DNA of 64,000 nucleotides from Geitlerinema sp. BBD 1991-9 (GTDB taxonomy: Bacteria > Cyanobacteriota > Cyanobacteriia > Cyanobacteriales > Geitlerinemataceae): positions 186,001 through 250,000 of the forward strand of contig LWRO01000008.1 of assembly GCA_001657325.1 (NCBI GenBank), given 5' to 3'. The translations under genes and the position numbers were made by a program. The notes under the pieces are model-generated. The model did no database searches. It was not told the DNA's origin and worked only from the letters and a program-made list of their open reading frames with translations. Positions 1-64,000 of this stretch are shown one piece after another. Each line of letters begins with the position of its first letter. Position 1 is the first letter of the stretch.

Positions 1-904
1 CATCCATGACGATAACCGTTCCCTGCTTCGCATCGAACTTCGCCATTTGCTGACTGAGGGCTTGACGTGCCGATCGTTGTAAGCGCGAATCGAGGGTCAA
101 TTGGAGTCGATTGCTGTCGAGTTGGACGAAGGGCGAGACGCTGCGATCGACAATTCCCGTTTCCCCCACTCGATCGCCGATCGTCTCGGCAGTTCGGCGC
201 AGCAGGTCGTCCTGACTGTATTCCACCCCAGCCTGCCCTTGGCCGTCAAAGTTGACGTATCCCACAACCTCCGCCGCCAATTCGTTTTGAGGGTAGAGTC
301 GTGCAGCGTAGCGAATGGGTTCGAGACCGTCGAGTCTTAAATCGAGAATTCGATCGATCGTACTATCCGGCAGAAAATCGGCAAGTCGGATGCCGCTTGG
401 AGCAATGGCGAAGGTCTCTTCGAGTTCTGGGGCAGGACGGTTTAACAACGGAGCGAGGGCGTCAGCCACTTCAGCCGCTGGCACGTCAAACAAGCGCGGG
501 TGAGCGTAGAGCGTGTAAGCCGGTCGATCGACCGCCAGAGGCGTTTCATTTCGATCGACGATCGTGCGTCGAGGCACAAATCGCACGTCGGGCGTGCGCT
601 GCTGTCGATCGGCGAGATGGCGAAGGGTTGAGGCTCGTAAGACCTGCAAGCCAAACAAGTTCGCAATGAGTCCCAATCCCCCAGCAACGAGCGTTCCCCA
701 AACGATTGCCAAACGAAGGTTCGACGGTGAGGCGACCGCTGTCTTCACCGCCTGCAAGGGCAGCAGGCGACGAATCCCCTCTGAATTCTGGCGAGTCGGA
801 GATCGCGAGGGAATCGATCGACCGTCCGAAGTTCTCGGCTGTCTTGCGGGTCGATACATCCGATCTCGGGGTTGAGGCGGGAATCTCGAGGATCGATCGG
901 TCAT
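1..904 (-). CDS. ftsI: FtsI / penicillin-binding protein 2-type cell-division transpeptidase, N-terminal part (cut by the window edge)
   Basis: Reading the minus strand from the ATG at 904 gives an open frame of 301 codons that runs off the left edge. It has a basic, proline-rich cytoplasmic start, one membrane segment at about residues 59-86, then the class B PBP dimerisation region (RRTIVDRNETPLAVD). The stretch GYVNFDGQGQAGVEYS, with LTLDSRLQ further on, is typical of FtsI/PbpB in cyanobacteria. The catalytic SxxK, SxN and KTG motifs would lie beyond base 1 and cannot be seen. Known role of the family: septal peptidoglycan cross-linking in the divisome. It lies 75 bases downstream of an FtsL-like gene on the same strand, which supports a cell-division assignment. 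An ATG at codon 16 is an alternative start. Confidence 0.88.
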   Translation of the reverse strand, partial: MTDRSSRFPPQPRDRMYRPARQPRTSDGRSIPSRSPTRQNSEGIRRLLPLQAVKTAVASPSNLRLAIVWGTLVAGGLGLIANLFGLQVLRASTLRHLADRQQRTPDVRFVPRRTIVDRNETPLAVDRPAYTLYAHPRLFDVPAAEVADALAPLLNRPAPELEETFAIAPSGIRLADFLPDSTIDRILDLRLDGLEPIRYAARLYPQNELAAEVVGYVNFDGQGQAGVEYSQDDLLRRTAETIGDRVGETGIVDRSVSPFVQLDSNRLQLTLDSRLQRSARQALSQQMAKFDAKQGTVIVMD

Positions 905-979
905 AGTCTTCTCGTACCGCGTCTTACTCACTGCGCGTTGTCGCAATGTTTGTCATCTCCCAACACTCGAGCTTTTTCC

Positions 980-1495
980 TCAATAGGCCGCAGGAAGGGA
1001 CTTTTGAGGGGTGGGAGCTGTTGTCGTCGTTGCTCGAACGGCGCGGGGGGTAGCGGGTTCGACGTACACCGTCGGATTCGACAGTAACGAGGGGGACTCG
1101 GTCTCGTCTTCCGACTCGGGCGCGGCTAAGTGCTGTCGCAGAGATTCCATCGCAACGGTGAGTTGGCGTTCTTGTAGGCGGAGTCGATCGAGGTCGTCGG
1201 TCGCTTGCCGCCAGCGAGATTGTACGGCCACCGTATTGCTGTAAACGCCGAATGTCGCCGCCACGAGCGTCAGGCTGACGGCAGCAGAAACGCGGCGAAT
1301 CCAAACGAGGGCCTGTACGTTTTTGGCGGGTACAACCGGTTTCGCTTGAAGGGGGATCACCCGAGCTGACGATCGAACTTTATGGGGGCGACGCTGCCGT
1401 CTCAGCTTGCGATGGCGATCGAGTCGGGTTCCCTCGGCCAAACGTGCAGACGGACGCTCGGGTGTTAAAGGCTCAGAACGAAGTGCGTAAGTCAT
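980..1495 (-). CDS. FtsL-like single-pass membrane protein upstream of ftsI
   Basis: 171 aa from the ATG at 1495. A longer GTG start at 1549 would add a stretch of phenylalanines with no convincing ribosome site, so the shorter form is preferred. The protein has an Arg-rich cytoplasmic half, one membrane helix at about residues 80-100 (SAAVSLTLVAATFGVY), then a helical, coiled-coil-like stretch (DDLDRLRLQERQLTVAMESL) and a low-complexity tail rich in Pro, Thr and Ala. This architecture and the position directly before ftsI match FtsL/septum-formation proteins, which are too divergent to call by motif. Inference: an FtsL analogue of the divisome. It could equally be an unrelated cyanobacterial hypothetical protein. 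Confidence 0.6.
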   Translation of the reverse strand: MTYALRSEPLTPERPSARLAEGTRLDRHRKLRRQRRPHKVRSSARVIPLQAKPVVPAKNVQALVWIRRVSAAVSLTLVAATFGVYSNTVAVQSRWRQATDDLDRLRLQERQLTVAMESLRQHLAAPESEDETESPSLLSNPTVYVEPATPRAVRATTTTAPTPQKSLPAAY

Positions 1496-1778
1496 AAAAG
1501 CTACCAAAAGAGGGAAAAAGAAATTGAACGACCCGATCCCAACAGACACTCCGGTGAATCAACCTGTTTTCATCAGCGTTTTGGACTCGCTCGAAGTCCC
1601 TCCCATCCTAGCACCGCCATTTCCGCTTCCCAATTGCTCCAGTCGCGAGTTTCGGAATTGACACTTGACGAACTGTGTTAAATTTTTGAGTTAAGTTCTG
1701 GTTAAATTACAAGCTCGCGGCCCCGTCGCGGCCTTGCAAGAACTTTTTCACAAATGTTTCACCAACAGAGGTACGACT

Positions 1779-2057
1779 ATGAACTTTAAAGCATTGAGCT
1801 GGACATTCTTACTGGGCGTTTCCCTCATCCTGGGCGCTTGCACCCAGGGTAGCGAGACCACCACACCGGAAACGCCAGCAGACGAGACCACTGAAACGCC
1901 GGCAGACGAGACCACCGAAACACCGGCAGAAGGCGCAACTGAAGCCCCGGCAGAAGCAGAAGGCGAACCGGCAGAAGCCGCTGACGAAACCGAGGAAGGT
2001 GCAGCCGAGGAAGGTGCAGAAGGCGCAACTGAAGCCCCAGCAGAAGCCGGCGAGTAA
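1779..2057 (+). CDS. Small lipoprotein with Glu/Thr/Pro/Ala repeats
   Basis: 92 aa from the ATG at 1779, preceded by AGAGG at a good distance. A signal peptide (MNFKALSWTFLLGVSLILGAC) ends in a lipobox with the modified cysteine at position 21. The rest is acidic low-complexity sequence. Three consecutive 24-base units encode variants of ADETTETP, followed by AEGATEAPAEAE-type units. No globular domain is visible. Likely a membrane-anchored lipoprotein exposed to the periplasm or cell surface; function unknown. A TTGACA at 1655-1660 followed by TA-rich DNA could be part of its promoter, but this is weak. Confidence 0.75.
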   Translation: MNFKALSWTFLLGVSLILGACTQGSETTTPETPADETTETPADETTETPAEGATEAPAEAEGEPAEAADETEEGAAEEGAEGATEAPAEAGE

Positions 2058-2313
2058 CGTCCAACGTCAATTTTCGCTCGCGCATCGAGGGTGTTACCGT
2101 GGTAACTTTCCCAAATCAACCTAGATGCGGCACCATTTGCTCCTCACACTCCATTCGGCTATGGTTGCTGCGCGAGCTAAATTCGCGCCTTACCGTGTTG
2201 CCTCCGTCCTGATGCCTGTGAAAGCTTGACGGGACGAAACAGATGGCATCTGACACTATCCTCACGACCTATCACTCACTGCGTATTCCCTCGTATGGGT
2301 TCGGCAATCGGCT

Positions 2314-3015
2314 ATGCGTTTACTCCAGTTCAGCACCTCGCACTACTGCCGAAAAATTCGACTGGCGCTAGGATACAAGCGCTTAGCTTACGATGTCGAA
2401 AATCTCACCCCAGGCGCTCATCGCTGGCAACTCGAACCGCTAACGGGACTGACGACTGTACCGACCCTCCTACCGGAAGCGTCAGGACAACCCGATGCCA
2501 TTGGCGACTCGACTCAAATCTTGCGATTTCTCGAAACCCAATTTCCCGAACCGTCGCTCACCTTTGACTGCCCAGATCTCAACCGCCACGCTTGGACGCT
2601 CGAAGATTGGTTCGACGAAAGTATCGGAACCGCAACGCGCTTCGTTTATTACGATTTTCGAGCCGGAGACGGTCGCTCGATCGATCCGTCCTGGTTCAGT
2701 CAACTCCTCGTTCGGGTCGTGCGGTTTCAATACGCCATTAACGCCGCGACTGTAAAATTAGCCGTCGATCGGTTGACCCTCGCCCTGGAAGAACTGGCCG
2801 CTCGTTGGCAAAACACCCCTTATTTAGTGGGAGATCGCCTCAGCGTTGCCGATATCGCCGCAGCAGCATTGCTCAGTCCCCTGGCACTCATCCCTCACTA
2901 TCGTCAAAATTATTCCTGGCTGTTCGATCGAATTCGAGACGTTCACCAACAGTGTGGCGAACCCTTGCCCCCCGGCCTGTCCGCCAACGCGAGTCCCGAC
3001 CGCAAAATCGGTTGA
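2314..3015 (+). CDS. Glutathione S-transferase family protein
   Basis: 233 aa. The N-terminal 80 residues are a thioredoxin-fold GST domain: LLQFSTSHYCRKIRLAL at the start, the conserved cis-Pro region TVPTLL, then GDSTQILRFLE, the usual glutathione gamma-Glu binding stretch. The C-terminal all-helical domain includes LVGDRLSVADIAAAALLSPL, the N-capping motif of GSTs. Family role: glutathione-dependent conjugation or reduction of electrophiles; the substrate cannot be told from sequence. It is followed 66 bases later by a small exported protein on the same strand. No clear Shine-Dalgarno precedes this ATG, but no other start fits the domain better. Confidence 0.82.
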   Translation: MRLLQFSTSHYCRKIRLALGYKRLAYDVENLTPGAHRWQLEPLTGLTTVPTLLPEASGQPDAIGDSTQILRFLETQFPEPSLTFDCPDLNRHAWTLEDWFDESIGTATRFVYYDFRAGDGRSIDPSWFSQLLVRVVRFQYAINAATVKLAVDRLTLALEELAARWQNTPYLVGDRLSVADIAAAALLSPLALIPHYRQNYSWLFDRIRDVHQQCGEPLPPGLSANASPDRKIG

Positions 3016-3081
3016 AAAATCCATTAAACTGACGGACGACACTGTTGTGTGCTGTTTCGCCGGGCGAGTCGAAAGTCCTTT

Positions 3082-3384
3082 ATGAAACCCTTGGCAACCC
3101 TTTGGACGCTCTCGATCGTCGGGACGTTCCTGTCCCCGATCTGTCCTTCAAAAGCGTCGGCTTTACCACCACCGGACGATCCCCCTGAAGAAATCTTGCG
3201 AACCGAGATCGTCCTAGACGCTCGCTCTCCGATCGACGGGCAACACCTCACACCGGACGAATACGCCCGATTGCAAGCTGAACTCCAACAACCGAGCGAT
3301 CCCCCCCAACTCAGTGCCGACGTTCGGTATAACGTTTTTCTGATACGATTGCTCAAATTCTTTCGCACGGTCACGCCACTTTGA
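3082..3384 (+). CDS. Small exported protein of unknown function
   Basis: 100 aa from the ATG at 3082; an upstream in-frame start at 3049 would precede the signal peptide with an arginine-rich stretch and is less likely. The signal peptide is MKPLATLWTLSIVGTFLSP with likely cleavage after PSKASA. The mature part starts with PPPDDPPEEILRTEIVLDARSP, then a short helix (TPDEYARLQAELQ), and ends with a hydrophobic stretch (YNVFLIRLLKFFRTVTPL). I recognise no named domain; similar short exported proteins occur in cyanobacteria. Same orientation as the GST-like gene, possibly one transcript. Confidence 0.6.
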   Translation: MKPLATLWTLSIVGTFLSPICPSKASALPPPDDPPEEILRTEIVLDARSPIDGQHLTPDEYARLQAELQQPSDPPQLSADVRYNVFLIRLLKFFRTVTPL

Positions 3385-3633
3385 AACGTCTCAGCCAACC
3401 CTCGGCCAGTTTGTCGAAAACGTAAAGATTTGTTGCAATATGCGCTATCTTTGAACCTGAATCGCGACAGCGCTATATTCCTGGGAGTGTTGGGTGCGAG
3501 ATCGAATAACGCTGAGGGAATCGTAAAGTTGCACGGTCGGGAGCCGTTTTCAGACTCACGTTCGACATCTCATCGCCCTCTTAAAAAACATCGTCTAAAA
3601 AAATTAAACTGAAAACGTCACACGGGTAGGTTC

Positions 3634-5946
3634 ATGTCCATAACCATCGCCACCGAGCAAATCGATCTGATCGTTCACAACCAACATCACGACCCCTTTT
3701 CAGTGCTCGGCCCCCACACGATCGAACAGGACGGTAAAACCGTTTGGGTCGTGCGGGCGTATCTTCCCGATGTCGAAGCAGCCTGGGTCGTTCTCCCCGA
3801 ATCGCGGGAAGAATACCCCATGAAAGCCGCTCACCATCCTTACTTTTTTGAGTGTCCCCTCGATATTAAGATCGAAGATCCCGAAACCGATTCTTTCCCC
3901 GTCAACTACCAACTTCGCCTCAAGCAAGGGGAACACGAGCGTGTCGTTTACGACTCCTATGCGTTTCGTTCTCCCAAACTTACAGACTTCGACATTCACC
4001 TGTTTGTCGAAGGCAACCACCACCGCATTTACGAAAAGCTCGGCGCGCACCCCATGGTACAAGAGGGTGTCAAAGGCGTGTATTTTGCCGTCTGGGCCCC
4101 CAACGCCCGTAACGCCTCAGTTCTCGGCGAATTCAACCACTGGGACGGCCGCAAACACCAAATGGCCAAGCGGGGGAACGGTGTTTGGGAACTCTTCATC
4201 CCCGAACTCGGCGCGGGCGAACACTACAAATACGAAATCAAAAACTTCGACGGCCACATCTACGAAAAATCCGATCCCTACGGCTTCCAGCAAGAAGTTC
4301 GTCCCAAAACCGCTTCGATCGTCGCCGATCTCGAAACCTACACCTGGCAAGACGGCGACTGGATGGAAAAACGGCGCAATACCGATCCGATGAGTTCGCC
4401 CGTCTCCATCTACGAAGTCCACTTGGGATCGTGGTTGAACGCTTCCTACGACGAACCGGGAACCGACTACTTGGGAAATTCCATCCCATCGGTACCCGTC
4501 GCCGACCTCAAACCGGGCGCTCGGTTTTTAACATACAAGGAACTGGCCGATCGACTCATTCCCTACGTTAAAGACCTCGGTTTTACTCACATCGAACTGC
4601 TTCCGATTGCCGAACACCCCTTTGACGGATCTTGGGGATACCAAGTAACGGGATACTACGCCGCGACCTCTCGCTACGGCAGCCCCCAGGATTTCATGTA
4701 TTTCGTAGACCAATGCCACCAAAACGGCATCGGTGTCGTCGTGGACTGGGTACCGGGACACTTCCCCAAAGACGGCCACGGCTTAGCCTTCTTTGACGGT
4801 ACGCATCTTTACGAACACGCCGATCCCCGTCAGGGCGAACACAAGGAATGGGGAACCTTAGTGTTTAACTACGGCCGCAACGAAGTTCGCAACTTCCTCG
4901 TTGCCAACGCCCTATTTTGGTTCGACAAGTACCACATCGATGGTATTCGCGTCGATGCGGTTGCCTCGATGCTTTATCTCAACTACGCTCGCAAAGACGG
5001 TGAGTGGGTTGCCAACAAATACGGCGGTTGCGAGAACATCGAAGCGGCAGATTTCTTACGCCAAGTCAACCATCTGATTTTCAGCTACTATCCTGGCATT
5101 CTCTCGATCGCGGAAGAGTCTACCGCCTGGCCGATGGTATCCTGGCCGACTTACGTCGGGGGTTTGGGCTTCAACCTCAAATGGAACATGGGTTGGATGC
5201 ACGATATGCTCGACTACTTCGGCATGGACCCGTGGTTCCGCCAGTTCCACCAAAATAACGTCACGTTCAGTATTTGGTACCACCACAGCGAAAACTACGT
5301 TCTGGCGCTGTCTCACGACGAAATCGTCCACGGCAAGAGTAATATGCTCGGCAAAGTTCCGGGGGATGAGTGGCAAAAGTTTGCCAACCTGCGCTGTCTG
5401 TACGGCTATATGTTCGCCCACCCCGGCAAGAAAACGCTGTTTATGAGTATGGAGTTCGGGCAGTGGAGCGAGTGGAACGTTTGGGGCGATCTCGAATGGG
5501 ATCTGTTGCAGTACGAGCCGCACAAGAAGCTCAAGGCGTTTATGAGCAGACTCAACGCACTCTATCGCAGCGAACCCGCTTTGTACTCCCAGGATTTCGA
5601 CGAGCCGGGCTTTGAGTGGATTGACTGCAACGACAACCGACACAGTGTTGTTTCGTTTATCCGTCGCGACAAGTTCTCGGGGGATTGTATCGTCGTCGCG
5701 TGTAACTTCACGCCACAACCCCACAGCCACTATCGCATCGGTGTCTCCGAACCCGGATTTTATAGCGAGTTGTTCAACAGCGACGCAGGCGAGTTCGGCG
5801 GAAGTAATATGGGGAATTTAGGCGGTAAGTGGACGGATGAATGGGCGTTCCACGGCCGTCCCTACTCGTTAGATTTGTGTTTGCCTCCGTTGGCAGTGTT
5901 AATGTTTAAGCTCGAGCGAGATAAAACAAATGTAGACACGGAGTAA
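3634..5946 (+). CDS. glgB: 1,4-alpha-glucan branching enzyme (GH13)
   Basis: 770 aa, the usual length for long-form GlgB. Order: N1 domain (about 1-110, [11 protein letters not shown]), CBM48 (about 120-220, [22 protein letters not shown]), GH13 barrel (about 260-640) and a C-terminal beta domain. The catalytic triad is in place: nucleophile Asp441 (RVDAVASM), acid/base Glu494 (IAEEST) and the transition-state Asp of [10 protein letters not shown], about residue 562. It makes alpha-1,6 branches in glycogen. The start ATG follows GGGTAGG. A good terminator lies downstream (6001-6046), so it is probably transcribed alone or as the last gene of a unit. glgA lies at 32.0-33.5 kb, so the pathway genes are scattered, as is common in cyanobacteria. 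Confidence 0.97.
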
Positions 5947-6000
5947 TGTCATTTACGTCAATCGCTGACACCCCTAGCTGAATCATCGCACTCGTGTCAA

Positions 6001-6046
6001 AAACCTGGTTATGTAAGCATAGCCAGGTTTCTGATTTTTATTTTTT
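6001..6046 (+). terminator. Rho-independent terminator after glgB
   Basis: A 13-base-pair hairpin (AAACCTGGTTATG, loop TAAG, CATAGCCAGGTTT, with one G-U type pair) is followed by TGATTTTTATTTTTT. Confidence 0.85.
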
Positions 6047-6280
6047 ACGAGGATCGATCGAGATAAAATTACGGTGTGAAGATCGACGTTTGATGATGTT
6101 CTCAAAAATATATCTAACTTTTGAAGCGACCAAACGGTCGGAGAAGCCACCCTATTTCGAGAATTTCGGCGTTGGGCGAAAACACAACTCGCAGCCGAGT
6201 GCTAAAAATAACGCTGTACCGAGGTTCGATCGGTGCGATACCCTAAAAAGGAAACCAAGCACAGGTAAGGAGCGCGAATC
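6047..6280. promoter_or_regulatory. Intergenic region upstream of the prohibitin gene
   Basis: The space between the glgB terminator and the prohibitin start must hold the prohibitin promoter, but I see no clear -35/-10 pair. GTAAGGAGCGCG just before 6281 is a strong Shine-Dalgarno that selects a TTG start codon. Confidence 0.4.
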
Positions 6281-7138
6281 TTGAAAAACGCACAACCTTC
6301 TTCCTCCAACTGGCAGTCGATCGTCATCGGTGCGATCGTTGCAGCTATTGCCATTGTTGGACTCAGTTCTTTTGTCATCATTTCACCTGGGGAAGCAGGC
6401 GTAATCAGTATTCTTGGAAAAGCCAGAGACGGCGCTTTACTCGAAGGATTGCACTTTAAACCACCCCTCATCTCGAAAGTCGATATTTATGACGTGACCG
6501 TTCAAAAATTTGAAGTTCCCGCAGAAAGTTCGACCAAAGACCTTCAAGATTTAAAAGGACGATTTGCCATTAACTTCCGACTCGATCCGGCTCGCGTGGT
6601 AGAAATTCGACGCACTCAGGGAACCCTTGCCAACATCGTCTCGAAGGTTATCGCTCCCCAGACGCAGGAATCGTTTAAAATCGCAGCGGCAAATCGGACG
6701 GCAGAAGAAAGTATCACGCAACGGAGTAAACTCAAACAAGATTTCGACGACGCACTACAGGAGCGACTCGAAAAATATGGCGTGATCGTTCTCGATACGA
6801 GCGTGGTCGATCTCAATTTCTCGAGGGAATTTGCGAAGGCGGTTGAAGAAAAGCAAATTGCCGAACAGCGAGCGCGTCGTGCCGTTTATGTCGCGCAAGA
6901 AGCCGAACAAGAAGCACAAGCAGAAATCAACCGCGCACGAGGCAAATCAGAAGCCCAGAAATTACTGGCTGAAACGCTCAAAAGTCAGGGTGGGCGTTTA
7001 GTGTTGCAGAAAGAAGCCATTCAGGCTTGGCGTGAAGGTGGCGCACAGATGCCGAACGTTTTGGTTTTAGGAGATAAATCTCCGGGGGTTCCTTTCTTGT
7101 TCAATCTTGAAGATTTGCAAGATACACGGAATTTTTAA
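6281..7138 (+). CDS. Prohibitin / SPFH-domain membrane protein
   Basis: 285 aa from a TTG start chosen because of the strong AAGGAG seven bases upstream. One N-terminal membrane segment (SIVIGAIVAAIAIVGLSSFVII, about 14-35) is followed by the SPFH/band 7 domain (SPGEAGVISILGKARDGALLEGLHFKPP and RRTQGTLANIVSKVIAP) and a long charged, alanine-rich helix (AEQRARRAVYVAQEAEQEAQAEINRARG shortened here to its start AEQRARRAVYVAQEAEQ) that forms the coiled coil of prohibitins. Family role: large ring-shaped membrane assemblies that scaffold proteases or protect membrane proteins. In cyanobacteria they sit in thylakoid or plasma membranes. Flanked by terminators on both sides, so likely monocistronic. 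Confidence 0.92.
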   Translation: MKNAQPSSSNWQSIVIGAIVAAIAIVGLSSFVIISPGEAGVISILGKARDGALLEGLHFKPPLISKVDIYDVTVQKFEVPAESSTKDLQDLKGRFAINFRLDPARVVEIRRTQGTLANIVSKVIAPQTQESFKIAAANRTAEESITQRSKLKQDFDDALQERLEKYGVIVLDTSVVDLNFSREFAKAVEEKQIAEQRARRAVYVAQEAEQEAQAEINRARGKSEAQKLLAETLKSQGGRLVLQKEAIQAWREGGAQMPNVLVLGDKSPGVPFLFNLEDLQDTRNF

Positions 7139-7143
7139 TATTT

Positions 7144-7180
7144 AAAATCTCCCAGCTCCCAAAAACTGGGAGATTTTAAT
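7144..7180 (+). terminator. Rho-independent terminator after the prohibitin gene
   Basis: A perfect 12-base-pair hairpin (AAAATCTCCCAG at 7144-7155 with CTGGGAGATTTT at 7166-7177) ends in TTTT. Because the stem starts with AAAA, it could also act on minus-strand transcription from the CHAT gene that ends at 7334. Confidence 0.75.
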
Positions 7181-7333
7181 CAAAAAATTTGTGTTAAAAA
7201 AATTATCGATCGACGGCTAAAATTGTATATTTCAAACTTGAATTGGCGAAAAACTATGGTTTCTGGATTTTCGATCGAACAGAGAAGGGGATAAACTCGA
7301 TCGTTGAGAGAACCGAACAGAATCTTTCAGAGA

Positions 7334-10300
7334 TTACCAGGGACTTCCAACGATCGTAAACGAAGCCCAAAAATATGGATGTACGAAATCCAAATCTTGA
7401 GGCGGCGCTACATCACTCGGGAGATCGATCGATCCACCCGAATAGATTAACTGTCCGTTTTCCACACGCACGTCACCTCGCAACACAGCCAGTTGTGTCC
7501 GTTGTAATGCTTCGGCTTTAATCGGAGCCGTTTTCAGATGGTAGTAAAACTCACTCATCAATCCGAGCGTTCCCAAATCACTGACGTACCACAAACTCGC
7601 CAGAGCCGTTTTCGCGCCCGATTGAACGGTAAATCCCGCAAATCCTAATTCTGCCTCGTCACTGCCAACCGCAGTTCGACACGCACTCAACACCACTAAC
7701 TCCACCGGGGGATCGTTCCAATCGAGACTGCGAATTCGATCGAACCCCACGCGCTCGTCGGCAAATTGAATATAAGCACGATCGGCAGAGGCGGATGTAA
7801 ACTCACCGTGGGTTGCCAGGTGAATCAGAGGGACGGGTTCTCGTTCCCGCTGTCGTCGTAGATTTTCAAACGTAAAGTCTGCATCGAGAAAACCGCGCCC
7901 GGAAAAGATATCCATAACGATTCCGACTTCCAACGGTACGGCAGGCAGCGGAATTTGATCGGCAAACGTCGACGCCCCTAGTGCCAAAACGTTGGCATCT
8001 CGAACACTGCGATAGCGCGTATCGACGAGGTTGAGACTCGGAATTAAAGCAAGGTCGAACTGTTCGACTAGAAACTGTTCGCCATTCCACAAGGCGGCTA
8101 AAGGAATCCCTCGCAAGCCTCGATCGAGTGCCAAGACTAACGTTGTCGTTCCCAAACGTTCTAATTCTGGCAAAATCGGCGTGACGAGCCACTCGTAAAG
8201 CTGACGAGCGGGTTCTCGATAGGAATCCCGACGGCGCAATCGAGGATTGAGTAAACCTTCGAGGAGTTGCAGCTTCGCATTGAGAACCGCGTCGCTCGAC
8301 TCGATCGGGATCGATCGATAAATTGGCCCGCCACGGGTTGGAATCGCGATTAAATCAAGGCTGTTGGGGCGAAGCATGACATACAAAACCGTGGGTACGG
8401 TTCCCGTTTCCGAGGCGAGGGTTTGCAGGCGCGTTTGAATTTCGGGCAGCGAGGGATAATCCGGTTGAGGCTCTAAACCCAAGGCTTCTGTAAATTCGCC
8501 GCTTAACGTTTCTTCGATGAGGGGAATTGCATTCTCGATATCCCCCTGGGCTAAGCGTCGGAACAGTTCGATGCGGTTGAAGTTTGCTGCCAAGGGTCGA
8601 TCGAGCAGCTCGATGCGATCGATCCTGACGTCAGCCAAAACATCCAACACGGCTGTAGTAGGTTGTCCTTGAAGATCGGTGACTGCGGCAATTCCTCGCT
8701 CAGAAGTGGGATCGGGCCCGTCCGTTGGAGAGGGAGTCGGTGCGGGTGTCGGCATGGGTGTCGGCACGGGACTCGGTGCGGGACTCGGTGCAGGACTCGG
8801 CATGGGTGTCGGCATGGGTGTCGGTGCGGGACTCGGTGCAGGTGTCGGCACGGGACTCGGTGCGGGTGTCGGCGTGGGTGTTGGCACGGGAGTCGGCGAT
8901 GGAGTCGGTACCGGCGTGGGTGTTGGAGAGGGATTGATTTGAATCGTCGGGCGAATTTCCGAACCGGGAATGACGGTAATCGGCGAAATGGTGTCGCTAC
9001 CCGTCGTTAGTGCGCCTTGCGTACCGTTTTCACTCGCGTCGCCGACGATAAACGGTACGTCGACGGCCGTTCCCCCATGAAAAATCAGAATCGAACCCGG
9101 TGCGGTTCCCCCTGCAGCGGAAATACTCGCAGAAAGACCGTTTCGATCGACAAATGCATCGCTCACTCGTAAAAACCCTGTGGCGTTAATCTCCACCGCC
9201 GCACCGCTCGTTCCACCTTGAGCGTCGATCGAACGCAACTCGATATCGCCCGCTGAAGATAGAAAAACATTCCCCCCGCTCCCTTGAGAACTCGAGGAAA
9301 AAATCTGTCCCGCACTCAGTAAACCGCCACTGGTTACAGAAACGGCACCGCCACTGACCAGACCCCGGGCGTCGAGATCGCCGATATCTAACCCGAAGCC
9401 GAGGTCGAAGACTTGGCTTCCCCCCGTTCCCTGAGAAGAACTCGTATTAACAGATGTGCCTTCAAATCCGCCGGGATTCGCTGTAACGGTAATCCCCCCC
9501 CCAGCTAGAAGTCCGCTGGAATCCAACGTATCGATAAGAATGCCATCGCGCACGTCAAACGAAATTGCGCCCCCCGTTCCAGCGGAAGAAGACGTATCGA
9601 TACGATCGCCATTGAACTCTCCTTGCGTGACCTCGATCGAAACGTTGCCCCCTCCGATCGCACCACTTGCCAGCACGTTACTCAGTTCGCCGCTCAAGCT
9701 CGCTGAAATCGATACAGCCCCCCCTGTCCCCTGACTCGATGTCGTATTGACGGTTGCTGCTCCTCCCTCCAAGTCTCCGAAACTTTCCAGAGCGACCGTC
9801 CCCCCGCCATCGCGGCCGCTGGCTGAAATGTCAGATCTGAAAACGAGATCGTCGGCTGCCGATACGGTCACATCGCCAGCGATGCCGGAACTAGCATCTG
9901 TTCTCAACTGTGCGGTTCCCCCGATCGAATCGAGAAAAATACTGCCGCCGAGACTTTCGAGCGTGATACTCCCACCGCCGAGAGCACCTTCCGTGGCGAT
10001 ATCCGCTGTTTGAGATAAATCTTCCAAAACGCGAACGGCGACGTTACCCCCCGTTCCCGTTCCAGAAGACGTGTCGATCGATCCGCCAATAAACGTTCCC
10101 GTTTGGCTGTCGATCTGCACGTCACCACCGTCAGACCCGCCGCTCGCGAGAATTTCCAAAATGTCGATATTGCCGTTGGCTGACAGCGTCACATCACCTC
10201 CCATACCGAGAGCGCTGCTGTCGAGACCATCTGAAATCGCAATCGTACCGTTTTGACTGGTGAGATCGATCGATCCCCCATCGGTCTCGATCGCATCCGC

Positions 10301-11983
10301 CACAATATCTCCCGAAGCCTCGAAAATCGCCGGTCCCCCAGGAATCGAAACTCGTCCGACACTAATTCCCGGAAAGACGGCCACACCCGACGAAGCAATC
10401 GTTGTATTGCCTGCATCCACGTCGGGAGGGACGTTTGGAGTGTCGATGAGGGTTCCCACCTCAGACCGCAAAATTAACGCTGGAGAACTCGTGAGGATTG
10501 CCAAATCGGGATCGGTTCCCGAGAGGGTCGTATCGGGGCCGGTAATGACGATGTCTCCTCCGATAATTCCCCCCAAACTCTCGATTTTTAAAGAAACGCC
10601 CGTATAGTCCCCGAAAAATACATCTCCCGACGCACGGATAATGGGGTCGTAGCGACTGAAGAACGTTCCCGGTGCGCCAGTGGTGTCGAGAATGGCAAAG
10701 CTCCCGCCGCTGCTAAAGTGCGCGTCTCCCGAAACGATGCCATCGCTCACGAGACTGAGGTTTCCGCCACTCGTAAAGGGAACGAGCGGATGGTTGAGCG
10801 CCCACAGGTCGATGCCCGCGTTACCCTGAATCCACAAATCCGAACCCGTCCGGACGATCGCAGCTCGATCGAGGCTATCGCGGACGAAAACAGTATCTTC
10901 TGCCAACAGACGCGCCGAACCTGCGATGTCGAGGGTCGTTTCGGAAAGGAGTAAATTGTGACGGCTTTGAAGTAAAACTTCACTCGATCGAACCGCCTCC
11001 CCCTCTGTGGCGGCTAGGGCAACATCGCCTAATTCGATCGACGGTAAAGACAACGACAACACGACGCGGCCATCTGACGCGACTGCAATGTGATTCGCAG
11101 ACAGCGCCTGTCCCCCCGTCAGCAAATCCGGTAACGTCGAAACCGAATCGATCGTTGGTTCTGGGGACAGCGGGAGTTCCAAACTCAACAAGTTTCCGGG
11201 AACGCTAAGCCGTACGAAGGGTTCCCCGCCGACGGCTGCCACGATGACATTGCCGTTGGGTGCCTCGAGTTGTCCGGTACTGACGACCGTCGAACCGAGC
11301 AACCCCAACTGAAACCCCGGTGAAACGGCCAGGTGGGCGGTGTTGAAAATCGCACTGGGATTGGACTCGTCGAACCGAAAAGCATTGGGCGTTCCCACGA
11401 GTTGAGCGGTGTCGTTGGACGAGAAAACGTCGAACCAACCGCCCTCGAACCCCACGCCGTCAGCCGTACTGGCCACAAAGGATGCTGGAACGTCGAGTTG
11501 GGCGTTCGGCCCGAAGATCAGTCCGGCTGGATTGAGCAGGAACAAATTCGACGATCCCCCAGTCAGTTGCAGCAAGCCGTTGATGACGGACGGATCGCCA
11601 CCTGTCACACGCCCGAGGACATTTTGGATTTGGGGTTGCGACAGAAAGTTGGCAGTTTGGTCGGTTTCGAGACCGAATGCATCAAAGCTGTGGAAGAGGT
11701 TGCGACCGTCACCGGACTGTTGCCCGCCGTCAATGACGAAGGTGTCACCGTCTGGGACGACCCGAGTTCCCGTTCCGTCGTCTGCCGGAGCGATCTGCGA
11801 AGAAGCCTGCTGTGGAGCCGTACAAAGAAAGATTGCGAGTGCGATCGATCGAGCTGTTAAGGTTGTCTGTCGTCTAGCGTGAGGTCGTTTTTGCCAAAGG
11901 TCTCGCGTTGCTGTAGTTGTGGTGGTGTTTCTCCACCCGTGTCTCGGGTCTTCCAATCCGTGATATTTTCCCAGGTCTCGCAT
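7334..11983 (-). CDS. Two-partner-secretion (filamentous-haemagglutinin-type) exoprotein with C-terminal CHAT caspase-like protease
   Basis: 1549 aa. A long basic N-terminal extension precedes a signal peptide ([17 protein letters not shown], about 46-62). Next is the TPS/haemagglutination-activity domain (about 65-205), recognisable by [44 protein letters not shown] and [10 protein letters not shown]. Residues about 210-1000 are Gly/Ser-rich beta-helix repeats (TSSSQGTGG units). A Pro/Thr/Ser linker at about 1017-1086 joins them to a CHAT domain (about 1230-1549) with its catalytic dyad: His1392 (LATHGEF) and Cys1435 (LSACRTAVG). Established: TPS proteins leave through a TpsB/Omp85 pore, and CHAT domains are clan CD cysteine peptidases. 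No TpsB gene is in the window. It starts 15 bases after the DUF1818 stop and probably shares its transcript. Confidence 0.92.
8727..8935 (-). repeat. In-frame tandem repeats encoding a Pro-Thr-Ser linker
   Basis: About 210 bases of degenerate 6-, 12- and 18-base units (GGTGTCGGC / GGACTCGGT on the + strand) encode P-x-P-T/S-P units between the beta-helix and the CHAT domain of the exoprotein. This is typical of a flexible linker that can change length by slippage. Confidence 0.85.
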
Positions 11984-11997
11984 GACCCATCCTCGAT

Positions 11998-12405
11998 TTA
12001 AAAAACGTCAAGGGTTTGAGCAGCTCGGAGAAGTTCGGGAACAGCCTCAGGCAACCATTCTCCTTCACAACGGCGGCCGGTGTTCAAAATAACGCGAATG
12101 CGATAGGCGTGGGAAAAACCGGCGGCTTCCATCCACAAACACTCACTTTCAACTTCACAGGTAATGTTTTCCTCGTCCATCAGTTCCCCCGACATTTGAT
12201 GTAGCGTTTCATCGAGCTGGACGAGCAAACGTCGAAAATCTCGAAACTCGGCATCAGTCAGTTCAAATGCCCAATCGTCTGCACCGATCAGGCCGACAAA
12301 CGTTAAAGATGTATTGCCCTGCGAACCTGAGTTATCCTGAGAACGATCGATATCGGGACAGTAGCCCAGTCGCCACCCTTGCCCACTTTTGACGATGCGA
12401 TTCAT
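11998..12405 (-). CDS. DUF1818 family protein
   Basis: 135 aa from the ATG at 12405; a longer start at 12465 adds 20 residues outside the family's usual start. The sequence matches DUF1818, a family of cyanobacteria and plastid-bearing organisms: [14 protein letters not shown] at the N-terminus, [17 protein letters not shown] in the middle, then [32 protein letters not shown] and the C-terminal [13 protein letters not shown]. Function unknown. It has no signal peptide or membrane segment, so it is probably cytoplasmic. Its stop lies 14 bases from the start of the CHAT exoprotein on the same strand; this spacing suggests co-transcription, but the functional link is unclear. Confidence 0.88.
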
Positions 12406-12639
12406 ACTTCTCGATCGAGGCTGGAGGATCGACTCAACCTCTCTATCCGGATGGTTTCCTAGCATATCATGCCCCTACATTTACACGACCTTTCGAGAAT
12501 TATCCGGATTTCCTCCGTACAACTGCGTAAGTATGACCGCTCGGAACCGACTTTAAACTTTCAGTGAAGAATTCGTAAGACTACAGATTTCACCATAAAG
12601 TTTCTGCAAAGACTCCGTGTAAACACTTGACGCTCCTGT

Positions 12640-12770
12640 GGGTTATCCGCGAGGCTTGGGTTAACGGCTCGCGCAGCGAACGAAAAAACACGCACACAAG
12701 CCTCGTCACAGAGGCTTCTTTCCAGAATTTTCTGTTCGAAGAGCGTGCGTTGAACCGTACGCTCTGGCGC
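12640..12770 (+). promoter_or_regulatory. Hairpin-rich leader before the WecG-type gene
   Basis: The 504-base gap 12406-12909 holds no gene. Inside it are three successive hairpins: GCGAG...CTCGC (12648-12671), AAGCCTC/GAGGCTT (12698-12717) and GAGCGTGCG/CGTACGCTC (12741-12764). The motif GGGTTATC occurs at about 12640 and again near 12840. This may be a structured 5' leader of the glycosyltransferase mRNA, or simply chance. It matches no riboswitch class I know. Confidence 0.35.
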
Positions 12771-12909
12771 TCGATCGAAACTTTTAGAAGGCAGGCTCGC
12801 TCAATACGCTCGATCGAGGGCAGAAACGCTCGGGTTCATGGGTTATCGAGAGGCGTTTCCGTGAGAACCGTACTCTCTTCGTAATTCTCTACCAGCTAAG
12901 GTGCGAACT

Positions 12910-14169
12910 ATGGCCAAGGTACTTTCCCTGCCTGTTCCTCAAAATTGCATTCCGAAAAAGCAAGTCGTGGAATCGCCAGTTTCGGCGTTAAGTTTCGAAC
13001 GGCAGATGCAAGTCATATTGTCCTGGGCAAGTCATCGGGAAAATCGTACCGTCTGTGTGGCAAACGTCCATATGCTGATGGAAGCGCACTGGAACCCAGA
13101 CTTTGCCCGTGTATTGCGCAATTCTGACTTGGTGACACCGGACGGTATGCCGTTGGTGTGGATGCTGCGACTGTTAGGCGCTGCTAAGCAAGACCGAGTT
13201 GCCGGAATGGACATCCTCTTCAGTCTCTGCCAACAAGCACCGAAATACGGTGTCAGCGCTTACTTCCTCGGTTCTCATCAAGCCGTCCTCGATCGAATGA
13301 AACAACGGCTCGATCGAGAATTCAGCGACCTCGACATTGCCGGAATGGAACCGCTTCCGTTCCGTCCTCTGACTCCTGAAGAAGACGACGAACTCGTCGA
13401 TCGAATTAACCGAAGTGGAGCGGGTATCGTCTTCGTTTCCCTTGGATGTCCCAAACAGGAAAAATGGATCGACGCTCATCGAGATCGCATCAACGCCGTT
13501 ACCCTCGGTGTTGGAGGTGTCTTTCCCGTCTACGCCGGACTTCACCGTCGCGCTCCTCAAATGATGCGCGAGGCAGGACTCGAATGGTTCTATCGGCTCG
13601 TTCAAGAACCGCGTCGCCTGTGGAAGCGATACATGGAAACGATTCCGCCCTTCCTGTGGTTAGCGGCTAAGCAACTCGCCGCTCATTACGCCCGCAAAGC
13701 GGTACGAGTGGTGAAGTCGAAACTCGAACGATATGACAAACGTTTAGAAGACGAATGGCGAGATCGCCGTATCGGGCAACTTTTACAGGAAGCGGGATTG
13801 ATTTCGCGAGATCGAGTCGAAGCGGCTTTAGCTGCTCAAGCCAATGAATATCGCAACTTACGCTTCGGTGAAATTTTGGTTCAGCAAGGCTTAGTCAAGC
13901 AAGAAACCGTTGATTTCTTTGCCGAACAACTCACCCGCATTTCTGAAACCGAATCTCGGCATCCGATCGGCCACTATCTCAAATCCGCAGCGCTGCTCGA
14001 CGACAGTCAAATCGATCAGATTCTGGTCGCTCAGCAACATATCGGATTACCGTTTGGCGAAATGGCTGTCCTGATGGGATGGGTCAAACAAGAAACCATC
14101 GACCTGTTCTTGGAATTTGCCACGCCCGCGCCATCAATGGCTCCCGTGACGTATTGGAAATTGGGATGA
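12910..14169 (+). CDS. WecG/TagA/CpsF-family glycosyltransferase with C-terminal MshEN-like repeats
   Basis: 419 aa from the ATG at 12910, preceded by AAGG; a GTG at 12901 is a weaker alternative. Residues about 20-245 form the GT26 domain: NVHMLMEAHWNPDFARVL, DLVTPDGMPLVWMLRLLG, YFLGSHQAVLDRM, VSLGCPKQEKWIDAHR, GVGGVFPVYAG. This family adds an N-acetylmannosamine-type or similar sugar to a lipid-linked acceptor in exopolysaccharide or teichoic-acid synthesis. After a basic helix come four related units starting near Arg287, Arg318, Pro352 and Pro381. The first two keep the MshEN spacing RxG-xx-L-xxx-G-L/I...L-xx-Q, the c-di-GMP-binding signature of MshE-type ATPases; the last two are degenerate. 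Inference: a membrane-associated polysaccharide enzyme tuned by c-di-GMP. Confidence 0.87.
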   Translation: MAKVLSLPVPQNCIPKKQVVESPVSALSFERQMQVILSWASHRENRTVCVANVHMLMEAHWNPDFARVLRNSDLVTPDGMPLVWMLRLLGAAKQDRVAGMDILFSLCQQAPKYGVSAYFLGSHQAVLDRMKQRLDREFSDLDIAGMEPLPFRPLTPEEDDELVDRINRSGAGIVFVSLGCPKQEKWIDAHRDRINAVTLGVGGVFPVYAGLHRRAPQMMREAGLEWFYRLVQEPRRLWKRYMETIPPFLWLAAKQLAAHYARKAVRVVKSKLERYDKRLEDEWRDRRIGQLLQEAGLISRDRVEAALAAQANEYRNLRFGEILVQQGLVKQETVDFFAEQLTRISETESRHPIGHYLKSAALLDDSQIDQILVAQQHIGLPFGEMAVLMGWVKQETIDLFLEFATPAPSMAPVTYWKLG

Positions 14170-14222
14170 TACGAAATCTGGTAACAATAGACCCTTTCTA
14201 ACACGATTAACACGATCGAACC

Positions 14223-14268
14223 ACCCTTCATGGAGCTGTTGTCTACAGCCGCTCTATGAAGGGTTTTT
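14223..14268 (+). terminator. Rho-independent terminator after the WecG-type gene
   Basis: ACCCTTCAT (14223-14231) pairs with ATGAAGGGT (14256-14264), with an inner GCTG/CAGC stem, and is followed by TTTTT. Stem plus T-run is a clear intrinsic terminator. Confidence 0.85.
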
Positions 14269-14382
14269 AAAGGGGAGTATGCAGTCTGGATTTCCGAATC
14301 GTCGATCGAGCGTACATCCGATATCGATCGATATTCGATCGTTATTTTGAGAAAAGGACAGGGTCAAGAGAGAACCGTGGAA

Positions 14383-15357
14383 TTAACCTAACAAGTCCCG
14401 ACGGGGATTAAACGTTTCTAACTGATGGAGTTTTTCGTATAACTCCCGCTCTGCGGGGGTGACGTCCCTCGGTACGGCGATCGAAATTTCCACCAACTGA
14501 TCGCCTCGCTTTCCCCCACGAGTCGGATAGCCCTTACCCGACAAACGAAAACGCTGACCGGACTTCACACCGGATGGAAGTGTCATCTTCACCAAGCCGT
14601 CGAGGGTTGGCACTTCCACAGATGCCCCCAAAATCGCCTCCGATGGCGTAATGGGCAATTGACAGGTAATGTCACTGCCTTCGTGATGGAAAAACGGATG
14701 GACAGCCACCGTAATTTTCAGGTACAGATCGCCCCCGTTGTCTCCCTGACCCTTCAATCGAATGCGTTGACCGCTAATCATACCCGAAGGCATCGTCACT
14801 TCCAACGATCGACCGTCTTCGAGGCGAATGCGCTCCCGCCCTCCCGTATAGGCCTTTTCCAGCGGTAACGTCAAGCGGGCTTCGATATCGCGCGGCGCAG
14901 GACGGGAGACCGTGTACGCTGTTTTCGTCGTGCGCGGCCGAAACGCATCGGGAGAATCGACTCGCCGCGTTTTCGGTGGGGGTTGCGTGACCGTTCGCAT
15001 CGCCGTGCGGGCGCGTCGGTTGAGCAGATCGTCGAGAAAGCTGTTGAAGTCGGCATATTGCTCGAAGCGAACGTCTCGATCGCTCGTGCCGTTGCGAACG
15101 GTACGGGACGGTTTGCGTTTCGTTTTCTTCTGGCTGATGAAGCGGCTGAACTGGTCGTACTGGCTCCGTTTTTCCGGGTCGGACAGAATGTTATAAGCCT
15201 CGCCGATATCTTTAAATCGTTCTTCCGCCGATTTATCTCCGGGATTGAGATCGGGGTGATATTTGCGGGCCAGGCGGCGATAAGCGCGTTTGATGTCGTC
15301 TGTTGAAACGTCGCGGGTAACTCCCAGGATTTTGTAATAGTCTCGGAAGTTTTGCAT
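14383..15357 (-). CDS. dnaJ: DnaJ-type co-chaperone without zinc finger (CbpA-like)
   Basis: 324 aa from the ATG at 15357 (MQNFRDYYKILGV); a TTG at 15384 would add nine residues. The J-domain occupies residues 1-70 with the essential HPD (KYHPDLNPG). A Ser/Arg-rich linker follows to about 150, then the C-terminal substrate-binding domains (DIEARLTLPLEKAYTGG, GSDITCQLPITPSEAILG, SGQRFRLSGKGYPT). The CxxCxGxG zinc-finger repeats of full-length DnaJ are absent, so this is a type II J-protein. It stimulates the ATPase of Hsp70. The gene is 140 bases downstream of a dnaK on the same strand, which makes that protein its probable partner. Confidence 0.9.
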   Translation of the reverse strand: MQNFRDYYKILGVTRDVSTDDIKRAYRRLARKYHPDLNPGDKSAEERFKDIGEAYNILSDPEKRSQYDQFSRFISQKKTKRKPSRTVRNGTSDRDVRFEQYADFNSFLDDLLNRRARTAMRTVTQPPPKTRRVDSPDAFRPRTTKTAYTVSRPAPRDIEARLTLPLEKAYTGGRERIRLEDGRSLEVTMPSGMISGQRIRLKGQGDNGGDLYLKITVAVHPFFHHEGSDITCQLPITPSEAILGASVEVPTLDGLVKMTLPSGVKSGQRFRLSGKGYPTRGGKRGDQLVEISIAVPRDVTPAERELYEKLHQLETFNPRRDLLG

Positions 15358-15497
15358 TGTTTTTTTAAAAAATTCAGAAGTCAACGAAACTTTTACAGTG
15401 AAGCTTGAAAAGTGAAGCGTGAAGCGTGGGGAAGTTGAGCGTCGAACGTTGAGAGTTTACACGTTCTCCCCATCTCCTCAACCCCTCATCTCAAAGG

Positions 15498-17486
15498 CTA
15501 AAACCAATCGTCATCATCTCCCCAATCTTCATCGTAAGCGTTGGTGCGAGCGATGCGAGAGGTGCGGTTGCGAGGGGGACGGCGTTGCTCGAATCCGTAA
15601 TTCGGATCGTCGTCTTCACCGACGAACGTGCGTCGCAAGTTATCTAAAAAGCCTTCGCCGTCGCCATCGAGGGAATATTCCGAGACTTCTCGATTCAACT
15701 CGTACAGGGCATCTTGCAGGCTTGCCGAGGCCATGTCAATGCCACGATCGTCGTTACGGGCTAGGCTGTCCCGCAGGTCTCGAACGAGGGCTTCGATGCG
15801 CCGTCGCAAACCTTGAGCAAACGAAAGTCCGAAGTCGAGGGCGATCGTGCGTAATTCGCGTTCGGCTCGGGAAGCTAAGGCTTCGGCACGATTGCGTCGA
15901 TCGACTTTTTCCCGACGCAATCGATCGGTTTCAGCAAACTTCTCCGCTTGACGAATTGCCTGTTGGATATCCTGTTCGTTGAGGGTCGACGCACCCGAAA
16001 TGGTAATGCTTTGCTCTCGTCCGGTGGCTCGATCGAGGGCGCTCACCTGTAAAATTCCGTTAGCATCGATATCAAACGAAACTTGAATTTGAGGAACGCC
16101 ACGGGGGGCAGGGGGAATCCCCGTCAGTTTGAAACGTCCCAAAGACTTGTTATCGTCGGCCATTTCCCGCTCCCCTTGCGCCACGTGGACTTCCACTTGA
16201 CTTTGGTTGTTTTCCGACGTCGAGAAAATATCCGATCGACGGACGGGAATCGTCGTGTTGCGGGGAATGAGTTTTTTCATCACGCCACCGACCGTTTCCA
16301 AACCCACTGACAGCGGGGTCACGTCGAGCAGCAACACGTCGGGAACGTCCCCTTCGAGAATCGCCGCCTGAACTGCTGCACCCACCGCAACGACTTCGTC
16401 GGGGTTGACGTTTTGGTTGGGTTCCTTGCGAATCAGGTTGCGAACCAACTCCTGTACCATCGGCATTCGTGTCGACCCCCCCACGAGAACCACTTCGTCG
16501 ATTTGACGCGGATGCAGTCCGGCATCGAGAATCGCTTGTTTGACGGGAAGACGCAGACGGCGGAGTAAATCCCCGCACAAGTTCTCGAACTCGCCCCGCG
16601 TCAGTCGCGTTTCCAGGTGTTTGGGGCCGTCTTCCGTAGCCGTAATGAAGGGCAGGTTGATATCCGTAACGCCAACACCGCTCAATTCAATTTTCGCTTT
16701 TTCAGCAGCTTCCGTCAGCCGTTGCAGGGCTTGTCGGTCTCGGCGCAAGTCGATTTCTTCAGCTTCGAGAAACGGCTCTGCCAACCAATCAACAATTTTT
16801 TTATCGAAGTCGTTGCCCCCGAGTTGCGTGTCGCCGCTCGTGGCTTTCACCTCAAACACGCCATCCCCCACTTCCAACACCGACACGTCGAACGTTCCGC
16901 CGCCGAGGTCGAACACTAAAATCGTTTGGCTGTCCGCTCGATCGAATCCGTAAGCTAAAGAAGCCGCAGTCGGTTCGTTGAGAATCCGTTTGACCTCTAA
17001 TCCCGCAATCCGTCCGGCATCGCGCGTAGCTTGACGTTGAGCGTCGTTGAAATAGGCAGGAACGGTAATGACGGCTCCAGTCACCTCTTCGCCGAGGTAG
17101 CGCTGTGCTTCGTCAGCCAGTTTTCGCAACACAGCGGCTGAGGTCTCTTCGGGTGCAAAATCTCGCTTGAGGCGCGGGCATCGAATTCTAACGTTACCGT
17201 ATTCGTCGCGGCGAATCGTGTAAGGCACGCGCTTGGAAATGGGATCGAGTTCGGTATACTTGCGCCCGATAAACCGCTTGATGTTGTAAAAGGTATTTTG
17301 CGGGTTGAGAACGGTTTGTCGGCGTGCCATCTGCCCCACCAGCCGCTCGCCGTCTTTGCTGAAGGCTACAACAGAGGGAGTCGTCCGCATTCCTTCTGAG
17401 TTCGCGATGACGACGGGTTTTCCGCCTTCCATAACGGCTACTACTGAATTGGTCGTACCCAGGTCAATGCCGACGACTCTGCCCAT
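15498..17486 (-). CDS. dnaK: Hsp70 chaperone DnaK (DnaK1-like paralogue)
   Basis: 662 aa. The ATPase domain (1-380) has the phosphate motifs [23 protein letters not shown] and [10 protein letters not shown]. The hydrophobic interdomain linker follows at [16 protein letters not shown], then the substrate-binding beta domain and helical lid. The lid is variable, and the protein ends in an unusual acidic, aromatic tail ([11 protein letters not shown]) in place of the EEVD-like or glycine-rich end of classic DnaK. Sequence [13 protein letters not shown] in subdomain IB and the tail resemble the cyanobacterial DnaK1 group; this subgroup call is by memory. Its start is preceded by GAGGAGA. No CIRCE element (TTAGCACTC...GAGTGCTAA) is visible upstream. 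dnaJ follows on the same strand. Confidence 0.93.
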
Positions 17487-17735
17487 AATCTCGTTGTTGT
17501 CTCCTCGTCGTGTATCGGTCTGCCTCTGGAAGTCAACACGCTTCCAACGGTTTGACTTTATTCTATGAATTTATGTTGCGCCACCGTCAACACTTCGCAA
17601 ACCCTTCTTATTTTATCGCGGTCGGTTGGGAGCGAGCCGGGGAAGTCCGATCCCAGACGTCATGCGACGAGCAACGATGCTGTTGAGATTGAAGAATGTT
17701 CGATCGGGTCTAGAATCGGCTATCATCATTGCGAA

Positions 17736-18071
17736 ATGCCTCGGGAAGCCATTGAAAATTTTATGACGCACGATTCCAACGCAAACCTCACCCCCATTTC
17801 GGATGACCTGTACGAGATTGAAAAACGGGTTGGGGAAGTCGTGCAACAGTGTGATGACGACCCGATGGCGTTACTGGAACTGTTACGCTTACTCGAAGGG
17901 TTGCATCGAGAAATTTGTGAAACTCGATTCCAACCCGTACTCCCCCAAACGCGCCAAGCCCTTTATGCATTTTTGCGAGAACTCGATACAAAAGGGGGTT
18001 GGCCGTATATTCCCCGGATGCGACTGCGGACGCTCTTGGCGCATTTGGAAGCTGCAAATGAAGAGGAATAG
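17736..18071 (+). CDS. Small conserved hypothetical protein (helical)
   Basis: 111 aa from the ATG at 17736; a second in-frame ATG at 17763 is also possible and neither has a good Shine-Dalgarno. The sequence is mostly helical: DDLYEIEKRVGEVVQQC, DPMALLELLRLLEGLHREI, LPQTRQALYAFLRELDTKGGWPYIP and RLRTLLAHLEAANEEE. It has no signal peptide or membrane segment. Similar proteins occur in cyanobacteria, but I do not know a function. It is transcribed divergently from dnaK and converges on the RTX gene. Confidence 0.6.
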   Translation: MPREAIENFMTHDSNANLTPISDDLYEIEKRVGEVVQQCDDDPMALLELLRLLEGLHREICETRFQPVLPQTRQALYAFLRELDTKGGWPYIPRMRLRTLLAHLEAANEEE

Positions 18072-18154
18072 ATGGGAAAGATAAACTGAAGGCTGTTTCC
18101 ACTTTTCACGGTCAATCTCCGATCTCCATCTCATCTCCTCACGACCCAGCGTCC

Positions 18155-20725
18155 CTAGAAAAATCGAATCGCCGACGGATCGTTTTCGGGTAAGGCGACG
18201 ATTGGGGATTGCGTGAGGTTCGGACGGTTGCTTAAAACGACGAGCAAACTCATTGAATCGGGGTCGCCACCGCTACCGAAGTACAAGCCTCCCGTTTGAC
18301 GGTCGTAGCTGATGACGCCTTGGCTCGTTCCTGCTACTGGAAAGCCGGGAAAATTCGCGAAAATGAAATCGCCGCTATTGTTAGGGGTTGCGTCTAAGTT
18401 ACCGAGGAGAGTGCCGCCGGAAAATACGATGAAGTCAACGCCCGTTCCCGAAATCGAAAAGCCGATATCGTTTTCGTTGACGATGATGCGATCGCCCTCG
18501 CTAAAGTTGAAATCGGTAATGGTATCGACGTGAAGGGCGGGATTTACGGTTCCGATATCACCGACGTTCGTTCCGGTGGCACTTTCGACTGTTTGTCCGC
18601 TCGTTCCAATGACTGCACCTGGGGCAACGGTGACCCCCGAACCGACTGTACCGACTTCTGTACGAGCCGTTTGTCGATCGTCGGTAAATAGGAAAATGTC
18701 AGCTCCAGCACCTCCTGAGAGGATATCGCCATCGGTGAATACGGTTCCCGTATTGGCTCGTAGCGACCCCGCTACGTTTTTCCACTCGTCGAGATTTCCA
18801 ACACCACCAAAGAGGGTATCGTTGCCGTTGCCACCGAGGAGTCGATCGCCGGCGTACTGACGACCTTGTAGGAAATCGTCTCCAACGCCAGCATCGATAA
18901 CTAAGGCTGCGGTGTTCGTTCCAACTGTGGCACTCGAAGCAATTCCCAAGGTATCGCTTCCGTCCCCGCCGCTGAGGGTGGTTGGAGTAGCATCGTCGGC
19001 TGTTCCCAATCCCGATAGGGTCAGGGAGTCGTTACCGTCGTCTCCGTCAATGCGAACGCCATCCCCGACGATACCGAGTGCTGCAAGATCGTCACCGTTG
19101 CCCGTGCTGATAAAGGCATTGGGTGAAATCGTCTCGAAGGTTAGGCTGTCGTCTCCCGCGCCAGCTTCAACGGTTCCAGCAACGCGGGTGATGCTCAGGG
19201 TATCGTCACCATCGCCGCCACTGATGCGGCCGGTCGAGGTTAGTCCAGCACGACCGGAGACGGTCATGACATCGTTGCCGTCTCCTCCTCTGACGGTACC
19301 CGAAACCGTCTCGAATTCGAGGGTGTCGTTGCCGCCTCCAGCATCGGTGAGTCCCGAGGCCATTTGGATTTCGATTCGATCGATCCCGCTTCCGACGACG
19401 ACACCGCCTCCCTCGATGTTGATGAAGCGATTCTCGTCGCCGAGAACGATAAAGGTGGCTCGACCGGACAACGAGTCGTCCGATTGGAGGGTAACGGGGG
19501 TTCGATCGGCGTTGTTTCCGATGTAGATGTTGATGCCGTCGTCGTCGAAGGGGATGATATCGCCTTCTTGAAAGGTATAAGTATCGTTGCCAACACCGCC
19601 AATCAGGGTATTGCCGCCGCCGGAACCTTCGCTCGTCAGTTCGTCGTTCCCGCTAAATCCGAGGAGTAGATTGTTACTGCCGACGGCGACCAATTCGTCG
19701 TTCCCTCCGTTAGCTGTGGCGGCGTTGTCGTTGTCGCCGGCTAGTCGGTTGTTATTGCCGACACCCCGAACGACATCGTTACCGAAGTTTTCAGTGGCAT
19801 TGGGATTGTCTCCCCACAACTGCGCGCCACTGGCGGAAAGGTTGAGATTGTCGTTTCCTTCGTCTCCACTGGCAAAGAGTTCGTTGCCGACGGCTTTACC
19901 CGTGAGTCGATCTTTGCCTTTGCCCCCCAACAACTCAACCCCCGATCCGACTTCGCCGAGTTCGAGTTCGTCGTCGCCACGGTTGCCAAAGAGAAGGTGT
20001 CGGTTTCCACCCGCGACGAAGAGGCGATCGTCTCCGGCGTCGGTGCCATCTCCGATCAGTAATGCCGCATCGACTTGTGTTCCTTGGACGCGCAGTCGAT
20101 CGTTTCCTTCTTCACCGAGCAGTACGGGGTTATCGGCGTTGCTGGTACTGCCGACGAGGAGGTAATCGCCATCTCGCCCTCCCAAGAGACTATCTTCGTC
20201 GTTGCCAACCGCTCTGGATTCGAGGGTATCTTTTCCGGCGTTTCCCGCCAAGATCGATCGACCGTTGCCCTGTAGGTTGTCGTCTCCGTCTCCACCAATG
20301 GCAGTATCCAGACCCCCTTCGCCGATGAATCGATCGTCTCCCTCGTGACCGATAAATAAATTTTCTGCTTCTTTGACGAAAGCGTAGTCGTCTCCGAGTC
20401 CGCCGAGTAGGATGTAGTTGCCTTCTTCGCCGAAAAGACTGTCGCGTCCTCGATCTCCGGAAAGGACGGCTTGTCCGGTTTCGTTGAAAATGGTATCGCC
20501 ATCTCGTCCGCCAAAGACTGTATCGCCGATTCCTTTGCTTTCGAGATAGTCTTGTCCTCGGTTGCCGAAGAGTTGACTACCGGGTTTCTGACCGTTAATA
20601 CTACTCGTTAGGGTATCGTCCCCGCCAAATCCAATGAGGATTCCGGTACCTCGACCGATAAGTGACAAGATGTCGTTGCTGCTATCGCCAATGAGAACGT
20701 TTGTTAAAGTGTCGTTGAGGGTCAT
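18155..20725 (-). CDS. RTX calcium-binding repeat protein (type I secreted)
   Basis: 856 aa, almost entirely haemolysin-type nonapeptide repeats (GGDGDD, GGRDGD, LFGNRGQD and similar) from residue 10 to about 690. No separate N-terminal domain is seen. The C-terminus (about 690-856: DTITDFNFSEGDRIIV, then GDFIFANFPGFP and SYDRQTGGLYFGSGG) is the non-repetitive end typical of proteins exported by type I (ABC) secretion with an uncleaved C-terminal signal. The repeats bind calcium and fold outside the cell as parallel beta-rolls. Probable role: surface layer, adhesin or matrix protein; no enzymatic domain is visible. It lies close to a second, larger RTX protein (22376-27256), both on the minus strand. 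Confidence 0.88.
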   Translation of the reverse strand: MTLNDTLTNVLIGDSSNDILSLIGRGTGILIGFGGDDTLTSSINGQKPGSQLFGNRGQDYLESKGIGDTVFGGRDGDTIFNETGQAVLSGDRGRDSLFGEEGNYILLGGLGDDYAFVKEAENLFIGHEGDDRFIGEGGLDTAIGGDGDDNLQGNGRSILAGNAGKDTLESRAVGNDEDSLLGGRDGDYLLVGSTSNADNPVLLGEEGNDRLRVQGTQVDAALLIGDGTDAGDDRLFVAGGNRHLLFGNRGDDELELGEVGSGVELLGGKGKDRLTGKAVGNELFASGDEGNDNLNLSASGAQLWGDNPNATENFGNDVVRGVGNNNRLAGDNDNAATANGGNDELVAVGSNNLLLGFSGNDELTSEGSGGGNTLIGGVGNDTYTFQEGDIIPFDDDGINIYIGNNADRTPVTLQSDDSLSGRATFIVLGDENRFINIEGGGVVVGSGIDRIEIQMASGLTDAGGGNDTLEFETVSGTVRGGDGNDVMTVSGRAGLTSTGRISGGDGDDTLSITRVAGTVEAGAGDDSLTFETISPNAFISTGNGDDLAALGIVGDGVRIDGDDGNDSLTLSGLGTADDATPTTLSGGDGSDTLGIASSATVGTNTAALVIDAGVGDDFLQGRQYAGDRLLGGNGNDTLFGGVGNLDEWKNVAGSLRANTGTVFTDGDILSGGAGADIFLFTDDRQTARTEVGTVGSGVTVAPGAVIGTSGQTVESATGTNVGDIGTVNPALHVDTITDFNFSEGDRIIVNENDIGFSISGTGVDFIVFSGGTLLGNLDATPNNSGDFIFANFPGFPVAGTSQGVISYDRQTGGLYFGSGGDPDSMSLLVVLSNRPNLTQSPIVALPENDPSAIRFF

Positions 20726-21107
20726 GCGTTTACGTGGTTGACGTGCGTTTGCCGAAAAATCCTTATGGTTGTGTCTATCGTCTCTCGAATCCCCGAAAAC
20801 GACAATCTATGTTGGGTCTGTCAGAGAGAAGCTGGGAAAAGATAAGATATTGAGAAAAGGTCGATCGATTGTTTTTGCTGTTGGTTAATTGCTCTGTCAG
20901 AATGCACGAAAAACGCACTGAGAATACGATCGATAAGCGATGACTGCCTATTGGGTCGAACTTGTCCACGTCAAATGTCTGACGACGATATTTCGATCGA
21001 TCGAAATGGCGTTTGTCGTGGGATGTTGTCGATCCAGTATTTTTCGTTTCAATCGCCAGCCTCGTGACCTACTCAAAACACGCTCAAACAATTCGTCAAA
21101 CGAAATT
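20726..21107. other. Intergenic, no gene seen
   Basis: This is the upstream side of the RTX gene at 20725. I see no coding sequence, RNA gene or terminator. It ends at a miniature element (21108-21242); from there to 21390 is AT-rich DNA before the sulfotransferase, with GCAGGAGACAATC as its ribosome site. Confidence 0.4.
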
Positions 21108-21242
21108 TGGATCTTCTGAGATTACGGTGTAATTTGTTGAACTGAATACAAGATTTGGGTCGGGGCGAACGGCCGTTCGCCCCGACAGCGGGGGTCTTGA
21201 CCGGGCATCAAATCAGCTTATCACCTCAAACTCAGAAGACTC
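21108..21242. mobile_element. MITE-like miniature element, family 1 (copy A)
   Basis: A 135-base element bounded by imperfect inverted repeats (left TGGATCTTCTGAGATT; right AAACTCAGAAGACTC) and by a direct 7-base repeat CGAAATT at 21101-21107 and 21243-21249. Its centre is a perfect 26-base palindrome at 21160-21185 with core GCGAACGGCCGTTCGC. The same ends and core recur at 30844-30940 and 59241-59377. No coding capacity. Confidence 0.75.
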
Positions 21243-21390
21243 CGAAATTAAATTCTTTTTTGGTGTGTTTTTTTGACATCTGTTACATTAGATCTGTTGC
21301 CCAAAAAACATTGAGTGCATCCACCAACACGATTCAAAAATAATTCAGTTTTTCGTCGGTCAAATTCAAGCTAAAAAGCAGGAGACAATC

Positions 21391-22305
21391 GTGAGCAAGA
21401 GACTGCCAAGCTTTTTTATCGTTGGTGCGGCTAAATCGGGAACGAGTTCTTTGTGGCATTATCTAAAACAGCATCCTTCTATCTTTATGTCGTCTCCCAA
21501 AGAACCCAATTTTTTTGTCTTTAAAGGCGTCGATCTACACCATCAAAAAGGTCCGAGCCGCCCTGATATTTTATATCGAAAGTTATATCGAAATTCGATT
21601 TTGAATTTTGACGAATATCAAAATCTGTTTGAAGACGCTCGCGACATACCAGCAGTCGGCGAAGCATCAGTTCGCTATTTATATTTTCCTGAAACTGCAC
21701 GACGAATTCACGAAAAAATCCCCGACGCCAAAATTATCGTGATGCTGAGAAATCCAATCGAGCGCTTGTACTCTCACTATAATATGAATTATCGCTCTCT
21801 CCTCGAACCCCTTTCGCTAGACAAAGCACTCGATCGAGAAGCAGAAAGAATTCAGGCTGGCTGGGACTATGATTGGCATTATACGAAAGTGGGAATGTAT
21901 TATCCTCAGATCGAGAAATATATAAATTGTTTTGGGCGAGAGAATGTAAAAGTAATTATCTATGACGATTTTAACAAAAATCCGATTGAAATCAGTCACG
22001 AAGTTTATCGATTTTTGGGCGTTGATGATTCTTTCAATGCTTGTATTCAACAACGATTAAATGAAGGATATCGTCCCCGAAACCTTTTGCTGCAAAAAAT
22101 TATTTTAGAACCCGATTTCGGGTGAGAAAAATTAAGGCGAATTCTGCCAGCTCAAGTTTACCAAAGCTTAATGACCTTTTTGAGATCGATGAATCGCGAA
22201 GTAATTCCACCGATCTCTCCCAAGATCGTAGATCGATTGAAACAGATTTTCCGAGAAGAAAACCTCAAACTTCAAGAATTACTCCAACGAGATTTGCCCT
22301 GGTAA
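21391..22305 (+). pseudogene. PAPS-dependent sulfotransferase interrupted by an in-frame TGA
   Basis: The frame opens at the ATG 21391 (GGAGACAATC upstream) and runs 244 codons to TGA at 22123-22125. The same frame then continues without another stop for 59 codons to TAA at 22303-22305. That tail carries the usual family C-terminus (LKQIFREENLKLQELLQRDL shown here in part), so the full protein would be about 304 aa. The upstream part has the 5'-PAPS site (VGAAKSGTSSLWHYL, about 12-26) and the 3'-phosphate site (VMLRNPIERLYSHYN, about 117-131). Known role of intact members: transfer of sulfate from PAPS to glycans or small molecules. The AT content is higher than in neighbours. It may be a recent pseudogene, a sequencing error, or yield a truncated protein of 244 aa. 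Confidence 0.85.
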
Positions 22306-22375
22306 TCGGCAGATTGGTCTTGGGGGAAGGAGAAGTGGGGAGAGGAGATATTCTCAATTGCCACTTCTCCATTCC

Positions 22376-25300
22376 CTAGATTTGAAACTGTTCTCGTCCG
22401 AGGTCGATCGATCGAATGCCTTCCAACGTCACCAGTCGTCTTCCGGCCCAGTCGATCCTTGTCGCATCGCCCTCGGAGACGATCGAAAGTTCCTCGAAAG
22501 ACAAGCCTCCCGTCAGGACTAACTGGTCTTCCCCAACTTGGAAATCTCCGATCGTCGCGCCTTCACGGTTGAGAGAACTGTTAACGGACAAGATAAATCG
22601 ATCGTTCCCTTCGCCTCCTTCGAGAAGGTCGTTACCGCGATCGCCGCTTAAGAGATCGTCACCATCCCCTCCCATCACGGTATCGTCGCCGTAACCGCCA
22701 AACAGGGTATCGTTCCCTTCTCCGCCACCGACGAAATCGTTGCCTTGGTTGCCCACCACGAGATCGTTGCCAGCACCGCCGCACATCATATCGTCGCCGT
22801 CGCTGGTGCGCGTCAGGCTGTTGTTCGCACCGATGAGGGTATCGTCGCCGTCTTCGCCACAGAGAGAGTCGTTCCCGATATCCCCTTGCAACAAGTCGTT
22901 ACCGGCCGCCCCCCAAATAATATCGTCGTCTCTGCCGCCGTAAGCGGTATCGTCGCCGTTTCCGCCAACGAGGGAATCGTTGGCTTGGTTACCCAAGATC
23001 AAGTCGTCCCCTTCGCCGCCGAAGGCCAGGTCGCGGCCAGCTGTATCGCGTTGGTTGGTCAGTCCAGTACCGCCAACGATCGAATCGTTACCGCTACCCC
23101 CCACAATGACATCGTCACCGAGATCGCCGCGCAAGTCGTCTTCGCCATCTCCACCGTCGAGCAGGTCAGTATCGCGTCCGCCGAAGAGGGTGTCGTTTCC
23201 CGTTCCTCCCGTGAGCGTGTCTTCCCGTTCGTTACCCGCAATCGCGTCGTGACCATCTCCGCCGTCGAGTCGATCGAGTCCTTCTGTATCAGCTGCGGCG
23301 AGGTTAATCGATCGACCTGTAATCAGATCGTCGCCACCTTCTCCCATCACCGTATCGCTTCCGAGATCGCCCCAGAGTCGATCGTTGCCGTGACCGCCGT
23401 AAATTCGATCGTCGTCTCGTCCGCCGTAAACGGTGTCTTGTCCGCCGCTGCCTGCAATGAGGTCGCGGCCTTCGTTTCCGAAGCTTTCGTCGCCGTCTTC
23501 GGGAGAGGGAGTCGATCGATCGACCCGGCCCGAGATCGTATCGTCACCTAAATCGCCGATCGCCACGTCGCGACCGCTTTCTCCCGAAATCCAATCGCCA
23601 TCGCGGCCGCCGTAAGCGATGTCATCACCGTCTCCTCCCATTAGCGTGTCGGCGTTGGCGTTGCCAAACAAGATGTCGTTACCGTCACCGCCTTCGATCC
23701 AATCGCGGCCGGGATCGGCAAATCGACCGGGATTGCGTTCGTCACCAGCAATCCAATCGTCACCCAAATCGCCGAACAGCCAATCGTTACCGCGATCGCC
23801 CCAAATCAGATCGTCGTCTTTACCACCGCGAACGAGATCGTTATCTCTCCCGCCGTGAAGGGTATCGTTGCCTTCGTTGCCGTTGATAACGTCGCTGCCT
23901 TCGTTACCAGCCAGCCAATCTCGGTCTCGCTCGCCTCCGACCGGTTCGCGGCTGGCAACGCCACCGACGATTAGGTCGTCTCCACCTTCGCCGCGAACGA
24001 GATCGTCGCCTTCCAGACTGCGAAGTTCTTCACCGATGGCTTCTCCGATGAAAATGTCGTTGTCGGTACTGCCAATTCTGAGGCTGGCATAGGTCGAAGG
24101 AAAGATTTCACGATCGATGGGAACGGGAGATGACAAGACGATACTCGACATCGCGCCGAGGGTGGGAACGATCGGTGCGTCGGGACAGCAGCAAATCTTC
24201 TCGTCTTCGTTCGATGCGGGAATACCGGGAATGGGTTGGCTGGGAATCGGGTTTGGGTCGGGATCGCCGAGATCGAGATCGTCGGGATTGCCACCGCCAG
24301 GATTGCCACCCGAAGGATCGGGACTTGGCGGTTTTGGAATGAGGGTAGTTCGATCGATCGCCGTGTCGTTATCGTCAGTCGGATCGATAACCCCTGTGGG
24401 GGTGACAACGACGACGGAGTTCGTCAGGGTTCCCGCTGCGGCATCGGGATCGACGGTTCCCGTTACGTCTAAGGTTACGGTGTCGTTTTTGCCCAAATCC
24501 AACCCCGTCCAAGCCCCCGTGAGGGGATTGTAATTTCCCGTACTCGGCGTAAATACGGGATCGAGTAGCTGGTCGGGCAGGTTTTCGATGACGTTGACCT
24601 GGTTGAGAATTTCGTCGCTGAGGTTGGTGACGGTAATGGTATAACTCAGAGAATCGCCCGCTCGGACTTGGCTCTGGCCGTCGGTTTTGGTGATTTTTAG
24701 GTCGGCTGTCGGCGTGTTCTCGGTCAGGATGGTGTTTTCGTCGATCGAGCGGTTGTTGCTGGGGTCGAGTTCTTGCACTCCGTTGGGGACGGAGACGTCA
24801 ACGACGTTTCGCAGCGTACCGCCGATAGTGGCTGTGTCGTCTACGGTTCCGGAAATCGTCAGGGTGATGGTTTCGCCCGGTTTGAGGTCGAGTCCCGTCC
24901 AAGCTCCTGTATTGGCGTTATAACTACCGGTACCGTTGGTGTCGAAACTGACGCTGACGATGTCGCTGGGGAGATCGTCGGTGAGGGTAATCTGTCCCAG
25001 TCGTGAGGGGCCGTCGTTGGTGACTTCGATGGTATAGGCGATCGAGTCTCCTGGGGCGATGGTTGTCAAACCGTCTGTTTTCATCACCCGCAGGTCGGCT
25101 TCGGGGGCAGAAACCTTCGTGTTGCTGTCGGTGTCGCTATTGTTACTCGGATCGGGATCGACGATGCTGTCGGGTGGATCGATCGAAACGCTGTTGCTTA
25201 AGGTCGTCCCGATCGAAACGCTGGAATCGACAAATCCGGTAATGGTAAAGACGACGTTGCCGTTGGCGGGAACGTTGGTTAAAACGTCGAGATCGCCACT

Positions 25301-27256
25301 TCCGCGATCGGTAACACCATCGCTACTTTCACTCGTCCAGGTCACATCGATCGTGGCAGCGGGCAGGTCGTCAACGACGCGAACGTCGGGAACGTCGATA
25401 TTTCCGGTATTGGAAACGGTGATGGTGTAGACGACTTGCGATCCCGACGGCGTACTCGTCACGTTATCGGTTTTGGTCACGCTGAGATCGACCGTACCCG
25501 CAACGATTTGCGTGTCGTCGTCGGTTACTTGGAGACTGTCGTTCGGGGTTGCGCCTGGGGTTGGCGAAGCGAGGTTCACACCCGGCGGTGGCAAAATCGT
25601 CGCGGTGTTTTCGAGTGTCCCGATAGCGGCGGCGGAAACAATTCCCACGATCGAGTACGTGGCCGTCGCCCCCGGTGCGAGGTTGACAGTGGAGTCGATG
25701 GTGTTACCGGTTCCCTGTCGATCGGCGGCAGTGGGAAAACTCCCCAGACCTGTCGTAATGTCGGCTTCCCAGGTCACATCGATCAATCCGTCGGGAACCG
25801 TATCGAGGACGCGAATGCCGTCGCCGAGATTGCTCGTGCCGTCGCCTGCCAGGGAATTGTTCGTGACGGTAATGGTATAGGTGAGGGTATCGCCGACTTG
25901 GGCATCGGTGGTGTTGTCGGTTTTGTCGGCAACGAGGTCGATGCTGGGGGTGGGAGTCGGCAGCGAAGCAAAGTCGGTAAAGATAACGCCCCCATCGACG
26001 TCAGCGATGAATTCGGCGCTGGCATCTATCGGATCGAGGCGGTAGAGTTTGAATTCGTTATCGGTGGGATCGTTGGGGGTTTTAAATCGAACGGTGGTGT
26101 AGAGATAGCCGTCCTCGCCAAAGGCCAGGGCCCCGGCATTGGCTTTCGGCAGTCCCGTATCGCCGATGAAGGTGGCTTGGAGGGTATTGATATTGACGCT
26201 GTAGAGTCGATAAACGTCTTGTCCGAGAATGGTGTTTCGGGTGGAGATAAAGAGGCGACTCGGATCGTTCGGATCGAAGGCCATGTCGCCGCCGCCTTGG
26301 ATGAACTCGGGAACGCCTCCGGTCACGGTGCCGAGTACGGTGGCTTCTCCTGTGGTTCGATCGATGGTGTAGAGATCGGTCGTCGGCGAAGCCATGGCGT
26401 AGATGGTACCGTCCGCAGACTGGGCCATCTTGCTAAAGCCAGCGCGTCCCGTGTTGAGGCCAGTGGTGTTGGGTAGAAGGGTGGAATTGTTGGTATTCGC
26501 GCTACTGGGGTTCCAATAGGCGACCTGGGCGTTGTCTGATGCGAGGTCGATGTAGTAGAGGAAACCGGGATCGTTCGGATCGTTGAGATCGCTATACCGT
26601 GCCAACGTCCAAGTATTGAAGGCTGCTCGACCGACGATTTCTGAGGTGCCGTCTTCGAGGTTGAGAATGCGAATGTTGCGATCTTCATCAACGCCGTAGA
26701 CGAGGTTGGTCGGGCCTAAAACGGGCGTGTAAGCGATCGTTGCGTCGTCGTGAAAGGCGAGTTTCGCGCGTCTCGCACCCATCGTACAGATTTCGAGATG
26801 CCACGGCTGATTCCCACCCATGAGATGCTCTGAGGCGCTGACCGACAGTTGGGTCAGTTTGGTGAGTCGATCGAGGAATCGCCGTCCTTCTTTTCCGGCG
26901 GCAACGCGACAGCCGTAAATGAGAATTTCGGCATCTGGCTGCAAAGAACGCCGCCAACGTCCGATCTGTGAGGCGTACTGACCGAGGGTTCGCTCGCTCA
27001 GTTCGGCAATGCCGAGTTCGATCGAGCCGGGACGTCCGTGTGTGACGATATGCAGCTCGGTGAGGTTTCGGTATTGCCTTAAAATTTCGGTGGTTTGGAC
27101 GATGCCGTCTTGTCGAGGATCGATGACGATCGCGTCGCTTCCGGGAAGGAGACCTGCAATCAGGCCGGCAATTCCCTCGACTTTGGCATCGATCAGCACG
27201 AGACGGTCGCTTCGGGCAACTGTCGTATTGTTGGGTTGGTAGAAATTGCAGATCAT
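22376..27256 (-). CDS. Giant surface protein: DUF4347, propeller-like region, DUF11 repeats and RTX repeats
   Basis: 1626 aa. Residues about 18-175 are a DUF4347 domain (ELHIVTHGRPGSIELG, ILIYGCRVAAGKEGRRFLDR). A propeller-like region follows to about 440 (GVDEDRNIRILNLEDG, YAMASPTTDLYTIDRTTG). Four DUF11 repeats fill about 440-970 (VTKTDNVTS...YTITVSN type). A Pro/Gly linker with the cysteine cluster KICCCPD follows, then some 500 residues of RTX calcium-binding nonapeptides and a typical RTX end (GDFQVGEDQLVLTGGLSFEEL). There is no Sec signal, consistent with type I secretion. Similar domain strings are found in large cyanobacterial adhesins. Likely a matrix or cell-contact protein; the ligand is unknown. 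The start follows a 520-base gap that should contain its promoter. Confidence 0.9.
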   Translation of the reverse strand: MICNFYQPNNTTVARSDRLVLIDAKVEGIAGLIAGLLPGSDAIVIDPRQDGIVQTTEILRQYRNLTELHIVTHGRPGSIELGIAELSERTLGQYASQIGRWRRSLQPDAEILIYGCRVAAGKEGRRFLDRLTKLTQLSVSASEHLMGGNQPWHLEICTMGARRAKLAFHDDATIAYTPVLGPTNLVYGVDEDRNIRILNLEDGTSEIVGRAAFNTWTLARYSDLNDPNDPGFLYYIDLASDNAQVAYWNPSSANTNNSTLLPNTTGLNTGRAGFSKMAQSADGTIYAMASPTTDLYTIDRTTGEATVLGTVTGGVPEFIQGGGDMAFDPNDPSRLFISTRNTILGQDVYRLYSVNINTLQATFIGDTGLPKANAGALAFGEDGYLYTTVRFKTPNDPTDNEFKLYRLDPIDASAEFIADVDGGVIFTDFASLPTPTPSIDLVADKTDNTTDAQVGDTLTYTITVTNNSLAGDGTSNLGDGIRVLDTVPDGLIDVTWEADITTGLGSFPTAADRQGTGNTIDSTVNLAPGATATYSIVGIVSAAAIGTLENTATILPPPGVNLASPTPGATPNDSLQVTDDDTQIVAGTVDLSVTKTDNVTSTPSGSQVVYTITVSNTGNIDVPDVRVVDDLPAATIDVTWTSESSDGVTDRGSGDLDVLTNVPANGNVVFTITGFVDSSVSIGTTLSNSVSIDPPDSIVDPDPSNNSDTDSNTKVSAPEADLRVMKTDGLTTIAPGDSIAYTIEVTNDGPSRLGQITLTDDLPSDIVSVSFDTNGTGSYNANTGAWTGLDLKPGETITLTISGTVDDTATIGGTLRNVVDVSVPNGVQELDPSNNRSIDENTILTENTPTADLKITKTDGQSQVRAGDSLSYTITVTNLSDEILNQVNVIENLPDQLLDPVFTPSTGNYNPLTGAWTGLDLGKNDTVTLDVTGTVDPDAAAGTLTNSVVVVTPTGVIDPTDDNDTAIDRTTLIPKPPSPDPSGGNPGGGNPDDLDLGDPDPNPIPSQPIPGIPASNEDEKICCCPDAPIVPTLGAMSSIVLSSPVPIDREIFPSTYASLRIGSTDNDIFIGEAIGEELRSLEGDDLVRGEGGDDLIVGGVASREPVGGERDRDWLAGNEGSDVINGNEGNDTLHGGRDNDLVRGGKDDDLIWGDRGNDWLFGDLGDDWIAGDERNPGRFADPGRDWIEGGDGNDILFGNANADTLMGGDGDDIAYGGRDGDWISGESGRDVAIGDLGDDTISGRVDRSTPSPEDGDESFGNEGRDLIAGSGGQDTVYGGRDDDRIYGGHGNDRLWGDLGSDTVMGEGGDDLITGRSINLAAADTEGLDRLDGGDGHDAIAGNEREDTLTGGTGNDTLFGGRDTDLLDGGDGEDDLRGDLGDDVIVGGSGNDSIVGGTGLTNQRDTAGRDLAFGGEGDDLILGNQANDSLVGGNGDDTAYGGRDDDIIWGAAGNDLLQGDIGNDSLCGEDGDDTLIGANNSLTRTSDGDDMMCGGAGNDLVVGNQGNDFVGGGEGNDTLFGGYGDDTVMGGDGDDLLSGDRGNDLLEGGEGNDRFILSVNSSLNREGATIGDFQVGEDQLVLTGGLSFEELSIVSEGDATRIDWAGRRLVTLEGIRSIDLGREQFQI

Positions 27257-27776
27257 AGATCGGATAGGCGACAGTTAAATTCGCGCCGATCCAGGCTCTG
27301 AGCTGAAGTCTCATCCCAGTCTGGTTAACTTCAGCTCCTCAAATATTGCTTCGCGCAGACACAGACAACCTTCGTAACGTTTAGGGCAGATAGAAGGCAA
27401 TTACCCCAACATTGAAGGATGCTATGTCAATCGCGATTGAATTGTCGAACGAAGGCAGATGCAACCCCAAACGGAAAATTCACCTGGATTCGATCGGGGT
27501 TGTGGGTTTGGGTTTGGGTTAGACGACACCCAGACGATCGATCGATTCACTCACAAGTAATTTGGCTCGCATCTTGTTGAGTATTCGGATCGATAGTCTG
27601 TTTACTTTAATTATACTACTCAATGCTTTTTTGAGTCAGTAGGATTTCGGAATTCTTTTTACAAAATCTTTATAAACCCCCGTGATTTTCGATAACTTAT
27701 TAAAGCTTTGTCTAAGGTATTCGCGATCGTCTTGGAATTCATCCGTGTTTACCGAGAATCTGGGATCGGTAAATAT
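27257..27776. other. Intergenic 520 bases, upstream of the DUF4347 gene
   Basis: No gene or RNA is visible. GGGTTTGGG repeats occur near 27510. A short inverted repeat ACTCAA...TTGAGT lies near 27620-27635. The promoter of the DUF4347 gene is expected here but cannot be pinpointed. Confidence 0.4.
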
Positions 27777-30650
27777 CTAAGTGGATTTACGCAAGATATG
27801 ACTGTGGTGTGCTTCGACAAACGCCCTCGCTCGCTCTTGTTGTTGGGTTAACGCAGCACCGTCACGATCGAACGTGCCGTCGAGGGTTGCAGCGAGGAGA
27901 TCGTCGAGAACGGCTTTAAATTGCGGGCCGGGTCGGTATCCGAGTTTTTGTAAGTCGCGACCGTTGAGAATTGGCTTGACGTGAGACCAACGGACGAGAT
28001 ACTGCCAAATCTGGCGACGCACAGCTCTCGGACTCGACAAGGCGACGAGAACAGTCGTAACCCAATCGTATTGGCGCAACACGCGAACGACTTCGCTCGG
28101 ACGAGTGGTCTCGGACAATTCAAACACGATCGTTTCGCAAACCGACGACAGTTGACTGAGCCGTTGGATAGCATTTTCGGGCAGTTGTAGCTGGCGCACC
28201 ACAGTTTCGCGATCGTCTGGTGGGATGTGGGAGAGAATCACTTCGAGCAGGGTTTGCCAATGACTGAGGTTGTGCAGTTTGGCAAATCGCCGCCACCATC
28301 GATCGACCAATCGAACTTGATGCCATAGGCGACGGTTTAACTCCAACGCCGGATGAATACATTGCAGGGCTTTTAAATTGTCGATTTTCTGTAGGGCGGG
28401 TTTCCAGTAGGGGGCTTCCAATAAATACTTCAGTTCGCTTTTCAAGCGAGTTTGTAGGGCAGGCGCTCGATCGTTTTCCAAGCGAGATCGATCGTAAGCA
28501 CCACTTTCGATGGCGTGACGAATATACCCCTCCGTTTGCGCTTCGATCGAGAACCCCAGCCGAACGGCAAACCGAACCGCACGATAGATGCGCGTCGGAT
28601 CTTCGATAAAACTATTCGGATGTAAAACCCGAACTAATCCATCTTGTAAATCCAACATTCCACCGAAAAAATCTAACAACTTACCGCGATGGGGATAAGT
28701 TAATCGAATGGCAAGTGCGTTGATTGTAAAGTCGCGGCGATAGAGATCTTGACGAATCGAACTGGCTTCGACTTCGGGATTCGCTGCGGGATACGGATAA
28801 AATTCTGTTCTCGCTGTGGCAATATCCAACCAGAGGGAATCGAACCAGAGGGAATCGAAGACTGGATCTTTGTGCCACAGAAGTGCAGCGGTTTGAAATT
28901 GACCGTGGACTTCTAATCGAGCAGCGGAATACTTGTCTCGCAAGGCTTTCGCCAACTCTACCCCAGCCCCGACGGTTGCCGATCGATGAAATCCATCGAC
29001 GACCAAATCGATATCGGTCAAATTCAGTCGCGTTTCGGAGCGATGAGAAGGTGATGAGGCATCGATCGATCGCCCCATCTCATCATCTTCCCATCCGATC
29101 GTCTCCTCGAGAATGGCTAACATCAAATCTCGGACGGCACCGCCGACGAGATATAAATGCCAACCTCGTTCTTCCGCCGCATCCGCCGCATCGGTGAGGA
29201 GTTGCCACAATGCAGTCGGAACGCTCGATCGAACGGTTTCGAGTAAATCCGATTCCCGAAAGACCGATAACTCGTCTACCGAAATGCGCCACGGCCGATC
29301 TTTTCGATGATGTTCTGAGGGCTTCAACGGACAGAGTTTCGCGTGGTCTTGGTGCAATTCTCGCAACACGTCGGTTCGCGTGACGATGCCCACTAATTCA
29401 CTATCCTCGAGAACGGGAAGCCGACCGATATCGTATGTGACCATCAAAGATTCGATTTCCGGTAAGAGGGTTTGCGGTGAAATCGTTTTTAAGTGGGTGG
29501 TCATGTATCCTTTGACGGGCGCTCGATCGAAGCCGTGGTGTAAGGCAATATCGAGATCGCGCCGAGAAATCACGCCGACGAGTCGATCGTCGTCGTCCAC
29601 CACGGACAAACCGGAATGACCGTAACGCAACAAAATGCGATGTGCCTCGCCGATGAGCGTTTGAGGGCGAATCGTGCGGACGGGAGACGACATGATGTCG
29701 CGCGCCGTTGGCGGTTGTGGAATCTGTTGTTTGAGGAGCGCCAGCAGGGTTTCAACGGTGGATAACGGTTCGACACTTTTGAGTTGCGCCGAGGCTGCTT
29801 TAGCGTGGCCGCCGCCGCCGATTGATTGAAAGATGCTGTTGAGGTCGGTATCGGGAATTCTCGATCGACCGATGACCGCAAGGCGAGGTTCTTCGCTGTG
29901 GGTGGTGTACTGGTGCGCCAACACGATCGCGTCCGTATCGGTCAGTTCCAGCAGTCGCGACGCTAAACCGGCTAACCCCGGTGCATAGTCTGGCGTTTTC
30001 AACACAACCCATGCAATCGCCCAACCCCAGACTTCCTCCGTTTGCACGGTATCTAAGGCCACGGATAGGAGATTTTGTAAGTTGTCGGACAAGCTCGGTT
30101 CGATATATTCGGCGATGACGTGAACGCTCGCCCCCTGCTGCATCAACCAGGCTAAAGCCAACGCATCTCGTGCGGTGGAGTGGTCGTAAGTTAAGGAGCC
30201 GCTATCGACGTGAATGCCTAACGCCATGACCGTGGCTTCGTGAACGGTCATGTTAATGTGTTGTTCTTGAAGTTTTTCTGCGACGATCGTGGTGACGGCA
30301 CCGACGGGTTCGACTTGACGAAACGAGGCGGGAATGTCTGAGTTCGTGTTGGGATGGTGGTCGTAGATGGTAATTTCTTCGACGTTTGGGTAATCGAACC
30401 AGAGGGCAGCTTTTCCGAGTCGATTGCGGTATTGGGTATCGACGACGGTAATCGATCGAATTCGATCGGGATTGACCGCTCGCCGTTCGATGAGAGGATA
30501 TTCGTCCCGGTGCAATCGTAAAAATTCTTCGACCCCCGGATGACATCCCCCAGTCAGTACGATTCGCGCACCGGGAAGCAGTCGCGTCAATCCCACAGCG
30601 GCTCCGAGACTATCGAAATCGGCGGTGGTGTGACAGAGGATGAGATCCAT
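27777..30650 (-). CDS. Multidomain tRNA nucleotidyltransferase: DHH/DHHA1, two CBS domains and poly(A)-polymerase-type head
   Basis: 957 aa. Residues 1-310 form a DHH phosphoesterase (HTTADFDSLG, VVDTQYRNR, IYDHHPNT, LGIHVDSGSLTYDH) with a DHHA1 end (GGGGHAKAASAQL). Two CBS domains follow at about 315-440 (ARDIMSSPVRTI, VKGYMTTHLKTI). From about 490 is a class II nucleotidyltransferase: YLVGGAVRDL, the catalytic LTDIDLVVDG and RRDFTINALAIRL, then RNA- and primer-binding helices. Related proteins in bacteria with divided CCA enzymes act as A-adding or CC-adding enzymes; which one this is cannot be read from sequence by eye. The DHH part may process nucleic acid or cyclic nucleotides. No close neighbour shares its function. 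Confidence 0.88.
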   Translation of the reverse strand: MDLILCHTTADFDSLGAAVGLTRLLPGARIVLTGGCHPGVEEFLRLHRDEYPLIERRAVNPDRIRSITVVDTQYRNRLGKAALWFDYPNVEEITIYDHHPNTNSDIPASFRQVEPVGAVTTIVAEKLQEQHINMTVHEATVMALGIHVDSGSLTYDHSTARDALALAWLMQQGASVHVIAEYIEPSLSDNLQNLLSVALDTVQTEEVWGWAIAWVVLKTPDYAPGLAGLASRLLELTDTDAIVLAHQYTTHSEEPRLAVIGRSRIPDTDLNSIFQSIGGGGHAKAASAQLKSVEPLSTVETLLALLKQQIPQPPTARDIMSSPVRTIRPQTLIGEAHRILLRYGHSGLSVVDDDDRLVGVISRRDLDIALHHGFDRAPVKGYMTTHLKTISPQTLLPEIESLMVTYDIGRLPVLEDSELVGIVTRTDVLRELHQDHAKLCPLKPSEHHRKDRPWRISVDELSVFRESDLLETVRSSVPTALWQLLTDAADAAEERGWHLYLVGGAVRDLMLAILEETIGWEDDEMGRSIDASSPSHRSETRLNLTDIDLVVDGFHRSATVGAGVELAKALRDKYSAARLEVHGQFQTAALLWHKDPVFDSLWFDSLWLDIATARTEFYPYPAANPEVEASSIRQDLYRRDFTINALAIRLTYPHRGKLLDFFGGMLDLQDGLVRVLHPNSFIEDPTRIYRAVRFAVRLGFSIEAQTEGYIRHAIESGAYDRSRLENDRAPALQTRLKSELKYLLEAPYWKPALQKIDNLKALQCIHPALELNRRLWHQVRLVDRWWRRFAKLHNLSHWQTLLEVILSHIPPDDRETVVRQLQLPENAIQRLSQLSSVCETIVFELSETTRPSEVVRVLRQYDWVTTVLVALSSPRAVRRQIWQYLVRWSHVKPILNGRDLQKLGYRPGPQFKAVLDDLLAATLDGTFDRDGAALTQQQERARAFVEAHHSHILRKST

Positions 30651-30843
30651 AATTGAAGAGAAAAAGGTCTGAAAAATTCACGTAGAAATAGGAAGATAAT
30701 AAGATTATACAAAATTTTATATTTTTTATCGAAGTCATAAAATTTGAAGCTCGATCGAACTCAAAAATTAGAGTTTTTTGATATTTTTTCTGATGTTGAT
30801 TCAATAAATTTTTTTACTTTTTATGAAGATACAATAAACAAAA
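30651..30843. other. AT-rich intergenic region
   Basis: AT-rich DNA upstream of the nucleotidyltransferase gene, with long A and T runs; no gene visible. It is followed by a family 1 miniature element and, from 30941 to 31081, more AT-rich DNA before pyrF. Confidence 0.4.
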
Positions 30844-30940
30844 AGGCTCTTTTGAAATTTCGGTGTAATTGAGTTGCTTGCGATACCTATATCGGTGTAG
30901 GGGCGAACGGCCGTTCGCCCCTACCAACTCCAACAGAACC
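30844..30940. mobile_element. MITE-like miniature element, family 1 (copy B, short right arm)
   Basis: Ends AGGCTCTTTTGAAATT and AACTCCAACAGAACC are inverted repeats. The flanks share ACAAAA (30838-30843 and 30941-30946), a likely target duplication. The centre is a perfect 28-base palindrome at 30897-30924 with core GCGAACGGCCGTTCGC. The left arm matches copy D closely (CGGTGTAATTGAGTTGCTT); the right arm is about 40 bases shorter. Confidence 0.7.
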
Positions 30941-31081
30941 ACAAAAAACGTAAACTCGAATATTTTTTGTTATTTCGATCGAGCAAAAAATCAGAATTTA
31001 AAACTCGACAAACCGTAAGTGTATCTCGTTCGAGCGAGAATTGCGATAAAATTCCCAGACGCAGATCGTCAACCTAAATTT

Positions 31082-31801
31082 ATGATATCTCCAGTCGATC
31101 GAATCATCGTTCCCCTCGACGTACCAGACGAAGCCCAAGCGCTAGAAACTCTCGACAAACTCCCGAAAGTCAAATTTTGGAAAGTCGGACTCGAGCTGTT
31201 TGTCAGTTGCGGCCCCGCAATTCTTCAACATCTTAAAGAACGCGAAAAACAAATTTTCCTCGATCTCAAATTCCACGACATCCCCAACACCGTCGCGGGT
31301 GCGTGTCGCTCGGCGGCAAAATACGGTGTTGACTTACTCACGCTGCACGCAACGGCCGGCCGTCGCGCTCTCCAAGCGGCTCGGGAAGCCCTGATCGAAG
31401 GTGCTAGGGTAGCCGGTGTAGAACCGCCGAAATCCCTGGCAATTACGTTATTAACGAGTCTCAATTCTCGCGATTTAGCCTTCGATTTAAAAGTCCCTGT
31501 CGAGCTGCCTGAATATGCCTTAAATATGGCATTACTCGCCCGAGAATCGGGGTTGTCGGGTGCAGTTTGTTCGCCCCAGGAAGTCGAGCAATTGCGGCGC
31601 GTTTGTGGACAGGATTTCCTACTCGTTTGTCCGGGGGTACGTCCGACTTGGGCGGAGACGGGCGATCAGCAGCGGGTGATGACGCCCAAAGCTGCGATCG
31701 AAGCGGGTGCGAGTTATCTCGTCATCGGTCGCCCGATTACCGCGTCTGACGATCCGCCCTCGGCCTTTGCACGAATTTGTGAGGCGTTAGAGGGGGTTTG
31801 A
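31082..31801 (+). CDS. pyrF: Orotidine 5'-phosphate decarboxylase
   Basis: 239 aa from the ATG at 31082 ([15 protein letters not shown]); a GTG at 31019 would add residues outside the family. It catalyses the last step of de novo UMP synthesis, OMP to UMP. The barrel motifs are present: IIVPLDVPD at the first strand, [12 protein letters not shown], the catalytic charged array [20 protein letters not shown], and the phosphate-binding end VCPGVRP...DQQRVMTP...YLVIGRPIT. Length is normal for the group I bacterial enzyme. It stands alone between an AT-rich region and glgA, in the same orientation as glgA but 218 bases away. Confidence 0.95.
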
Positions 31802-32019
31802 CACCGCAAATAGGGGGTGAGTCGGGTCTGAGTCGGGAGCGATCGAAAAGGGGAAAGTCCCGTCAGATCGCGATCTGAGCCGTTCGATCGAATCGTCTTT
31901 CTGGTGGCTCGATCGACTCGTTTGCCCGAAATTGCAAAGAAATGTATCGTTCGCGAAAAAATCTGCTACTGTGGCAAACAGAAATCAGACCACATCGTGA
32001 CGGCAGGAAGAGGTTAAGG

Positions 32020-33501
32020 ATGCGAATTCTATTTGTCGCGGCAGAAGCGGCCCCCCTGGCAAAAGTCGGCGGAATGGGCGATGTTGTGGGCGCACTTCCC
32101 AAATATTTGCGGCGGTTGGGACACGATGTCCGCGTTTTTATGCCCTACTACGGCTTCCTGCCCGACAAAATGGAAATTCCCGAAGAGGCCGTTTGGTGGG
32201 GATACGCCATGTTTCAGTGGTTTGGCATTTACGAAACCACGCTTCCCGGCACCGACGTACCGCTCTACCTGTTCGGACATTCCTCGTTCACGCCCCGTCG
32301 CGTGTACTACGGAGACGATGAGGACTGGCGGTTCACCCTCTTCGCCAACGGTGCCGCAGAATTTTGTTGGAATTACTGGAAACCGGACATCGTTCACTGC
32401 CACGACTGGCACACGGGCATGATTCCCATCTGGATGCACCAGTCGCCGGATATTATGAGCGTGTTTACGATTCACAACTTGGCCTATCAAGGGCCGTGGC
32501 GTTGGTACCTCGATCGGATTACTTGGTGTCCTTGGTATATGCAGGGTCACAATACGATGGCTGCTGCAGTGCAATACGCCGAGCGCGTGACGACGGTTTC
32601 GCCGACTTACGCGCAACAGATTCAAACCGTCGAGTACGGCGAGAAAATTGAAGGTTTGCTTTCGTTTATTAGTGGGAAGCTCAGCGGAATTCTCAACGGG
32701 ATCGATACGGAAAGTTACGATCCCGAAACCGATCCGAATTTGGTGCAAAACTTTACCGCCGACACTATCGAAAAACGGAAAGCGAACAAAATCGCGCTAC
32801 AGGAGGAAGTCGGCCTAGAAGTGAACTCCGACAAGTTCCTCATCGGGATGGTGGCGCGACTGGTGGAACAGAAGGGAATCGATCTGCTAATGCAAGTCCT
32901 CGATCGATTCATGTCCTACACCGATTGTCAGCTCGTTTTGCTGGGAACTGGGGAACGGTATTACGAAACCCAAATGTGGCAACTCAGCACCCGCTACCCC
33001 GGACGCATGGCCAGCTATCTGTTGTATAACGACAATTTAGCGCGCCGCATCTATGCCGGAAGCGATGCGTTTTTGATGCCCAGTCGCTTCGAGCCTTGTG
33101 GCATCAGTCAAATGCTGGCGATGCGGTACGGTTGCGTTCCCATCGTGCGCCGTACTGGGGGCTTGGTCGATACCGTGTCCCATCACGATCCGATGGGCGA
33201 AGCGGGAACGGGATTCTGTTTCGATCGATACGAACCCCTCGATTTGTACACGTCGATGGTGCGGGCGTGGGAAAGTTTCCGCTATAAAGAGAGCTGGCAA
33301 AAACTCCAACAGCGGGGAATGCGGCAAGATTTCAGTTGGGATAAGTCGGCGTTGGAATACCACAACCTCTATCGCGAGATGCACGGTTTACCGCCGCAAA
33401 CGATGGAGGAAGCCAAACCCCAACCCGAACCCGAGGTTTCTGAAGCAGCAGAACCTGAAGAACCTGAAGTTTCTGAAGAGGTGGCAACGCCTAAATCTTA
33501 A
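32020..33501 (+). CDS. glgA: Glycogen synthase (GlgA1 type, GT5)
   Basis: 493 aa from the ATG at 32020, with GGAAGAGG ten bases upstream; the longer start at 31942 is unsupported. The N-terminal ADP-glucose synthase domain has the [13 protein letters not shown] variant of the KxGG motif, [13 protein letters not shown] and [10 protein letters not shown]. The C-terminal GT1-like domain has [15 protein letters not shown] and the nucleotide-sugar site [18 protein letters not shown]. The sequence follows the cyanobacterial GlgA1 lineage. It elongates alpha-1,4-glucan from ADP-glucose and works with GlgB (3634-5946). The last 30 residues are an acidic Pro/Glu-rich tail ([19 protein letters not shown]), probably disordered. 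A strong terminator follows. Confidence 0.96.
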
Positions 33502-33548
33502 CCCAAAGCTGAATTAGGGGCATTTCAAGGAAAGCCAAAATATTGCAA

Positions 33549-33590
33549 GATAAAACCCGATCTCTCCGAGAGATCGGGTTTTATCTTTAG
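33549..33590 (+). terminator. Rho-independent terminator after glgA
   Basis: A perfect 17-base-pair hairpin (GATAAAACCCGATCTCT, loop CCG, AGAGATCGGGTTTTATC) at 33549-33585. T-richness on both sides makes it a likely bidirectional terminator. Confidence 0.88.
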
Positions 33591-33632
33591 TTATGTGTCA
33601 AGATTCGATCGATCTCTTCGGTTAGATTGATG

Positions 33633-33776
33633 TTAGGAAAGCCAACGAAAAGCGCTAAAGCCTGCTGCTGACGATTTCTCGATCGTTCGCTGTAAATCAA
33701 CGGTTTCGTGAGTACAGTTGAGGAAAAACCGAACTCGGGCTTTATTCTCAGGAACTAAGGGATCGATACTAGACTT
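33633..33776 (-). pseudogene. Relic of an AONS/BioF-type aminotransferase C-terminus (tentative)
   Basis: A 47-codon open stretch without a start codon reads IDPLVPENKARVRFFLN and CTHETVDLQRTIEK before its stop. This resembles the end of alpha-oxoamine synthases (8-amino-7-oxononanoate synthase / KBL type), where a VPxGxARxRFF-xxx-H segment precedes the last helix. The rest of the gene is absent. It lies in a patch with orphan antitoxin-like genes and miniature elements, consistent with decay. The match is from memory and short, so it is uncertain. Confidence 0.4.
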
Positions 33777-33877
33777 TCATGTTAGCAGACAACCTCACAC
33801 CGTCCCCACCAGGCACCAAGTACTCTAACGGCAGAGGTCAGCGGCGGCTAGTAATCTTGAACTCCTGCCAACAACTT

Positions 33878-34108
33878 TTATTCCGTCTGCTGCACCTCAG
33901 TGTTGGGCTGCTGGCGCTGGGCAACCTGCATCAGAAGGCGTAATGCTTCATTTACTTCAGCATCACTCGGAAAAGCTCGAGCAACATCAGGATCTAGGAG
34001 CACTAAATTTGTCCCTGAACGATATCGCTCGACATACTTGCCCCTAACTCCTCCTTGCAGTTGAGCAAAGTCATATTCAGAACCATTGATGTTTCCGCAG
34101 TTATCCAT
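33878..34108 (-). CDS. Small conserved hypothetical protein, antitoxin-like
   Basis: 76 aa from the ATG at 34108. The middle reads EYDFAQLQGGVRGKYVERY, then SGTNLVLLDPDVARAFPS and NEALRLLMQVA. Short proteins with this EYDF...RGKY...LDPDVAxAFP pattern are common in cyanobacteria and often sit next to small toxin genes, which suggests an antitoxin or accessory role; this is inference. No toxin-like frame follows it here: downstream lies only a decayed gene end. It is divergent from the ribbon-helix-helix gene at 34146, with 37 bases between the starts, so both may share a regulated promoter region. Confidence 0.62.
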   Translation of the reverse strand: MDNCGNINGSEYDFAQLQGGVRGKYVERYRSGTNLVLLDPDVARAFPSDAEVNEALRLLMQVAQRQQPNTEVQQTE

Positions 34109-34145
34109 TTTGAAACCAGACGATATGATTCGGAGGTAGCTGACA

Positions 34146-34382
34146 ATGGAAACCCTGACAATTCGTTTACCCGACGACAAGCACTTGAGACTTAAAGAAT
34201 TGGCGAAAGCGCGAGGAATGAGTGTGAACAAACTGATGGAGGAACTCTCGACGGTTGCCTTGGCAGAGTTTGACGCTCAGACTCGTTTTCAGGCATTGGC
34301 AGCGACGGGAAACGTCAATCGGGGTTTGAAATTGTTGGACAAGTTAGATCGGCTCCACGAATCACAGAACCCACAAGCTTGA
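34146..34382 (+). CDS. Ribbon-helix-helix (Arc/CopG-type) protein, orphan antitoxin candidate
   Basis: 78 aa from the ATG at 34146, with GGAGG eight bases upstream. The first 45 residues are a ribbon-helix-helix fold: a short strand (METLTIRLPDDKH) and two helices (RLKELAKARGMSVNKLMEELST). Such proteins dimerise on operator DNA, and in toxin-antitoxin pairs their C-terminus binds the toxin. The C-terminus here (FQALAATGNVNRGLKLLDKL) resembles antitoxins that partner PIN-domain RNases, but no PIN gene follows: the next 377 bases hold only palindromes and a miniature element. Likely an orphan or remnant of a TA locus; autoregulation is probable if it is functional. Confidence 0.72.
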   Translation: METLTIRLPDDKHLRLKELAKARGMSVNKLMEELSTVALAEFDAQTRFQALAATGNVNRGLKLLDKLDRLHESQNPQA

Positions 34383-34438
34383 CTCGTACTTGTAATACCA
34401 TTTCTCGATAATCCTGCTAGAGATCTTCGGCTGAACTT

Positions 34439-34458
34439 GGGCGAACACCGTTCGCCCC
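34439..34458. repeat. Decayed family 1 palindrome (copy C)
   Basis: GGGCGAACACCGTTCGCCCC matches the family 1 core but is one base shorter in the centre, and the flanking arms are barely recognisable. Probably a degenerated miniature element. Confidence 0.5.
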
Positions 34459-34497
34459 GACAGACATCTATGGCATGAATTTTTATAAAGCATAATT

Positions 34498-34631
34498 GGG
34501 GTGCATCTCAGCTTTTGCGATCGGAACCCCTCCGCCTTCGGTACCTCCCCTTAGCCAGGGGAAGATGGGAGGGGTTGAGATCGCTCAGTCGAGGCGCGGA
34601 GGGGTCTTTCTACGAAATTGAGATGCACCCC
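34498..34631. mobile_element. MITE-like miniature element, family 2 (copy 1)
   Basis: A 134-base element with perfect 13-base terminal inverted repeats, GGGGTGCATCTCA (34498-34510) and TGAGATGCACCCC (34619-34631), flanked by the direct repeat ATAATT at 34492-34497 and 34632-34637. Its interior has further complementary segments (AACCCCTCCG / CGGAGGGGT) and no coding capacity. The same ends appear at 41566-41720. Confidence 0.78.
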
Positions 34632-34678
34632 ATAATTTCATACGGAATCCACTGCTCAAATTCCCTTATAAAATTGCC

Positions 34679-34712
34679 CCCGTAGAGGCGTTTTATGCAA
34701 CGCTTCTACGGG
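34679..34712. repeat. Intergenic hairpin, possible terminator
   Basis: CCCGTAGAGGCGTT and AACGCTTCTACGGG form a 14-base-pair stem with one mismatch and a six-base loop. The type (GTAGAGnCGTT palindrome) is a familiar dispersed repeat in cyanobacterial intergenic DNA. It lies just beyond the stop of the gene ending at 34760 and might terminate it. Confidence 0.55.
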
Positions 34713-34759
34713 ATTTCAGGCAAGCGGACAAAAGCACACATTCGGAATCGGATTTGGCA

Positions 34760-35401
34760 TCAAAATTGATAGTTTCGATCGCGAACCCACAAACTGACGG
34801 GAACGGCATCAGCTTGTTGACCGACTCTCACTTCAACTAAAAAAGCTTCTGGCGAATCTTGTTGGATTTGTCGAATGGTCGCGTTGATTTCCTCTCGCCG
34901 ATCTTCAGGCATATAGTAAGTTTCCAGTCCGTAAGTGACTCGCCATTGACGGTATTGACCGCGCAGTGCAATTTGATGATCTGGCAGGTTTTTGGGAAAG
35001 TCTTCGCTGACGCGCACGGGAATCCAAGGACTCGGCGGTTGGCTCGTTGGCGATTCGGGCGCTTCTAAAACCACGTAAAAGTCAAACGACGAACCCTGTC
35101 GGTAGGAGCCAAAAAGAGTTTCACCGCCCGGTAAACTCGACAACGTATTGGTCTGGGAAATCTCGTAATTTAGGATTTGGTAGTACCCTCGCATGAGATC
35201 GTAAGGATCGACAGGGGCGGTTTGTAAAACGACGGGGGTTCCGTTGGCAAAAACGTAAGCATCGCGAGCGGGAACGGCGACGATTAATAGGGTTTGTAGC
35301 ACCAGGGGAATCCCGAGCCGCCAGAGGGGAAGTTTGCGTTTTGGGGGAAGTTGAGTTTGCGGTTGGGTTTGGGGAACTGTGATGGGAGATTCGGGGTTCA
35401 T
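34760..35401 (-). CDS. GDYXXLXY-family membrane-anchored protein
   Basis: 213 aa. A Pro/Gln-rich N-terminus precedes one membrane segment (LWRLGIPLVLQTLLIVAVPA, about 26-45). The exported part holds the family signature region PVDPYDLMRGYYQILNYEI; the usual GDY is GYY here, so the aspartate is replaced by tyrosine. It ends with the FLVEVRVGQQADAVPVSLWV region. Family function is unknown; members are usually encoded next to DUF2157 or DUF4401 membrane proteins. That holds here: its start overlaps the stop of the DUF2157 gene by four bases (ATGA), which implies translational coupling and a joint membrane function. Confidence 0.85.
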   Translation of the reverse strand: MNPESPITVPQTQPQTQLPPKRKLPLWRLGIPLVLQTLLIVAVPARDAYVFANGTPVVLQTAPVDPYDLMRGYYQILNYEISQTNTLSSLPGGETLFGSYRQGSSFDFYVVLEAPESPTSQPPSPWIPVRVSEDFPKNLPDHQIALRGQYRQWRVTYGLETYYMPEDRREEINATIRQIQQDSPEAFLVEVRVGQQADAVPVSLWVRDRNYQF

Positions 35402-36810
35402 GGTTGTTCCTCCTGGGGAGGTTGAGGGTTGAATCGATCGAGAGGTCGTGCTTTGGTTTTGTCGAGGTGGATGTTACGCTCGAACCACAATCCGGCAGCA
35501 ATGACCCCCAGTCCGCACCCGGCAAAGACGAGGGCTTTCATTAACAGTCCCGTGTCGTACTCCAACATTCGCGTCACGATGCCGAGTACCAGTAAAATCA
35601 TGCCTCCCCAGAAGGTGCGACGACTACCCAAGGCTAGGCTGTCGCGAATGGCAGCGATGGCGAGAAAGAACAGCAGGATGTTGAAGATTAAAGGTGCGAG
35701 GACGGGAAGGGGCGTGACGTGCAGGTGGATGTAAGGGGTGATGCCGGTCGCGAGCAGCATGAGGGCAACGATTCCCGTGTTGAGCGATCGAGCTTGAAAG
35801 AACTGGAACTGATGCAATCGATCGCGCAGTTTCAGCCACAACCAGAGCGTTAACCCACCGATAACGAGCAAGTCGATGGCGACGTGATACCCCCACTTGA
35901 AATAAAACTCGGAGCCGTTCAGCTCGAAGTCGTTCCAAAAGTTGAACGACATGACGTAAAACCATCCGGCCATAACGATGACAGCCAGACTGCGGGCGAT
36001 CGCTTGAAATCGGGAAACGATAAAACGCTGAGGGGATTGAGTGCCGTAAGCCCACAGCAACGCAGGGGGAAGGACGAAGGCACACTCGATCGCCCACAGG
36101 TTCAGCGTTGCGACGTTCCCGACGATCGAGGCGGTCAATAACACCCCGACGAGGAAAAAGGTAATGTTCGATCGACTGATATAAGCGAGTGGTACGAACA
36201 GTACTAAGGTGATGAGGGGAACGTGCAACCCCGCAAACTGCCAAATATCGAGGGTACTGGCGGAAACTGCATCGACGATCGCGGGAGCGTATCCACAGCC
36301 GAACAGGATCGAGGATAAGATCGCGAGGGCAGGCATTTGCAAACTCATCGCCATCAGCCAAACCCCCAAACTCCAGGCGAGCAGGAGTTGATAGATCGGC
36401 CCGCTTTGGTGAAACATTTGCGAGACGAGGGCGAGATCGGCGCCGAGAACCAAGCCGCCAAGTAAGAGCAAGGCCGCACCGAGTTTGTGAAGTCCGCCTC
36501 GATCGTTCGATCGCCACAGGGAAAAACCGGTAATATTGACACCGAGAAACAACCCGAGCAATAAAACGAGTTTCACATCTCGCGACCAAACCGACCAGTT
36601 GGCAGCGACGAAGGTAATTGCGCCCAATCCGAGGAGAATGCCGCCGAGTCCGATCAAAATGGTGGTGAAGCGGCTACGGGCTTCAGCTTCCAACCCGTCA
36701 AATCTGTAACGCTCTGCGAGTTGGCCGTAAAGAGACGAATCGATCAGACCGTCTTTCCACCACTTCTCGGCCTCCTGGCGCAGTTGGCGGCGAAATTTGT
36801 CCGAAGTCAT
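35398..36810 (-). CDS. DUF2157 multi-pass membrane protein
   Basis: 470 aa. The N-terminal 60 residues are a soluble helical segment (KFRRQLRQEAEKWWKDGLI, YGQLAERYRFDGLE), the DUF2157 hallmark. About eleven hydrophobic segments follow (FTTILIGLGGILLGLGAITFVA, VKLVLLLGLFLGVNITGF and others), each separated by short loops. A charged C-terminus ends the protein. Function unknown; the partner is the GDYXXLXY protein encoded immediately downstream with a four-base overlap. The ATG at 36810 has no striking ribosome site. The 342-base gap upstream (36811-37152) holds the promoter of this gene and of the divergent mechanosensitive-channel gene. Confidence 0.85.
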   Translation of the reverse strand: MTSDKFRRQLRQEAEKWWKDGLIDSSLYGQLAERYRFDGLEAEARSRFTTILIGLGGILLGLGAITFVAANWSVWSRDVKLVLLLGLFLGVNITGFSLWRSNDRGGLHKLGAALLLLGGLVLGADLALVSQMFHQSGPIYQLLLAWSLGVWLMAMSLQMPALAILSSILFGCGYAPAIVDAVSASTLDIWQFAGLHVPLITLVLFVPLAYISRSNITFFLVGVLLTASIVGNVATLNLWAIECAFVLPPALLWAYGTQSPQRFIVSRFQAIARSLAVIVMAGWFYVMSFNFWNDFELNGSEFYFKWGYHVAIDLLVIGGLTLWLWLKLRDRLHQFQFFQARSLNTGIVALMLLATGITPYIHLHVTPLPVLAPLIFNILLFFLAIAAIRDSLALGSRRTFWGGMILLVLGIVTRMLEYDTGLLMKALVFAGCGLGVIAAGLWFERNIHLDKTKARPLDRFNPQPPQEEQP

Positions 36811-37152
36811 GGTGTTGGACTCCCAACGAAGGGATTTTGTTTCACGATACTCGTTCGATCGAACATTGGAGATCGAAAGTAGACGTTTCCCAATCTGGTT
36901 GGCAACTCAGCCGCAGAATCGAAGAAAATCAACCTAAAACGAACGGCGGGAAACCGCGAGAGTAGACAGTTCTCGAATTGGACGTCCAACGGCATCGTGC
37001 GGTCTCTCAGGAGATCGATCCGACTTTGAGATTTTCAACAATGGGTTGCGGACACTCCGGACGTTTGCTTGAGAAACGTGCAAGTTATTTCAGTCTTTTG
37101 TACGCTAAATTTGCTGAACGTAGCCCTTGTAGAAATGGAATAGCATTCGATC
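36811..37152. promoter_or_regulatory. Divergent intergenic region (DUF2157 / MscS-type channel)
   Basis: 342 bases between two divergent genes. No coding sequence or RNA is recognisable. It should carry both promoters, but I cannot point to clear boxes. Confidence 0.35.
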
Positions 37153-38625
37153 GTGTTCGACTCACAAGCCTGGCTCACTCCATTTACACAGGTTTTTACC
37201 CGAGAATTGTTTCGCATCGGGAACACGTCAGTTTCGATCGTGTCAGTCGTCCAGCTCGTGGTGTCTCTAGCAGTCGCTCTGTTTCTGGCGCGAGCGTTAC
37301 GGAATTTTTTGAAATATCGTTTGTTGGTTAAGTTCGGGATCGACGAGGGCAACCGCGCCGCGATTGCAACAATTGTCAGTTATGGTTTAGGAACGCTCAG
37401 TATCTTAGTTATCGTGCAAGCCTCGGGGCTGAACCTGTCGTCCCTCGCCGTCATCGCTGGAGGGTTAGGCGTGGGGATCGGGTTTGGCTTGCAAAGTATG
37501 GCGAACAACTTCATCAGTGGTGTAACGATCCTCATCGAACAAAAGTTAAAAGTGGGGGATTTCATCGAGTTCGATGGCTTGTCGGGATATATCAAAGAAG
37601 TATTTTTGCAATCGACGGTGCTTCGCACGCGGGAAGGGGCGGATGTGGTGGTACCGAACAGCGAGCTGATCTCGAACCGGGTCGTGAATTGGAGTTACGA
37701 TAACTGCTATGTGGCGCGGGTTCATATTCCGGTGGGCGTTGCTTATGGCAGCGATCCGGTACAGGTTACGGAGACGCTGTTAACTTGCGCGTACATGGAA
37801 CCGTCCGTGGTGTTCGATCCAGCCCCGAAGGTGATGTTGATGGGATTTGGGGATTCGGCGTTGCTGTTCGAGTTGTGGGTGTGGGTCGATCGAATCGATC
37901 GAGAGCCGTTTATCGTCAGTTCGCTAAACTTTCTCATTGAGTACCACTTGCGTCAACAGGGAATTAAGATTCCCTTTCCACAAACGGAGGTGTGGTTTAA
38001 TTCGCCGAAAGCCGCGATCGATTGGAATTCACCACCGTTCGGTTCGTTCCACCTGCACCACCATCACAGCGTCACTCATGCGACGGGGGTGTCGCTCAGT
38101 CATGCTTTACGACAAATTCCTTACTTTGAGAATTTTAACGAGTTGCAATTGCGTCAGCTGATCGAACAGGGGTGTCGAAAGTTGCTGTCTTCCGGCGAGA
38201 TTTTGTTTCACGAAGGCGCACCGGGCGATGCGTTCTATATTGTGATTGCTGGGAAAGTTGAAGTTTATGTCGAACGGCTCGATCGACGGTTAACGGTATT
38301 GGAGGCGGGCAGTTTTTTCGGGGAACTGGCGCTGATGTTGGGGATTCCGCGCACGGCTTCGGTTCGGGCGTTGGAACCGACGATTTTGTTTGCTCTCGAT
38401 CGCTTTCACTTCGAGCGGTTGTTGCACCAACACCCTGAACTCTACGATTCGATCGTGACAGGGTTGGAGCGACACAAAGCCGAACTCGCACAGCGTCAGC
38501 AGGAGTTACGAGCGTTAGGATTGGTCGATGCTTCTGAAGATGACAAAAATCCTCTAAATTGGGTCAAGAAGCGGTTGAAAAATTTATTTAGTTTGTCAGT
38601 GAACGGAGAAGACTCAATCCAATGA
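37153..38625 (+). CDS. MscS-family mechanosensitive channel with C-terminal cyclic-nucleotide-binding domain
   Basis: 490 aa from a GTG at 37153. Three membrane helices lie at about 23-45, 60-85 and 90-120. The pore helix is recognisable (LAVIAGGLGVGIGFGLQSMANNFISGVTILIE, whose key part is GGLGVGIGFGLQSMANNF), followed by the MscS beta domain (KVGDFIEFDGLSGYIKEV and VVPNSELISNRVVNWS). Residues about 345-470 are a cNMP-binding domain (GDAFYIVIAGKVEVYV, FGELALMLGIPRTASVRA) that keeps the phosphate-binding GEL...RTASV segment. Such fusions are known as bacterial cyclic-nucleotide-gated (bCNG) channels, which respond to ligand more than to tension. It stands alone and converges on the DUF3137 gene. 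Confidence 0.92.
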   Translation: MFDSQAWLTPFTQVFTRELFRIGNTSVSIVSVVQLVVSLAVALFLARALRNFLKYRLLVKFGIDEGNRAAIATIVSYGLGTLSILVIVQASGLNLSSLAVIAGGLGVGIGFGLQSMANNFISGVTILIEQKLKVGDFIEFDGLSGYIKEVFLQSTVLRTREGADVVVPNSELISNRVVNWSYDNCYVARVHIPVGVAYGSDPVQVTETLLTCAYMEPSVVFDPAPKVMLMGFGDSALLFELWVWVDRIDREPFIVSSLNFLIEYHLRQQGIKIPFPQTEVWFNSPKAAIDWNSPPFGSFHLHHHHSVTHATGVSLSHALRQIPYFENFNELQLRQLIEQGCRKLLSSGEILFHEGAPGDAFYIVIAGKVEVYVERLDRRLTVLEAGSFFGELALMLGIPRTASVRALEPTILFALDRFHFERLLHQHPELYDSIVTGLERHKAELAQRQQELRALGLVDASEDDKNPLNWVKKRLKNLFSLSVNGEDSIQ

Positions 38626-38675
38626 TTGGACATCACGGATCGTTTGGGAAGATCGATCGAACTCGACACCTCTAT

Positions 38676-40577
38676 TCAGTCAGCATCCCAAATACGACGA
38701 TTTAATCGCAAGTCATCGACAATTGCAATCGCCATTTGGAAGATTTCAAAGTATTCAAGAATTGGCTTAAAACTCAACATACTCGAGAATATTTTGGGTT
38801 CAAATAAGTCTTCTTCATAATTAATCGTGATGTACATTGTATAGGAAACAAAAGAAAGACAAATATCTCGATTTAATTTTTTTCGCAAGTTTGCAATTCT
38901 ATGCATGAGATTGGTTGAGAGGATATACCGCGCCTCGACTTGGTCTTCTCCATAGACGAGAAAGTATTTATTGAATTGTGGATCTTCAAGCTTAATTCGA
39001 TTCAGACCATTGATGGCACCATTTTTACTGATTCTTTCAGTAATTTTATTGGGGATAATCACTGTGCGAGATTTAAAAGTTTTTGAAAAATCCGACCAAT
39101 ATAAAAGACCTTTAAATAAAAGTCTTTTTGAAATAGATGAATCATAAAAATGTTCCCAAAATTCAGAAAAGACTAACTTTCGTCCTCGCGCAATTCGCGA
39201 AAACGCATATGGAAAACCAAAAACAACAACAACTAAACTCGCAATCCAAAATGTTTTTTCTGAACCACGTCCTTCTTTAAATAGAGATAACAGAGTAATA
39301 GATGACTTCTCAGCACAAACATCGGTAAAACATAGACGTGTTCTACCCACTGTACCTGAAACATAGTCATCTTGATGGACGATATCGGGAAACAGTTCGC
39401 CCAACAGCGTACTCTTCATCAGTGCTTTCCGTGCAGCACCCAACTCTCCGGTTGGAGAATACTTTAAATATCCATCTGAGTCCATAAACTCAAGTAATTT
39501 TTGAATGACATCACGTTTGAAACCGAATCCATATTGACTCGTGCGAAAACTATAGAAGAATATCCAAAGTGTCAGCCAAATTGATGATGAAATAAAAAAT
39601 ATTTTAGGCCACTGGAATGTTAGAGTCGCCGAGTAAATAAAGATCGCTAAAAAGATAGCCGATATAATCAGAACAGAAATCAAGGTCGATCGACGGGATT
39701 TCTCGACTTTCTTAAGTTCTGGGAGCAGTGTTTTTTTATAAAACTGCTTGAGTTCTGAAACACGTCTTGGCTCGATTCGTGCTTGTTCGATCGCTTGCAG
39801 TCTTTGGGCTTCCGCTTCTGCCTCAGCAGCAGCTTGCTCGGCTGCTTGTTTGGCTTGTTCTAATGAAGCAAAAATTGAAGCTAAAAATTGCTGCGCCCAT
39901 TGTTGAGTTTCAGGATTGGATTGACTCGCCAGTTGCTCGCACAAATCAACGGCCTCGTCCATTTGTCCGCTGCCTCGGTAAGCCTGAGCGAGTAGAGTTT
40001 GGGCTTGCCAATACTGCGGCGATCGAGATTGCGATGAAACTCCGGCCAAGTAACGATCGAGACGCTCGAGTGCCACGTCGTAGTCTTTCTGACGAATTGC
40101 GATTTTACTCTGGTTGAGCAACTGCTGAATTTCTTGGGAGGACAGAGACTCGGATGTAGTTGTGGGTTGGGGTGCGCTGATGGGAGCCTCGGAAGTTTGA
40201 GAATTCGAGGAGGAGACGGATGCTCGATTGTCGATCGATTCGATCGTCGAGTTCTTCGTCGTACTGTTCTTGGCTTCGGCCGCTTTGACGCGCTCGCTGC
40301 GTTGGCGAAGCTTTGTCAGGACTTGCTGACCCCAACGGTTGACTTTTGGGTGAGGGTGCGCTGCCAGTTTCGTACAGAGTTCGATGGCTGGCTCGAGTTG
40401 CTGACAGGCATAATGGGCCTGCACGAGGATCGTGCAGGCGGTGACTTGCTGCTGACTTCGGGGAAATTCCTGCTCGCACAAGGGAGTTAACAAGGCGATA
40501 CTTTCGGCATAACGTTTTTGCTCGAAGGCAGCTATCCCTTCTTGCAAGGTTTTTGCTAAGACTTGAGACTGAGTCAT
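38676..40577 (-). CDS. DUF3137 membrane protein with N-terminal TPR-like repeats
   Basis: 633 aa. Residues 1-250 hold two TPR-like units (EGIAAFEQKRYAESIALLTPLC and IRQKDYDVALERLDRYLAG, key parts), separated by a Ser/Thr/Asn-rich linker. A charged, alanine-rich coiled coil follows (about 245-285), then two membrane segments (STLISVLIISAIFLAIFIYSA, FFISSSIWLTLWIFFYSF). The rest is the DUF3137 domain (SGTVGRTRLCFTDVCAEK, FKSRTVIIPNKI, VYGEDQVEARYILS). DUF3137 genes are commonly next to lemA, as here, with only three bases between lemA's stop and this ATG. The pair likely acts together at the membrane; the function is unknown. The DUF3137 half is AT-rich relative to the N-terminal half, which suggests a fusion of parts with different histories. 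Confidence 0.82.
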   Translation of the reverse strand: MTQSQVLAKTLQEGIAAFEQKRYAESIALLTPLCEQEFPRSQQQVTACTILVQAHYACQQLEPAIELCTKLAAHPHPKVNRWGQQVLTKLRQRSERVKAAEAKNSTTKNSTIESIDNRASVSSSNSQTSEAPISAPQPTTTSESLSSQEIQQLLNQSKIAIRQKDYDVALERLDRYLAGVSSQSRSPQYWQAQTLLAQAYRGSGQMDEAVDLCEQLASQSNPETQQWAQQFLASIFASLEQAKQAAEQAAAEAEAEAQRLQAIEQARIEPRRVSELKQFYKKTLLPELKKVEKSRRSTLISVLIISAIFLAIFIYSATLTFQWPKIFFISSSIWLTLWIFFYSFRTSQYGFGFKRDVIQKLLEFMDSDGYLKYSPTGELGAARKALMKSTLLGELFPDIVHQDDYVSGTVGRTRLCFTDVCAEKSSITLLSLFKEGRGSEKTFWIASLVVVVFGFPYAFSRIARGRKLVFSEFWEHFYDSSISKRLLFKGLLYWSDFSKTFKSRTVIIPNKITERISKNGAINGLNRIKLEDPQFNKYFLVYGEDQVEARYILSTNLMHRIANLRKKLNRDICLSFVSYTMYITINYEEDLFEPKIFSSMLSFKPILEYFEIFQMAIAIVDDLRLNRRIWDAD

Positions 40578-40580
40578 GGC

Positions 40581-41159
40581 TTAATTGTTGAATAGTTGGC
40601 CGACGTCAACGTTTTGGCGCTCGGACGCAGGTGTTTCTAACACTTTTTTGCGGCGATAGTTCAGATGATTAGCCACAATGTTTGTGGGAAACATTTCAAT
40701 GGCATTGTTATATTCAGTGACAGAGGTGTTGTAGAAACGTCGCGCTGCTGACAGTTGTTCTTCAACTTCGTTCAATGAGGCTTGCAGCTGTAGAAAATTG
40801 CGATCGGCTTTTAGCTGAGGGTAAGCTTCAACTGCCACTAAAAAATTCCCAATTTCGCGAGATAGCTGGTTTTCAACATCTAAACGTGCATTGCTTCGGA
40901 GCCGTCCTGAAATCGCCCGAGAGCGCAAACCTGAAATTTTAGTCAAGGTTTGCATCTCAAAATCTGCATACTTTTTAGCTACTGCGACTAAATTCGGAAT
41001 TAAATCGTGTCTCTTTTTAAGGATGACATCAATACTTGAAAAAGCATTTTCAACTTGGTTTCTGAGTCGAATTAAACCGTTGTAAATCCAAATTCCCCAC
41101 ATCGCCAAAAGGATGGCTGCAAGTATAATTACGAGGATGAAAGCTGCAAAAAACAACAT
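40581..41159 (-). CDS. lemA: LemA family protein
   Basis: 192 aa from the ATG at 41159, with AAGGAGAG ten bases upstream; the start at 41192 is rejected. An N-terminal membrane segment (FFAAFILVIILAAILLAMWGIW) is followed by the LemA helical bundle: YNGLIRLRNQVENAFSSIDV, KRHDLIPNLVAVAKKY, NFLVAVEAYPQLKAD and RRFYNTSVTEYNNAIEMFPTN. The outward N-terminus with a coiled helical bundle is conserved in the family; the function is unknown, though members are linked to membrane or envelope processes. It is the first gene of a two-gene unit with the DUF3137 protein. Confidence 0.93.
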   Translation of the reverse strand: MLFFAAFILVIILAAILLAMWGIWIYNGLIRLRNQVENAFSSIDVILKKRHDLIPNLVAVAKKYADFEMQTLTKISGLRSRAISGRLRSNARLDVENQLSREIGNFLVAVEAYPQLKADRNFLQLQASLNEVEEQLSAARRFYNTSVTEYNNAIEMFPTNIVANHLNYRRKKVLETPASERQNVDVGQLFNN

Positions 41160-41565
41160 CTTTCTGTGCTCTCCTTGATGGCAGAAAATCAAGTGAATGA
41201 AATGTTCGATCGACGATCGATCTTTATTCTGACTCGCAATCAGTCTGAGATTTGGAAATTCAAATTTTAGAGAAGGCTAAATATAGTTAAAACTTTTATT
41301 TAACTATCTATCGATATATTATAACGTATTTTTAGAACATCTCACTTAAGAAGATTTGTTATGCAGATCGTTTGAGTATATCCGTGTTTTTACTTACGCT
41401 TTTTACAACTTGACACAAAAAATACCAGTAAAAACTCGCACCAACAATTGCTTTTTAGAGGGACTTAACGTCAAAGCAGATAGAGACATCTCGATCGAGT
41501 GTTCGAGTCGAAAAAACAAATTGGTAAACAATAAGCTTGTTATTGAATTGACAACGCCAGCTGAA
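41160..41565. other. AT-rich intergenic region upstream of lemA
   Basis: About 400 bases of AT-rich DNA with no convincing gene. The lemA promoter is expected here. It is followed by a family 2 miniature element (41566-41720) and a minus-strand terminator (41831-41873). Confidence 0.4.
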
Positions 41566-41720
41566 GGGTGCATCTCAAAAATGCAACCCTCACCCTAAAT
41601 CCCTCTCCCAAGCTTGGGAGAGGGACTTGAAAATGGCTCCCCTTCTCCCAAAATTGGGAGAAGGGGTTGGGGGATGAGGGCATGAGGAATCGGGCAGATT
41701 GCAAAAGTGAGATGCCCCCC
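41566..41720. mobile_element. MITE-like miniature element, family 2 (copy 2)
   Basis: Ends GGGTGCATCTCA (41566-41577) and TGAGATGCCCCCC (41708-41720) are near-perfect inverted repeats shared with the element at 34498-34631. The interior differs: it holds two strong hairpins, CCCTCTCCCAAGCTTGGGAGAGGG (centre AAGCTT) and CCTTCTCCCAAAATTGGGAGAAGG (centre AAAATT), a palindrome type widespread in cyanobacterial intergenic DNA. No clear target duplication remains. Confidence 0.68.
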
Positions 41721-41830
41721 TTGAGTTTCTAGAGATCGATCCCGGTTCAATCTGTCGATCGCCTTTCATGAAACGGGCGATCTGAAATTGGATACGCCAT
41801 TCAGTCTCGATCGACCGTGTTTTCTCGATC

Positions 41831-41873
41831 GCAAATAAAAACCGTAGAGTTCTTGTCAGCAAGGACTCTACGG
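41831..41873 (-). terminator. Rho-independent terminator of the gene ending at 41948
   Basis: On the minus strand, CCGTAGAGTCCTTG pairs with CAAGAACTCTACGG (one G-U type pair, loop of four) and is followed by TTTTTATTTGC. Position and orientation fit the gene 41948-43108. Confidence 0.82.
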
Positions 41874-41947
41874 GAGAGGGGCAATGATTTAAGTCGGATT
41901 TCACAAGAACCATGCCAGCTAAAGCATGAGGCGTTTCCAGCTAACGC

Positions 41948-43108
41948 CTAAGACTCTACGTGAGAGAGTTCCTCTACGATCCAATTCAGCGTTTGCTGGA
42001 CTTGCTCCAAAGTCAACTCGTCCTGTAACGCTGACAGACGCAGATACGGAAAACGCGGTTCGTGAGGATTTGTCGGGAGTGCCATGCCGATCGAACTGAA
42101 TTTCGATCGAAGTGCGTTCCAATTTTCGAGATCGTCGAACGGTGGTTTGAGACCGTAACTTTGGGAAGAAATTTCCAACCCGCCCCAAATACCAATGTTG
42201 AACAATTCCCGTTCGGCTTGGCCGTGGGAACCCATCCAGACCGCCACGAAGCCACCGTAATTATCACCTTTACCCCACTGCACTTCCACGCTAGGCGAAT
42301 GACCTTCCGCCCACTCGTAAATTTTACGGGCAACGTAAGCTTCTTCTCGACCTCGACGAACCTCGAACTCTTGGAAAAACGACGTTTCGTCCCATCGCCG
42401 ACGTTCGCGCGTCGCACTGGACTTTTTCAAACGGGCTTCAGCCGTTTGTCCGAGAACGCGGGGAACGAGCATCCTGAGGTTGTCCGGTTGGTCGTCCGAA
42501 TATTGCTTCAGCTCGATCGCCAGCACTTCCGCCGGATCGACCTGTTCGTTGAGAAATTCCACCACGCGGCGAAGTTCCGGTGGAATCACGTCAGCCACGA
42601 AAACCAAACGAATTTTTCCCGCTTGCAGGTGCGTTTTCACCTTTTGCCAGAAACGCTCCTCGCTGGCTTCCGTTCCCAGAAACTCCTCGAAAACCTGTTC
42701 CGGATCGCGTCCTTGTTCGCGGCAATTCGACTCGAACTGAGACACGATCGTATCGACGGGCCAGTAAAGACTGGCGTTGGCCGCGTAATCGAGCATTTGC
42801 CCGATGACTTCTTGGCGCGTGCGGATGTTGTCAATGCGCTTGACTTCAACGAGGGTTGGAATCGCGTTTTGGTCGATAAACAGTCGATCGAGCGACCAAC
42901 GCCCCGTCCCGTCTTCCTCTGAGGGAATGGGCATCTCTCGGCGCACGAGCAACCAATGACGGGGCAACGCCGTATCGATCTGATCGCCAGCCAAGAGGTT
43001 CGGGTAAGTTTCCAGAAGTTCCTGCAGTTGTTCCTCTGACTCGTAAGCTTGTTCGGTCATTTCGACCAACTGCTCGTCGTCTTGAATCAGATAAATGCCT
43101 CCACCCAT
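41948..43108 (-). CDS. PD-(D/E)XK nuclease-like protein of unknown function
   Basis: 386 aa from the ATG at 43108, with AGAGGA upstream; the longer start at 43171 lies outside the conserved part. Residues about 20-140 resemble restriction-like nucleases: LDRLFIDQNAIPTLVEVKR supplies an Asp...Glu-x-Lys triad, followed by RTRQEVIGQMLDYAAN, a helix typical of NucS/DUF91-like proteins. The middle (ELRRVVEFLNEQVDPAEVLAIEL) and the C-terminal half (KIYEWAEGHSPSVEVQWGKG, AERELFNIGIWG) look like further conserved domains I cannot name. Possibly DNA repair or defence; no defence genes are adjacent. It lies 52 bases downstream of dapF on the same strand and ends in a good terminator. Confidence 0.72.
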   Translation of the reverse strand: MGGGIYLIQDDEQLVEMTEQAYESEEQLQELLETYPNLLAGDQIDTALPRHWLLVRREMPIPSEEDGTGRWSLDRLFIDQNAIPTLVEVKRIDNIRTRQEVIGQMLDYAANASLYWPVDTIVSQFESNCREQGRDPEQVFEEFLGTEASEERFWQKVKTHLQAGKIRLVFVADVIPPELRRVVEFLNEQVDPAEVLAIELKQYSDDQPDNLRMLVPRVLGQTAEARLKKSSATRERRRWDETSFFQEFEVRRGREEAYVARKIYEWAEGHSPSVEVQWGKGDNYGGFVAVWMGSHGQAERELFNIGIWGGLEISSQSYGLKPPFDDLENWNALRSKFSSIGMALPTNPHEPRFPYLRLSALQDELTLEQVQQTLNWIVEELSHVES

Positions 43109-43160
43109 CGATTGTCCTCTGTGATTGCTGTTAGTGAATTCGGTTCGGCGAGGGGTGTCC

Positions 43161-44000
43161 TCAGCCGACACGACCGGAAAACACGCGCTCGGCAGGCCCT
43201 GTCATATACACGCGCCCGTCGCTTGGAGACCATTCGATGTCTAGCTGTCCGCCAGGAAGTTCTACCGTCGTCATGCGGTCGCACCGTTGAGTCAGCACGC
43301 CGGCCACGACAGACGCACACGCACCTGTCCCACAGGCCAGCGTAGCACCTGCCCCCCGTTCCCACACCCGCATTTTCACGGTATTCGGACGAACGACCTC
43401 GATAAACTCGACGTTCGTGCGTTTGGGAAACGCGGAATGGCATTCAAACTGGGGGCCGATTTCGGCGAGCGCGACGGCCTCGGCATTTTCAACAAAGGTA
43501 ATGCAATGGGGATTTCCCATACTGACGCAGGTGACAGACCAGGTTTGTCCGGCCACCTCCAGCGCTCGATCGATAACTTTTTCGCCTTCGGGAACCAGCA
43601 ACGTCGGAATTTCAGCGGCTAACAGCCGAGGTTCTCCCATATCCACTTTAACCCGCCCATCGGCGAGTCGTTGAGGGGTCATGACCCCTGCCAGCGTGTG
43701 AACGCGATAAGTGTTGCGAGCGTTGTCTCCTTCGAGTTCGTCAACAAACTGCATGAAACAGCGAATTCCATTGCCGCACATTTCCGGTTCCGACCCATCG
43801 GAGTTAAAGATCCGCATCGTGTAATCGGTATCGGCCGTACCCGGAAGCACGAAAATTACGCCGTCTGCACCGATGCCGAAGTTGCGGTGGCAGAGTTTTT
43901 TTGCCTGTTGAGGCGTTAAAATCGGCTCGGTTTGGTGTCGATTGTCGATGAGAACAAAATCGTTGCCTAAGCCTTGGTATTTGGTAAATTCAATGGACAT
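43161..44000 (-). CDS. dapF: Diaminopimelate epimerase
   Basis: 279 aa from the ATG at 44000 ([15 protein letters not shown]); an ATG two codons upstream (44006) is equally possible. The two catalytic cysteines are present: Cys75 in [11 protein letters not shown] and Cys223 in [10 protein letters not shown]. Other family motifs are [13 protein letters not shown] and [11 protein letters not shown]. It interconverts LL- and meso-diaminopimelate for lysine and peptidoglycan synthesis. It is divergent from hfq, with 205 bases between the starts; the dapF-hfq neighbourhood is known from other cyanobacteria. The nuclease-like gene follows on the same strand. Confidence 0.96.
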
Positions 44001-44205
44001 CGTCATCGGGGCGTGGATCGGAATGGGGAACAGAAACCGTGGCAAATCCAGAATGCAGAATCGCATTCGATCGTGCCGTCGGGCAAACCTTTTTCATTGT
44101 CCTACAGAACACTGGCTTTAGCTCGTGGGTTCTGTTTGTTAATGTGATAGATGTTTTGAAAAGCACCGCCCGTTCAAGTGGGGTGAATGTTATAGGAGCG
44201 AACTT

Positions 44206-44439
44206 ATGGCGATCGAATTCGATACGAGCCTTCCGAGCATTCGCATTTTCCAAGCCTACGTGCAAGAGAAAACGCACCTCGAAGTCCAACTGACGACGGG
44301 CGATCGCATCCAAGGCCGCCTCTTGTGGCAAGATCCCGTCTATCTGTGCTTCTCAGACGACAACAACCAACAGTACTTTATCAATCGTAACGGTCTCGTC
44401 TACTTGCGGCCGCTCGCGCCAGCGGCTTCTGAGAGCTAA
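44206..44439 (+). CDS. hfq: Cyanobacterial Hfq (Sm-like protein)
   Basis: 77 aa from the ATG at 44206, preceded by AGGAGCG. An N-terminal helix (LPSIRIFQAYVQEKTH) is followed by the five-strand Sm fold: LEVQLTTGDRIQGRLLWQDP (Sm1) and INRNGLVYLRPL (Sm2 position). Several RNA-contact residues of enterobacterial Hfq are absent, as in other cyanobacterial Hfq proteins, which are known to act in type IV pilus-dependent motility through contact with PilB rather than as classical sRNA matchmakers. Position next to dapF supports orthology. Its TAA overlaps the stop codon of the convergent antiporter gene by four bases. Confidence 0.9.
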   Translation: MAIEFDTSLPSIRIFQAYVQEKTHLEVQLTTGDRIQGRLLWQDPVYLCFSDDNNQQYFINRNGLVYLRPLAPAASES

Positions 44440-46718
44440 GACGAGACCGTGTTGTCTACCGGATCGTCGGCCGGAACGAGCCAAGCCTGCACTTGAACCA
44501 GTTGGTCTTCTCGACCGCACAACAGCAATCGATCGCCCGATCGAACGTGAGTGCTAGCGTGGGGGAAGCCGACGTTGCGATCTCCCCGACGAATTGACTG
44601 CACCTGCACCCGAAAGCGCTGGCGTAAGTCCAATTCCGACAGCGTTCGATCGACAGCCGGACTGTTCTCCGGAATCTCCAACCACAAACTGGCACGCCGC
44701 CAGTTTGGGACGACGATATCGCTGTTGGCCAATTGCTGAAACGCCGCTAACTCCTCGTCGCCCCCCACCACGAGCAAGCGGTCTTTCGGAAGCAGCACCG
44801 TGGTCGCATCGGGATAGTCGATTTCTTCGCCGTTGTGACGTTGGACGGCCATCAGCGTCACCCCCGTCAACCGCCGTAAATTGGTCTGTTCTAGCGTCAT
44901 GCCAGCCAGAGGCGATCCCGTGGGAAGGGTTGTCCATCGACTGTTTAAGTCTTGGGCGGCCGCTTGTAACTCCCGTGCTACGAGATCGGGTTCTCGTTGG
45001 GGACGCAATTCTAAATAGTGACTGTTGCGAATTTGCTCCACCTCCCGCTGAATTCGCAACGGCGACAAGCCCAAGGCCAAAAACAAGTGCGAGAGGATTT
45101 CCAAACTCCCCTCAAACTCCGGTTGGACGACCTCTTTCGCACCTAATTGATACAGCAGTTCGATATCTCGTTCCCGGTTCGCTTGCACCACGATGTCGAG
45201 ATCCGGCGAGAATTCTAACGCTCGCTTCAAACACAGCCGCGTACTCATGGGGTCGGGGAGTGCGATGGCTAACGTTCGCGCGCGATCGAGTCGGGCAGCT
45301 TCTAATACTTTCAAACTAGCCGCGTTTCCATAGAGATAAGGAATGCTATCGGCTCGCGCCTGACTCACCGCCGCTTCCGATCGATCGATCGCCAGTACGG
45401 GACAATCGGGCATTTCTCGCAGTCGCTTGATTAAATTACGCCCGACGCGACCGTACCCGCACACCACGACGTGATGTTCGAGAACGCTATCTGGGGGTTC
45501 GATCGAGGGCGCGGGCGACCCGTCGAGTAGAGGCTGCAACGTCGGTTGCGACTCGACCCAATCGAGCAGTAGGGGAACGACGCGCAAAATAAACGGTGTC
45601 AATACCAGCGTCACAGCTGTCGTCCCCGCAATCGGAAGATACACGGCTTTCGAGACCAATCCCATCAGTTGCGCTTTACTGGCGAGGACGAAGGAAAATT
45701 CTCCAATTTGTGCCAGTCCCAAACTAACTAAAATCGACGTTTTCGGGTCGTAGCCGAAGCCCCGGACGAGAGGGGCGACGATGAGGGATTTGCCAACGAC
45801 GACCAAGGCGACCAACCCTAAAATCGAGTCGAGATGTTGCCAGAGAAATACGGGGTCGATCAGCATTCCCACAGCAACGAAAAATAGCGCAGAAAACACG
45901 TCGCGCAACGGTTCTACGTAAGTGAGCGTTTGGTCGGCGTACTCGACTTCTGAAATGGTCAAACCGGCAACGAACGCACCCATTTCGATCGAAAATCCCA
46001 ATCGATCGGTCAGAAGCGCAATCCCCAAACACAAAGCCACCACGCCCAATAAAAACAATTCGTCGCTTTCCCGTCGGGCCAAAAACCGCAACAGTGGCGG
46101 AATCACCCACAGTCCCGCGATCGCTGCGGCGATGGCGAACGCGCCGATTTTTAACAGCGCCCAAACCACCGCCCCCCCCAAACGTTCGGGGGATTCGCTC
46201 AACGCCGGAAGCACCGCCAACATCAACCCCAGAGCGAGGTCTTGAACGACTAACACGCCGAGCATGACCTGACCGTGAGCTGTTTCAGTTTCGTTGCGCT
46301 CCATCAAACACTTCAGCACGACGGCTGTTGAGGACAGCGAAAGGGTTGCCCCCAAAAAGATACCTTGTATGGGATCGCTCGCCCATCCCACCGCGATCGA
46401 AACACCCGTCGCGATCGAAATGGTCAGCAGGATTTGCAAGGCGCCGCCCCCGAGCGCGATACCTTGTACTTTTTTGAGTTCGCCCAAGGAAAATTCCACT
46501 CCCAATGCGAACAGCAAAAACGCCACACCGAACTGTGCGAGCGTTTCCACCTGTACCAATTCTTTAATCCACCCCAACCCTGCTGGACCGATGGCCATTC
46601 CCCCCAGGAGGTAGCCCAACAGAACAGGTTGGCGCAACAGCGAGGCGAGCAATCCCCCTGCCGCCGCTGCAGCGAGTACCGTGACTAAATCTAAAATCAG
46701 GCGGAAGTCTTCTTGCAC
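44436..46718 (-). CDS. Kef-type (CPA2) cation/proton antiporter with TrkA-N and TrkA-C regulatory domains
   Basis: 760 aa. Residues 1-390 contain about 12 membrane helices of the Na+/H+ exchanger fold (VTVLAAAAAGGLLASLLRQP, LLGYLLGGMAIGPAGLG, TLSLSSTAVVLKCLMER, GLTISEVEY). Residues about 415-530 form a TrkA-N/RCK Rossmann domain (HVVVCGYGRVGRNLIKRL, ALPDPMSTRLCLK). Two TrkA-C-like ligand domains follow (about 590-670 and 680-750). It exchanges K+ or Na+ for H+ across the plasma or thylakoid membrane and is gated by nucleotide binding to the RCK domain. It ends convergently on hfq with overlapping stop codons and starts 80 bases from the divergent M23 peptidase gene. Confidence 0.92.
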   Translation of the reverse strand: MQEDFRLILDLVTVLAAAAAGGLLASLLRQPVLLGYLLGGMAIGPAGLGWIKELVQVETLAQFGVAFLLFALGVEFSLGELKKVQGIALGGGALQILLTISIATGVSIAVGWASDPIQGIFLGATLSLSSTAVVLKCLMERNETETAHGQVMLGVLVVQDLALGLMLAVLPALSESPERLGGAVVWALLKIGAFAIAAAIAGLWVIPPLLRFLARRESDELFLLGVVALCLGIALLTDRLGFSIEMGAFVAGLTISEVEYADQTLTYVEPLRDVFSALFFVAVGMLIDPVFLWQHLDSILGLVALVVVGKSLIVAPLVRGFGYDPKTSILVSLGLAQIGEFSFVLASKAQLMGLVSKAVYLPIAGTTAVTLVLTPFILRVVPLLLDWVESQPTLQPLLDGSPAPSIEPPDSVLEHHVVVCGYGRVGRNLIKRLREMPDCPVLAIDRSEAAVSQARADSIPYLYGNAASLKVLEAARLDRARTLAIALPDPMSTRLCLKRALEFSPDLDIVVQANRERDIELLYQLGAKEVVQPEFEGSLEILSHLFLALGLSPLRIQREVEQIRNSHYLELRPQREPDLVARELQAAAQDLNSRWTTLPTGSPLAGMTLEQTNLRRLTGVTLMAVQRHNGEEIDYPDATTVLLPKDRLLVVGGDEELAAFQQLANSDIVVPNWRRASLWLEIPENSPAVDRTLSELDLRQRFRVQVQSIRRGDRNVGFPHASTHVRSGDRLLLCGREDQLVQVQAWLVPADDPVDNTVSS

Positions 46719-46798
46719 GGGCGAAAGGAAAAAAAGAAAAGTGTTAAGCTTTCAAAATCAGCATAGCTAGTTTTTGCGGTACGCGAAGTACGTTAATC

Positions 46799-47692
46799 AT
46801 GACCGCCGATTTCGATTCCGTTTTGATGTCAAAGCACCGTTTGCGCTCGGGGATGGTAGCTGCCACTTCGGCGATTTGGACTGTCCTGGCCTCGTCTGCA
46901 ACCGCTTTAGAAGTGCGCGTCGCCCCCGATCGCCCGAGGTTGGGCGATACGCTATCGGTCATGGTTCGCACGGACGATCCCGATCTTCCCCATCCAACCG
47001 TTAGCGTTAATGGGAGAACGTATGAGACGTTTCTCGTTGGGACGAACCGCTATCGCGCGTTTTTGCCGACCACACCGTTGGAAGCGCCTGGTACGCGCAC
47101 GCTACAGGTGAGCGGTGATGGAGCGGTGGAAACGGTGTCGGTGGTCGTGAGCGATCGAAGTTTTCCGATTCAAGAAATTTGGTTGTCTCCCGAAACAAAC
47201 GCCATCGAAGGAACCGATTACGAGTTCGATCTCGTCGATGCATTTAAGCAATTGGTCTCGCCAGAGCGGTTGTGGACGGGGCCGTTTCGACCGCCGAGCG
47301 ACGGGCCGGTGACGACAGTGTACGGCGTGCGCCGCTACTATAACGGTGAGTGGGCGGAAAATTACTACCATCGCGGTATTGATTACGCTGCGCCCGCTGG
47401 CGCTCCTGTTCTCGCGGCCGCACGAGGTCGCGTGGCGCTCGTCGGACGTGAATCTCAAGGGTTTGAGTTGCACGGCAACACGGTCGGCCTCGATCACGGT
47501 CAGGGGGTGACGACGATTTATTTGCACTTGAGTCGCATCGACGTGCGAGAAGGGCAATTGGTGGAAGCGGGTCAACCCATCGGTGCGGTGGGTTCGACTG
47601 GGATTTCGACCGGCCCGCATTTGCATTGGGGACTGTACGTTCGGGGAGAATCGGTCGATCCGCTTCCCTGGCAAAGTCTGGGTTTAAAATAA
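46799..47692 (+). CDS. M23-family (LytM) metallopeptidase, exported
   Basis: 297 aa from the ATG at 46799; an ATG at 46826 (MSKHRLRSGMVAATSAIW) gives a more standard signal peptide and may be the true start. After the signal (cleavage near SSATALE) an immunoglobulin-like region (about 40-115) is followed by the M23 domain (about 165-295). The zinc ligands are visible: HRGIDYA (HxxxD) and the HLH of STGPHLHWGLY. Supporting motifs are VYGVRRYYNGEW and GLDHGQGVTTIYLHLS. It cleaves peptidoglycan cross-links in the periplasm during growth or division. If the usual third ligand His is the one in TIYLHLS, all ligands are intact. It is divergent from the antiporter gene. Confidence 0.92.
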   Translation: MTADFDSVLMSKHRLRSGMVAATSAIWTVLASSATALEVRVAPDRPRLGDTLSVMVRTDDPDLPHPTVSVNGRTYETFLVGTNRYRAFLPTTPLEAPGTRTLQVSGDGAVETVSVVVSDRSFPIQEIWLSPETNAIEGTDYEFDLVDAFKQLVSPERLWTGPFRPPSDGPVTTVYGVRRYYNGEWAENYYHRGIDYAAPAGAPVLAAARGRVALVGRESQGFELHGNTVGLDHGQGVTTIYLHLSRIDVREGQLVEAGQPIGAVGSTGISTGPHLHWGLYVRGESVDPLPWQSLGLK

Positions 47693-47855
47693 GGGGCTGA
47701 AAATGGCTCGATCCGGCCCGTTTGACCGATCGAAGACAGTATAATTGCAGGGTTTATCGCCCGCCCGGAACGTCTGTTTGCGATCTCGCACGTCGCATCC
47801 ATCTACCGAACGAGCCAGAGACGTCAACATTGATGTAATCCAAAACCGATAGGCT

Positions 47856-48392
47856 ATGAGTATTGTCAAAATTGTCGAACAGGCACTGGCAGATGGTTAC
47901 CTTACGCCCGTCATGGAAGCGGAGGTCGGACGGATCTGCAACACGGCTTCTGAGCTGTCGATCGAGGAGTACATGGCACTCGATCGATTGATGGGAGCTT
48001 TGTTAACTGGGGACGTGGTGGTTTTGCCTCGCAAGCAGTTTATCAATGTTATGGAAGAGTTGGTGCTGTCGGAAGCGATTACAAAGGTAGCTGAAATTGA
48101 GGCAACCACGGATCGAACGCTCGATGTCGGTGACATCGCGGCTTACGCCCTCAACCGTTTGCCCCCGCTGTACGCGACGACGGAGGAAGGTGCGAATTTC
48201 CAACGGGCTAGGGCGAGGGAACAACTGTCCGATTTGATCGCCAAACAAGTCAGCGATGCCATTCAGCAAAGTTTAGACCGTCCGGAATTTTTCCCAGAAC
48301 GGCAACTTCTCGGCAAAACCGATCCCAAGGAAGTTTTATCTCAGGTGAGTACGCTGCTCGAAGCTTACGCGCAAAATTTTGAAGCAACGTGA
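47856..48392 (+). CDS. ComFB-family protein
   Basis: 178 aa from the ATG at 47856. An N-terminal segment (IVEQALADGYLTPVMEAEV, IEEYMALDRLMGAL) precedes the ComFB domain: NVMEELVLSEAITKVAEIE, DVGDIAAYALNRLPPLYATT and GANFQRARAREQLSDLI. ComFB proteins are named after a Bacillus competence operon. Cyanobacterial members have been linked to motility and natural competence and to cyclic-di-nucleotide binding (established for some family members; whether it holds here is inference). A terminator follows at 48464-48498. No competence or pilus genes are in the window except hfq. Confidence 0.88.
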   Translation: MSIVKIVEQALADGYLTPVMEAEVGRICNTASELSIEEYMALDRLMGALLTGDVVVLPRKQFINVMEELVLSEAITKVAEIEATTDRTLDVGDIAAYALNRLPPLYATTEEGANFQRARAREQLSDLIAKQVSDAIQQSLDRPEFFPERQLLGKTDPKEVLSQVSTLLEAYAQNFEAT

Positions 48393-48463
48393 GATCGCAT
48401 GGGGGGATAGAGATAAAATTGGCTGAACCATTAGAAAGTTTAAAAACATAGCCGTTCGTTCTC

Positions 48464-48498
48464 AAAAGTGGGTTTTCTCAGTGAGAAGCCCGCTTTTT
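48464..48498 (+). terminator. Rho-independent terminator after the ComFB gene
   Basis: AAAAGTGGGTTTTCTCA pairs with TGAGAAGCCCGCTTTT with a few G-U type pairs, and ends in TTTTT. It could serve both converging genes. Confidence 0.8.
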
Positions 48499-48534
48499 GA
48501 ATAGATTTTTAAAGAGATATCGATTTCCTTGCTG

Positions 48535-49323
48535 TCAATGCCATAAACTTTTGCGTGGGTGAAACGATCGATCTCGTAAATCCATAATCCCGACAACTGC
48601 AAAACTCAAGATAAAACTCATCAACACGAGCAAGAACCAAACCGACCACCATTCAAATCCTTCAATTCCTGCAATTTCGTAGAAAAATCGATTGGCGTTC
48701 AGCAATTGCATCGATCCATCCGGGTTTTTTAAAAATAGAAATTCATAATAAGGATAACGATCGTTGCTCACTTGTCCGCTAGTTAATGCAAAAAATAAAT
48801 AATTTTGTCCGTTTCGATCGATCGCTTCTAACACAAAACCTTTAAAGTCTTTAGCCGAATTTTTGTAAATTTTAGATTCACCTGAATAGAATAAATTTGT
48901 TGCTTCGAGATCGCCATATAATGTTGATAAATCACGAGGCGACATCTGAGGCTTAGAAGCGTTGAGTTTTCCTCGATCGAACAATCTTAATAGCACCCGA
49001 CTCGTATCGCAATATTCGCTATTACATTTTGCAGAACCACAATATCTCGAATCACCGAGTTGGATTCGATCGTCTCGATCGCAGAGCAACAAGACATCGG
49101 GTTGAAAAGTCAATTGACCGTTTGCCTTTTCTAACGACGAAACCGGTGTAATCGATCGAATCGTTTCAAACTCGTTCACTCGCTTCGGTAAACCCGGCGG
49201 TTGCAGAAAGTAACCCCATTGCCACTTTGAGAACGCGATCGAACCCACAAAACTCAGTCCGACGAGCGGTAAAAACAGTCCGAAAAAGCGCACGAGTTGC
49301 CACCGAAAACGATGCTGTTCCAT
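48535..49323 (-). CDS. Hypothetical membrane protein with exported Cys-containing domain
   Basis: 262 aa from the ATG at 49323, with GGAGG nine bases upstream (a GTG directly before it is also possible). One membrane helix near the N-terminus (FFGLFLPLVGLSFVGSIAF, about 12-30) and one near the C-terminus (WWSVWFLLVLMSFILSFAVV, about 226-245) flank a domain of some 190 residues. That domain has a CGSAKCNSEYC cysteine cluster, which may be disulfide-bonded outside the cytoplasm. I recognise no family. Codon use is more AT-rich than in neighbours. It is divergent from the GTPase gene at 49455. Confidence 0.6.
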   Translation of the reverse strand: MEQHRFRWQLVRFFGLFLPLVGLSFVGSIAFSKWQWGYFLQPPGLPKRVNEFETIRSITPVSSLEKANGQLTFQPDVLLLCDRDDRIQLGDSRYCGSAKCNSEYCDTSRVLLRLFDRGKLNASKPQMSPRDLSTLYGDLEATNLFYSGESKIYKNSAKDFKGFVLEAIDRNGQNYLFFALTSGQVSNDRYPYYEFLFLKNPDGSMQLLNANRFFYEIAGIEGFEWWSVWFLLVLMSFILSFAVVGIMDLRDRSFHPRKSLWH

Positions 49324-49454
49324 CACAATTGACCTCCAAAGAGAACGTTGCTGAATCGATCTTCACCCAACCCGCAAACCGACACGGTTCCTTCGCCGAA
49401 TTCCCGAGAGAAGCGTTAAACTTTTGAGAAACGTTGAAACCAAGGGATCGATCG

Positions 49455-51371
49455 ATGGTACCTTTAAAGCCGTGGCAGTGGGTCACTCTACTCGTCCCTG
49501 TCGCCAGTATCGGCCTCTTCCTACTCGTTGCCGCTGGAACGCAAATTCACGACTGGAAAATTAATTGGATTTGGGGGATTTTTATTCTCGTTTTTGTCGG
49601 TTGGCGTTGGCTACTCGCGAAGTGGACGCAACCCCTCATCGCAGAGATGGAAGCCACCGTTGCCGAAGCCAGCGAAAAGCTCGAATCGGTCAACAATTGG
49701 AACGTTACCGACACGGACGAAGCGACTCGACAAGTCGAACTGTCTTTAGAACGTCTCCTCGAAGACTGTCGCAACGATGCCCCCATTTGGGAAGACTGGC
49801 CGAAGTTTTGGGAACGGTGTCAATCGTTGGTCGTTTCAGTTGCCAACGCTTATCACCCAGAGGTAAAGTATCCGTTACTCAACATTTACGTTCCCCAAGC
49901 TTACGGATTAATTCGTGGAACGGTCGATGAAGTCGATCGATGGATACAACAACTATCTCCAGTTCTCGGGCAAGTGACGGTCGGCCAAGCGTATCAGGCC
50001 TACGAATTGTATCAAAAATTCGAGCCGTCTGCTCGCAAACTTTGGCGAGTTTGGAACGTGGCGCAATGGATTCTCAACCCCGCCGCTGCTGCGGCCAAAC
50101 AAGTGACTCAAAAATCGAGCGATCGAGCGACGCAACAACTCCTCGGAAACCTCGGTCAAATGTTACGAGAAGCGGCATTACGTAATTTATGTCAGCAAGC
50201 GGTTGTTTTGTACAGCGGGGGCAACTTGCCGAGTTTGGAAACCGAACAACCGAAACAACTTGCGGCTCAAACACAAACCCTTCGAGAGATTCTCGATCGA
50301 GCAGAACCGACGGAAGTAATCGAGAAAAAACCCGTCAATTTATTGCTCGTCGGACGCACGGGATCTGGAAAAAGTAGCCTCATCAATACGTTATTTCAAT
50401 CGGAACTTGCAGAAGTTGACGTGTTACCTAGTACCGATGAAATCAAGCGTTATTCTTGGCAGAGTCCAACCGGAGAAACCCTAACGCTTTGGGATACACC
50501 CGGATACGAACAAGCCAATCGAAGTGATTTTCGAGATTTAGTCGTCGATTACGCACGAACGGCGGATTTATTCGTATTAGTTACACCTGCTCTCGATCCG
50601 GCTTTGCAGATGGATGCAGATTTTTTAAAAGACGTGACCCGGAACATTGAGGATTTACCGACTGTTGCTGTTGTCACGCAGATCGATCGATTGCGTCCGA
50701 TTCGCGAATGGAATCCCCCTTACGATTGGCAAAACGGCGATCGAGCGAAAGAAAAATCGATTCGAGAAGCCGTCGAATACCGCCGTCAAGAATTCGGCGG
50801 CCTGTGTCAGCAAACGATTCCGATCGTGACGATCGATACGAAAACCGAGCGTTTAGCTTGGAATGCTGATGGTTTATCGTTGGTTTTAATGGCGTCAATC
50901 GAACCCGCAAAACAGTTGCGATTGGCTCGTTTTTTAAGAGATCGAGAAACTCGAATTCGTGCCGCCACTCAGATTATCGATCGATACACGTTTCAAATGG
51001 CGACGACTCGGGGCATTACGGAATTTCTCAAAAGTCCCGTTCTCCAGTTTATTTCAACACTCACCACCGGACAACCGACCCTTGCGTATCTTCTCGCCGA
51101 ACAAATTCCGATCGAGCAGTTACCCGTGGTTCTGGGCAAACTTCAGATGGCTTACGATCTCTTTTCAATGTTGAGTTCCGGTAATTCTGATATTCGCAAC
51201 TTCGATTTATTATCGTTGTGGCCGGTGTTGCTAGATAATCCCGAACCCGCCGATCGAAATGCTTGGGCGTTCGGTCATGCGTTAATTGAGTATTGGGTAC
51301 GAGATTTATCGATCGAGAAATTACAGGAACGATTTGAATTTTACATCCGGGAACGGGAAAATATGAAATAA
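49455..51371 (+). CDS. Membrane-anchored GTPase (HSR1/MMR1-like)
   Basis: 638 aa from the ATG at 49455, with AAGGGA upstream; a TTG at 49434 is a weaker start. Two membrane helices near the N-terminus (VTLLVPVASIGLFLLVAA, INWIWGIFILVFVGW) are followed by a helical region of about 200 residues. The G domain starts near residue 295: G1 is GRTGSGKSS (300-308), G3 is WDTPGYEQ, and G4 is TQIDR in place of NKxD. The C-terminal 170 residues are helical with a hydrophobic segment (TTGQPTLAYLLAEQIP). Similar HSR1-related GTPases occur in cyanobacteria, with suggested roles in membrane or stress functions; the exact role is unknown. It converges on the SWIM gene with three bases between the stops. Confidence 0.85.
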   Translation: MVPLKPWQWVTLLVPVASIGLFLLVAAGTQIHDWKINWIWGIFILVFVGWRWLLAKWTQPLIAEMEATVAEASEKLESVNNWNVTDTDEATRQVELSLERLLEDCRNDAPIWEDWPKFWERCQSLVVSVANAYHPEVKYPLLNIYVPQAYGLIRGTVDEVDRWIQQLSPVLGQVTVGQAYQAYELYQKFEPSARKLWRVWNVAQWILNPAAAAAKQVTQKSSDRATQQLLGNLGQMLREAALRNLCQQAVVLYSGGNLPSLETEQPKQLAAQTQTLREILDRAEPTEVIEKKPVNLLLVGRTGSGKSSLINTLFQSELAEVDVLPSTDEIKRYSWQSPTGETLTLWDTPGYEQANRSDFRDLVVDYARTADLFVLVTPALDPALQMDADFLKDVTRNIEDLPTVAVVTQIDRLRPIREWNPPYDWQNGDRAKEKSIREAVEYRRQEFGGLCQQTIPIVTIDTKTERLAWNADGLSLVLMASIEPAKQLRLARFLRDRETRIRAATQIIDRYTFQMATTRGITEFLKSPVLQFISTLTTGQPTLAYLLAEQIPIEQLPVVLGKLQMAYDLFSMLSSGNSDIRNFDLLSLWPVLLDNPEPADRNAWAFGHALIEYWVRDLSIEKLQERFEFYIRERENMK

Positions 51372-51374
51372 CAG

Positions 51375-52211
51375 CTAAAACACGCCTTTCCTTTTGCGGA
51401 CTCGTTGATACAACTCTTCCATGACTTCGACAAAAGACGTATCTCGATCCCAAAATGGCGGAAAATCTCCACCTTTTTTAACGACAATTGCCGGAATCAT
51501 TGCGGGAAGTGCGGGTTCGATGTCTTGAGGAAGTCGCTTTTCTCCATGCCAAAAGTCTTTAAGTGATGTCAGTTCTCCGGGGGCAAGCTTTTGGGGGCGC
51601 GTATAGTAAGATTCAGACGGTTCGATCGATACGTCTTCGCTGTCTAACGCATCCGAAAAAATTCGACCGAGCGGCGTTCTGAGGAGTTCTTGCTTGAGTT
51701 TTGCACGAGAAAGTCCTCGCAGTTCAAACAATAAAAACGGATCGCTATCTAATTCCGCTGCGATCGAATAACACACGCCAGCAATGTGTTTGCATGTATT
51801 CCAAGAATCCGGACAACTGCAAGAGGTGGAAAATTCTTTTTTATTGCTCGGAAGTAAGTTTAATTGGAGATCGGAAAACGCATCTTCAATATTTTCAGGA
51901 ATTTCCCCTAAGAGCAGCTTGGCAATCGTACCCGCTTTCGCTCCCAAGATATCGATCGCCTTCGACCATTGTTTTTGAGAAAATTGGGGAATTTCAACGG
52001 TTGTCCGATACATCGGCTCTGTATAAACACCGAAATAAGGATTTATCGAACCTCTGACAAACGCCGTAATCCGACCTCGATCGATAACGTATTCTTCAAT
52101 TTTACCGTTGCGAACGTAAGCACGACCTCTCGCCAACCGTCCTGAATCGGTAAATCCTTCTAAGGCTTGAATAAACCGTTGTCCCCACCAAGTTTTACTG
52201 ACTTTTGCCAC
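51375..52211 (-). CDS. SWIM zinc-finger protein
   Basis: 278 aa. Residues about 140-165 hold the SWIM finger CSCPDSWNTCKHIAGVCY (CxC...CxH), which binds zinc and is used for protein or DNA contacts. The N-terminal 120 residues (WWGQRFIQALEGF, RGRAYVRNGKIEEYVID, FVRGSINPYFGVY) are typical of bacterial SWIM proteins encoded beside SNF2 helicases. The gene starts 25 bases downstream of the SNF2 stop on the same strand, so the two are probably co-transcribed and act together. Their joint role is unknown; a nucleoprotein-remodelling or repair function is inferred. Confidence 0.9.
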   Translation of the reverse strand: MAKVSKTWWGQRFIQALEGFTDSGRLARGRAYVRNGKIEEYVIDRGRITAFVRGSINPYFGVYTEPMYRTTVEIPQFSQKQWSKAIDILGAKAGTIAKLLLGEIPENIEDAFSDLQLNLLPSNKKEFSTSCSCPDSWNTCKHIAGVCYSIAAELDSDPFLLFELRGLSRAKLKQELLRTPLGRIFSDALDSEDVSIEPSESYYTRPQKLAPGELTSLKDFWHGEKRLPQDIEPALPAMIPAIVVKKGGDFPPFWDRDTSFVEVMEELYQRVRKRKGVF

Positions 52212-52236
52212 GATCTCGTTTTCTCCTAAAGCGCCA

Positions 52237-54582
52237 TTAAAGTACCATTTGCCAATTGAGTGCGATCGGTTTTTTGAACGTTTCGTTATCGAGTTCGCTC
52301 AGCCAAGATTCATCGTTTCCCACGATCGCACCGGCAATTTTTTGTTTGTCTTCAATCGTTCGATCGATCTGTTCTTCAACAGTTCCCAAGGTCACGAACT
52401 TATGCACGAAAACGTTCTTCGTTTGGCCGATCCGAAATGCTCGATCGGTGGCTTGATTTTCCACCGCCGGATTCCACCATCGATCGAAATGAAAGACGTG
52501 ATTGGCTTTCGTCAGGGTAATTCCCACGCCGCCGGCTTTCAACGACAGAATAAACACCGAAGGTTCGATCTCGGGATCTTGAAATTCATCGATCGATCGT
52601 TCTCGCTGCTGTGGAGGCGTTCCACCGTGGAGATAATACGTATTAATATGTCGATCGTGTTTGAAGTATCGTTGCAAAGCCGATCCGATTTCTGTAAACT
52701 GCGTGAAAACTAACAGACTCTCGCCTTCCGAGATCGCTTCATCGACCATTTCTCCCAACCGCTTCAGTTTATGCGATCGACTGGGAGTAAATTCACTGTT
52801 ATCTTGTAAAAACTGTCGAGGATGATTGCAGATTTGCTTGAGTCTCAGCAGTGTCGTGAAAATCAATCCTTTGCGTTGAATTCCTTCTGCGTCGTCCAAC
52901 TCCTTCATCACGTTCTGTACCACAGCTTCATACAGCGAGGCTTGTTCTTTCGTGAGGTTACAGTATTGTTTGTGTTCGACTTTGTCGGGCAAATCTTTAA
53001 TGATTTGCGTATCGGTTTTCAAACGTCGTAAAATAAACGGTTGAACGAGTTTCTTGAGTACGCCAGACTTCAACGGGTTGTTGTCTTTTTGGATGGGCAG
53101 TTCAAAGGCTTTACGAAACTGATTTTCTTTGCCGAGATAACCTGGATTGAGAAAGTTGAAGATCGACCATAAGTCTAACAGTCGGTTTTCGACTGGTGTT
53201 CCCGTCAACGCCAGTCGAAAATTTGCTTTTAGCTTGAGTGTGGCTTTCGCTTGTGCGGCTTTGGGATTCTTAATATTTTGTGCTTCGTCGAGGACGACCC
53301 GATGCCATTGAATGTTTTGAAATAATTTTAAATCTTTGCGAATCAACGCGAAAGATGTAATCACAACATCTTGCTTCAAACTCGTTTTGATGATTTTTTT
53401 TTCGGTTTTAATTCGATCGATCCCTTGGTGAACTGCAATGCAAAGATGCGGCGCGAATTTTTCGATTTCTTTGCGCCAGTTACTCACGACTGAAGTCGGT
53501 GCAATTAAGAGGGTTGGAGCCACCTCTTCCAAAGTGTCTCGTTCTCCTAGCAATCTCGCGATGACTTGAATAGACTTTCCCAGCCCCATATCATCGGCGA
53601 GACAGCCGTTTAAACCGAGTTGTTCGAGATATTGTATCCAAGCAACGCCGCGTTTTTGATAGTCTCGCAGCATTCCGTGTAATTTTGAGGGGTTTTCGAT
53701 CGGTTCGAGACGACTCGGATCGTGTAAATTCGCCATCATCGTGGCTAAGCTATCGTCCGGTTCGACTTCGATATCGGCTTCCGACTCGGAATTTTTCTGC
53801 ATCAACTCTAGCAACGTCAGTTCCGGTTGCTCGTTTTGGTTCTTTTGCCAAAATTCGAGCATTTGCTGCATTTTCGATCGATCGATTTCAATCCATTCAC
53901 CTCGAAACTGCACCAGTGGCGTTTTCACATCGACTAATTGTTGCCATTCTTCCGGAGAGATCGCTTGGCTTCCAATGGCAAGTTCGTATCGATATTGAAC
54001 GAGGTTCTGAAGTTGAAAGCGGCCTTTCCCATCGTTGCGAGAACTGGCTTTAGAGGGGGAGGCTTTCAAGTGAATTTTAGCCTGCTGACGACCTTGAGGT
54101 GTCCACCAGGCGGGAACGATAACTTTATATCCTGCATCTTCGAGAACCCAAGCACTTTCTTTTAAAAAGTCAAAGGCTTCTTGAAGCGTTAACGCACAAC
54201 CGATGGGTTTATCCGTGTCCAATCCTTGCCAAAGTTTTGGATAGATTCGAGCGGCATATCCTAAGTGAATTAACAAGTCTCGCTCGACGTTTTGACTGAA
54301 GTGCTGTGGAACGGTTGCTCCAGTTTCTTCATCGAGAAACCAATAGTCATCGAGTTCGAGTTTTAACGACGGATCTTGTCGAGAAGAAACGATAAATTTT
54401 AAAACCCAATCGTCAGGAGTTTGGGCGGATGCTTCTCGGAGCTGGAAGCCAATGTAAAATGCAATTCGAGTGCGATCTCCAACGATTTTTTGCCTCCAAC
54501 CCAGCCATTTTCGGTACTCTTGGAACGCTCGATCGTCTGTGGTGGGAATTTTGCTGTTTGACAGATGGAGACAACCCGACAA
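52237..54582 (-). CDS. SNF2-family helicase, main part (downstream of an in-frame stop)
   Basis: 781 aa if translation starts at the TTG at 54582; no good ribosome site precedes it. The part contains the SNF2-associated region (EWQQLVDVKTPLVQFRGEW), the ATP-binding motif DDMGLGKSIQVIARL, the DEAQ box (VVLDEAQNIKNPKAA), LTGTPVENRLLDLWSIFNFL, and the C-terminal helicase motifs LVFTQFTEIG and ATDRAFRIGQTKNVFVHKF. Both motor lobes are complete. The same reading frame continues upstream through AAA codons to a TAA at 54607-54609 and then into the N-terminal segment, so the two are one gene (52237-55374, about 1045 codons) broken by one stop codon. Family role: ATP-driven double-strand DNA translocation. 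The SWIM gene follows. Confidence 0.9.
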   Translation of the reverse strand: MSGCLHLSNSKIPTTDDRAFQEYRKWLGWRQKIVGDRTRIAFYIGFQLREASAQTPDDWVLKFIVSSRQDPSLKLELDDYWFLDEETGATVPQHFSQNVERDLLIHLGYAARIYPKLWQGLDTDKPIGCALTLQEAFDFLKESAWVLEDAGYKVIVPAWWTPQGRQQAKIHLKASPSKASSRNDGKGRFQLQNLVQYRYELAIGSQAISPEEWQQLVDVKTPLVQFRGEWIEIDRSKMQQMLEFWQKNQNEQPELTLLELMQKNSESEADIEVEPDDSLATMMANLHDPSRLEPIENPSKLHGMLRDYQKRGVAWIQYLEQLGLNGCLADDMGLGKSIQVIARLLGERDTLEEVAPTLLIAPTSVVSNWRKEIEKFAPHLCIAVHQGIDRIKTEKKIIKTSLKQDVVITSFALIRKDLKLFQNIQWHRVVLDEAQNIKNPKAAQAKATLKLKANFRLALTGTPVENRLLDLWSIFNFLNPGYLGKENQFRKAFELPIQKDNNPLKSGVLKKLVQPFILRRLKTDTQIIKDLPDKVEHKQYCNLTKEQASLYEAVVQNVMKELDDAEGIQRKGLIFTTLLRLKQICNHPRQFLQDNSEFTPSRSHKLKRLGEMVDEAISEGESLLVFTQFTEIGSALQRYFKHDRHINTYYLHGGTPPQQRERSIDEFQDPEIEPSVFILSLKAGGVGITLTKANHVFHFDRWWNPAVENQATDRAFRIGQTKNVFVHKFVTLGTVEEQIDRTIEDKQKIAGAIVGNDESWLSELDNETFKKPIALNWQMVL

Positions 54583-54606
54583 AAGCGGAGAGCTAGCCAG
54601 TTTTTT

Positions 54607-55374
54607 TTAAAATGTTGCGGGAATACTCAGCTCGTTGAGGATGTCGTTTAACAGACATTCTGAAAAATGACGCAGTAAGGTCTCTCGATCGAAAAAGGCG
54701 ATCGAATCTCCCTCCGTTCCCAAACCTGACGTACAAGCTAACGGCATTCGATCGATATAATCTTGCAATTCGTTGTCGTAGGTATGAGAAACGATTTCCC
54801 AAGTTGGATAAATTTCAAAAGACGACTTTTTCTTCTTCCCCTTTCCAGTCTGAATTTCCCGATATTTCAAGGCGGGAATATATTGGTCTTTCAATAGAAT
54901 TTGTTTGAAAAATTGCGTGTAATAATACCAAAATAAGAGATCGCTGCCGATTTGTACGCTCGAATCGCTGTGAAGGCAAACAAAGTGAATGTCGTTGAGC
55001 CGTTTGACGATCGAGGTATCGGATTGATAACAGTCGATCGACCATGCTTTCCACTGCGACGGTTCGGGGGGAGCCGTTTCGAGGTAGCGAGCGAGTTCGA
55101 TCGAGGGTAGGGGTTCGGTATCCGTACTCGGAAGCACGAAATATTGAGGCGAAATGCGATGCTCGATTCGGACGTATCGATCTGGAACGATCGTCAACTC
55201 GTCCATCAAGAACGTTTGTAGCTCGCGTTTGAACAGATGAGCTGTATGTTGGTTTTCAGTCAGCGATTTCCGTCGTTTTTGCGGTGGCTCGATTTCTACC
55301 CACAGGTAAAACGCACCCTTTTGTACGAATTCCTCTTCAACTTGAGGAATCCACGTACCGTGAAGAATTTTCAT
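54607..55374 (-). CDS. N-terminal segment of the same SNF2-family helicase, ending at a premature TAA
   Basis: 255 aa from the ATG at 55374, with GAGGGGG eight bases upstream. The start MKILHGTWIPQVEEEFVQKG is characteristic of the N-terminus of bacterial SNF2 helicases paired with SWIM proteins. It runs through AHLFKRELQTFLMDEL and ends SIPATF, then TAA followed by AAAAAA and the downstream part in the same frame. Length and order of the two pieces add up to the normal size of these helicases (a little over 1000 aa). An upstream start at 55557 is unlikely. It may be translated as a separate N-terminal domain, or the gene may be inactive; sequence alone cannot decide. Confidence 0.85.
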   Translation of the reverse strand: MKILHGTWIPQVEEEFVQKGAFYLWVEIEPPQKRRKSLTENQHTAHLFKRELQTFLMDELTIVPDRYVRIEHRISPQYFVLPSTDTEPLPSIELARYLETAPPEPSQWKAWSIDCYQSDTSIVKRLNDIHFVCLHSDSSVQIGSDLLFWYYYTQFFKQILLKDQYIPALKYREIQTGKGKKKKSSFEIYPTWEIVSHTYDNELQDYIDRMPLACTSGLGTEGDSIAFFDRETLLRHFSECLLNDILNELSIPATF

Positions 55375-55580
55375 GGTACACCCCCTCGTTAAGTGGATTG
55401 TTTCATCGAGCGATTCTACGATCGGCAGTTTGCTAATTTGAAAGCTGTTTTGAACGTAACCGGAGCAATTATCTGATCGTCTCCGTTCGAGCGTTGCTGT
55501 CTGTATCATAAGAGGCATTCGGAAGGCAGCGCTTTTCCGGCTGCCTTTTCCTGGCAAGTTCGCGAAAAGATCGTTTCGAT

Positions 55581-56381
55581 CTAGTCGCGTTCGTTCAACA
55601 CTTCGTCAAAAAACCGTTGCATCGTCGCCCAAGAGTCTCGATCGAGTTGCGGATCGTAAGCCGTCCCTTCAAACGGATCGTCGTTCGCCTTCGGATCGGT
55701 AAAACTGTGAACGGCATTGCCATACATTACCATTTGCCAATCGACGTTGGCCGTTTGCATTTCGGTGATAAAAGCATTGACATCCTCAATGGGAACGAAG
55801 GGATCGTCAACCCCGTGTAGCACTAAAACGTGCCCTTGAATATTCGCTGCATCTGCGGGATCGGGCGTGTCGAGATTACCGTGGAAGCTGACGACGCCGG
55901 CGACGGACGCACCGCTGCGGGCGAGTTCGAGGACGGTTCCACCACCGAAACAGTAGCCGATGGCGGCGGTTCGATCGACCTCGGTCAGCGGATGTTGCTG
56001 TAAAAAGTCTAGTCCGGCGTTGGCTCTCGATCGAAGTAACGCCCGATTTTCCCGGTACAACGTCGCCTGTGCGCTGGCTTCGTCGGTATTACTCGGGCGC
56101 ACGCCTTGTCCGTAAATGTCCGTGGCGAGTGCGACATATCCCATTTCCGCCAGTTCGCGGGCCCGTTCTCGCTCGAAGTCTGTCAATCCCATCCAGGTGT
56201 GAACCACCATTACGCCCGCACGCGGTGTCGTTCTCGCGTCGTCGTAGGCGAGATAGCCTTCGAGAACGGTGTCGCCATCCCGGTATTCTACGATTTCCGT
56301 GCGAATTTCAGCCCATGCAGATTGAGGGGCAAGCAGTGCTACCAAGGTCGTTAACGTAACTGAAGCTAGAGAAGATTTCAT
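55581..56381 (-). CDS. Dienelactone hydrolase family protein, exported
   Basis: 266 aa from the ATG at 56381 (MKSSLASVTLTTLVALLAP); the start at 56408 would lengthen the signal peptide with arginines. Signal cleavage is likely after QSAWA. The alpha/beta-hydrolase fold has the family triad: Cys in GYCFGGGTVLELA, Asp in HGVDDPFVP and His in GNAVHSFTDP. Supporting motifs are VMVVHTWMGLTDFERERA and YVALATDIYGQGVRP. The substrate is unknown; family members hydrolyse lactones or esters. It stands between the helicase and the DUF3352 gene, all on the minus strand, without tight spacing. Confidence 0.92.
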   Translation of the reverse strand: MKSSLASVTLTTLVALLAPQSAWAEIRTEIVEYRDGDTVLEGYLAYDDARTTPRAGVMVVHTWMGLTDFERERARELAEMGYVALATDIYGQGVRPSNTDEASAQATLYRENRALLRSRANAGLDFLQQHPLTEVDRTAAIGYCFGGGTVLELARSGASVAGVVSFHGNLDTPDPADAANIQGHVLVLHGVDDPFVPIEDVNAFITEMQTANVDWQMVMYGNAVHSFTDPKANDDPFEGTAYDPQLDRDSWATMQRFFDEVLNERD

Positions 56382-56457
56382 CGTTCGTGTTCTCGATCGC
56401 GCGTGCATCGATATTATCGAAGATCGATCGAACGGTGGCGCACTCTTTTCAGACTGC

Positions 56458-58104
56458 TCACTTCTCGCTCGAAATTTTCACAAAGATATCGTAGCGACTG
56501 CTACGTTCGTCGAGGATACCCGCCCGAACGCCGATCGAATCGATCGCATCGACAATTGCCTGTCGGTCGTCGGGAAAGCGAGGCAGGAAGAGGTTCGTCT
56601 CCCCTTGGGAATCGGTTAAATTGACGAAAAACAAGCCGTTGCTGGGGTCGGGTTGGCGAGGGACAACCTCCTGAAACAATGACGTGCGAGCGAGGCTTTC
56701 GCTAGGTTGGGGAAGGAGGCGGGAAGTGACGGGAACGCCGACGCTGAAAAACGCCACGCCGTTATCCACCCAACCGTGGCTCACGTCTAAACCCTTACGT
56801 CGCGTGTCCCAGTGAACGACGGGAAATCCTTCGACCTCTCGTTCTTCGATGTTGAACTCGTACTTTTCGGCAACGGCTCGATCGAGTTTTCTAAAAAACG
56901 ATTCGGCCGCATTGCGATCGCCGACTTGTACCATCAATACCAACGCCTGCGGAAACATGACATCTTCCTCATCCAGAGTGGGAACGATGGCGAAGGCAAA
57001 TTCTCCCGTCATCCAAGACAGCAGTTCGGAATCGAGATCGATCCCGACCGTTTGTTGTAACGCCGTCCGCAACCAACCCACATCGAGGGGTAACAGGGGG
57101 TTGGCTTGCGCGTTTTGTAAATAATCCTGCCAAATTCGATTGAGGTTCGACCCCGCAATCGCCAACTGGGTTTCGGCGGGAAGTCGATCGATTGTCGTCG
57201 GGGGCGAGTTTCCTTCAACATCGAAGGTCGTTTGAGAATCCGAATCCAGCCAAGAGAGACTTTGCAAGCGAATACCGTCGTTTTCCAAAGTGACGGCTGT
57301 GGCGATACCTTGGGTTTCGACGTTGGCTAATGCTTCGACATCGATCGAACGGGTAGACGTTTCTGCGGCCGACTCGAGTGCCGCAGGCACGTTGACGAAC
57401 GCGTAGATAAATGGATTGGCGACGTTGAGGTTCGACCAAGCGCGGTTGTAACCGGGCATCGAAGCGATCGAGGCGTTTTGCTTGTAGGCATCGATGGCGC
57501 GATCGATCGCAACGGGGTCGGTCGTAACGACGACGAAGTTTCGATCGACGAGTGCCATTGAGTAGTGCATCTCATCGCTTTCCCGCTCGCGTATCGTAAT
57601 ACCTTTATAAGTGCGTTCCGTCCAAGCCGGTGCCGTTTCCTCACCGTTCGCCAACTGTCGGGCCCGGTTGAGATTCTTCACGGGGAGGACGAACACGGTG
57701 GCAAAGTCGACTTGGATCTTGTCCGCTTCAGTCGGTCGGTCTGGCGTAATTGGGGATGGGGGAAGTAACGCAACCGTGATGCGATCGCCAACCCAAGGCT
57801 GAATGTCTGCGCGATAGTTGTACCCGCTTTCTTTCAACAGACGATCTTGAAGTTGCGTCAGTCGATCTTGAAAGAGTTTTTGGCTGTCCGGCGTACCGTA
57901 GCCATCGAGTTGTTGCCATCGATCGGGCGCAGTGGAAACAGATACCGCCATTAATGCGTCTTGGGGAACGAGGCGCGAGCCAACCACTGCTGCATTTTCT
58001 GAGGGTTTACGGGCGAGTACCCAATAGGAGATACCGCCACCGAAAACCAGGAGTGCGGCGACACCCAAAACGCGCCAAGGGGGGGATTTCCGAAGTTTTA
58101 TCAT
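56458..58104 (-). CDS. DUF3352 family protein, membrane-anchored
   Basis: 548 aa from the ATG at 58104 (MIKLRKSPPWRVLG); a GTG at 58116 is possible. One membrane segment (VLGVAALLVFGGGISYWVLA, about 13-32) anchors a large extracytoplasmic domain. DUF3352 features are visible: ALMAVSVSTAPDRWQQLDGYG, RADIQPWVGDRITVALLPP, ATVFVLPVKNLNRAR, VVTTDPVAIDRAIDAYKQNASI (its key part is TTDPVAIDRAID) and WMTGEFAFAIVP. The family is common in cyanobacteria and its function is unknown. The gene is isolated: 76 bases from the hydrolase start downstream and 293 bases from the divergent sugar transferase gene upstream. Confidence 0.88.
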   Translation of the reverse strand: MIKLRKSPPWRVLGVAALLVFGGGISYWVLARKPSENAAVVGSRLVPQDALMAVSVSTAPDRWQQLDGYGTPDSQKLFQDRLTQLQDRLLKESGYNYRADIQPWVGDRITVALLPPSPITPDRPTEADKIQVDFATVFVLPVKNLNRARQLANGEETAPAWTERTYKGITIRERESDEMHYSMALVDRNFVVVTTDPVAIDRAIDAYKQNASIASMPGYNRAWSNLNVANPFIYAFVNVPAALESAAETSTRSIDVEALANVETQGIATAVTLENDGIRLQSLSWLDSDSQTTFDVEGNSPPTTIDRLPAETQLAIAGSNLNRIWQDYLQNAQANPLLPLDVGWLRTALQQTVGIDLDSELLSWMTGEFAFAIVPTLDEEDVMFPQALVLMVQVGDRNAAESFFRKLDRAVAEKYEFNIEEREVEGFPVVHWDTRRKGLDVSHGWVDNGVAFFSVGVPVTSRLLPQPSESLARTSLFQEVVPRQPDPSNGLFFVNLTDSQGETNLFLPRFPDDRQAIVDAIDSIGVRAGILDERSSRYDIFVKISSEK

Positions 58105-58397
58105 AAGGAATACCACTGGCGAAACGCTGACGGTACGAACGATGCCTTTGTCACTTTATCAGGATTTTCAAAATTCGATCGACCGCATTGTCTAACCGGA
58201 TACAACAGCAACACTCAAACGAGCCAAACTCGCTTGGCATCAGGGGTATTGGTGAAGCGCCCTCACGGGAACTTTAAAAAACCAGGGGAACCATGAAGAT
58301 TAAGCAAATCTAGGGGGGGAAACAAGACACCTCCAAAAAGCATCTCATATGATTGGAATCAAAGGGCTGACTTGTAAAGCTACGAAGAGCGCCAACC

Positions 58398-59084
58398 GTG
58401 ACTACGACACTGCCTTCGCAACTCACTTCGTTCGAACAACACCAACCCACTGGTGTTGAGGCATTCTCGGAACCCATCCATCCGTCCGTGAACAGCCGCC
58501 TCAAACGCGCCCTCGACATCGCTGGTGCGATCGTCGGTCTGGGTCTCACTTCAATTGTTGCTGTTCCCGTTGCAATCGCTACACAATTATCGGACCCCGG
58601 TCCGATTTTGTACAGTCAGATTCGCTGTGGCTACAAAGGGAAGCCGTTTCGGATTTGGAAGTTCCGGTCGATGGTTGTCGATGCCGATCGGAAAAAGCAC
58701 TTGGTTGAAAACCAAGCCAGCGGGTTTATCTTTAAAAACGAAAACGATCCGCGGATTACTCCCATCGGTCGCTTCCTTCGCCGCACGAGTCTAGACGAGC
58801 TGCCTCAATTCTGGAACGTGCTTCTCGGCGATATGACGCTCGTGGGAACCCGCCCCCCGACCCCTGACGAAGTCGAACGCTATAACGCCCACCACTGGCG
58901 GCGTTTGGATGTTAAACCCGGCATTACTGGGGAATGGCAAGTCAACGGTCGATCTTCTGTCAAAGACTTTGAAGACATCATCGAGATGGATCTCGAATAT
59001 CAGAAGAAATGGTCGGTTCTCTACGATTTAAAACTCGTCTTCAAAACGATTACCGTCGTGTTTAAAGGTAGCGGTGCGTGCTAA
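58398..59084 (+). CDS. Polyprenyl-phosphate sugar phosphotransferase (bacterial sugar transferase, WcaJ/RfbP type)
   Basis: 228 aa from a GTG at 58398. One hydrophobic hairpin segment (ALDIAGAIVGLGLTSIVAVPVAI, about 38-61) is followed by the catalytic domain: DPGPILYSQIRCG, PFRIWKFRSMVVDAD, DPRITPIGRFLRRTSLDELP (with the essential DE), LGDMTLVGTRPP and KPGITGEWQVNGRS. It transfers a sugar-1-phosphate to undecaprenyl phosphate, the priming step of exopolysaccharide or O-antigen synthesis. The large N-terminal membrane domain of long family members is missing, so this is the short form. It is followed by a good terminator. glmM and two glycosyltransferases lie downstream on the opposite strand. 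Confidence 0.94.
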   Translation: MTTTLPSQLTSFEQHQPTGVEAFSEPIHPSVNSRLKRALDIAGAIVGLGLTSIVAVPVAIATQLSDPGPILYSQIRCGYKGKPFRIWKFRSMVVDADRKKHLVENQASGFIFKNENDPRITPIGRFLRRTSLDELPQFWNVLLGDMTLVGTRPPTPDEVERYNAHHWRRLDVKPGITGEWQVNGRSSVKDFEDIIEMDLEYQKKWSVLYDLKLVFKTITVVFKGSGAC

Positions 59085-59148
59085 TTCGAGCTTTGTTTCT
59101 CGGGTGCGTCGATCTACCGTCTGACTTTCGATCGAATGTTATCAAAGA

Positions 59149-59171
59149 CCTGCCATCGGGCGGGTTTTTTA
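59149..59171 (+). terminator. Rho-independent terminator after the sugar transferase
   Basis: CCTGCC (59149-59154), loop ATCG, GGCGGG (59159-59164), then TTTTTT. Short but GC-rich stem with a classic T-run. Confidence 0.85.
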
Positions 59172-59240
59172 ATATCTAATCCCAATTTTTAGGATGTTTG
59201 AGATGGGTTTAGGCTTTTTGAAGTATTCTCAAAAATTATT

Positions 59241-59377
59241 GGGTTCTCTTGGAATTGCGGTGGTATTGGGTTGCTTACAATACCAATATCGTTGTCGGGG
59301 CGAACGGCCGTTCGCCCCAACGTCAAGGGTTTTGGAGCCTCATAAACTCGGCTTATCACCCTAACTCCAATAGACCC
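59241..59377. mobile_element. MITE-like miniature element, family 1 (copy D, best preserved)
   Basis: 137 bases with inverted ends GGGTTCTCTTGGAATT and AACTCCAATAGACCC and a perfect 7-base direct repeat AATTATT at 59234-59240 and 59378-59384. The centre holds the 22-base palindrome at 59297-59318 (core GCGAACGGCCGTTCGC). Outer arms match copy A on the right (GGCTTATCACC) and copy B on the left (ATTGNGTTGCTT). No coding capacity. Confidence 0.8.
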
Positions 59378-59502
59378 AATTATTTTGAATTCAGTTAGTT
59401 TTAAAACTCTAAAGCCATCACATCAAAAATTCCAAACACATAAAAATATATCGTGATGAAGTCCCGATCGAGGAGAGACAAAACTCAGCCACGATCGAGC
59501 CT

Positions 59503-59534
59503 CTGTCGGGACGTTGCAGACAACGTCCCGACAG
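59503..59534. repeat. Perfect intergenic hairpin
   Basis: CTGTCGGGACGTTG and CAACGTCCCGACAG form a perfect 14-base-pair stem with a four-base loop. It lies just past the stop of glmM (minus strand) but lacks a T-run, so a terminator role is doubtful. It is probably a dispersed palindromic repeat. Confidence 0.6.
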
Positions 59535-59566
59535 CGTTTCTCTGAACCGACTTCAGCAACACCGAG

Positions 59567-61003
59567 TCAACCAACCAGATGTTGGCGAACGGCGAGAACG
59601 AGGCGATCGGCCCAACGATCGGCGAGTTCGGCGTGGGCGGCTTCGACCATCACGCGAATCACGGGTTCGGTTCCCGACGCGCGAACCAACACCCGCCCTA
59701 AGTCGCCCATAGCGGTTTTCGCGTGTTCGATCGCAGCTTGTAAGGGAGCGCAATGTTGCCAGTTCAAGCGCAGTTCTCGATCTTCGACTCGCACGTTTCG
59801 CAGCAGTTGCGGATAGGTTTGAAAACTACCATCGACCAAATCCGACAGGGGATTTTGACGGCGTTTGACTAACGCCGCTAGGTGCAACGCCGTCATCAAA
59901 CCGTCTCCACTGACGCCGTAGTGACTGCAAATCACGTGTCCTGACTGCTCGCCTCCTAACGTCGCACCCGTGCGTTGCATTTCCGCGTGAACGTATCGAT
60001 CGCCGACAGGGGTACGAACGAGTTTTCCACCTTGGCGTTCCCAGGCTTTCTCAAATCCCAGGTTGGCCATAACCGTAGAGACGATCGAATTCTCGGGAAG
60101 TTGCCCCGTCTGACGCAGGTGTTGTCCCCATAAATAAAGGATGTAGTCGCCATCGATCGAACGGCCGCGTCCGTCAACAGCCAAAACGCGATCGGCATCG
60201 CCATCGAAGGCAAACCCGAGATCGGCGTGACGCTCGAGAACCGCCGCCTGCAAGGCTTCCAAGTGTGTCGAACCGCAGTTGACGTTAATTCGATCGCCAT
60301 CGGGTCGATCGTGCAGACAAACGACATCGGCATCCAAAGCCCGGAATGCCTTCGGGGCAACGTCACAGGCAGCACCCCAGGCTAAATCTAAAACAATTCG
60401 CATTCCTCGGAAATCGAGATCGCCGTTGAGGGGGGTTTGCAGGGCGTTCAGATAACGATTGACGAGTTCGGAGCGGCTGTAGTGATGTCCCCAAGCCTCA
60501 CTCGTCAGTGGGTCGAGTTGTCCTCGAATTCCCGCTTCAACTCGCTTTTGCAAGTCACCCGAAAGCTTCGCACCGTCTGCGCCGAAAAATTTAATCCCGT
60601 TATCGCCGGGGGGGTTGTGGCTGGCGGAAACCATGACGCCTCCAATGGCTTCAGAGGCATGGGTGAGATAAGCAACGCAAGGCGTCGGACACAAACCGAG
60701 ATCCCACACTTCTAAACCCGCAGCTGTTAATCCTGCTGAGAGCGCCATTGCTAACATACTGCTCGAGTTGCGCGAATCTTGCCCGAGAACGATCGATCCC
60801 GTGCCATAGTTGTCTCGCAACACCTGTCCCGCCCAGAATCCCACTTGAAGCGCGAGGGGGGCATCGAGCAGATCGCCCACTTGACCTCGAATGCCGTCCG
60901 TTCCGAACAGAGGCGACTTGGGTAGCGACAGCGAACTCTTTGCGAATGTCGATCGAGCCGTTGTCGCGTTGTCAGATTGTCGAACAGCCGGAGACATGAC
61001 CAT
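59567..61003 (-). CDS. glmM: Phosphoglucosamine mutase
   Basis: 478 aa from the ATG at 61003; a second ATG at 60997 is two codons later and equally plausible. After about 30 poorly conserved residues the alpha-D-phosphohexomutase fold begins with [12 protein letters not shown]. The catalytic serine is Ser128 in [14 protein letters not shown], the metal-binding loop is [14 protein letters not shown], the sugar-binding loop is [11 protein letters not shown], and the phosphate-binding site is [13 protein letters not shown]. The GEQSGH form and the length favour GlmM over phosphomannomutase. It converts glucosamine-6-phosphate to glucosamine-1-phosphate on the way to UDP-GlcNAc for peptidoglycan and exopolysaccharides. 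Confidence 0.94.
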
Positions 61004-61078
61004 AGTTTTATCGAGTCACTCCACACAAAACACACTCAACAGGAGAATAGCACGACCTCGTAGAATCCGAAGCTGACC

Positions 61079-62731
61079 TTAAGGCGAGGCGCGAGGGGGA
61101 CTTCGCCGAAAAATGGTGACTTCGGGATTGATTTTATTAAAGTTCCCGGTGGCGTATCGGAGATCGGCGATCGCCACAAATGGCTCGATATGTAATAGGT
61201 TCCAAAGCGGCTGGCTTTGGTATTGAAAAACTTTTTTGTAATCGAGTTGTTCTCGATTGAGGCGAACAAACAGGTGTTTCTTGGGGGTCTCGTGTAAAAA
61301 TAGATTTTCGTTAAATAAACTGGTGGTTACAATATATTCGGGTTGCTCGTTCAAAACCTGTTCGACATCTTTCAAAATAGGCATTTCACCGAATTTTAAC
61401 ACCTCAGATCTGGGCAGAAAGCGAGTTGTGCCGATTCCCATAACTGAGGTATTAAGTGGGAACGACTCGTTCATCCAATGCTCGGCAGCGTAGCGGGAAT
61501 CTTGAATCATCAAGGTGTTGACGGAAGATCCGTAAAAGAAAGAGTATGTAAAAATAAGACAAATGATGGTTTTGATAAGTTTTCGTTTTTTGGGAAGCTG
61601 CAATAAGCGATAGCAAGCTTCACCCGCGAAAAGAGATAAGACAGCACAGATGGGTAGCAAAAAACGGTCTCTTGAATAGATGATAACGCTTAGAAAAGTT
61701 ATATAATAGGATGCGACAGGTACGAGCAAGAATAGATGAATTTTATATTTTGGGATTTTTTGAAATTTCAAGATTGCGATCGATAAGCCCAGAGCTACGA
61801 GAATCAAGATGGGAATACCCAATGAAAAAGTCAGATCGGATAGGGTTCGATCGAGCAATCTAAAATGCTCGATAATATTATGTTGGGGGCGAGACAATAA
61901 ATCTCCACTATTGTAACTTCCAGTGCCAGTTAAATAATTTAAATGTTTTAAAAATCCCGACCAATTAAATAGGAGATTCTGAAAAACAACAAACAGCCCC
62001 AATCCCGTTACCATGGGTAGATAAATGCGACGATCGAGGATTAAAGAAATTGGAGAATAGTACGATCGAGATTGTTTTTGATGTCGATATAAATCGAACA
62101 ACAAAAATAAAGTCGTTAAGACATATAATCCGTAAGCCTGATCCTTCGTGCAAACTGATACTGTCGCTGCTATGGCGAATCCTAAATAGTCTCGCAAACG
62201 ATGTGTTTTTAAGATTTTAATATAAAACCACAAAGACAGGCAAAACCAGAAGACATAAGGAACATCGGGATTGACGATTTTCGAGTAATAAAGGGTTGTT
62301 GGCAGCAGCGCAAAACTCAAAGCGGCAAATAAAGCGCTACTTTTTGACGAAATTTCTCGCCCACATTGATAAACGAGATAAACCGATCCAACTCCCATCA
62401 AGACACTCACAAATCGATTGACGAAATACATAAAACCATAAACTTTTAGATCGTAAAAATCCAGAAGTTTTAGCTTGGAGAGAACATAAACCGGCGCATA
62501 AGTCAAGCTGAGCAAATAGTAGTGAAGTGGCGGATATTTATCATGCCATCCCTGTGAAAATCTAACATCTATTCCGTCCCAGACCTTATAAGGCGGTATT
62601 TCATCCATCGCCCAGCCCCCTTTACTCGGCAATCCCCACCACATCCCGCAGACGTTTAAAATTAAACTCAAAACGCATATGACGACAATCGGGTCGGACA
62701 GAAAGGATTTACTGAAGCTATTTTTCGACAT
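61079..62731 (-). CDS. GT39/PMT-like integral membrane glycosyltransferase
   Basis: 550 aa with about 11 membrane segments (VVICVLSLILNVCGMWWGLP at the start, YFVNRFVSVLMGVGSVYLVY, LFAALSFALLPTTLYYS and others). The first loop carries the acidic motif expected of this fold (GGWAMDEIPPYKVWDG), followed by KYPPLHYYLL, the conserved aromatic-proline loop of dolichyl-phosphate-mannose-protein-mannosyltransferase-like and ArnT-like enzymes. NPDVPYVFWFCLSLWFYI marks the third loop. These enzymes use lipid-linked sugars as donors on the outer face of the membrane. The gene is clearly more AT-rich than its neighbours, consistent with acquisition by transfer. It lies 33 bases downstream of the GT4 gene on the same strand, probably one transcript. 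Confidence 0.85.
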   Translation of the reverse strand: MSKNSFSKSFLSDPIVVICVLSLILNVCGMWWGLPSKGGWAMDEIPPYKVWDGIDVRFSQGWHDKYPPLHYYLLSLTYAPVYVLSKLKLLDFYDLKVYGFMYFVNRFVSVLMGVGSVYLVYQCGREISSKSSALFAALSFALLPTTLYYSKIVNPDVPYVFWFCLSLWFYIKILKTHRLRDYLGFAIAATVSVCTKDQAYGLYVLTTLFLLFDLYRHQKQSRSYYSPISLILDRRIYLPMVTGLGLFVVFQNLLFNWSGFLKHLNYLTGTGSYNSGDLLSRPQHNIIEHFRLLDRTLSDLTFSLGIPILILVALGLSIAILKFQKIPKYKIHLFLLVPVASYYITFLSVIIYSRDRFLLPICAVLSLFAGEACYRLLQLPKKRKLIKTIICLIFTYSFFYGSSVNTLMIQDSRYAAEHWMNESFPLNTSVMGIGTTRFLPRSEVLKFGEMPILKDVEQVLNEQPEYIVTTSLFNENLFLHETPKKHLFVRLNREQLDYKKVFQYQSQPLWNLLHIEPFVAIADLRYATGNFNKINPEVTIFRRSPPRASP

Positions 62732-62764
62732 TTCTCTATGCGAGGTTTGTTTTTGGCACGTCCA

Positions 62765-63850
62765 TTAAGCCTGGTTAAAAAATTTGAAATGTTGTAAAAC
62801 GGCTTGAGTTTCTCGTCCGGTTTTGTCCCAGCTAAACTGACGAGATCGATCGAGTCCTGCTTGTCTGAGATTCGATCGAGCAGTTTCGTCAGTTGCGACT
62901 TGTTGCATGGCTGCGGAAATTTCTGCAACATTATAGGGATCGATAAGGATCGCAGCATTTCCGGCAACTTCTGGAATTGAAGCAACGTTCGAGGCAATGA
63001 CGGGACAACCACAGGCCATGGCTTCGAGAACAGGTAAGCCGAATCCTTCCCACAGCGATGGAAACACCAGCGAGATCGATCGATTCATTAAAACGGGGAG
63101 ATCGTCGCGTTTGACGTAGTCGAGGAATTTGATGCGATCGACCAACCCCAATTCAACGACTTGTGCTTGAAGCTGTGGCGTGTAGCGTCGATCGAACGAT
63201 CCGGCGATCCAAAACTCGCAATCGAGGGTTTTGGGGAGTTTCGCAAAGGCTTCGATCGAGCGACTGAGATTCTTATAAGGATCGTGACGGCCGATGTAGA
63301 GAAAATAGTTCCCCGTCGGGAGATCGAGAAAACGGTATCGAGATCGATCGAATCCCAGGGGAATCGAAACTAACTTCGAGGCGGAGATTCCGTAAAATTC
63401 GATCGTGTCGTTGGCTGTCGATTCGGAAATACAGATCGCCACCTGCGCCTGTTTCAACACCTGGGGAATGTAATAGCGGTGATAGAGGTTCATCGGGGAG
63501 AACCGCTTGGGAAACCGCATGGGGATGGCATCGTACACAGTCACAGCGTAACGCCCGTTCCATCCCAACGGGGCTTCAGTGATGGGTGAAAACAGAAAAT
63601 CGGCGTTGAGTTTTCGGTAAATCTGGGGTAAGTCGAACTGCGTCCACCACAGCCGCTTGAGATGTCCGCGAATTCCCTGTTCTGGCGTTTGTCCGGCGGG
63701 AATGGGATAACAGCGAAAGTCGGGAACGCACCGAGAGGTGAGTAACGTCGGATCGAGATTTTTTAAATGGGGAATCACGTTTAGCGCGTAGGTGCTAATT
63801 CCCGTGGGTTTCTCCATTAAAAACGAAAGGTTAATCAGCAATATTACCAC
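62765..63850 (-). CDS. GT4-family glycosyltransferase
   Basis: 361 aa from a GTG at 63850, with GGGAGAG very close upstream; alternative starts a few codons in are possible. The N-terminal domain begins ILLINLSFLMEKPTGISTYA, and VTVYDAIPMRFPKRFSP holds the conserved acidic DAIP segment. The C-terminal domain has FLYIGRHDPYKNLSRSIEAF and the nucleotide-sugar site FPSLWEGFGLPVLEAMACG, followed by CPVIASNVASIPEVAG. These are hallmarks of retaining GT-B enzymes that build cell-surface polysaccharides. It is the first gene of a minus-strand unit with the GT39-like gene. Its start abuts the structured segment at 63861-64000, which may have inserted into its upstream region. Confidence 0.92.
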   Translation of the reverse strand: MVILLINLSFLMEKPTGISTYALNVIPHLKNLDPTLLTSRCVPDFRCYPIPAGQTPEQGIRGHLKRLWWTQFDLPQIYRKLNADFLFSPITEAPLGWNGRYAVTVYDAIPMRFPKRFSPMNLYHRYYIPQVLKQAQVAICISESTANDTIEFYGISASKLVSIPLGFDRSRYRFLDLPTGNYFLYIGRHDPYKNLSRSIEAFAKLPKTLDCEFWIAGSFDRRYTPQLQAQVVELGLVDRIKFLDYVKRDDLPVLMNRSISLVFPSLWEGFGLPVLEAMACGCPVIASNVASIPEVAGNAAILIDPYNVAEISAAMQQVATDETARSNLRQAGLDRSRQFSWDKTGRETQAVLQHFKFFNQA

Positions 63851-63860
63851 CTCTCCCTAG

Positions 63861-64000
63861 AACAGCAGTACAAAAGTCGCGTCGGGTGTGTTCGCGGGCC
63901 ACCGAATTCGGTGGAAGTCCAGCTCGTGAAATTCCCACGAACGCCCCCCCATCACAACATCAAGCCTCCTGACTTCTGTACTGGCGCTCTAGCAACTGGT
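63861..64000 (+). ncRNA. Highly structured RNA candidate, HEARO / IscB omega-RNA-like (runs to the window edge)
   Basis: The last 140 bases contain nested inverted repeats. CAGTACAAAAGTC (63866-63878) pairs with GACTTCTGTACTG (63971-63983) with one mismatch. GTTCGCGGG (63890-63898) pairs with CCCACGAAC (63934-63942) with one mismatch. A perfect palindrome CCACCGAATTCGGTGG (63899-63914) forms a tetraloop hairpin, and CTCGTG / CACGA can form a competing inner stem. No open frame explains it. A closing long-range stem around multi-branched hairpins, GC-rich and in an intergenic space, fits the scaffold RNA upstream of IscB-type nuclease genes (HEARO RNA), which are common in cyanobacteria. The orientation is inferred: the protein gene would lie beyond base 64000 on the plus strand. 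It could also be another riboregulator. Confidence 0.48.

Follow-up and report, generated by a model that had tools for sequence, protein, structure and literature searches.

The pairing of a glycosyltransferase with an MshEN domain is already known through NfrB of Escherichia coli, a c-di-GMP-activated, membrane-linked enzyme of polysaccharide synthesis whose C-terminal domain is an MshEN and in which both the transferase activity and c-di-GMP binding are required for infection by phage N4 (PMC8669469). Glycosyltransferase fusions were also named in the paper that discovered MshEN (PMC5013675). The domain itself is a two-motif, four-helix c-di-GMP receiver that in MshE and PilF is carried by secretion or pilus ATPases. 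The GSPII-B domain of Thermus PilF binds c-di-GMP at 6 nM, with a second motif that is one residue short (PMC11731258), while PilF GSPII-A is a solved MshEN domain which does not bind, so that the fold alone is no guarantee (PMC12002112). Contact rules, drawn from the MshE complex and its mutants, from PilF GSPII-B and from a rebuilt GSPII-A, ask for a glycine at position 3, a glutamine at the end of both motifs and Arg, Lys or Leu as first residue, together with hydrophobic residues at positions 2, 17 and 21 (PMC5013675, PMC11731258, PMC12002112).

On the side of the enzyme, the TagA/TarA, WecG and CpsF proteins of family GT26 have ca. 240–260 amino acids and no sensor tail. TagA is active only once its C-terminal appendage covers the active site at the membrane, where it supplies the catalytic arginine R221, and being active goes together with binding to the membrane and a shift from dimer to monomer; the exchange T37A lowers activity without abolishing it (PMC6493773).

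Within the 64,000-nucleotide stretch of the Geitlerinema sp. BBD 1991-9 genome analysed here (hereafter the window), one gene encodes a WecG/TagA-type enzyme that continues into two tandem MshEN domains. In general layout, and in a tail that is matched by the NfrB family model, the protein resembles NfrB, but its enzyme belongs to a different family (PF03808/GT26) and it carries two MshEN domains, unlike NfrB; moreover, c-di-GMP binding and the functional need for it were shown experimentally in NfrB, whereas for the window protein both are predictions. With TagA it shares the full domain, the fold and the equivalents of D65, N39, Q167, E168 and R221. With MshE and PilF GSPII-B it shares the domain type and, in its first domain, the contact glycines and glutamines, and with GSPII-B also the short second motif, but there is no ATPase, the Leu54 position of MshE is occupied by Thr, and the second domain has Pro for Arg and lacks the second Gln. 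Three features seem unreported: the pairing with GT26, the doubling of MshEN within one module, and the reappearance of this module on several cyanobacterial enzyme families. A literature search returned no paper linking MshEN or c-di-GMP with WecG/TagA/CpsF, the supplementary fusion lists of PMC5013675, which may hold an earlier listing, lying outside its scope.

Gene context and the GT26 enzyme

The gene occupies positions 12910–14169 on the forward strand of the window and encodes 419 amino acids from an ATG, with GTG at 12901 as an alternative start on inspection of the open reading frame (ORF). On its 3′ side a terminator-like hairpin followed by a T run (14223–14269, forward strand) was read by eye; it is missing from the automated scan results because its loop exceeds the length limits of the scan. 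No structured RNA and no sigma-70-like promoter was found near 12910–14169. The flanking genes, with dnaJ/dnaK downstream, are unrelated to the polysaccharide gene and form no obvious polysaccharide cluster. The same gene order, dnaJ-dnaK again downstream, surrounds the closest relative in the genome scan, from Baaleninema simplex PCC 7105. The source genome counts 31 GGDEF domains. Two further ORFs of the window were noted by eye on the reverse strand, a large one that starts like a filamentous haemagglutinin and whose C-terminal part is CHAT-like (7334–11983) and a long one with many calcium-binding repeats of the GGDGxD type (18155–20725).

The WecG/TagA/CpsF domain comprises residues 72–241 (13123–13632, forward strand). 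It is complete, as had been stated in the preliminary description: in the Pfam scan PF03808 is covered over positions 1–168 of 168 (E 2e-61), and by Foldseek this part superposes on TagA (7mpk) with a TM score of 0.92 on the target at 27% identity. In the residue alignment D78, R96, Q183, E184, R229, R236 and R240 take the places of TagA D65, R83, Q167, E168, R214, R221 and R224, and N52, the counterpart of TagA N39, is found just upstream of the PF03808 domain. The only listed catalytic residue to have changed is T37 of TagA, replaced by V50, suggesting that the donor may not be UDP-ManNAc and that the sugar substrate may differ. Equivalents of D65, N39, Q167, E168, R214, R221 and R224 are present in all 22 of 22 fused proteins, from which these proteins should be active enzymes. 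The connection to the sensor is a predicted long helix, residues 234–284 (13609–13761, forward strand), which in the AlphaFold2 model starts inside the TagA-type C-terminal appendage, the element that carries R236 and R240, and runs on to the module.

An NfrB-type catalytic domain is absent, the enzyme being PF03808; the NfrB glycosyltransferase models, and that of EpsG, do match the tail, those of NfrB mainly there and far below their cut-offs. Weak Pfam matches to DUF4388 and FixO were set aside, as they too fall below their cut-offs, and an origin from a secretion ATPase (GspE/PilB, T2SS/T4P) was rejected, the Pfam scan containing no ATPase family.

The tandem MshEN module and its ligand contacts

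Residues 287–403 form four helix-hairpin units that pair as two MshEN domains, with unit starts exactly where they had been placed before, at residues 287, 318, 352 and 381. Domain 1 (residues 287–340; 13768–13929) combines unit 1 (residues 287–310; 13768–13839), a canonical 24-residue motif, with unit 2 (residues 318–340; 13861–13929), whose motif is one residue short of the MshE consensus. Domain 2 (residues 352–403; 13963–14118) combines unit 3 (residues 352–375; 13963–14034) with unit 4 (residues 381–403; 14050–14118), in which the final Gln has become F403; all lie on the forward strand.

The assignment of the tail to MshEN, proposed earlier from motif spacing, is upheld by sequence models, by matches to solved structures and by superposition. 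As a profile check the outcome was divided, since no match to the Pfam MshEN profile PF05157 was reported for the window protein, while NF053729, the NCBIfam model of the MshE-type c-di-GMP motif (a 53-residue two-motif domain, cut-off 38 bits), matches the whole protein in two stretches at 72.6 bits (E 1.7e-20), far beyond chance. Taken alone, domain 1 scores 48.1 bits, above the cut-off, and domain 2 scores 34.4 bits (E 1.4e-8), under it. The solved structures nearest to the tail by sequence are PilF and MshE, and in the PDB a profile of the module retrieves nothing but MshEN-type ATPases. Structure prediction places the tail in the same fold. AlphaFold2, given an alignment of 50 relatives, models the whole protein with a mean pLDDT of 92 as the WecG domain, the long helix 234–284 and eight short helices, the placement of enzyme against sensor being uncertain (pTM 0.72). 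In a model of the module by itself (pLDDT 88.5), domain 2 superposes by VIA-align on c-di-GMP-bound MshE (5htl; Z 9.2, rmsd 1.7, 60 aligned) and on PilF GSPII-B (8pdk/8pfa; Z 8.9, rmsd 1.1, 57 aligned). A Z of about 9 is modest for an all-helical model; the best ten rows of the comparison are all MshEN-type and the next, unrelated row has Z 2.8. These superposition scores concern domain 2, the four-helix fold of domain 1 resting on the secondary structure of the model and on sequence. The agreement of sequence and predicted fold is decisive for MshEN homology, and in our judgement an MshEN origin and fold for the tail are virtually certain.

The exact motif pattern had been ascribed to both of the first two units. 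Unit 1, at residue 287, fits it as written; unit 2 fits only when the spacing is relaxed by one, as its stretch from the central glycine G327 to the final glutamine Q340 is shorter by a residue. The distance from the first motif start to the second is 31 residues, as against 29 in MshE (24 + 5). The short motif of unit 2 aligns gap-free with motif II of PilF GSPII-B. Units 3 and 4 had been called degenerate, which is correct when they are measured against the canonical motif (Arg to Pro in both, Gly to Ala in unit 3, final Gln to Phe in unit 4) but not within the subfamily, where the same positions are conserved as strongly as in units 1 and 2. A conservation count over 48 relatives, in which domain 2 is as conserved as domain 1, leads us to reject the idea that these units are decaying. 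The 48 relatives instead show a family-wide split between odd units of the form P[LI]G...Q and even units of the form R[FL]GE...GW..ETxDFF, the latter starting with Arg or Lys, with the T and DFF fixed and mostly without the Gln.

Set against the contact rules, the two domains of the window protein differ. Domain 1 presents R287, I288, G289, V303, L307 and Q310 in its first motif and R318, F319, G320, T333, F337 and Q340 in its second, with G/G, Q/Q and R/R as the rules ask; its sole departure is in motif II, where Thr333 takes the place of the Leu54-type contact. That position is Thr in 47/48 copies of unit 2 and 48/48 of unit 4. Domain 2 presents P352, I353, G354, I368, L372 and Q375, then P381, F382, G383, T396, F400 and F403, with Pro instead of Arg at both first positions and without the second Gln. 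Motif II of PilF GSPII-C likewise begins with Pro and the domain still binds (PMC11731258, PMC12002112), so Pro alone would not be fatal. Across the family the third-position Gly and the motif Gln of unit 1 are kept in 48/48 and 39/48 copies, and those of unit 3 in 42/48 and 46/48. The second Gln persists in only 20/48 copies of domain 1 (unit 2) and 2/48 of domain 2 (unit 4), so that binding may be weak or absent in many relatives. Five of the 48, the window protein included, have a domain 1 that combines G/G, Q/Q and a first residue of R, K or L. From these contact residues we judge that domain 1 probably binds c-di-GMP. The forecast of a single functional site accompanied by a structural pair is, as read from sequence, a fair one for this protein, since the contact rules agree with it, but on grounds other than those first offered: the argument from decay is wrong, given the conservation of domain 2 and its resemblance in fold to ligand-bound MshEN.

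Possible control of the enzyme by c-di-GMP

A mechanism can be proposed in which units 1 and 2 of domain 1 most likely share a single c-di-GMP, while domain 2, with one good half-site, would act as a conserved partner whose own binding in this protein is probably weak or nil. As it adjoins the catalytic appendage of the presumably membrane-associated enzyme, the sensor could favour or hinder docking of the appendage, and with it favour or block the active state that depends on R236 (TagA R221). In this way c-di-GMP would govern a step that is early and committed, the addition of a sugar to a polyprenyl-linked acceptor of a surface polysaccharide. That c-di-GMP gates an early polysaccharide step in this way, through domain 1 and the appendage of a WecG/TagA-type enzyme, is the reading we incline towards; for gating of the enzyme taken by itself, our judgement is that the chances are even or slightly better. 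Against this reading stand Thr333 and the frequent loss of the second Gln among relatives, the lack of a PF05157 match, the unrelated neighbouring genes, the uncertain placement of enzyme and sensor in the model, and the example of PilF GSPII-A. If correct, c-di-GMP would control an early, committed lipid-carrier step in addition to a final polymerase such as cellulose synthase or NfrB, the protein would be a candidate for tying cyanobacterial polysaccharide directly to c-di-GMP, and a concrete handle would be gained on how the catalytic appendage of TagA is controlled.

The contact residues also bear on whether the fold senses any nucleotide. PilF GSPII-A, the non-binding MshEN, has been proposed as a landing pad (PMC12002112), and the module could similarly be a docking platform linking the glycosyltransferase to partners in the polysaccharide machinery. 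Loss of the second Gln from domain 2 and from more than half of the domain 1 copies, Thr at a hydrophobic contact and the fusions to TPR and pentapeptide proteins would all suit such a scaffold. It leaves unaccounted for, however, the retention of the ligand-contacting Gly and Gln in units 1 and 3 at the frequencies given above, and the place of the window protein among the few with G/G, Q/Q and R/K/L in domain 1, and we regard a purely docking role as rather unlikely. The even half-sites also raise the question of which ligand is read: they are remodelled uniformly among the relatives, with T and DFF fixed and the final Gln mostly lost, and the second half-site thereby departs from that of MshE in a conserved manner, as it would if another cyclic dinucleotide or a nucleotide-sugar were bound. 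Against this, the second half-site of the window protein retains R318, G320, F337 and Q340, c-di-AMP is not a ligand of MshEN (PMC5013675) and the genome is rich in GGDEF proteins, which makes a different ligand very improbable.

Binding of c-di-GMP might, on the other hand, set the location or dimerisation of the enzyme, for example by recruitment to the membrane or to a complex, and not its catalysis. The predicted helix 234–284 and the hydrophobic N-termini of two short module proteins (L093, L129) suggest a membrane setting, and TagA activity is tied to membrane association and to the dimer-to-monomer change (PMC6493773). Yet in TagA localisation and activity are one mechanism, which may not separate from gating at all, and the module is attached directly to the catalytic appendage; an effect on location or assembly alone thus appears quite unlikely.

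Recurrence of the module across enzyme families

The genome scan, which used 8 module sequences as query and relies on two peptide patterns, so that it is not exhaustive, returned 74 loci, all cyanobacterial save one metagenome-assembled genome (MAG) labelled Gracilibacteria (L181). A search of plasmids yielded no fusion matching the greater part of the protein. Fused WecG proteins fall in two deep clades, and most close orthologues of the window protein (ca. 60% identical) end near residue 260, without the module. A tree of 86 WecG domains implies 9 changes of fused state, at least 4 of them forced by well-supported branches, and the fusion was rejected as a marker of one clade, given that fused and plain WecG proteins intermix on the tree.

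Beyond WecG, the module stands at the N-terminus of a Bac_transf polyprenyl sugar transferase (L119) and at the C-terminus of GT4 enzymes (L030, L172); other copies are stand-alone or N-terminal on TPR and pentapeptide-repeat proteins. In the module tree a branch supported at 100/97 divides the glycosyltransferase-borne modules and two short proteins from 50 modules that are stand-alone or belong to TPR and pentapeptide proteins; one cluster of WecG modules (L070/L071/L073) lies at the midpoint root, on a long branch of its own. Among the glycosyltransferase-borne modules, those of the two WecG clades (I and II), Bac_transf and GT4 are mixed with one another; the alignment has few columns, so the inner branches are weak. 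Read most simply, this means that a glycosyltransferase-type module has moved among unrelated sugar-transferring enzymes. A bolder reading, which we put forward tentatively and consider doubtful, is that cyanobacteria shuffled one glycosyltransferase-specific four-unit module over GT26 (twice), a polyprenyl sugar transferase and GT4, so that c-di-GMP would govern the opening steps of polysaccharide assembly in a coordinated way, with the odd/even split marking a distinct ligand-reading variant of MshEN. The presence of the module on three enzyme types would allow the hypothesis of direct action by c-di-GMP to be tested in parallel.

Several smaller observations accompany this distribution. The two short proteins, L093 (a 202 aa ORF) and L129 (236 aa), consist of a hydrophobic N-terminal stretch and then the module, and because their modules group with the glycosyltransferase-borne type they may act in trans as versions anchored in the membrane. 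The family of the window organism also has conserved small proteins with a single MshEN-like pair (L002, L021–L028, L032), L002 being a 159 aa ORF at contig C80:139969-140178 of genome G000. The Bac_transf proteins with an N-terminal tandem module are L074/L119, and the same MAG holds two WecG-module fusions. In one cyanobacterial family (f20), WecG proteins have a longer tail, namely L218 and L219 (513 aa) and L072/L216 (492 aa); two matches of the module profile in each of L218 and L219 point to about six MshEN-like units. Lastly, in L073 (genome G129) the WecG-module gene appears split, with an in-frame stop, into two ORFs of ca. 182 and 260 aa, possibly a pseudogene or a sequencing error.
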